From positions 1 to 26,703 of IMG/VR virus record IMGVR_UViG_3300048065_000133: DNA of 26,703 bases; one strand, 5' to 3'. Source of the stretch: a virus. Positions within the stretch are counted from its first letter, which is position 1, and each line of letters begins with the position of its first letter. The position numbers were made by a program, and so were the translations under genes. Below are positions 1 to 26,703 of the stretch, in pieces. The notes under the pieces are model-generated. The model did no database searches, was not told where the DNA came from, and was given only the letters and a program-made list of their open reading frames with translations.

Positions 1-351
1 GTTCATATTGTCAATAGCTTTTATTTATGATATTTAAGAAATGCAAACATTGCTTAGGCAAACACTGCCAGCAATGCTTTCCTAAACATTATATAGTATA
101 TAGATGCAAAGCTTGGCGTGATTGCTTGGCTTGCTTTGTTTGTTTTGTGTTGTGTGTTTTGTGTGTCTCATCACATACAAACAGACAATGCTTCATGTGG
201 CAATGCTAGGCAGATTTGCTTGCTAGTTTGTTTGCTGTACGGGGGCTTGCTGGCTGGCCTGTACCCCCGAGCAGACGGTGCGCACTTTCTATATGTTAAT
301 TACTACATTGCAACACACAGCCTAACTTACTATGCTATAGCAGAGGATTAC
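1..351. other. Non-coding region upstream of terminase genes
   Basis: No credible gene is seen on either strand. Open frames here are short, Cys/Phe/Val-rich and lack ribosome sites, so they look like by-products of composition. The region holds an A-free stretch at 122-169 that is pure G/T from 135 to 166, a GC hairpin at 240-269, and AT-rich promoter-like stretches near 1-36 and 88-103. Short motifs recur (gcttgc, gcttgg, caatgct). Its position directly before terS would suit late-promoter or packaging-site sequences, but neither role is shown by the sequence. Confidence 0.6.
240..269. repeat. GC-rich inverted repeat (hairpin)
   Basis: CGGGGG at 240-245 pairs with CCCCCG at 264-269 around an 18-base loop. 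TGCT at 233-236 can pair with AGCA at 270-273 if the three bases 237-239 bulge. No T tract follows, so a Rho-independent terminator is not supported. It may be a structured element of the terS leader. Confidence 0.45.
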
Positions 352-738
352 ATGGCAAAGCTAACTACACAGAGAATTGATGCACTGACTGCAAAGATTA
401 TGGACGGACATAGTCTTGCTAGGGCTTGCACTGAGTTAAAGATAAGTCGTGCTAATATTTATAGTCGTATGGCAGAGGATGCTGACTTAGAGAGGCAGAT
501 ACGCACTGCCCAGCAGCAGAGTGCTGAGAAGGCTGTAGAGGAGTTAGATGAGTTATACCAGCAGAGGTTAAGGGGTGAGAAGGATTATGACCCTAATGTG
601 CTGAGGGATTATGCTACCCATGTTCGGTGGAAGGTTGGTAAGTTGATGCCTGACAGGTTTGGTGATCAGAAGAACAGGGCTGGTGTTGAGATAGGTGATG
701 GCACTGTTAAGATAGTTTGGGAAACTGATGCAAGTTAA
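352..738 (+). CDS. terS: Terminase small subunit
   Basis: 128-residue protein expected to recognise phage DNA and recruit the large terminase for head filling. The N-terminal third carries a helix-turn-helix-like segment (GHSLARACTELKISRANIYS, about residues 22-41). This is followed by a charged helical oligomerisation region rich in Gln/Glu and a C-terminal segment with the KVGKLMPDRFGD pattern common in small terminases. I chose the ATG at 352 because AGAGG sits five bases upstream and the product then begins at the DNA-binding domain. The frame stays open upstream to an ATG at 118, but that extension is Cys-rich and unlike the family. The stop overlaps terL by 11 bases, indicating translational coupling. 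The family call rests on pattern and on the adjacent terL. Confidence 0.85.
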   Translation: MAKLTTQRIDALTAKIMDGHSLARACTELKISRANIYSRMAEDADLERQIRTAQQQSAEKAVEELDELYQQRLRGEKDYDPNVLRDYATHVRWKVGKLMPDRFGDQKNRAGVEIGDGTVKIVWETDAS

Positions 739-2014
739 AATCCCTTATAAGCCAAGGGCATTGCAAGCTGAGATGCACCAGAGTGTAAAGCGTTGGAATG
801 TTCTTGTGATGCACAGACGCTTTGGCAAGACTGTTTGGGCTGTTAATCATTTAATAAAGCATTGTCTTACTTGTGAGTTACCAAGACCTAGAGTGGCCTT
901 TGTTGCCCCTACCTTTACACAGGCGAAGCGGATAGCTTGGGATTATGTAAAGTATTATGCTGGTGTAATACCTGGCGTTACCTTTAATGAGACAGAACTT
1001 AGAGTAGACTTTCCTAATGGTGGGCGGTTAATGCTTTTGTCTGCTGAGAACCCTGACAGCCTTCGTGGTATTTATTTAGACCTATGTGTGTTTGATGAAT
1101 TTGGTATGCAGAACCCAAGAGTATGGGGAGAGGTTGTTAGACCAGCACTATCCGATAGACAGGGTGGTGCTGTTTTTTTAGGTACACCAGCAGGGCATAA
1201 TCATTTCTTTGACTTATTGGAGCAAGCCAAGAAAGAGGTAGATGAGGATAGTGACCAGTGGTACTGGAAGATAGTTAAGGCTTCTGAGAGTGAGCTAGTG
1301 CCAGAGACAGAACTGGATGCTGCTAGGTCTATGATGACACCAGAGCAGTATGAGCAAGAATATGAGTGTTCCTTTACTGCTGCTATTATAGGGGCGTACT
1401 ATGGTAAGTTGCTGGCTGACGCAGATGACAGTAATAGAATTACTAGAGTGCCGTATGATCCTGCTTATCCAGTGCATACAGCTTGGGATTTGGGTATAAA
1501 CGATAGTACCGCTATTTGGTTTGCTCAGATATTCAGGGGCGGTGCAGTCCATATTATAGATTACTATGAGAACAGTGGGGTGGGGTTAGACCACTATGCT
1601 GAGATATTGCGGCAGAAGGATTACCATTGGGGCGATCATCTTGCGCCACATGATATAGAAGTGCGAGAGCTTGGCAGTGGCAAGTCTAGGCTAGAGACTG
1701 CTTTTAGTTTGGGCATTCGCTTTAGGGTTATACCTAAGATGAAGATTATAGATGGGATTAGTGCAGCGCGTATGATGTTGCCTAAGTGTTACTTTGACAG
1801 GGAGAAAACACATGAAGGCGTTGAGATGTTGCGTCAATATCGCCAAGAGTTTGATGAAAAAAGAAAAGTATTTAGAGATCATCCACGCCATGACTTTACG
1901 AGCCACAGCGCAGATGCGTTTAGGTATTTGGCTATTGGGTTGGAAAATAAACAAACTATGGTCAAACCTCCGCAAGCTATGGCGATGAATGACTACAATC
2001 CGTTTGCAATATGA
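728..2014 (+). CDS. terL: Terminase large subunit (ATPase/nuclease)
   Basis: 428-residue packaging motor. The N-terminal ATPase has a Walker A-type loop HRRFGKT at residues 29-35 (K34) and Walker B ending LCVFDE at 119-124 (D123, catalytic E124). GTPAG at 152-156 lies where the coupling motif is expected. The C-terminal RNase H-like nuclease starts near AWDLGINDST (D254), and its last acidic residue lies in HSADAFRYLA (D396). The length is normal for a compact terminase. In infection it would bind terS and the portal, translocate DNA with ATP and cut concatemers. It starts inside the end of terS, and its stop overlaps the next gene by 4 bases (ATGA). Confidence 0.96.
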   Translation: MQVKIPYKPRALQAEMHQSVKRWNVLVMHRRFGKTVWAVNHLIKHCLTCELPRPRVAFVAPTFTQAKRIAWDYVKYYAGVIPGVTFNETELRVDFPNGGRLMLLSAENPDSLRGIYLDLCVFDEFGMQNPRVWGEVVRPALSDRQGGAVFLGTPAGHNHFFDLLEQAKKEVDEDSDQWYWKIVKASESELVPETELDAARSMMTPEQYEQEYECSFTAAIIGAYYGKLLADADDSNRITRVPYDPAYPVHTAWDLGINDSTAIWFAQIFRGGAVHIIDYYENSGVGLDHYAEILRQKDYHWGDHLAPHDIEVRELGSGKSRLETAFSLGIRFRVIPKMKIIDGISAARMMLPKCYFDREKTHEGVEMLRQYRQEFDEKRKVFRDHPRHDFTSHSADAFRYLAIGLENKQTMVKPPQAMAMNDYNPFAI

Positions 2015-2418
2015 CACAGGAAAGCTATGAAAAGATAATGGCTATGGTAGCCGACAGTCCATATCATAAATGGTGGCCTGAAGAAATACTGGAAAGTCAT
2101 ATAGATACACCGCTTTCTTTAGGTCAGTTCATAGTTGGAGAGAATGATGATGAGACTTTTTTCTTTTTTGCTACTTGGGCTTTCCCAGAAGAAAAGCATT
2201 TACAGGAGTATTTGCGTACAAGATGTTTCCCAGAAGAGGGTTTTCATGGGCAGGGCGAGGACATTTGGATTGTAGACTTTATATGTCTAGGCGGTAGGCA
2301 AGATGTGGCTACGGCTTTCCGTTGTGTCAAAAGTCTGGTATATACGATGGGGTATGATAAATTTTTCTGGCTTAGAACTGAAAAGAACAAAATAGGCTGG
2401 CACAGTATTAAGGGGTAA
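2011..2418 (+). CDS. HlyC-like (toxin-activating) lysine acyltransferase
   Basis: 135-residue protein whose motif order matches the RTX-toxin activating acyltransferases (HlyC/ApxC family, GNAT-like fold). Those enzymes move a fatty acyl chain from acyl-ACP to lysines of a toxin. SPYHKWW at residues 16-22 corresponds to the family's SxxHxxW with catalytic His (H19 here, H23 in HlyC). GQF at 38-40 and ATWAF at 54-58 match the central strands. EDIWIVDFI at 83-91 matches the strand with catalytic Asp (D89 here, D92 in HlyC). The His-Asp spacing is 70, against 69 in HlyC as I recall its sequence. It lacks the longer C-terminal part of HlyC. It lies between terL and the portal, with 4-base overlap to terL and no RTX toxin nearby, so its substrate may be a virion or host protein. 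Confidence 0.72.
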   Translation: MTQESYEKIMAMVADSPYHKWWPEEILESHIDTPLSLGQFIVGENDDETFFFFATWAFPEEKHLQEYLRTRCFPEEGFHGQGEDIWIVDFICLGGRQDVATAFRCVKSLVYTMGYDKFFWLRTEKNKIGWHSIKG

Positions 2419-2421
2419 GAC

Positions 2422-2637
2422 ATGGGCGGTATGTTTGCAAAGGCAAGAGGCGAGTTTATTGCAAAAGCCTTGAAGAAAGCTATGGATGAACAGCAAGTTC
2501 AACAAGCAATGCCACAGGCGGCTGCTCTTGCTCTTGAAGATGAAGATAAGCCTAAGAAAAAGAAAGCTGCTGGTCTTAAAGGTAAGACAAAGCGAACTGG
2601 TGGCGCGGGGAAATTTGGCGAAACTATTTTAGGATAA
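2422..2637 (+). CDS. Small Lys/Ala-rich head-region protein
   Basis: 71-residue protein of unknown function. It starts MGGMFAKARGE, has a Gln/Ala-rich middle, an acidic patch (EDEDKPKKKK, about residues 39-48) and a basic Gly-rich tail ending in GETILG. AAGGGG lies just upstream of its ATG. The last codons TTA GGA TAA place AGGA eight bases before the next ATG. The C-terminus (basic, Gly/Thr-rich, ending T-I/L-L-G) resembles that of the protein ending at 3162, suggesting a family of small structural or head-joining proteins. I cannot assign a function. Confidence 0.75.
   Translation: MGGMFAKARGEFIAKALKKAMDEQQVQQAMPQAAALALEDEDKPKKKKAAGLKGKTKRTGGAGKFGETILG
2631..2634 (+). promoter_or_regulatory. 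Shine-Dalgarno inside the stop region of the upstream gene
   Basis: AGGA is formed by the Leu-Gly codons TTA GGA just before the TAA of the preceding gene and lies eight bases from the ATG at 2643. The same arrangement recurs at 3156-3159. Confidence 0.6.
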
Positions 2638-2642
2638 GTGTT

Positions 2643-2960
2643 ATGGGCGGTTTTAATCCAATTAAAGTAATAAAAGACACGGTAAATACAGTAACGAATG
2701 TTGGCAAGAAAGCTCTGACAGAGACATTTGATACCGTAACGGGTATGGATAAAGAGGAGCGAAGGACACTTCTGTATGGTGATCCGCAAACACCAAGAGA
2801 AACGCCAGAGGTTACGCCTGAAGTTGTGCCTGATGACGATACTTTATTAAGAGACACCAGAAGAACTAGAGGCAAACGTGCTGGACAGGGCGGTACTCTA
2901 GTGGGTGGCTATGGTGCTTTGTACCGCAAGGGCGGTTCTAAATCTGCTACAGGAGAATAA
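2643..2960 (+). CDS. Small head-region protein, unknown
   Basis: 105-residue protein without a recognised family. Its N-terminal half is an amphipathic Val/Thr/Lys helix region (residues 1-35). A Pro/Glu/Thr-rich linker follows (about 48-68). The tail is basic and Gly-rich, with RGKRAGQGGTLVGG near residues 77-90. That tail resembles the R/K-R-G-x-G-x-T segment of its two neighbours, so the three genes may be diverged relatives or share a binding motif. Its context between terminase and portal suggests a head or connector accessory role. It is followed one base later by the next gene, whose AGGAG lies within its last codons. Confidence 0.72.
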   Translation: MGGFNPIKVIKDTVNTVTNVGKKALTETFDTVTGMDKEERRTLLYGDPQTPRETPEVTPEVVPDDDTLLRDTRRTRGKRAGQGGTLVGGYGALYRKGGSKSATGE

Positions 2961-2961
2961 G

Positions 2962-3162
2962 ATGAGCTTTATGAAACCAAAAGTAATTACACCACCACCA
3001 CCACCACCGCCACCACCAGAGCCAGACATGGCAAAAGCAACAGCTTTGGCAGAAGAGGCTACTGCTGGTGAGCGTAGAAGGCGCAAGGGTGCTGGCTCTA
3101 CACAGGTTGCTGGCCTTACATCTTCGCAAGCTACAACGGCAAAGCCAACATTGTTAGGATAA
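2962..3162 (+). CDS. Small polyproline-containing head-region protein
   Basis: 66-residue protein with a run of nine prolines at residues 11-19, then an Ala/Glu helix, a basic RRRRKG stretch (about 38-43) and a C-terminus ending in TLLG. I recall small proteins of this design (Pro run, Arg-rich segment, Thr-Leu-Leu-Gly end) just before the portal in other T7-like marine phages, but their role is unknown to me. The ATG at 2962 is preferred because AGGAG lies at 2951-2955. An in-frame upstream ATG at 2905 would overlap the previous gene without need. The portal starts five bases after its stop. Confidence 0.78.
   Translation: MSFMKPKVITPPPPPPPPPEPDMAKATALAEEATAGERRRRKGAGSTQVAGLTSSQATTAKPTLLG
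2992..3018 (+). repeat. CCA trinucleotide run encoding nine prolines
   Basis: Nine proline codons in a row, eight of them CCA and one CCG, form a microsatellite-like tract. Such a polyproline run normally slows ribosomes and depends on EF-P. Confidence 0.9.
3156..3159 (+). promoter_or_regulatory. Portal Shine-Dalgarno within the upstream C-terminus
   Basis: AGGA arises from the Leu-Gly codons TTA GGA before the TAA at 3160-3162 and sits seven bases from the portal ATG at 3167. It repeats the arrangement seen at 2631. Confidence 0.6.
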
Positions 3163-3166
3163 ATCA

Positions 3167-4753
3167 ATGGATGACATCAAAGCCATCATTAAAAGGTTTG
3201 AAGCCTTAGAAGGTCAGCGAGACAACTGGCAAAATCATTTCCAAGAACTTGCTGATTATATGCTCCCACGGAAAGCTGACATTGTGCGTAAGCGTACAAG
3301 AGGCGAAAAGCGCATGGAGCAGATCTTTGATGGCACAGCTTTACAGGCTGTTGATCTGTTATCCGCTTCTTTACATGGTATGCTAACCAGTGGTGCTAGT
3401 GCTTGGTTTCATTTGGCAATGAAAGACCAGACCGTTGGTCGTGATCAAGAGGTACAAAACTGGTTAGAAGATACTAGCAGTCGTATGCTACGGGCTTTTA
3501 ATACGTCAAACTTTGAAACAGAAATCCATGAGATGTATGTGGATCTAGTTGTGTTTGGCACTGGCTGTATGTTTGTAGAGATGGATCAGGGCAAGCTACG
3601 GTTTAGCACTAGGCACATCTCAGAGTTTCACATAGCTGAAAACCAGTTTGGTTTAGTCGATACTGTTTTTAGAAAGTACAAGTTACCAGCTAGACAAGCT
3701 GTACTGCGCTTTGGCTACGAAGAAGTAACAGACTATATACGCAAGGTTTATGACAAAAGACCAGACGATGAAGTAACCATTCTTCACGCAGTTATGCCGC
3801 GATATGATCGTGACCCACAAAAGATGGACAGTGCGAATATGCCATTCGCCTCTGTTTACATTTGTATGGAAAGCAAGATGCCTGTTTCAGTAAAAGGCTT
3901 CCAAGAGTTCCCGTACGTTGTTCCACGTTTCTTAAAGGCAACTGGTGAAACAATGGGGAGATCACCTGCTATGGTGGCGTTGCCTGACGTTAAGATGTTG
4001 AATCTTATGTCGAAAACCATCATACAGGCGGCACAAAAGCAGATTGATCCTCCACTGCTTGTGCCTGATGACGGATTTCTCCTCCCGATCCGTACTAACC
4101 CAGGTGGTCTAAACTTCTTCAGGGCTGGAAGCAGAGATACAATTACCCCTCTTAACGTGGGTGCTAACATACCTATTGGTCTACAGATGGAAGAGCAAAG
4201 ACGCATGGCTATTCGTTCTGCGTTTTATGTAGACCAGTTATTGTCAGGTGGTGCGCCTAACATGACAGCTACAGAGGTTATCCAGAGGCAAGAAGAACGC
4301 ATGAGGGTGATTGGCCCTGTGCTTGGTAGATTGATGAACGAGATGTTGCGTCCATTGATTGACAGAGCATTTTCATTAATGTTGCGTGAAGAGATGCTTG
4401 CACAGCCACCAGAACTGCTGCAAGGGCGTGATGTGGATATTGAGTATGTATCACCGCTAGCTCGCGCACAGAAGTCTAGCAGCCTAAACAATACTATGAA
4501 GGCACTAGAGATATTAATGCCGTTGTCGCAGTCATTGCCTGTTGGGGATCACATTGACCCTGATGGACTTGTGCGCCACGTTACTGACGCTCTGGGCGTT
4601 CCTAAGACGGTTCTTAACTCTGACGTAGAAATACAACAACAGCGTCAACAAAGAGCAGAGCAGCAACAGCAAATGGCTGAAAGACAAGAAGAGCAAGAAG
4701 ATGTTTACACTGCTGCACAAGCTGCACAGGCAGTTAGAATGGTACAGAAGTAA
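3167..4753 (+). CDS. Portal (head-tail connector) protein, T7 family
   Basis: 528-residue protein of the T7 gp8-like connector family, which forms the dodecameric ring through which DNA enters and to which the tail attaches. Typical N-terminal features are YMLPRK at residues 31-36, IFDGTA at 53-58 and GMLTSGASAW at 71-80. The middle carries the conserved GRSPAM and IIQAAQKQIDPPLLVPDDG blocks, followed by a region with TATEVIQRQEERM. The C-terminal 50 residues are Gln/Glu-rich and probably coiled coil. Length is close to T7 gp8 (536). The stop TAA shares its last base with the next ATG. Confidence 0.95.
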   Translation: MDDIKAIIKRFEALEGQRDNWQNHFQELADYMLPRKADIVRKRTRGEKRMEQIFDGTALQAVDLLSASLHGMLTSGASAWFHLAMKDQTVGRDQEVQNWLEDTSSRMLRAFNTSNFETEIHEMYVDLVVFGTGCMFVEMDQGKLRFSTRHISEFHIAENQFGLVDTVFRKYKLPARQAVLRFGYEEVTDYIRKVYDKRPDDEVTILHAVMPRYDRDPQKMDSANMPFASVYICMESKMPVSVKGFQEFPYVVPRFLKATGETMGRSPAMVALPDVKMLNLMSKTIIQAAQKQIDPPLLVPDDGFLLPIRTNPGGLNFFRAGSRDTITPLNVGANIPIGLQMEEQRRMAIRSAFYVDQLLSGGAPNMTATEVIQRQEERMRVIGPVLGRLMNEMLRPLIDRAFSLMLREEMLAQPPELLQGRDVDIEYVSPLARAQKSSSLNNTMKALEILMPLSQSLPVGDHIDPDGLVRHVTDALGVPKTVLNSDVEIQQQRQQRAEQQQQMAERQEEQEDVYTAAQAAQAVRMVQK

Positions 4754-4953
4754 TGCAAGAAGTAGCAAAGATGAAGTTAATGTATAATGACCTGTTTACT
4801 GGCGAGGCTGGTAAGAAGGTGTTAGGAGATCTAGAGGCGCGTTGTAATTGGCGTACTTCTAGTTATGTAGCTGGCGATGCCAACGCTACAGCCTTTGAGG
4901 AAGGCAAACGAGCAGTGCTATTGCACATTCACAATATGTTAAGAGAGGATTAA
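4753..4953 (+). CDS. Bbp19-like small head protein
   Basis: 66-residue protein matching the Bbp19 family, named after Bordetella phage BPP-1. The diagnostic parts are YNDLFTGEAGKKVLGDLEAR at residues 11-30 and GDANATAFEEGKRAVLLHI at 41-59. The family consists of short proteins found between portal and scaffold/capsid genes; the molecular role is unknown. It is translationally coupled to the portal by a TAATG overlap. Confidence 0.83.
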   Translation: MQEVAKMKLMYNDLFTGEAGKKVLGDLEARCNWRTSSYVAGDANATAFEEGKRAVLLHIHNMLRED

Positions 4954-4955
4954 CA

Positions 4956-5804
4956 ATGTCAGAAGCAGAACAGGCAATCCAACCAGAAGTTACAGAAGCA
5001 GCCCCAGCAATGCTGGAAACCCCTGCTGAAGTTGCTCAAGGTGGATCTGGTAACGACTTCTTAAATTCAATACCAGAGGATCTAAGACAACACCCAAGCC
5101 TATCACCTATTAAGGATGTGGAGAACCTTGCTAGGTCTTATGTAAACGCACAGCGTTTGATAGGTGCAGATAAAATACCTATGCCCGTAAACCCTACAGA
5201 AGAAGATTTAGATAGGATTTATGGCAAGCTAGGCAGACCAGAAAGCCCAGATAAGTATGGGATTGCTGCGGATGGTAACGTCTTAACAGAAGAAGCGGCT
5301 AATGCTTATGCAGATGTAGCTCACAAGTTACGACTTACACCTGACCAAGCTAATGGTGTTTTAGAATATTATCGCTCTACTGTAGCAAATGATGCAGAGC
5401 AGTTTAGTGCGCTTAACGAAAAGGCTATGGAAGATGCAGCATCTTCTTTGCAAGCTGAGTGGGGTGTTGACTATGACAATAAAATACAATCTGCACAAAA
5501 AGCAGTAGACCAGTTTGAGGCTGGCGGCATTATGGAAATGCAATTAGCTGATGGAACTAAGCTAGGAAATCATCCAGAAATCATCAGAGCGTTTGCAAAA
5601 ATTGCAGATTTCAGGCAGAATGTAACCAGTGAAGATACAGTTTCAGAGAGTGCTTCATCATTGGGTATGTCAACACAACAAGCAGGGAATGAGATACAAG
5701 CCATTATGGGCGATAGATCTCATGCTTATTGGGATAAGAAAAACCCACAGCATCAACAGGCCGTAGACCGTATGGCACAGCTTATGGAGATGCAGCATGG
5801 CTGA
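4956..5804 (+). CDS. Capsid assembly scaffolding protein
   Basis: 282-residue acidic, largely helical protein directly before the capsid genes, as expected for the scaffold that shapes the procapsid and then leaves. The N-terminal 35 residues are Glu/Ala/Pro-rich and disordered-looking. IPEDLRQHPSLSPIKDVENL (about residues 39-58) followed by LARSYVNAQRLIGADKIP is the conserved start of this scaffold group. The C-terminal part is Gln/Met/Ala-rich (MDRMAQLMEM-like end), fitting a capsid-binding helix. The AGAGGA ribosome site lies seven bases upstream. It overlaps the next gene by 8 bases. Confidence 0.85.
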   Translation: MSEAEQAIQPEVTEAAPAMLETPAEVAQGGSGNDFLNSIPEDLRQHPSLSPIKDVENLARSYVNAQRLIGADKIPMPVNPTEEDLDRIYGKLGRPESPDKYGIAADGNVLTEEAANAYADVAHKLRLTPDQANGVLEYYRSTVANDAEQFSALNEKAMEDAASSLQAEWGVDYDNKIQSAQKAVDQFEAGGIMEMQLADGTKLGNHPEIIRAFAKIADFRQNVTSEDTVSESASSLGMSTQQAGNEIQAIMGDRSHAYWDKKNPQHQQAVDRMAQLMEMQHG

Positions 5805-5991
5805 TACTGATCAGTTATCGCCAGTTGAAGTGCGACTAGAGTGTTTGCGTATTGCGGTAGAGTTTGGTACTCAGCGTGATATATTAAATCCCGATCAGTT
5901 GGTAGACAAGTATTATCAACTGGTCACTCAGGGTAGCGGTGCAAATCGTCCTGTTGACAATCGGAAAGACGATAGACGAAAGCAGTCTTAA
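5797..5991 (+). CDS. Small protein between scaffold and capsid, unknown
   Basis: 64-residue protein beginning MADTDQLSPVEVRLECLRIA. It forms a short helical domain (residues 8-45) and a polar, basic tail. I recall short proteins with a similar pattern at this site in related phages, but no function is known to me. It starts inside the scaffold gene, so coupled translation and a role in head assembly are plausible inferences. Confidence 0.75.
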   Translation: MADTDQLSPVEVRLECLRIAVEFGTQRDILNPDQLVDKYYQLVTQGSGANRPVDNRKDDRRKQS

Positions 5992-6067
5992 AAAGCTAGG
6001 CGTGTCCGTCATCGGGTAGCACACTGCAAGTTAGTTCAAATGTAACCTGTAGAAAAGGAGAGACATT
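5992..6067 (+). promoter_or_regulatory. Leader of the major capsid gene with ribosome site and possible fold
   Basis: A 76-base gap in an otherwise tightly packed operon. GTGT at 6002-6005 can pair with ACAC at 6021-6024, with CCG/CGG inside. Further on, a four-pair stem flanks the seven-base loop TTCAAAT near 6035-6041. AAAAGGAG (6053-6060) is a strong Shine-Dalgarno for the ATG at 6068. The fold may help high expression of capsid; this is inference. Confidence 0.4.
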
Positions 6068-6925
6068 ATGTCTACTCAAGTAACTACGGCATTTGTCCAG
6101 CAGTATTCTGCTAACGTGCAGATGCTATCACAGCAGATGGGTTCTCGTCTGCGTGATACAGTGCGCGTAGAGTCTATGACTGGAAAAAATGCCTTTTTTG
6201 ACCAAGTTGGTGTAGCCACTGCGGTCAAGCGTACAACTCGTCATGGGGATACCCCACAGATCGATACACCTCATGCTCGCCGCCGTGTGAGTTTGGTAGA
6301 CTACGAATATGCTGACCTGATTGATGATCAGGACAAGATTCGTATGCTAATCGATCCAACATCATCTTACGCAATGGCTGCTGCCGCAGCTATGGGTCGT
6401 GCGATTGATGACGAGATCATTGCAGCCGCTACTGGCACTGCATTTACTGGTGAAACTGGCTCAACTTCAACAGCCCTGCCTGCTGGTCAGCAAATTGCTG
6501 CTGGTGGTACAGATATGACTGTTGCCAAGTTGCGCGAAGCTAAGAAGATTTTGGACTTGGCTGACGTTGATCCTTCTATCCCACGCTACATTGCGGTAGG
6601 GCCAAACCAGATTGAATCTCTGCTAGGTGATACAAACGTAACATCTTCAGATTTCAATACGGTAAAAGCTCTTGTGCAAGGTGATGTGAATCAGTTTATG
6701 GGTTTCACTTTCATCATGTCCAACCGCTTGGCATTGTCTGGCTCTACTCGCACTTGCTTTGCATGGGCAGAAGATGGCTTGGCATTGGCTGTAGGGCGTG
6801 ACGTTAATGCTCGTATCGATGAGCGTGCAGACAAGGGTTACTCAACCCAAGTCTACTACGCCATGAGCGTTGGCAGTACGCGGATGGAAGAAGAAAAAGT
6901 CGTTCAAATCGATTGCGCTGAATAG
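6068..6925 (+). CDS. Major capsid protein (HK97-like fold expected)
   Basis: 285-residue protein placed after the scaffold. It begins MSTQVTTAFVQQYSANVQML and contains GSRLRDTVRVESMTGKNAFF (residues 26-45). An RRRVSLVDYEYADLIDDQDK block (about 71-90) follows, typical of a podovirus capsid group that includes the BPP-1 capsid. A C-terminal region with VGRDVNARIDER and a final YYAMSVGSTRMEEEKVVQI strand also fits. An Ala-rich helix (AMAAAAAMGRAIDDEIIAAA, about 102-121) fits the HK97 spine helix and catalyst of packing. The strong AAGGAG site fits the expected high expression. Hundreds of copies would form the shell. Confidence 0.92.
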   Translation: MSTQVTTAFVQQYSANVQMLSQQMGSRLRDTVRVESMTGKNAFFDQVGVATAVKRTTRHGDTPQIDTPHARRRVSLVDYEYADLIDDQDKIRMLIDPTSSYAMAAAAAMGRAIDDEIIAAATGTAFTGETGSTSTALPAGQQIAAGGTDMTVAKLREAKKILDLADVDPSIPRYIAVGPNQIESLLGDTNVTSSDFNTVKALVQGDVNQFMGFTFIMSNRLALSGSTRTCFAWAEDGLALAVGRDVNARIDERADKGYSTQVYYAMSVGSTRMEEEKVVQIDCAE

Positions 6926-6936
6926 GAGATTGAAGA

Positions 6937-7401
6937 ATGGCTACTGTATATTCCGTACAAAAAACTAAGTGGAATCAAAATGTTCCAGCCGAAGCTATTG
7001 ATACCAATGAACTTGGTGGTCGTATTCGCGTAGCACACGCTGTTTACGAAGCATCTGCATTGGCATCAGGTGACGTTATTGAGATGTTCAACATCCCTAA
7101 TGGCGCACGTCTGCTGGAAGGTTCACTTGCACATGACGCACTTGGCGGGTCAACAACATTGTCTGTAGGACACGAAGCATATACCAACTCTGCTGGTACT
7201 GCTGTGTCTGCGGCAGCCGCAGCTTACAAAGCCGCAGCCGCTTCTACATCTGCACAAAAAGTAGATGTATTAGCTACTCTGGCACTAGGCTCTGGTACAG
7301 TTGTTGACGCAAACAAGGATGGCTTGCCTGTAACAGCTACAATGGGCGGTGCTGCTGGCACTGGTACTATTGAGCTTACATTCAAGTATGTCATTGACTA
7401 A
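6937..7401 (+). CDS. Probable capsid decoration/cement protein
   Basis: 154-residue protein immediately after the capsid gene, with its own AGGAG site. It is rich in Ala, Gly, Thr and Val and looks like a beta fold: GDVIEMFNIPNGARLLEGSL (about residues 46-65), STTLSVGHEAYTNSAGTAV, an Ala/Ser loop and a final GTIELTFKYVID strand. In phages with BPP-1-type capsids a jelly-roll cement protein lies next to the capsid gene, which supports this role. No enzymatic motif is present. The identity as a structural protein is fairly sure; the exact role is inferred from position. Confidence 0.75.
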   Translation: MATVYSVQKTKWNQNVPAEAIDTNELGGRIRVAHAVYEASALASGDVIEMFNIPNGARLLEGSLAHDALGGSTTLSVGHEAYTNSAGTAVSAAAAAYKAAAASTSAQKVDVLATLALGSGTVVDANKDGLPVTATMGGAAGTGTIELTFKYVID

Positions 7402-7410
7402 TGCCAATCA

Positions 7411-7438
7411 GAGAGGGGCAGAGCAATCTGCCCTTCTC
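7411..7438 (+). terminator. Strong 12-base-pair hairpin after the capsid/decoration genes
   Basis: GAGAGGGGCAGA at 7411-7422 pairs with TCTGCCCTTCTC at 7427-7438 with one G-T wobble, closed by the GNRA-type tetraloop GCAA. No T-run follows (catcattagg), so this may be a partial terminator or an mRNA-stabilising 3' structure that raises capsid over tail expression. The next gene's AGGAG lies only six bases beyond the stem. Confidence 0.55.
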
Positions 7439-7455
7439 ATCATTAGGAGTGTGTA

Positions 7456-8052
7456 ATGCCTTCAGTTGTAGACATTTGTAACGAAGCAATGGATTTGCTA
7501 GGTGCATCTACTATTATTTCTTTAACTCAGGATTCTAAAGAAGCGCGTCTGTGTAACAGGCGTTTTGATACTGTTAGGGATAGTGTTCTAAGAAATCACA
7601 TCTGGAATATAGCTCTTACTAGAAAAGAGATCGCAGCAGATGCAGTTGCACCTGACTTTGGCTTTACACATCAATACACATTACCAACACAACCATATTG
7701 CTTGCGCGTAGTTTCTTTTTGGAACTCCGTTGTAGACAACGAAATCGCAGCATACGATAGCAATGTGATGTATAAGATTGAGGGTCGCAAGATACTTTCT
7801 AACGAGGGTACTTGCAAAATTACTTACATAGCTAGGGTTAGCGACACAGAGCTTTATGATAGCTTACTGTCCTCTACTATAGCTTATAGATTAGCGGCAG
7901 ACACAGCCTATAACATCACAGGCAGTATGTCCGTAGCTCAGAATATGCAAGGCTTATACGAAGCAAGGCTGAGAGAAGCAAAGGGTGTGGATGCTATGGA
8001 AGGTTATCCAGAGCAGCCGCAAGCTAATGAGTATATTGAAGTAAGGTTCTAA
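7456..8052 (+). CDS. Tail tubular protein A / head-tail adaptor (T7 gp11-like)
   Basis: 198-residue protein of the T7 gp11-like family, which forms a dodecameric ring beneath the portal. The N-terminal MPSVVDICNEAMDLLGASTI and DSKEARLCNRRFDTVRDSVL blocks, followed by RNHIWNIALTRKEI, are hallmark features. A beta region with YTLPTQPYCLRVVSF follows, then a C-terminal helical part with STIAYRLAADTAYNITGS. Length matches T7 gp11 (196). The nozzle gene follows after one base. Confidence 0.93.
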   Translation: MPSVVDICNEAMDLLGASTIISLTQDSKEARLCNRRFDTVRDSVLRNHIWNIALTRKEIAADAVAPDFGFTHQYTLPTQPYCLRVVSFWNSVVDNEIAAYDSNVMYKIEGRKILSNEGTCKITYIARVSDTELYDSLLSSTIAYRLAADTAYNITGSMSVAQNMQGLYEARLREAKGVDAMEGYPEQPQANEYIEVRF

Positions 8053-8053
8053 A

Positions 8054-10897
8054 ATGGCGAGAGTATCGACTATTGTAACCAACTTTCGCGCTGGTGAGCT
8101 TTCGCCAAGACTAGAAGGCCGCATTGACTTAGACAAGTACAATGAAGCCGCACAGACTTTGCAAAACATGATTGTGTTTCCACAGGGCGGTGTTACCAGA
8201 AGGCCAGGCACATTCTTTGCTGGTGCTACAAAAGGCGGTGGCAAGGTACGTTTAATTAACTTTGAGTTTAGTGATGAGCAAGCATACGTCATAGAGTTAG
8301 GCGCAGACTATATGCGCTTCTTTAAAGATGGTGGCTTGCTGACTGAAGCTCCTGTGACAATTACAAACATTACTCAGTCTGACCCAGCAGTAGTTACCGC
8401 AGCAGGGCATGACTTTGTTGATGGTGATAGAGTGTTTATATCTAGCGTTTCTGGGATGACGCAAATAAACAATTTAGAATACCACGTCATAGCATATTAC
8501 GATTTAACATTTACGGCTCAATCTTTATTTACTGTAGGTGAAACTATAAGGGGAAGCACATCTGGTGCTACAGCCACAGTAATATCAAACGATGGCACAA
8601 CAGCTACAATAGAAATACTTAATGGAACATTTGATGCTGGTGGGGAAACCGTTACAGGTTTAACATCTGGCAATGTTAGAGCGTCTACTGGCGCGGCTGT
8701 GTTAAGCGATGAATTTGCTTTAGAAAATCCTTTTTCAATAGACTCTACAGGTTATGATGCGTATGTGTCTGGCGGTTCTGTTGGCAAGATTGTTGAGGTC
8801 ACAACAAGTTACAATGTCACAGAAATATTCGAGTTAAACTATGCTCAGTCTGCGGATGTTTTGTATTTGGCACATAAAGACCATGCACCAGCAAAACTCA
8901 CAAGAACTACAGCTACTTCATTTACATTAGAAGATGTGCCTTTTACAGATGGCCCGTACCTAGATGAAAACATAGAAACTACTACTTTGTTTGTGACTGC
9001 AAACACTGGCACTATGCACGTTGTTGCTTCTGCTGCATTGTTTGACGATACGCCTAGCGGTTCTCTTGATATTGGTAGGTATATACGTTTTAGAGAAGTT
9101 CTTGAAATAGAGCATGATGAATGGGCGGCATCAACAAGTTATAGCAACAATGCCACAATAAGATTTAATGGTCATGTCTATAAACAAGTCACAGGTTCTA
9201 CACAAACATCAGGCAATACTCCACCAGTACATACAGAGGGTACTGAGACATACGGTTCTATTGATTGGCAGTATGAGCATGATGATACAGGTTACGTTAA
9301 AATTCTTGCTCTTAATAACGACATTGGAATATCGAGCAAGTCTGGCACATATACTCTAGGCGAAACTATAACTGGTGGCACATCAGGTGCTACAGGCGAG
9401 TATGTCTATGATGATGGAACTACAATGTTTGTCACAGATGTCACTGGCATTTTTCAGTCTGGTGAAACTTTAACTGGCGGCACATCTGGTGCTACATCTA
9501 CCTCTACAAGCGGCAATGTGTTTTCTACTAGGTCTGTAAAGGCGGAAGTTCAAGAAGATGATGGGCAGATATCCGTACTTCCAGATCATATAATAGGTTC
9601 AGCTAATCCAACAAAGCGTTGGTCTTTGGGAGCATTTGGTGGCGATCAGGGGTATCCAAGAGCTGTAGCTTTCTATGAGCAAAGATTGTATTTTGCTGGC
9701 ACTACAGGACAGTCGCAAACAATTTTTGGTTCTGTGTCTGCTGACTTTGAGAACCATACCCCAGGCACTAACGATGATGATGCACTGAACTTCACCATAG
9801 CGTCTGACAAAGTGAACGTAATTAAGCATATATTACCAGCACGTTTCTTACAGATACTTACAACAAGTGCAGAGTTTACGCTGTCTGGTGGTACTGGCTC
9901 ACAACCTGTCACGCCAACGAATGTAAACATCTTGCGTGAAACTACCTTTGGCACATCTGATGTAAGGCCATTAAGAGCAGGGAACAGCACTATCCTTATC
10001 CAGAAAGGTCAGGAGAAGGTTAAAGAAATTACTTTTGACTTGGATACAGATGGCTTGCTAGGCATCGATCTATCTATTCTTGCAGACCATATTACTAGAA
10101 ACGGTGTTAGCGATATGGTTTGGCAACAAGAGCCAGAACTTATCCTATGGTTTGTGCATACAGATGGGCGTTTGATTGGACTGACTTATGACCGCGCTAA
10201 CAACGCTGTAGGGTGGCATACCCACCCATTAGGGGGGTCTGGTACAGTAGAGAGCATAACAAGCATCCCTGAAGGCTCTGAGGACACTGTGTATGTATCT
10301 GTAAAGCGCGTTATTAATGGTGCTACTGTCAGGCACATAGAATACATGAAGCGCATATATTTTGGCGATGATGTGGAGGATGCTTATTATGTTGATGGTG
10401 GCCTGACTTATGATGGCTCTGCCACAACCACTATTAGCAGTATAAATCATTTAGAGGGCGAGACTGTATCTATCTTAGCTGATGGAGCTTCACACGCTGA
10501 CAAAACAGTTACAGATGGCAAGATAACCCTAGATAGAAGCGCGTCTAAAGTTCATCTAGGCTACAACTACACATCTTTAGTGCAAACTTTGCGTTTGGAA
10601 GCTGGCGCAGATGATGGCATAGCGCAAGGCAAGATAAAGCGTATTCATGGTGCTACAGTGCGTTTCTTGGATACAGTGGGTGCAGAGGTTGGCACAGACA
10701 CCACAAACCTTGACCGCATACCATTTAGAAGCAGTGCAAATCCAATGAACCAAGCGTTAAGTTTATTTACTGGCGATAAGGAAATATCTTTTCCGTCAGG
10801 CTATGACAATGATTCAAAAGTAATGGTTAGGCAAAACCAGCCATTGCCAATGACTATCTTGGCTATAATGAGAAGGTCTAATACATTCGATGCCTAA
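8054..10897 (+). CDS. Tail tubular protein B / nozzle (T7 gp12-like) with repeat inserts
   Basis: 947-residue nozzle protein that would form the tail tube end below the adaptor. The N-terminus has ITNFRAGELSPRLEGR-like sequence (TNFRAGELSPRLEGRIDLDK at about residues 9-28) and FPQGGVTRRPGTFF, both diagnostic. It is longer than T7 gp12 (794). Extra length includes two paired beta modules of the pattern G-E-T-x-x-G-x-T-S-G, starting near residues 162 and 197, then 436 and 470. The C-terminal half retains the usual LYFAGT, FGTSDVRPL, QEKVKEITFD and WHTHPLGG blocks. It overlaps the following gene by 8 bases. Confidence 0.93.
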   Translation: MARVSTIVTNFRAGELSPRLEGRIDLDKYNEAAQTLQNMIVFPQGGVTRRPGTFFAGATKGGGKVRLINFEFSDEQAYVIELGADYMRFFKDGGLLTEAPVTITNITQSDPAVVTAAGHDFVDGDRVFISSVSGMTQINNLEYHVIAYYDLTFTAQSLFTVGETIRGSTSGATATVISNDGTTATIEILNGTFDAGGETVTGLTSGNVRASTGAAVLSDEFALENPFSIDSTGYDAYVSGGSVGKIVEVTTSYNVTEIFELNYAQSADVLYLAHKDHAPAKLTRTTATSFTLEDVPFTDGPYLDENIETTTLFVTANTGTMHVVASAALFDDTPSGSLDIGRYIRFREVLEIEHDEWAASTSYSNNATIRFNGHVYKQVTGSTQTSGNTPPVHTEGTETYGSIDWQYEHDDTGYVKILALNNDIGISSKSGTYTLGETITGGTSGATGEYVYDDGTTMFVTDVTGIFQSGETLTGGTSGATSTSTSGNVFSTRSVKAEVQEDDGQISVLPDHIIGSANPTKRWSLGAFGGDQGYPRAVAFYEQRLYFAGTTGQSQTIFGSVSADFENHTPGTNDDDALNFTIASDKVNVIKHILPARFLQILTTSAEFTLSGGTGSQPVTPTNVNILRETTFGTSDVRPLRAGNSTILIQKGQEKVKEITFDLDTDGLLGIDLSILADHITRNGVSDMVWQQEPELILWFVHTDGRLIGLTYDRANNAVGWHTHPLGGSGTVESITSIPEGSEDTVYVSVKRVINGATVRHIEYMKRIYFGDDVEDAYYVDGGLTYDGSATTTISSINHLEGETVSILADGASHADKTVTDGKITLDRSASKVHLGYNYTSLVQTLRLEAGADDGIAQGKIKRIHGATVRFLDTVGAEVGTDTTNLDRIPFRSSANPMNQALSLFTGDKEISFPSGYDNDSKVMVRQNQPLPMTILAIMRRSNTFDA
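8528..8680 (+). repeat. First pair of GET-TSG modules in the nozzle gene
   Basis: Encodes two copies, 35 residues apart, of a module with GET..G.TSG (residues 162 and 197). The DNA word ACATCTGGTGCTACA (near 8558-8572) recurs in the second pair. Confidence 0.75.
9350..9510 (+). repeat. Second pair of GET-TSG modules in the nozzle gene
   Basis: Encodes two further copies, 34 residues apart (GET at residues 436 and 470), with near-identical DNA around GGCACATCAGGTGCTACA and GGCACATCTGGTGCTACA. The pattern points to duplication of a beta-hairpin unit in tandem pairs. Confidence 0.75.
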
Positions 10898-11312
10898 CAT
10901 CATACCTTTTAAAAAAGAACATTTAGACAAGATAAACCTTATGTTTGAGATGACTAGAAGCGGCAAGGATGCGCTGGGGTCTTATGACGGGGTTATAGGC
11001 TATACGGGAATGGAAGATGGCGCAGTGCTGGCTACAGGCGGTGTGCATCCAATGTGGGAAGGCGTAGGCGAGGCGTGGCTATTAGTAGGAAAAGAAGGCT
11101 ACGACAAACCAAAAACTGTAGCAAAGTGGACTGACTATTTGTTTCAGATCTTACAAGAGGAGCATAAATTGTTTCGTATTCAGGCAAGTGTATCTGCATT
11201 AGACCTCACGGCTAATAGATATGCACAGTGGCTTGGATTTGAAAAAGAGGGTATTATGCGTAAGTATGGGCCAGATGGCACAGATTATATTCGGTATGCG
11301 AGGGTAATGTAA
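10890..11312 (+). CDS. Internal virion protein A-like (T7 gp13-like, GNAT-related fold)
   Basis: 140-residue protein with the layout of a small GNAT-fold protein. It has an N-terminal strand-helix (IIPFKKEHLDKINLMFEM), central strands (AVLATGGVHPMWEGVGEAWL) and a C-terminal part with RYAQWLGFEKEGIMRKYG (about residues 115-132). The canonical acetyl-CoA loop (R/Q-x-x-G-x-G/A) is not evident, so it may be catalytically inactive. T7 gp13, an acetyltransferase-like protein needed in virion morphogenesis, lies at the same place between nozzle and gp14. It overlaps both neighbours (8 bases and 1 base). Confidence 0.75.
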   Translation: MPNIIPFKKEHLDKINLMFEMTRSGKDALGSYDGVIGYTGMEDGAVLATGGVHPMWEGVGEAWLLVGKEGYDKPKTVAKWTDYLFQILQEEHKLFRIQASVSALDLTANRYAQWLGFEKEGIMRKYGPDGTDYIRYARVM

Positions 11313-11767
11313 TGGAGCCAAGTACAGCAGCAGCAGGGGCAGCCGTAGTTGGCGGCATCATGGGCTATAAGGGCAACATGGCTGCGGCTAAGAACGCGCA
11401 AGCTGTAGCTGATTATAACGCTGAAGTTGCTGAGAATGAGGCTGTATTACTTGCTAGAGCAAAGCGCGATCAAGAAGAAGGCCTACGCAAACAATCTGAT
11501 AGATTAGAAGGCGCACAAAGAGCCGCTATATCAAAATCTGGGGTGCAAATAAAAGGCAGCGCATTACAAACTTTGGCAGACACTTATTTTAATACAGAAA
11601 TGGATGCCGCTATGATTCAGTATGCTGGTGATGTAGAGCAAGTGCAAAAGCAATCAGAGGCAGCACTAACAAGAGCAGAAGGTGGAGCAAGAGCAAGTTC
11701 TCTGAAGTATGCCGCGTATGGCTCATTGCTAACTGGCGCACAACAAGCCGCAACTATAAAATCGTAG
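11312..11767 (+). CDS. Internal virion protein B-like (T7 gp14-like)
   Basis: 151-residue protein equivalent in position and style to T7 gp14, which leaves the capsid and forms a pore in the outer membrane during DNA entry. A hydrophobic, small-residue segment at residues 5-19 (TAAAGAAVVGGIMGY) could insert in membrane. A long Ala/Glu/Gln helix region follows. SGVQIKGSALQTLAD at 76-90 is the conserved gp14-type turn. The C-terminus is Ala/Ser-rich. Its ATG shares a base with the previous TAA. Confidence 0.85.
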   Translation: MEPSTAAAGAAVVGGIMGYKGNMAAAKNAQAVADYNAEVAENEAVLLARAKRDQEEGLRKQSDRLEGAQRAAISKSGVQIKGSALQTLADTYFNTEMDAAMIQYAGDVEQVQKQSEAALTRAEGGARASSLKYAAYGSLLTGAQQAATIKS

Positions 11768-11775
11768 GTGATTAA

Positions 11776-14298
11776 ATGCCAAAGATACCCTTATACAATC
11801 AAGGACAAGGTGCAACAGTAGAGACTGCGGCTGGCGCATTGTCACCTAAAGCAAGCGTAGGGGCATTTACCGCACCTGGACAAGCACAGGCAGCATTTGC
11901 ACAAAAGGCTGGTCAGGTTGCTTTTGAGTTCGGCATGAGAGAAAAGCAACGCCAAACTGAAACGATAAAAAGAGAAAGAGAAAGCCTAGCTAGGGAAACT
12001 TCGGCAGAGCATTTGCGTAATGACAAGTCAACTTCAGCAGAAGAAGCAAAGGCAAACTTTGCTAAATTTAGCCAAAATCAATTAAATCAAATAGAAGGGC
12101 TAAACCTTACTAGAAGTCAAAAGCAAGAAATTAGAAACAGTGTATCAAGAGTTTTTGCCGTACAAAGCGTACAAGGGCAAAACAACGGATACCTTAGAGG
12201 CGAACAGAAAGCTGGGGAAAGTTACGCCAAAACTATAGAAGATAGCATCGAAGCTTTAAGAGCGTTGCCGCCAGACAGTCAACAAGCAATGCTTCTGATG
12301 TCGCAGATAGATTCTACTATTGATGAAGCAACAGCCTCAGACAGACTTGGGTTCTTGCCAGAAGGAAGAAAAACAAAAGATCAAATTCGCGGAATTATTC
12401 AAACAGACCGTACCACTGTTCTAACTCAAGACCCTCAGTCCACCATAGAGCAGTTAGAGGCTGAAAGAGCTAGAGTATCTAAGTCTTTCGCTGACGGTCA
12501 GATTGATGGAGTAGCAGCTAGACAAAATGAATCTTTGCTAGATACAGAGATTAAAACTAGAAAAAATCTTGAAAAGTCTTTGGGTACAGACGCAGAAAAT
12601 GAAGCGTTTGAAGCCGCCAAAACATATCAGTATGACACCATTATAAAGGGTTCGCCTACTTTAGCGAAATTAGATGCGGTTATAGAGCAGATAGATAATG
12701 AATCTGGTGTTTATGAAGGCATTAATATTGATCAAAAAAAATACTTGAGAAACGAAGCAGAACAAGCAAGAGACAACTTGATTACAGCAGGTAATTTTGA
12801 TGCTCAACAAAATTTAGATGCTGGGTTAATAGCCGTAGCGCAGGGTGCAGAACCTACTTTAGCGAAAAAAGCAATCAAACATTATTATGACACAGGACAA
12901 GATGATAAGGCAGAACAAGCAGCAATATTGGTTAATGCAGCTTTTGGTGCGTCATCAGAATTTACAAGCAATGTTTTTTCTACTCCAAGTCAAGTTAATG
13001 CGTCTCTGGCTTTGGCTAAAGAAGAATTAAATGAAGCAATAGAATCCCAAGATGCGGCAAGAATTAAAAGTGCTAACAAAAAAATAGAATTGCTTGATAA
13101 CCTGTATGAGAATAGAGGCAAGGCAATTACGCAAGATCCTTATGGTTATGTTGCGTCAGAACTTCAAAAGCAGGGCATTGACATACAAAGCATGAGTGCT
13201 TCTGAACGAGCCTCTAAGATGTTGGCTTATCAAAAGAAGATGGGTGTGTCTAATGTCGATATACAGCTAATTAGCGCAGCAGAAGCGGCTCAGATAAAAG
13301 AGCAATATGATGCTACGGATGCCTCAGAAAAAGGTGCTTATCTTGAGTCTTTGTTTAGTCAGTATGACCCTGCAATGCAACGTGGAGTAATGCGTAACTT
13401 GCGGCAGTCTGGGTTTACTACGATTGATATGCTGATAGCCTCAGACAAATCAAGCCCTAAGAATGTGCTGTTAAATGAAGCGCAAGCATTTAAGCAAGAG
13501 GACTTAAACAAAGTTTTAAAGCCAGCACAAAGAGAAGAAATAAGTAATTTGCTTCGTCAAAAGATGATGCCATTTACTCAAAGTATAGCTGGTGGCGTAG
13601 GCGGCAATTATTTTGATAGAGGTGCTGGGGGCGGAAGGCTTGCCTTTACTTTTGAGGTTGAGCAATCGCTAATAAAGGTAGCGCAACTAGAGGTTTATAG
13701 GGGCAAAAGTTTAGAAGATGCCGTAGAATCCGCTTTTCAAGTTATTGGCAGAAGATACGATTTCAACGATGTAAACAACAAAAGTATTCGCATCCCTAAA
13801 TCAACAACCTTAGACCCTAGTTCTATAACAAGCTATTTAAAGTCTAAGATTGCGGATACTGAATATCTGCGGTCTATTGTAAAATCACCAACAGAAAGAG
13901 GCCAAACAGAAGAAACCAGCAGGGTTCTTTATACTAGCAGAATAGCTGATGATGGTGGTTGGAGAACGCTAGACGATGATTCTGGGGTTTACATGATTGA
14001 CGGTGACGGTAACTTTGTCATGCAAGAGGTGATAGAGTTTGATGCTGATGATAATGAAATTAAAAAAGAAGTGCCGATTATCATTAAGTTCTCAGAAATA
14101 TCTGGTGCAGTTGAGCAAGATGAAAAGACACGGGTTGAGACACTGCTTCAAACACCTGGCGGTAAAGGTAAACTTCTTCTTGAGGAGCAAGGCTTTGGGC
14201 CAGCAGAAACTATCCCATCATTTGTAGCCCCACCACAAACAGGTTCGCTGCAAAGGTCTATGGACTTGGCAAAGGAAAGGCGTGGCAAGGATGGTTGA
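11776..14298 (+). CDS. Internal virion protein C-like (T7 gp15-like)
   Basis: 840-residue, mostly helical, charged protein in the place of T7 gp15, a core protein that forms the periplasmic part of the DNA-ejection channel (T7 gp15 is 747 residues). The N-terminal 60 residues are Ala/Gln/Gly-rich and contain FEFGMREKQRQTETIKRERE (near residues 53-72). Long Glu/Lys/Gln helices follow, with TPR-like stretches. No lysozyme or transglycosylase motif is visible. AGGTGA lies five bases upstream of the start. The end overlaps the next gene by 8 bases if that gene starts at its ATG, or by 17 if it starts at GTG. Confidence 0.83.
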   Translation: MPKIPLYNQGQGATVETAAGALSPKASVGAFTAPGQAQAAFAQKAGQVAFEFGMREKQRQTETIKRERESLARETSAEHLRNDKSTSAEEAKANFAKFSQNQLNQIEGLNLTRSQKQEIRNSVSRVFAVQSVQGQNNGYLRGEQKAGESYAKTIEDSIEALRALPPDSQQAMLLMSQIDSTIDEATASDRLGFLPEGRKTKDQIRGIIQTDRTTVLTQDPQSTIEQLEAERARVSKSFADGQIDGVAARQNESLLDTEIKTRKNLEKSLGTDAENEAFEAAKTYQYDTIIKGSPTLAKLDAVIEQIDNESGVYEGINIDQKKYLRNEAEQARDNLITAGNFDAQQNLDAGLIAVAQGAEPTLAKKAIKHYYDTGQDDKAEQAAILVNAAFGASSEFTSNVFSTPSQVNASLALAKEELNEAIESQDAARIKSANKKIELLDNLYENRGKAITQDPYGYVASELQKQGIDIQSMSASERASKMLAYQKKMGVSNVDIQLISAAEAAQIKEQYDATDASEKGAYLESLFSQYDPAMQRGVMRNLRQSGFTTIDMLIASDKSSPKNVLLNEAQAFKQEDLNKVLKPAQREEISNLLRQKMMPFTQSIAGGVGGNYFDRGAGGGRLAFTFEVEQSLIKVAQLEVYRGKSLEDAVESAFQVIGRRYDFNDVNNKSIRIPKSTTLDPSSITSYLKSKIADTEYLRSIVKSPTERGQTEETSRVLYTSRIADDGGWRTLDDDSGVYMIDGDGNFVMQEVIEFDADDNEIKKEVPIIIKFSEISGAVEQDEKTRVETLLQTPGGKGKLLLEEQGFGPAETIPSFVAPPQTGSLQRSMDLAKERRGKDG

Positions 14299-15931
14299 CC
14301 TTTTTATTCCAGAACAAGAAGATGATGCAGTTCTGCGTAAGAACTTCTTTAACTACGATAAAGTAGGCACATTAGATGTTCTGGGAGCAACCTTACAAGA
14401 AACTATCTACTACAACCCTGCGTCTGCGTTAAGTAGAATGGGTGAGCAGTATATGTTTAAGGATGAAGGGCAAATTCTTTCTAGCGATGAGTACAAGGAA
14501 AGCGAGTTCTTCAGAGAGGGTATAGAGGTTGGCGATGAAGGTATATCAACTGGCGAGGCTAATATACTTGCCAAGAGGTATGATGAGCGTGGAAAATTCC
14601 AAAGCGTATTAAGGCGGTCAAAAGGCGGCATAGGTCTGGGTGCTATGCAGTTTGGTACAGCTTTAGTAGGTAGTATGCTAGATCCTCTTAACATTGGCAG
14701 TGCGTTTGTTCCTGTCGTTAGAGAGGCAAGGATTGCTGGCCTTACTGCTAGGTTCGGCAAATCAGGTGGTAGGTTCTTGGCTGGGGCTGTAGATGGCGCG
14801 GCTCTTGCTGTACCTTTAGAAGTTCCTATTAATATTGCGGCACGAATGGAGCAAGACCAAGACTACACCATAATGGACAGCCTTCTTAATGTAACTATAG
14901 GCGGTGTGCTGGGCGGTGGTTTTCATGTTGCTGGTGGCAAAATAGGCGATGCAATCAAAAGGACAACGCCAGAAACAAGAGAGCAAGCCTTGAGAACTTC
15001 TGTGGGTCAGTTGGTTCAAAACGGCAAAGTAGAAATCAAGCCTATATTTGATGTTGATAGAAAAATTGGGCCATACGTTGCATCTGAAAAAGAAGGTCTT
15101 TTTAGAGCGTTAAAAGCAGAGCCAGTGGAAACACAGGCAGAAGTGCCAGCATCACTAGAACCTTTAAGGAACAGGCCTAAAAGCCTGACAGAATTTATAA
15201 AAGAAAATGGCGGCATAGATTCTAACGATAGATTTGCTGGTGACTTTTCTATATTCATGGGCAACGAAGCTGGTGACTTGGTTAAGTCTGGCGGTAAATC
15301 GGCAGAAGAAATGGCAAAACTTGCCGATGAGGCAGGGTACTTTTCAGCCAAGATAGATGATGCTCAAAAGGCTAGCACAGTCGATGAGTTGCTTTCTTTA
15401 ACGGAGCGTGACTTCTTAGAAGGCAAAACAATATACAGTGGCACAGATCCAGAAGTAGCTAAGTATAGAGAGGCTGTGGACTTATTTGAACGTGCTGAAC
15501 GTCAGGGTGTAGACGTAGCTGGCAAAACAGATGCACAGCTATTTGATGAACTGCAAAGAGCAGAGGCATCTGGTGATGCTGTTTCTACACAAGCTAAGTC
15601 ACAATCAGGTTTGACACCCCAACAGTTTGATCAAACAAGAGAAACAATCGAAGCTAGGCAAAATGACATAGGTGAACTTGAGCCTATGAGAGCAGAGGCA
15701 GAGGGCATGGAAGCAGAAGCAAATGCCGCAAGAGATCCAGACGTTGCCTTTGTAGACCAAGACAATGCTGAATTAGAAGCAGAGATAGAGCAGTTTGACG
15801 ATATAGGTTTGGTTTCAGAAAAAGATAAAGCAGAACTTGCCGCACTTAAAGAGTTACAGGAAAAGTCTGATAAGGCATATCCATCTGTAACAAAGCAAGC
15901 TGGTATTTGTATGCTGGGGGCAATTCAATGA
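14291..15931 (+). CDS. Internal virion protein D, N-terminal part (T7 gp16-like, first of two genes)
   Basis: 546-residue protein with gp16-type blocks: SMLDPLNIGSAFVPVV starting near residue 127, a Gly/Ala hydrophobic section, DYTIMDSLLN near 191, and a Gly-rich VTIGGVLGGGFHVAGG. The remaining part is acidic and helical. An N-terminal transglycosylase domain like that of T7 gp16 is absent. I took the ATG at 14291; a GTG at 14282 (three codons earlier) has a better-spaced AAAGG and is a real alternative. Its stop overlaps the next ATG as ATGA. Together the two genes code for about 1,395 residues, close to a single T7 gp16 (1,318). Confidence 0.75.
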   Translation: MVDLFIPEQEDDAVLRKNFFNYDKVGTLDVLGATLQETIYYNPASALSRMGEQYMFKDEGQILSSDEYKESEFFREGIEVGDEGISTGEANILAKRYDERGKFQSVLRRSKGGIGLGAMQFGTALVGSMLDPLNIGSAFVPVVREARIAGLTARFGKSGGRFLAGAVDGAALAVPLEVPINIAARMEQDQDYTIMDSLLNVTIGGVLGGGFHVAGGKIGDAIKRTTPETREQALRTSVGQLVQNGKVEIKPIFDVDRKIGPYVASEKEGLFRALKAEPVETQAEVPASLEPLRNRPKSLTEFIKENGGIDSNDRFAGDFSIFMGNEAGDLVKSGGKSAEEMAKLADEAGYFSAKIDDAQKASTVDELLSLTERDFLEGKTIYSGTDPEVAKYREAVDLFERAERQGVDVAGKTDAQLFDELQRAEASGDAVSTQAKSQSGLTPQQFDQTRETIEARQNDIGELEPMRAEAEGMEAEANAARDPDVAFVDQDNAELEAEIEQFDDIGLVSEKDKAELAALKELQEKSDKAYPSVTKQAGICMLGAIQ

Positions 15932-18477
15932 GCATAAGAAAATGTATTAATCAGGTAAAACGTGCTGGTGAAAAGGTTGGCGTAAAGTTTTCTGACGAAG
16001 AAATACAGGACATTATGTCTATTATAGAACGCAAACTTACAGATAGAGATGCGGCATTTAACGGTCTAAGTCCAGAGCAAGCGATTAAAAAGGTTACAGA
16101 CGAAATTAATGAAGATGCCCAGCTTGCGGCTAGAGTCGCGTATAGAAACAGACTTATTAACGTAAAGCGTCACGGTGAACTGAAAAGAAGAATAGCAACT
16201 AATCCTTCCAACCCATCGAAGGCACTGTCTGATATAATGGTTGGCTCTTTAAAGAGCATAGAAGAAGGCAGGGTGAGCGTTGATGCACAGGCTCATTCCA
16301 TAATGACTAACTCTGTTGGCAAGTTAGCGGCTGAGTTAGAGCGTAAAGGCTTGCTAGAACTGTTTACTAGCGGTCAGTTAGACAACTTAATATACAGAGA
16401 GATGTTTGATGGCTTTGGAATCACAGGAAACAAACGTGCAGAAGAAATAGCTAGGGCAATACAGCGCAGCCAAAAGGTTTTGTTAAACAGAAAAAACAGG
16501 GCTGGCGCAGTTATTCGTGAGTTAAAGAACTACGTTGTTAGGCAAAATCACGATCCAATGCTTATGCGTGATGCTGGCTTTGACAAGTGGAAAACAGATA
16601 TTCTGCCTTTGTTGGACAGAGAACTTACCTTCAAAAACATAGCCCCTGACCAAACAGAGGATTCATTTCTGCGTGGTGTGTATGATTCGCTTGTATCTGG
16701 TATGCATCAAAAGACCACATCTTTGTATTCAGAGGATGGGCTTCTTGACCCTGTAAGCGGTTTTACTGGTCAGGCAAACCTAGCTAAGAAACTTAGTGCC
16801 GAAAGAAAAATACACTTTATGAACGGAGAGGGTGCTAAAAAGTACGCTGACTTATATAGCAGAATGAGTTTGTCTGAGGCCGTGATAAACGGGATTACGC
16901 ATGATGCTCAAACACTAGCATTGATGGAGACTTTCGGAACAAACCCACGGGCTATGTTTGACCGCCTTGTAAAAGAGATGACTGAGGAAAACAAAGGCAA
17001 CTTAGAAATCTTAGACAAGATCAATGAGCGAGTTCTAAGCAATCAATTTGCAGAACTTGACGGAACAACTAGAGCCAGAGGCGCGTCAAGGCCAGTTTTT
17101 ATGGGTGTTGACTTTGCTGGTATAGCAGCTTCATGGCGTATGTTGCAGAATATGTCAAAGCTAGGGTTTGCAACAATATCTTCTATATCTGACGTTGTAA
17201 CTAAGGCTGCATTTATTAACGCAAATACAGAGCGTGGGTTGTTTGCTTCTTATGCAAGAGCATTTGGTGATGTGTTTGAAGGGCTAAAGACTAGCAAAGA
17301 ACGCAAAGAAATGTCTTACTTACTCAATGTGGGTATTGAAAACTTGCTTGGTGACGTACACGCTAGGTTTGGCTCTAACGACAGTGGCCCAGGAATGATA
17401 GCCAAAGCGCATCAGTTTTTCTTCAAAGTAAATGGTATGCAATGGTGGAACAACTCGCAAAAGACAGGCATAGCTAGAATGTTAGCGGCTGACTTGGCTA
17501 ACTATTCCAAGCGTTCTTGGACTTCTGTTCCGCAAGAAACAAGAAACTTGCTGTCACAATACGGAATAAGAGAGCAAGAGTGGGGTTTGTTTAAAACATT
17601 GGAACTTAAAGCAGCCGACAGCAGAAATTATTTAGTGCCTTCAGCCGCACAAGATGTGTCAAACGATTTAATAGACCCAATCATCTTTGCGGAAAGCGGC
17701 AAGAAAAAGCTGCAAATTACTGATAAGATGCGGCAAGAATATAAAGACAGGCTGGAAACTAAAATAGCCACATATCTTACAGACAGTGCTGACATAGCCA
17801 TACCAACGCCAGGTGCTAGAGAACGTGCTATTATGAATCAGGGGTTGCCTAGAGGAACGGTGATGGGAGAGGCAATCAGAGCAATCATGCAACTTAAAGG
17901 CTTCCCAATAACGTATCTTACCAAAGGCATATCTCGTCAGTATTACAACAGAGGCGGTGGTCTTTCTGGAGTTTATGGAATTTCACAGATGGTTGTTGGC
18001 ATGACTGTGATGGGTTATTTAGCCATGTCCACAAAAGAAATATTGAAAGGCAGAGAGCCAAAGGACGTTTTTAGTGATGATATTTCTAAGAACGCCAAAA
18101 CACTTGTTGCGGCTGCGGCACAGGGCGGTGGATTTGGATTGTTTGGTGACTTTATATTTGGTGAGTTTAATAGATATGGGCAGTCTTTAACGCAAACCTT
18201 TGCTGGCCCAACATTCGGTGCAATAGATGATGTATTCAAAACTATGCACAAGTTCGCAAGAGGCGATGAAGTGGCGGCAGATGTTACTAAGTTTGCTATG
18301 AGAAACACACCTTTTGTTAATCTGTTCTACACTAAAGCTGCTTTGGACTATCTTGTTTTACATGGTTTTTCTGAAATGGCTAATCCAGGCTATTTAAGGC
18401 GCATGGAAAGCAGATTTAAAGATCAAAGTGGGCAAGACTTCTTTTTCCCACCGTCACAATATGCGGTTCAGTTCTAA
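15928..18477 (+). CDS. Internal virion protein D, C-terminal part (T7 gp16-like, second of two genes)
   Basis: 849-residue helical protein that looks like the large rear part of a gp16-type ejection protein. It begins MSIRKCINQVKRAGEKVGVK. Notable internal sections are RNRLINVKRHGELKRRI, a membrane-prone SWRMLQNMSKLGFATISSIS stretch, QWWNNSQKTGIARML, and the hydrophobic MVVGMTVMGYLAMS segment near the C-terminus. GGGGG at 15916-15920 is seven bases before the ATG at 15928. Seven in-frame codons upstream include another ATG at 15907, which is less well placed. A frameshift in assembly is unlikely because both junction ends are clean and the ATGA is typical coupling. Confidence 0.78.
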   Translation: MSIRKCINQVKRAGEKVGVKFSDEEIQDIMSIIERKLTDRDAAFNGLSPEQAIKKVTDEINEDAQLAARVAYRNRLINVKRHGELKRRIATNPSNPSKALSDIMVGSLKSIEEGRVSVDAQAHSIMTNSVGKLAAELERKGLLELFTSGQLDNLIYREMFDGFGITGNKRAEEIARAIQRSQKVLLNRKNRAGAVIRELKNYVVRQNHDPMLMRDAGFDKWKTDILPLLDRELTFKNIAPDQTEDSFLRGVYDSLVSGMHQKTTSLYSEDGLLDPVSGFTGQANLAKKLSAERKIHFMNGEGAKKYADLYSRMSLSEAVINGITHDAQTLALMETFGTNPRAMFDRLVKEMTEENKGNLEILDKINERVLSNQFAELDGTTRARGASRPVFMGVDFAGIAASWRMLQNMSKLGFATISSISDVVTKAAFINANTERGLFASYARAFGDVFEGLKTSKERKEMSYLLNVGIENLLGDVHARFGSNDSGPGMIAKAHQFFFKVNGMQWWNNSQKTGIARMLAADLANYSKRSWTSVPQETRNLLSQYGIREQEWGLFKTLELKAADSRNYLVPSAAQDVSNDLIDPIIFAESGKKKLQITDKMRQEYKDRLETKIATYLTDSADIAIPTPGARERAIMNQGLPRGTVMGEAIRAIMQLKGFPITYLTKGISRQYYNRGGGLSGVYGISQMVVGMTVMGYLAMSTKEILKGREPKDVFSDDISKNAKTLVAAAAQGGGFGLFGDFIFGEFNRYGQSLTQTFAGPTFGAIDDVFKTMHKFARGDEVAADVTKFAMRNTPFVNLFYTKAALDYLVLHGFSEMANPGYLRRMESRFKDQSGQDFFFPPSQYAVQF

Positions 18478-18483
18478 TGTACT

Positions 18484-18511
18484 TCCACATGAAAGTAATT
18501 TTTGATATGAT
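18484..18511 (+). promoter_or_regulatory. Possible sigma70-type promoter for the tail fibre
   Basis: TTCCAC at 18484-18489 and TATGAT at 18506-18511 are 16 bases apart, and TG precedes within TTGATATGAT. It lies in a 55-base gap just before the tail fibre ATG (18533), with GGAG at 18523-18526 as ribosome site. The -35 is poor and no phage-polymerase consensus is known for this virus, so the call is tentative. Confidence 0.35.
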
Positions 18512-18532
18512 AGGGCAACGCTGGAGAATGAA

Positions 18533-20527
18533 ATGACAGTCAGTACCACCACAACTAAGGACAGCTATAGCGGTAACGGTTCAACCACCGTATTCGCCTA
18601 TACTTTCAAGATATTCGATGATGATGACATCACCGTTATCTTAAGAACTACTGCTACTGGCAACGAGACAGTACAAACAAAGACTACTGACTACAGTGTT
18701 TCTGGCGTTGGCGATGCAAATGGTGGCAACATAACTTTTGTTACTGCTCCACCAGCCACCGAAACTGTTGTGCTTTTACGCTCAACTGCACAAACACAGC
18801 TAACAGACTATACGCCTAATGACCCATTTCCAGCAGAAGCCCATGAAGATGCGCTAGACAAACTGACATTTATTACACAGGACATACAAGAAGAGCTTAG
18901 TCGTTCTTTGAAAGTGTCGCAAACAAACAGTATTGCTACAGCTACTTTTACAGCTACACCCACAGCAAGAGCCAACAAGGTTTTAAGTTTTGATAGCAAC
19001 GGTGATTTACTTGCTGCGCAAGAGCTTGGCACTTTCAGAGGCACGGACGCAACAGTAACAACGGCTAGCTATGATGAGCGTGACTTAGTTAAGTCTACTA
19101 CAGCAGCGCAGTTAGATAACGTATATATAGCTCTACAAGCCTCTCCTAGCGGCACGTTACTTACAAACACTACCTATTGGGCATTGGTTGTAGATGCTGT
19201 TTCTGCTGCAACATCCGCAGCCGCAGCCGCATCATCTGCATCAGCAGCCGCAGCAGATGCGATACTTACAGCCGCAGATGTTGTGTCTACTAATGCTGAC
19301 GTGGTTTTAACTAACGCTGATGTTGTGACTACTAATCAGAATGTAATTGATGCGCAAGCTGCACAGGCTGCGGCAGAGTTAGCGGCAGATAATTTTGATG
19401 ATACTTATCTTGGTGCAAAGGCTAGTGACCCGACTGTAGATAATGATGGCGACCCATTAAATGCTGGTGACTTGTACTTCAACACAACAAGCGACAACAT
19501 CAAGGTTTATGACGGTTCTAGTTGGGCTAATGTTGCCTCTGGTTCTACTTTATCTGCTGTAGTAGACGATGGCACTCCGCAGTTAGGCGGCAACTTGGAC
19601 ATGAATGGTAATGACATTGTTACCACATCCAACGGTACGATAGACCTAGCCCCGAATGGCACTGGCACTGTTGTTGTTAGAGGCAATACAAACTCAGGTG
19701 CTATTGTGTTTAACTGTGAAGCTAACACACACGGGCAAACAGTGATTGCACAGCCTCATTCTGCGGCAGTGACTAACACGCTTACTTTACCAGCAGACGG
19801 TGATGCTGAGTTAGTCAGTACAGTAGCTGCACAAACTCTCACCAACAAGACCTTAGATGGTGCTAGCTCTACTGGTAACTTGAACTTTGGGGACAATAAC
19901 AAGGCGCAGTTTGGTGCTGGCACTGACTTGCAGATTTATCACGATGGTAGTCATTCATATATAGATGACGCTGGGACAGGGCGTCTTTACATTCGTGGAA
20001 ATGGTGCTGTTGAGTTACAAAAATATACTGGCGAAAAGATTTTAGAAGGTAACGCAGATGGCGCAGTCAATCTCTACTATGACAACAGTAAGAAAGTAGA
20101 AACAACCGCCACAGGCATAGATGTTACTGGCGAGATGCAAGCCGACAGTCTGGACATTGATGGTGATGGCGATATTAGCGGCAATTTAACAGTTGGCGGT
20201 ACTGTAACGGCTAAAACAGACACCGACACAACAAACACTGGTTCTGTAACGCTAGACTTTGGGGCTAACCAAAACTTTGTTCTTACCCTTACAGGGAACG
20301 TGACGCTGGCAAATCCAACCACAGAACAAGTCGGGCAGTCAGGCTTTATCGTATTCATACAGGACGCAACAGGCGGCAGAACAGTATCGTTAGGTACAGA
20401 CTACGAGACTGCTGGCGGTGCTGGCATAAACCTATCCGCATCTGCAAGCACTACTGATGTTGTTCCATATATTGTTGCCGCATCAGGGCGTATTCTGCTT
20501 GGCACACCACAACTAGCCTTCTCATAA
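18533..20527 (+). CDS. Tail fibre protein with T7-type N-terminal domain
   Basis: 664-residue receptor-binding fibre candidate. The N-terminus matches the T7 gp17 virion-attachment domain: YSGNGSTTVFAYTF at residues 12-25 and TDYTPNDPFPAEAHEDALDK at 91-110. An Ala/Ser/Asp heptad-like stretch (about 223-290) fits a trimeric coiled-coil shaft. A beta domain with GDLYFNTTSDNIKVYDG follows, then repeated QTLTNKTLDG and FGDNNKAQFGAGTDLQIYHD sections that I associate with marine phage fibres. The C-terminus is a small Gly/Thr/Val-rich beta domain. No endosialidase-type chaperone is evident. AAGGAG of the next gene lies right after the stop. Confidence 0.9.
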   Translation: MTVSTTTTKDSYSGNGSTTVFAYTFKIFDDDDITVILRTTATGNETVQTKTTDYSVSGVGDANGGNITFVTAPPATETVVLLRSTAQTQLTDYTPNDPFPAEAHEDALDKLTFITQDIQEELSRSLKVSQTNSIATATFTATPTARANKVLSFDSNGDLLAAQELGTFRGTDATVTTASYDERDLVKSTTAAQLDNVYIALQASPSGTLLTNTTYWALVVDAVSAATSAAAAASSASAAAADAILTAADVVSTNADVVLTNADVVTTNQNVIDAQAAQAAAELAADNFDDTYLGAKASDPTVDNDGDPLNAGDLYFNTTSDNIKVYDGSSWANVASGSTLSAVVDDGTPQLGGNLDMNGNDIVTTSNGTIDLAPNGTGTVVVRGNTNSGAIVFNCEANTHGQTVIAQPHSAAVTNTLTLPADGDAELVSTVAAQTLTNKTLDGASSTGNLNFGDNNKAQFGAGTDLQIYHDGSHSYIDDAGTGRLYIRGNGAVELQKYTGEKILEGNADGAVNLYYDNSKKVETTATGIDVTGEMQADSLDIDGDGDISGNLTVGGTVTAKTDTDTTNTGSVTLDFGANQNFVLTLTGNVTLANPTTEQVGQSGFIVFIQDATGGRTVSLGTDYETAGGAGINLSASASTTDVVPYIVAASGRILLGTPQLAFS

Positions 20528-20536
20528 GGAGTTGCC

Positions 20537-22927
20537 ATGTCTGGCCCATTCGGTTCTTCACAGTTTATGTATAAGACAGGCGAAGAGGAAGGCCAATCCC
20601 TGCGCTTTGAGAATAGTGATAGTGCCTACCTAAATTGGACACCTCCTTCAGTTGGCTCTAGCTTGACGCAAACCCTTTCTTTTTGGATGAAAAGAACCAC
20701 TGCGGGAAACTATATATTTAGAGCCAGTGAATTTTATTTGTATCTCGTTAACGATAATCTTAATTATTACGATTGGCGGCAAGGTGCAAACGGCCATATT
20801 TTAGTAACTAACGCAGTGTATCGTGATGTTTCAGCTTGGATGCACGTTGTGCTTACTCAAGACCGTGGCAACGCAACAGCTTCTGACAGAATAAAGCTGT
20901 ACGTCAACGGGGAGCAAGTTACATCCTTTTCAACTGCCACTTACCCCAATCAGAACGAAGGCTCTTATTTTAATAATTCTGGAAACATACATTATATGGG
21001 TGGCACTTCTGGTAACTTCTTTGACGGCTACCTAGCCAACGTCACCTTCATAGACGGGCAAGCCCTAGACCCCACCAGCTTTGGCGAGTATGACGGCACG
21101 TTGTGGAAGCCTAAGTCTGACACAGACATACAGGCACTGACCTTCGGGACAAACGGGTTCTACCTTAATTTTGAAGATAGTTCTGCCATTGGTGATGATA
21201 CAAGCGGCAATGCAAACGATTGGACTGCCAACAATTTAGTGGCTACAGATGTCGTGCTGGACAGCCCTGTGAATGGCGGTAACTTTGCTACATATAACTC
21301 TGCTTTACCTTCAACAATGACATTAAGTGAAGGCAACCTAAAAGCTTCACAAGCTGGTGCGGCATGGCTAACAACAGCCGCAACTTTTTATGTTTCAAGT
21401 GGAAAGTGGTATTGGGAAACTAGAAATACAGATAATGACTATCACATGGTCGGCATTGTTGCTGACAGTTTTGGCACTTACACAAACCATGTAGGTATAA
21501 CAGCAGATAGTTACTCTTATTATAATTGGGCGGCAAGTGGGTCTGCTGGGAACAAATACAATAATGGTGTAGCTACCAGTTATGGCGACCAGTGGGCGGC
21601 TGGAGATATTATAGGGGTAGCATTGGATTTAGATGCTGGAACTATAGAGTTTTATAAAAACAATGTAAGTCAGGGTGTAGCGTTTACAGGAATTTCTGGG
21701 ACATACGCTCCTGCAGAAAGTTTGTGGACAAGTGGTTCTATAGCCAACTTCGGTCAGGACAGCTCCTTCGCTGGCAACGAAACACCGCAGGGCAACGGTG
21801 CAGATGGTGAAGATTTTTTTTACAGCCCACCTTCGGGCTTCCTTGCGCTGACCACTGGCAATCTGCCTACGCCTACCATCACTGCGCCAGACGAATATTT
21901 CAATACAATATTGTGGACAGGTAATGCTACCTACCCTCGCTCAATAACGGGTGTAAATTTTCAACCAGATCTGATCTGGATAAAAGCACGGAATCAAGCG
22001 TATAACCATGTATTGCAGGACTCTGTTAGAGGAACAGGAGCAGCTGGTCTTTACTCAACCGCTGCTCAAGCTGAAGGTTATTATGATGACTATCATAATA
22101 TAACCAGCTTTGACACTGACGGGTTTACAGTTGATCAGACCACCCTCACAGACGTTTTCAATGGTGTTGTATCAAGCGTTGGCATTACTAATGTCGCATG
22201 GAACTGGAAAGCTGATACAGCATTTAGTAATTCTGCTGGAACGAATGGCGCAGACTTAGCGTCCACAGGACGTGTAAATCAAGATGCAGGGTTTTCTATA
22301 GTTAGTTTTGACTTAGAAGCAGCTGGCAGTAAAACGGTAGCGCATGGTTTGTCATCTGCCCCAGAGATGATAATTGTAAAAAGTAGAGATGCCGCAACTC
22401 TTTGGCCTGTATATACCGAACCTACGGGTAATACAAAGTATCTTGTACTTGGTACAGCCGATGATGAAGCGGCAAACTCTACAGTTTGGGATAACACATC
22501 TCCAACTTCCTCTGTTTTTACGATAGGTTCTGGGTTTACTACAGGCAATTATGGCACAAGACAAATAGCCTACTGTTTCCATTCGGTTGAAGGCTACAGC
22601 AAGATAGGCTCATACACAGGGTCATCAGATTTGCCCTTTGTCCACTGTGGGTTTAGACCAGCTTGGATTTTAATTAAACGAACCGACATAACAAGTGCTG
22701 AAAGTTGGACTATAAAAGACACAACAAGGTCACCTTACAATGAAAGCACAATAGAACTTTATGCAAATTTAACCGCTACCGAATATGATGATATCTATGG
22801 TAACGCAGATTTCTTGTCTAATGGTTTTAAATTAAGAAGCAATAACTTACACACAAATACCACAGGCGGAACGTACATATTCATGGCTTTTGCAGAAGCC
22901 CCATTTAACAAAGCCAACGCCAGATAG
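20537..22927 (+). CDS. LamG- and SPRY-domain tail protein (adhesin-like)
   Basis: 796-residue protein next to the tail fibre. Residues about 20-200 form a LamG/concanavalin-type jelly roll: FWMKRTTAGNYIF, then AWMHVVLTQDRG, IKLYVNGEQV and FFDGYLANVTFIDGQAL. Residues about 285-410 match a SPRY (B30.2) domain: GKWYWETRN at 289, GDIIGVALDLDAGTIEFYKN around 355-374 and GTYAPAESL. From 470 on there are three copies of an F-x-P-x-x-I-x-x-K-x-x pattern (PDLIWIK at 477, PEMIIVK at 609, PAWILIK at 708). Both domain types bind ligands such as sugars or proteins. Likely a surface-binding tail appendage. Strong AAGGAG site. Confidence 0.82.
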   Translation: MSGPFGSSQFMYKTGEEEGQSLRFENSDSAYLNWTPPSVGSSLTQTLSFWMKRTTAGNYIFRASEFYLYLVNDNLNYYDWRQGANGHILVTNAVYRDVSAWMHVVLTQDRGNATASDRIKLYVNGEQVTSFSTATYPNQNEGSYFNNSGNIHYMGGTSGNFFDGYLANVTFIDGQALDPTSFGEYDGTLWKPKSDTDIQALTFGTNGFYLNFEDSSAIGDDTSGNANDWTANNLVATDVVLDSPVNGGNFATYNSALPSTMTLSEGNLKASQAGAAWLTTAATFYVSSGKWYWETRNTDNDYHMVGIVADSFGTYTNHVGITADSYSYYNWAASGSAGNKYNNGVATSYGDQWAAGDIIGVALDLDAGTIEFYKNNVSQGVAFTGISGTYAPAESLWTSGSIANFGQDSSFAGNETPQGNGADGEDFFYSPPSGFLALTTGNLPTPTITAPDEYFNTILWTGNATYPRSITGVNFQPDLIWIKARNQAYNHVLQDSVRGTGAAGLYSTAAQAEGYYDDYHNITSFDTDGFTVDQTTLTDVFNGVVSSVGITNVAWNWKADTAFSNSAGTNGADLASTGRVNQDAGFSIVSFDLEAAGSKTVAHGLSSAPEMIIVKSRDAATLWPVYTEPTGNTKYLVLGTADDEAANSTVWDNTSPTSSVFTIGSGFTTGNYGTRQIAYCFHSVEGYSKIGSYTGSSDLPFVHCGFRPAWILIKRTDITSAESWTIKDTTRSPYNESTIELYANLTATEYDDIYGNADFLSNGFKLRSNNLHTNTTGGTYIFMAFAEAPFNKANAR

Positions 22928-22936
22928 GAGATAGAC

Positions 22937-23491
22937 ATGGCATGGAAGCTAAACAATAAAACTATCCGCGCTGGCAGAGGGTTTACTGACAGCAACGGAA
23001 CGAAGCACCCTAAAGGTTGGATGCGCTGGACAGACGCGGAAAAGACTGCCGTAGGGCTGGCATGGGAAAATGACCCAGCACCCTATGACAATAGGTTCTG
23101 GTGGGACGCTAACACCGCTAAGGCTCTCGATGACGTTAATGCAGTAGACCAGAATAACAATCCTGTCCTAGATGCAGACGGCAACCAGATAGTAACGCTG
23201 GGGCTGAAGAGCGTCTGGAAGTCACGAACTAAGGAACGTGCTGGCAATCTACTAGCCCCGACTGATTGGATGGTTATTAAAGCGTCAGAGGTTTCTGGCT
23301 ACACAGTACCGTCAGCGACAACAACATATCGTGCGGCTGTACGCACTGCATCCAACACCATCGAGGCGGCGATAGATGCGGTTACTACCCATGCGGCCTT
23401 CTTAGCGTTGTGGGATACACCTATGGATAGTCAAGACCCTCCGCAGCCTACTGGCAAAGCACCGATAAACGATTGGCCTGACGAGATTTAA
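22937..23491 (+). CDS. Probable tail fibre assembly/chaperone-like protein
   Basis: 184-residue protein after the two tail appendage genes. The N-terminal part contains HPKGWMRWTDAEKTAVGLAW and FWWDANTAKAL. The C-terminal part has LLAPTDWMVIKASEVSGYTV followed by a YRAAVRTASNTIEAAIDAV helix. This 'P-T-D-W-x-x-x-K ... R-x-x-V-R' layout is seen in tail fibre assembly and XkdW-like proteins, which often form the last gene of the tail module. Function is inferred from pattern and order. AGGAG lies seven bases before the start. Confidence 0.65.
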   Translation: MAWKLNNKTIRAGRGFTDSNGTKHPKGWMRWTDAEKTAVGLAWENDPAPYDNRFWWDANTAKALDDVNAVDQNNNPVLDADGNQIVTLGLKSVWKSRTKERAGNLLAPTDWMVIKASEVSGYTVPSATTTYRAAVRTASNTIEAAIDAVTTHAAFLALWDTPMDSQDPPQPTGKAPINDWPDEI

Positions 23492-23493
23492 GA

Positions 23494-23664
23494 ATGAGCA
23501 AACCAACTATACAGTCTATTCATGTTGAACTAGAGAAACATATTGCTGTGTCTGACGAGCGTTGGACAGAAACGATCTTACGCATAAAAAGAATGGAAAG
23601 CATTATGATTGGCTCTGCTGGTGCAATAATATTGTTGCTGTTAGCTATAGTTTATAAGAGTTAG
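23494..23664 (+). CDS. XhlA-like small membrane protein
   Basis: 56-residue protein starting MSKPTIQSIHVELEKHIAVS. It has an amphipathic, charged helix (residues 8-36) and one C-terminal membrane segment (IGSAGAIILLLLAIVY, 39-54) followed by Lys. This layout matches hemolysin XhlA-type accessory lysis proteins, which sit at the inner membrane beside holins. It starts two bases after the previous stop and ends two bases before the next ATG, so the context supports a real gene despite its size. Confidence 0.75.
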   Translation: MSKPTIQSIHVELEKHIAVSDERWTETILRIKRMESIMIGSAGAIILLLLAIVYKS

Positions 23665-23666
23665 CT

Positions 23667-24125
23667 ATGATTGATCCTGCCACACTTGCGCTGGCGGCTA
23701 GTGCATTTGCGGCTGTGAAAAAAGGTTTTGCACTGGGCAAAGATGTCGAGGGTATGTATCAGGACATATCACGTTGGATGGGTGCGGTACATGAGATAGA
23801 AACCACCCATAACAAACAGAAGCAGGGGTTCTTTAACAAGTCAGTCCAAGAAGAAGCGTTACAAACTTGGGCGGCAATGAAGAAGATTAAACAGCAGAGA
23901 GAAGAACTTAGGCTGTTTATGCTCTCTCAGAACCCACAGGCTTGGAATGAGTTTGTTAGCATAGAAGGTCAGATACGCAAAGATAGATTAAGGGCAGAGC
24001 AAAGACGCAAGGCTAGGATTAAGAAGAACATAGAGATAACATTGATAACAATACTAATGATATGTATTGGTGTTGGATTGTGGTTTTTAGTTTGGTTTGC
24101 CATGAAAGCAAGAGGCTTGCTATGA
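23667..24125 (+). CDS. Tail-anchored membrane protein of the lysis region, unknown
   Basis: 152-residue protein with an N-terminal Ala-rich segment (PATLALAASAFAAVKKGF, residues 4-21), a charged helical middle with many Lys/Gln/Glu, and a single strong C-terminal membrane span (ITLITILMICIGVGLWFLVW, about 123-142). I recall similar proteins of unknown role in marine T4- and T7-like phages. A spanin or holin-accessory role would suit the location, but no diagnostic motif is seen. Its stop overlaps the next start as ATGA. Confidence 0.75.
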   Translation: MIDPATLALAASAFAAVKKGFALGKDVEGMYQDISRWMGAVHEIETTHNKQKQGFFNKSVQEEALQTWAAMKKIKQQREELRLFMLSQNPQAWNEFVSIEGQIRKDRLRAEQRRKARIKKNIEITLITILMICIGVGLWFLVWFAMKARGLL

Positions 24126-24331
24126 TTGACAGGATATTGGATTACTCACGCAAAGCGGCACTGCTACCTAGAGGCATGATGCTGGTTATGACTATGATGA
24201 GTTGGCGTTGTGCTGAATGGTTTATGCACTTAGATGCACCTACTGCTAGTCAGTCAGCTTTTGTTAGCGTGGTCATGGGTGCTATGACAGGTGCGTTTGG
24301 TATTTGGATGGGGCATGAGAACAAACAATGA
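24122..24331 (+). CDS. Holin-like protein with two membrane segments
   Basis: 69-residue protein with two hydrophobic segments, LLPRGMMLVMTMMSWRCAEW (about residues 14-33) and SAFVSVVMGAMTGAFGIWMG (45-64), separated by a short polar turn. Charged termini (RILDYSRK and HENKQ) complete a class II holin layout. The ATG at 24122 is preferred because it forms an ATGA overlap with the previous gene; the frame is open further upstream but only inside that gene. It sits in the lysis cassette before the endolysin. Confidence 0.68.
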   Translation: MIDRILDYSRKAALLPRGMMLVMTMMSWRCAEWFMHLDAPTASQSAFVSVVMGAMTGAFGIWMGHENKQ

Positions 24332-24672
24332 TACAGTTATTAGGCGTAGTGGGTAGCCTAGCCCAGACCTTTCTTGAAGGTAAGGTAGAGAAACAAAAAG
24401 CTAAGTCAGAGATTATGAAAACTGCTGCTCAACATGACAGCAAGTGGGAAATGATCATGGCTGAATCTACAAAGTCTAGCTGGAAGGACGAGCTAATTAC
24501 TATTGCTGTACTTACTCCTTGTGTGCTGACCTTTATTCCAGGCATGGAAGATGTAGTAAAGCAGGGCTTTGATAGGTTGAATGAACTGCCTGATTGGTAT
24601 CAGAATATACTTTATGTTACCATCTTAGCAGGGCTTGGCCTCAAAGGGTTAGATAAGTTTAGGAGAAAGTAA
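24328..24672 (+). CDS. Membrane protein resembling 3-TM holins of phages and gene-transfer agents
   Basis: 114-residue protein. An N-terminal short hydrophobic stretch (IQLLGVVGSLAQTFL) precedes a Lys/Glu helix. Then come SWKDELITIAVLTPCVLTFI (about residues 50-69), an amphipathic section with LPDWYQ, and a last hydrophobic stretch NILYVTILAGLGLKGL. The W-x-D-E-hydrophobic-P and P-x-W-Y pattern resembles the GTA-type three-membrane-segment holin family. It overlaps the holin-like gene by 4 bases and its TAA overlaps the next ATG by 1 base. Confidence 0.68.
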   Translation: MIQLLGVVGSLAQTFLEGKVEKQKAKSEIMKTAAQHDSKWEMIMAESTKSSWKDELITIAVLTPCVLTFIPGMEDVVKQGFDRLNELPDWYQNILYVTILAGLGLKGLDKFRRK

Positions 24673-24830
24673 TGCCAGCAAAACGTGGTTTATACGCAAA
24701 CATTCATGCAAAGCGCAAGCGCATAGCTTCAGGCAGTGGCGAGAAAATGCGTAAGGTAGGTAGCAAAGGTGCGCCTACTGCAAAAGCATTTAAGCAATCA
24801 GCCAAGACAGCAAAGAAGAAAAAGAAGTGA
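24672..24830 (+). CDS. Small very basic protein (52 aa)
   Basis: 52 residues starting MPAKRGLYANIHAKRKRIAS, with a GSGEKMRKVGSKGAPTAKAF section (21-40) and a poly-Lys end. I recall proteins with this GSGEKMRK-x-GSKGAPT pattern near lysis genes of marine phages. The function is unknown; DNA/RNA binding or head packaging are guesses from charge. The start overlaps the previous stop by one base and the end overlaps the endolysin GTG by four bases. Confidence 0.72.
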   Translation: MPAKRGLYANIHAKRKRIASGSGEKMRKVGSKGAPTAKAFKQSAKTAKKKKK

Positions 24831-25282
24831 ACATAGACCAGCTACGCATAGAGCTTGCTGAAGATGAGGGCTGTAAATATACAGTTTACCTTGATCATCT
24901 AGGATTACCCACTGTGGGTATTGGGCATCTAATTACAGAAGATGACTTTGAATATGGCTGTACTGTTGGCACAGAAGTACCTGAAGAACGGGTACAGGCT
25001 TTGTTCCGCAGGGATGTTGCTATTACTGTAGAAGATTGTCAGCGTATGTATGACAACTGGACAGACTTGCCAGAGGAAGTACAACTTATCTGCGCTAACA
25101 TGATGTTTAATCTTGGCTATCCCAGAATGAGTAAGTTTGTTGGCATGAGATCTGCTGTAGAGAACAGGCTGTGGACTGTTGCGGCAGACGAGATGGTAGA
25201 CAGTAAATGGTTTGACCAAGTGCCTAACAGGGCAAAGCGTCTTGTTGCCCGTATGAGAGCCGTGGAGAGCGATGATGGCTAA
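24827..25282 (+). CDS. Endolysin, T4-type lysozyme (GH24 muramidase)
   Basis: 151-residue endolysin that would cut the glycan strands of peptidoglycan after holin action. The GH24 triad is intact and correctly spaced: E14 in DEG, D23 in YLDHLG and T29 in PTVGIGHLIT, matching E11, D20 and T26 of T4 lysozyme. LFRRDVAITVEDCQR and MMFNLGYPRMSKF are the family's later blocks. No signal peptide or signal-anchor is present, so release should depend on a holin. The start is GTG (24827), overlapping the previous stop as GTGA. Length is close to T4 lysozyme (164). Confidence 0.95.
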   Translation: MNIDQLRIELAEDEGCKYTVYLDHLGLPTVGIGHLITEDDFEYGCTVGTEVPEERVQALFRRDVAITVEDCQRMYDNWTDLPEEVQLICANMMFNLGYPRMSKFVGMRSAVENRLWTVAADEMVDSKWFDQVPNRAKRLVARMRAVESDDG

Positions 25283-25538
25283 GACACCAGCATGGCAACG
25301 TAAAGCAGGGAAAAGTAAATCTGGGGGCTTGAACGCCAAAGGAAGAGCATCCTACAAAAAGGGAAAGCTCAAGCCGCCAGTATCAAGGAAGCAAGCAAAG
25401 AAGTCTCCTAAAGCAGCCGCAAGGCGTAAGAGTTTTTGTGCCAGAATGAAGGGCATGAAAAAGAAGCTGACTAGCAAAAAGACAGCGCGTGATCCAAACA
25501 GTCGTATCAACAAATCATTAAGGAAGTGGGATTGTTAA
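25275..25538 (+). CDS. DUF6321-like small basic protein
   Basis: 87-residue Lys/Arg-rich protein. It begins MAKTPAWQRKAGKSKSGGLN and holds SFCARMKGMKKKLTSKKTAR (about residues 53-72), then DPNSRINKSLRKWDC at the end. This arrangement matches the small uncharacterised DUF6321-type proteins of cyanophages and other marine phages as I recall them. Two adjacent ATGs exist (25272 and 25275); I took the second because GGAGAG at 25264-25269 is then five bases away. It begins inside the endolysin gene. Function unknown; the charge suggests nucleic acid binding. Confidence 0.8.
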   Translation: MAKTPAWQRKAGKSKSGGLNAKGRASYKKGKLKPPVSRKQAKKSPKAAARRKSFCARMKGMKKKLTSKKTARDPNSRINKSLRKWDC

Positions 25539-25679
25539 ATGCCTATGGGAAAAGGAACTTACGGGTCTAAGAAAGGCCGTCCAGCAAAGAAAGCGGCTGG
25601 CAATGGTTTAACTGCAAAGCAAAAGACACTGCCAAAGGCAATGCAGCAGCGCATTATGAAAGCCAAGAAGAAAAAGTAA
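25539..25679 (+). CDS. Small very basic protein (46 aa)
   Basis: 46 residues starting MPMGKGTYGSKKGRPAKKAA, followed by NGLTAKQKTLPKAMQQRIMK and a Lys-rich end. I recall this MPMGKGTYGSK-type protein in many marine phages next to the other two small basic proteins seen here; the role is unknown. It starts directly after the TAA of the previous gene and is the last gene of the rightward unit, eight bases before the terminator stem. Confidence 0.75.
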   Translation: MPMGKGTYGSKKGRPAKKAAGNGLTAKQKTLPKAMQQRIMKAKKKK

Positions 25680-25686
25680 CACACAA

Positions 25687-25711
25687 AAAGGGGGGCGTAA
25701 TACCCCCCTTT
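25687..25711. terminator. Bidirectional Rho-independent terminator
   Basis: AAAGGGGGG at 25687-25695 pairs with CCCCCCTTT at 25703-25711 around the seven-base loop CGTAATA. A-rich sequence before and T-rich after make it usable on both strands. It lies between the end of the plus-strand late genes (25679) and the end of the minus-strand genes (25718). Confidence 0.9.
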
Positions 25712-25717
25712 ATGCCA

Positions 25718-25981
25718 CTATATTAAGTAATCACCACCATTATAGAAGTATTCAGCAAGTTCATTTAGTAAATGTTCTTCTGTCCATACCCCTTGTGGCT
25801 CTTTGCCATCTGGTAACATCCTGTCTTTAGCATAAGGATAGATAGGTTCTAGCTTATGCTCTTCTGCAATTCTCAGGATGCCCCAGCCTACGCGAATCAG
25901 CAGTTCATAATAGAACTTAGCTTGTTCCCTGCTGCGCTTTCTGTTCAGCCTCTCGCCAAACTTTGTGGAAGCAATCATCAT
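25718..25981 (-). CDS. Unknown small protein, last gene of leftward unit
   Basis: 87-residue protein from the ATG at 25981 (a GTG one codon earlier is possible). It begins MMIASTKFGERLNRKRSREQ, then FYYELLIRVGWGILRIAEEH and a C-terminal WTEEHLLNELAEYFYNGGDY (about residues 66-85). It looks like a small helical globular protein; I do not recognise a family. The ATG overlaps the stop of the Zn-ribbon-like frame as TGATG, supporting coupled expression. No clear Shine-Dalgarno is present. Confidence 0.65.
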   Translation of the reverse strand: MMIASTKFGERLNRKRSREQAKFYYELLIRVGWGILRIAEEHKLEPIYPYAKDRMLPDGKEPQGVWTEEHLLNELAEYFYNGGDYLI

Positions 25982-26132
25982 CACGCATCTCGAAGCACAG
26001 GATCATTCCTCTTCCATTCACCGTCCATCCACCGTTTAGGGCTAGATGCGTCTTGTTGCAGTATTCGCAAGCCACACGATGAGCAGAAGTAACGATCTTT
26101 GATTTCGACTTTCGCTTCTTTCGAGCAATCAT
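25917..26132 (-). CDS. Alternative overlapping frame: Cys-motif small protein
   Basis: 71-residue frame starting at the ATG at 26132, which overlaps the stop of the helix-turn-helix gene as TGATG. It has a basic start (ARKKRKSKSK), then CEYC at 22-25, and further Cys at 46 and 54 within ILCFEMRDDDCF, a possible zinc site. It overlaps, in another frame of the same strand, the Zn-ribbon-like frame 25981-26151 and the first 65 bases of the next gene. It cannot be excluded, but it has no separate ribosome site and forces a long overlap, so I rank it second. Confidence 0.35.
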   Translation of the reverse strand: MIARKKRKSKSKIVTSAHRVACEYCNKTHLALNGGWTVNGRGMILCFEMRDDDCFHKVWREAEQKAQQGTS

Positions 26133-26151
26133 CACATAAAGTCTTTTCCAT
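25981..26151 (-). CDS. Small zinc-ribbon-like protein
   Basis: 56-residue protein starting MEKTLCDDCSKEAKVEIKDR, with two CxxC pairs (C6/C9 and C23/C26) as in zinc ribbons, followed by a WMDGEW segment and charged tail. GGAG lies eight bases upstream of the ATG at 26151, inside the 3' end of the helix-turn-helix gene (20-base overlap). Its TGA overlaps the ATG of the next gene as TGATG. These junctions make it the better of two overlapping frames here. Function unknown; small zinc proteins of phages often bind nucleic acid or host proteins. Confidence 0.55.
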   Translation of the reverse strand: MEKTLCDDCSKEAKVEIKDRYFCSSCGLRILQQDASSPKRWMDGEWKRNDPVLRDA

Positions 26152-26341
26152 GATTAAACTCCACTAGGACATGGCGTGGGATGAGCCATGTACGCCCAAC
26201 TCTTTCGGCCTTTATTTGACCGTCCTTGAGCCATCGATACATGGTATTCATCTTAGCCTTGTCAGATTTACCAAACAGTATTTCACACGCTTCTGTCGCT
26301 GTGTAAAATATCTTAGCCTCAGAATGGGATGTCTGTATCAT
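26132..26341 (-). CDS. Small helix-turn-helix (excisionase/MerR-type) protein
   Basis: 69-residue protein with a single winged-helix DNA-binding domain. FYTATEACEILFGKSD (about residues 12-27) is the first helix pair, TMYRWLKDGQIKAERVGRTW (33-52) is the recognition helix and wing, and LIPRHVLVEF follows. This is the HTH_17/excisionase-like layout. In a lytic-looking phage it is more likely a regulator than an excisionase, and no integrase is visible. Its start lies 23 bases inside the upstream gene, with AAGGGC about ten bases before. Confidence 0.72.
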   Translation of the reverse strand: MIQTSHSEAKIFYTATEACEILFGKSDKAKMNTMYRWLKDGQIKAERVGRTWLIPRHVLVEFNHGKDFM

Positions 26342-26669
26342 CTAACTGCTGCCCTTCTGCTGGCTTGGTAGCTGGCTGGTGACGCTGATTAATAGCTTGA
26401 CCAACTGGCTTTAGACCGCCTTGAGAAATGTTATCTGCAATATTGTCCTGTGATTCATAGTCACGCACCTCTGCGATGTTGATGCCAAGAGAGCCATCGT
26501 CATTGGTAAAGACTTGCACAGAGTAACGTGCATCTGCCCGTAGGTGGATATCTGCTGGCGAACCATCCTTAAATGGTTTCCAATTACTGTTACCATAGGC
26601 AGCTTTAGCGTTGCCATCAGTGTTAGCAAAACAACGGATTGTTGTAACTTTTTCAAACTTCTTAGCCAT
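26319..26669 (-). CDS. Probable single-stranded DNA-binding protein
   Basis: 116-residue protein. The N-terminal two-thirds is a beta-rich segment consistent with an OB-like fold: TIRCFANTDGNAKAAYGNSN, then ADIHLRADARYSVQVF and GSLGINIAEVRDYE. The C-terminal third is Gln/Pro/Asn-rich and disordered-looking, ending DDTDIPF (residues 110-116). Such an acidic tip ending in I-P-F is the hallmark of SSB proteins that dock to replication partners. A strong AGGAG lies seven bases before the ATG. It is the first gene of the leftward unit seen here, so replication genes may lie beyond the window edge. The core itself is not a clear SSB match. Confidence 0.68.
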   Translation of the reverse strand: MAKKFEKVTTIRCFANTDGNAKAAYGNSNWKPFKDGSPADIHLRADARYSVQVFTNDDGSLGINIAEVRDYESQDNIADNISQGGLKPVGQAINQRHQPATKPAEGQQLDDTDIPF

Positions 26670-26703
26670 TTATATCTCCTTGTGGCTTTAATTGTGTATT
26701 GCG

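Follow-up and report, generated by a model that had tools for sequence, protein, structure and literature searches.

The fragment studied here raises two questions: what does the large gene directly behind its tail fibre gene encode, and on which part of the virion does the product sit? The window, that is, the whole stretch of DNA that was analysed, is a 26.7-kb IMG/VR record (26,703 nucleotides). A preliminary description, made from the letters alone, had proposed a second host-recognition appendage. The reading favoured here, and considered fairly probable, is that the gene encodes a receptor-binding adhesin that caps the upstream fibre, docks by its N-terminal peptide and has its modules exchanged, the product of the downstream gene assisting its folding or attachment.

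Genomic context of the adhesin gene

The window encodes terminase, head-tail adaptor, capsid, tail proteins, internal virion proteins, the fibre, the adhesin and a 184-aa protein; farther along lies a protein with lysozyme/endolysin-type matches. The terminase and the capsid are both nearest to those of pelagiphages (best 50.5% and 75.2%, respectively; HTVC010P, 49% and 74%), so the host is probably a marine bacterium. The features around the fibre-adhesin junction are:

18533..20527, + strand: tail fibre, 664 aa, with an N-terminal ~131 aa of podovirus tail-anchoring type (PHROGs and solved-structure matches)
20210..20524, + strand: fibre C-terminal tip domain and tail, residues 560-664 (tip profile)
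20483..20524, + strand: last 14 fibre residues, SGRILLGTPQLAFS, proposed socket (co-variation with the adhesin N-terminus)
20526..20531, + strand: Shine-Dalgarno-like AAGGAG overlapping the fibre stop codon and ending five bases 5' of the ATG (sequence)
20537..22927, + strand: adhesin, 796 aa, with N-peptide, LamG-like domain, SPRY domain and DUF7483 of three repeats (ORF, Pfam, AlphaFold2, fold comparison)
20537..20587, + strand: adhesin residues 1-17, N-terminal peptide MSGPFGSSQFMY..., proposed plug (low model confidence; co-variation with the end of the upstream protein)

The adhesin ORF is real: it starts with ATG, nine nucleotides after the stop codon of the 664-aa fibre, and its placement behind the fibre in a tail and host-recognition locus was described correctly from the start. 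At its N-terminus the fibre resembles phrog_1640 'tail protein' (residues 1-127; 7.5e-43) and the N-terminal part of the solved tailspike/tail fibre 28lx_A (Dpo31/Dpo36; residues 1-131; 9.6e-20); farther along, at residues 359-535, it matches fibre gp28 of cyanophage P-SCSP1u (8i4m_e; 1.4e-11).

Domain architecture of the adhesin

The AlphaFold2 model of the adhesin, built from 85 aligned sequences, reached a pLDDT of 89.4 and a pTM of 0.90, with pLDDT below 50 at residues 1-16. Its domains are:

20588..21244, + strand: LamG-like jelly roll, residues ~18-236 (4dqa fold match; Laminin_G_3 in relatives)
21281..21865, + strand: SPRY/B30.2 domain, residues ~249-443 (Pfam 4.7e-19; 4x8p_A)
21887..22903, + strand: DUF7483, residues 451-789 (Pfam 1.4e-100; repeat comparison)
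21890-22213, 22214-22582 and 22583-22924, + strand: DUF7483 repeat segments R1, R2 and R3, as cut here

A SPRY unit had been recognised from the motifs GKWYWE (residues 289-294) and GTIEFYKN (residues 368-375), and it is borne out by Pfam (PF00622 at residues 290-407, E 4.7e-19, 69.1 bits against a cut-off of 26.3) and by the beta-sandwich fold of the model, which matches Ash2L (4x8p_A) with Z 26.7 and rmsd 1.5 over 169 aligned residues. The Pfam score and the fold match rule out a chance motif. The jelly roll that had been placed before it is likewise present by fold: model residues 17-246 match the putative carbohydrate-binding protein 4dqa (Z 19.9, rmsd 2.7, 195 aligned), and the domain also matches PAPP-A (8hgh_A; Z 19.8, rmsd 2.5, 197 aligned). 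Laminin_G_3 (PF13385) gave no Pfam match at E<=1 on the adhesin itself; it matched three of 11 relatives at 0.01 and, in another sample, four of eight above the curated cut-off. Because the fold matches but the domain has no profile match of its own, we call it LamG-like on the strength of the model and do not file it under PF13385.

SPRY domains bind ligands that are mostly peptides. Among the five adhesin domains, SPRY had the highest mean entropy, with peaks at residues 269-282, 298-325 and 390-404; LamG residues 62-85 and R3 near residue 750 reached entropy equal to its variable stretches. In all-against-all comparison SPRY was the most variable folded domain (median identity 0.36, against 0.44-0.50 for LamG, R1, R2 and R3), while in identity to the adhesin of the window R2 (0.386) and R1 (0.409) were slightly more diverged than SPRY (0.417). 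A blanket statement of 'variable SPRY loops' is unsupported, since the mean entropy of the strands (2.31) exceeds that of the loops (1.82).

The C-terminal part belongs to Pfam PF24299, DUF7483 (E 1.4e-100, 337.1 bits against a cut-off of 27). Three copies of an F-x-P-x-x-I-x-x-K unit had been described there. They lie at residues 475-483, 607-615 and 706-714, and the second starts with S, so that the threefold repetition stands but the F holds only for copies 1 and 3. Two exact motif copies arose in none of 20,000 shuffles of the adhesin protein. The surrounding units of ~110 aa are homologous by hhalign (R1-R2 3.3e-14, R1-R3 1.9e-12, R2-R3 5.2e-8), with scores of 48-80 against at most 18.9 in column shuffles (30 per pair). 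Searches of DUF7483 against solved structures gave no convincing match, either by sequence profile (best CanA, 0.0059, and kappa-carrageenase, 0.031) or by Foldseek (best 7pln_B, an APCbeta domain, 6.9e-4, TM 0.26, rmsd 10.2). The best VIA hit had Z 5.4 and rmsd 3.2 over 79 aligned residues, and with none of 977 chains at Z >=8 no relation is claimed. BFVD gave 24 DUF7483 matches at E<=0.001, one named DUF7483 and most nameless.

A widespread family with separable modules

The adhesin matched 80 of 50,697 phage records, and in 45 of these a single place accounts for 80% or more of the query. The matching phages include those of Pelagibacter, Roseobacter, Methylophilales, Synechococcus, Prochlorococcus and Vibrio. 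Two scans of IMG/VR gave at least 594 and at least 577 relatives. Among the first IMG/VR loci, 73 of 101 complete ORFs bearing any of the three domains had the order LamG-SPRY-DUF7483, a count into which a few contigs entered twice; other orders repeat or drop a module, and L003 has several DUF7483 matches between LamG and SPRY. Residues 187-796 match phrog_19943 'virion structural protein' (4.1e-174), phrog_24898 'tail fiber protein' covers DUF7483, and phrog_27411 covers LamG-SPRY. The adhesin is thus a member of a widespread family that has been catalogued before (PF24299; PHROGs 19943, 27411, 24898) and whose function is undescribed.

In the four pelagiphages examined (HTVC022P, HTVC011P, Greip and Skadi-1), two neighbouring genes encode LamG-SPRY and DUF7483, so that two proteins of one lineage are linked by a fusion in another. 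A programmed frameshift was rejected for these split genes, as all four junctions read TAATG, a plain stop/start overlap. In Pelagibacter phage Greip, gp2 (L024:6242-7312) occupies the stretch matched by the DUF7483 half of the query, and its GenBank label 'SprT-like protease' therefore looks wrong. One ORF elsewhere (L081:2234-5218) has ~560 mostly glycine-rich residues, recalling polyglycine adhesins, followed by LamG-SPRY, with DUF7483 as the next gene. Two complete LamG-SPRY-DUF7483 genes adjoin within one contig in L050, L100 and L101, so a single phage may carry two adhesins.

Module exchange between close relatives

Comparison with close relatives showed that identity differs from module to module within the adhesin gene. 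Against relative L001, LamG residues 18-160 are 99% identical at the nucleotide level, with 65/65 four-fold sites identical, and identity falls to 47% in R1 (8/16 four-fold sites) and 56% in R2 before returning to 89% in R3. Between L001 and L002 the four-fold sites are alike in R1 (43/44) and R3 (41/42) and unlike in LamG (14/29), SPRY (7/24) and R2 (19/29), with segment borders set after the nucleotide identity comparison was known. The fibre can also part from the adhesin: fibre DNA of L007 is 91% identical to that of the window over 1.4 kb and most of its LamG is unalignable, L018 has a fibre tip at 87% and an adhesin at just 44%, and in the contig of L001 (L025) the fibre match is limited to a tip segment. 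Exchange between close relatives involves LamG, SPRY or a single DUF7483 repeat, each on its own. Two conserved stretches flank the SPRY cassette:

21020..21300, + strand: 5' flank of the SPRY cassette, conserved DNA and candidate crossover anchor (88-90% nucleotide identity to L002, L007 and L026)
21745..21906, + strand: conserved DNA between SPRY and R1, candidate crossover anchor (74-82% nucleotide identity to L002, L007 and L026)

With blastn, the LamG DNA just before 21020-21300 and the SPRY DNA just after it found no match in L002, L007 and L026.

The fibre tail and the adhesin N-terminus vary together

The tip profile, covering ~80 C-terminal residues, was found in 52 of 70 ORFs that immediately precede related adhesins and lay at the C-terminus in 52/52; in five of the 18 loci without it, another ORF bears the tip domain. 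These 70 were taken from 86, the 16 removed by hand being mostly short or cut and several of them tip-bearing. Tip-bearing ORFs are in many cases short (212 aa in L025) or, as MEP301 shows, differ from the annotated fibre. A second set of new adhesins comprised 106 that met the start criteria; after removal of 14 duplicates, 28 of 92 had no tip domain directly upstream, and one of the remaining 64 was too short.

The ~14 C-terminal residues of the protein encoded upstream and the ~14 N-terminal residues of the adhesin form matched classes: fibre tails with LLGxPQLAF go with adhesin starts GSSQWMY, ITARL with NxLLL, IHAV with GASGQ, NWYG with MFASK, and NLYE with xANGPSG. The classes agree in 87 of 95 classifiable loci, a descriptive figure because the class patterns were written after the pairs had been inspected, and 28 of 123 tails fall outside all classes. 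The pairing extends to isolates. Roseobacter phage CRP-811, in which a tape measure gene is present, has the fibre tail SGRILLGTPQLAFA and the adhesin ORF start MSGPFGSSQWMY, and cyanophage SS120-1 has IHCVASLDVK with RMGAAGAGG. Methylophilales phage MEP301 has the tail GTNLYEQGRSIGVA with GANGASGGYNL, its tip-bearing protein being gp17 and its annotated fibre gp22. All three isolates fit the pairing. Four pelagiphages have an adhesin gene that begins at LamG, without the N-peptide; three of these have another fibre end, GATGGGQFN, and the tip profile was absent in HTVC022P and Greip, the two tested.

Two side observations concern annotation and gene order. In CRP-811 (L022:6001-6031) the annotated start at 6031 omits the in-frame start at 6001, which yields MSGPFGSSQWMY, and the adhesin N-terminus is probably annotated too short. 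In L004 (9175-10233), L017 (9214-10272) and L072 (9212-10273), a second ORF that ends in the same tip domain is found beyond the adhesin and the gene that follows it.

Without recourse to classes, similarity of the tail and of the N-peptide was correlated with Mantel r 0.588 in set 1 (60 loci) and 0.596 in set 2 (63 other loci); the sets are disjoint but not independent, since 35 of the 63 resemble a set-1 member. The partial r given tip and LamG was 0.39 and 0.40, with 0/2000 permutations each, which is not a strict probability because the permutations ignore relatedness. When look-alikes were thinned at three thresholds, the tail-peptide r was 0.47-0.52, 0.39-0.43 and 0.26-0.35, the partial r 0.17-0.35 (0/1000 permutations each) and the N-peptide/LamG r -0.15 to 0.15. 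The 28 set-2 loci unlike set 1 gave r 0.33 and partial r 0.25.

Tail and peptide are adjacent in the DNA, so linkage must explain part of this co-variation. Proximity might even explain all of it, if the block from tip to peptide were simply co-inherited and served as a homologous crossover site; the protein would still recognise the host, and N-terminal docking would not be required. We regard this as possible but rather unlikely. The gap between the two genes, stop codon included, is -5 to 25 nt in 78 of 86 loci, and conserved stretches within the adhesin gene act like crossover anchors, both as proximity would have it. However, the peptide follows the tip, ~60-300 nt upstream, with r 0.54 in both sets (0.542 and 0.541), whereas it barely follows the first LamG segment ~35-155 nt downstream (0.009 in set 1, 0.201 in set 2). 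Counting against docking, tip and first LamG segment also correlated to some extent in set 2 (0.309). Two other gene junctions in the same loci gave low values, 0.193 (96 loci), a weak control because adhesin C-termini are highly conserved, and 0.123 (79 loci). Synonymous sites also argue against proximity: four-fold site values were a median of 0.31-0.36 within classes and 0.29 between classes, so that sites within a class are nearly as different as sites between classes and the pairing has outlasted near-saturation.

The separate appendage of the preliminary description, in which the protein would sit on the tail tube or knob and not on the fibre, is improbable. Such a placement would suit the occurrence of relatives in phages whose tails and fibre genes are quite different, and the distance of six genes to the annotated fibre in MEP301; but the adhesin often lies directly behind an ORF ending in the tip domain (the 52 of 70 above), and the classes match. 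The first residues of the adhesin vary together with the last ones of the upstream protein, so the adhesin more likely sits on the upstream fibre, and the earlier placement is probably wrong.

Under the fibre-capping reading, the first ~15 adhesin residues would plug onto the C-terminal tip and tail of the fibre, LamG, SPRY and the three-repeat DUF7483 would face outward, and the downstream protein of ~180 aa would aid folding or attachment. Host specificity would shift because single binding modules recombine while the docking pair is kept. Physical docking, receptor binding, the ligand and the chaperone role are what we infer from these comparisons.

Presence in virions and hypervariability

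The preliminary description had implied a surface protein, not an internal one, and a relative detected in virions agrees with this. The adhesin matches cyanophage P-SS2 at 46426-51228 in three pieces (38% identity, 77% of the query), which is ORF 073 (46354-51234). That protein, named a tail fibre by the authors, was detected in purified virions by mass spectrometry with an average of 5 peptides (PMC2784084, Table 2). This establishes presence in the virion, not position. In Skadi-1, the adhesin gives a two-piece match at 13389-15514, and the hypervariable region reported at 13,646-15,713, with an uncharacterised protein and a lectin-domain protein (PMC10504331), overlies by position the SPRY gene (14408-15730) and the DUF7483-type gene (13353-14408).

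LamG and SPRY are generic binding folds, and the protein could in principle hold virions to particles or polysaccharide gels instead of to a host receptor; such an environmental adhesin is quite improbable, as hypervariability and module swapping suit host arms races better. A glycan-degrading enzyme is very improbable indeed: the ConA-like superfamily contains glucanases (Pfam text for Laminin_G_3), but the structure matches found are binding domains (SPRY, LG and a putative carbohydrate-binding protein).

The downstream gene

22937..23491, + strand: 184-aa gene directly behind the adhesin, candidate assembly chaperone (phrog_4912 matches at this position)

An ORF follows within 400 nt behind the adhesin in 85 of 95 loci, and it is of 160-200 aa in 57 of the 85. 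The 184-aa protein itself matches phrog_4912 'tail fiber assembly' weakly (0.0022; none at 0.001). It was aligned with 63 of the 85, short, long and cut ones being excluded; among these 64 proteins, 25 match phrog_4912 and six an HNH endonuclease family. By analogy, a chaperone role may be suggested. In Alteromonas phage V22, the receptor-binding protein gp26 has an essential 21.8-kDa chaperone, gp27, encoded just downstream and described as resembling DUF4376 proteins (PMC7289586); DUF4376 matched 0/64 downstream proteins here at 0.001. In a handful of loci a gene of HNH or endonuclease VII type lies directly behind the adhesin, and it could drive adhesin exchange.

Relation to known systems and significance

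The arrangement resembles that of the T4-like phage S16, where the tip of the trimeric fibre gp37 is described as carrying a separate adhesin, gp38, with an N-terminal attachment part and a variable distal part (PMC6851490); here too the adhesin gene lies directly behind the fibre gene. According to the same account, a helical bundle with tryptophans anchors gp38, and the part on display is a polyglycine sandwich, whereas the present adhesin has a low-confidence N-peptide and LamG-SPRY-DUF7483. No gp38-named family was among its Pfam or PHROGs matches, and the model shows LamG, SPRY and beta repeats. We think that the adhesin may work like S16 gp38; kinship is not claimed.

SPRY in phage tails was known before: jumbo phages are described with LamG3 and SPRY concanavalin-fold domains on tail fibres (PMC7824862), an account that shares these two domains and in which DUF7483, docking peptides and module swapping do not figure. 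Of 390 genes that Mizuno et al. list in metaviromic islands, 9 are lectin-like and 12 encode tail fibres (PMC3909814); these islands are reported to under-recruit, and the Skadi-1 island is by position the gene pair described above (PMC10504331). As presented, the results of these island studies concern variable recruitment of reads and neither domain exchange nor a match between fibre and adhesin.

A 'plug and socket' code that pairs fibre and adhesin seems to be new. Two elements are novel, the connector classes and DUF7483 repeats that are exchanged separately. Neither was found in the open-access literature searched; in the same texts no paper mentions DUF7483 or joins a SPRY domain and a pelagiphage, an absence that is weak because only open-access texts were covered.

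More broadly, and tentatively, marine tailed phages may share a standard connector with at least five matched peptide pairs, on which LamG/SPRY/DUF7483 heads are shuffled; DUF7483 would then be a new receptor-binding fold with three exchangeable repeats. This connector might range over short- and long-tailed phages of alphaproteobacteria, methylotrophs and cyanobacteria. The nearest isolates of the present phage, HTVC010P among them, are pelagiphages, whose hosts are among the most abundant ocean bacteria. To our knowledge, pelagiphage receptors and receptor-binding proteins are largely unknown. If the connector code is true, an adhesin and its fibre could be read from sequence alone, and it would provide ready constructs for ligand screens.
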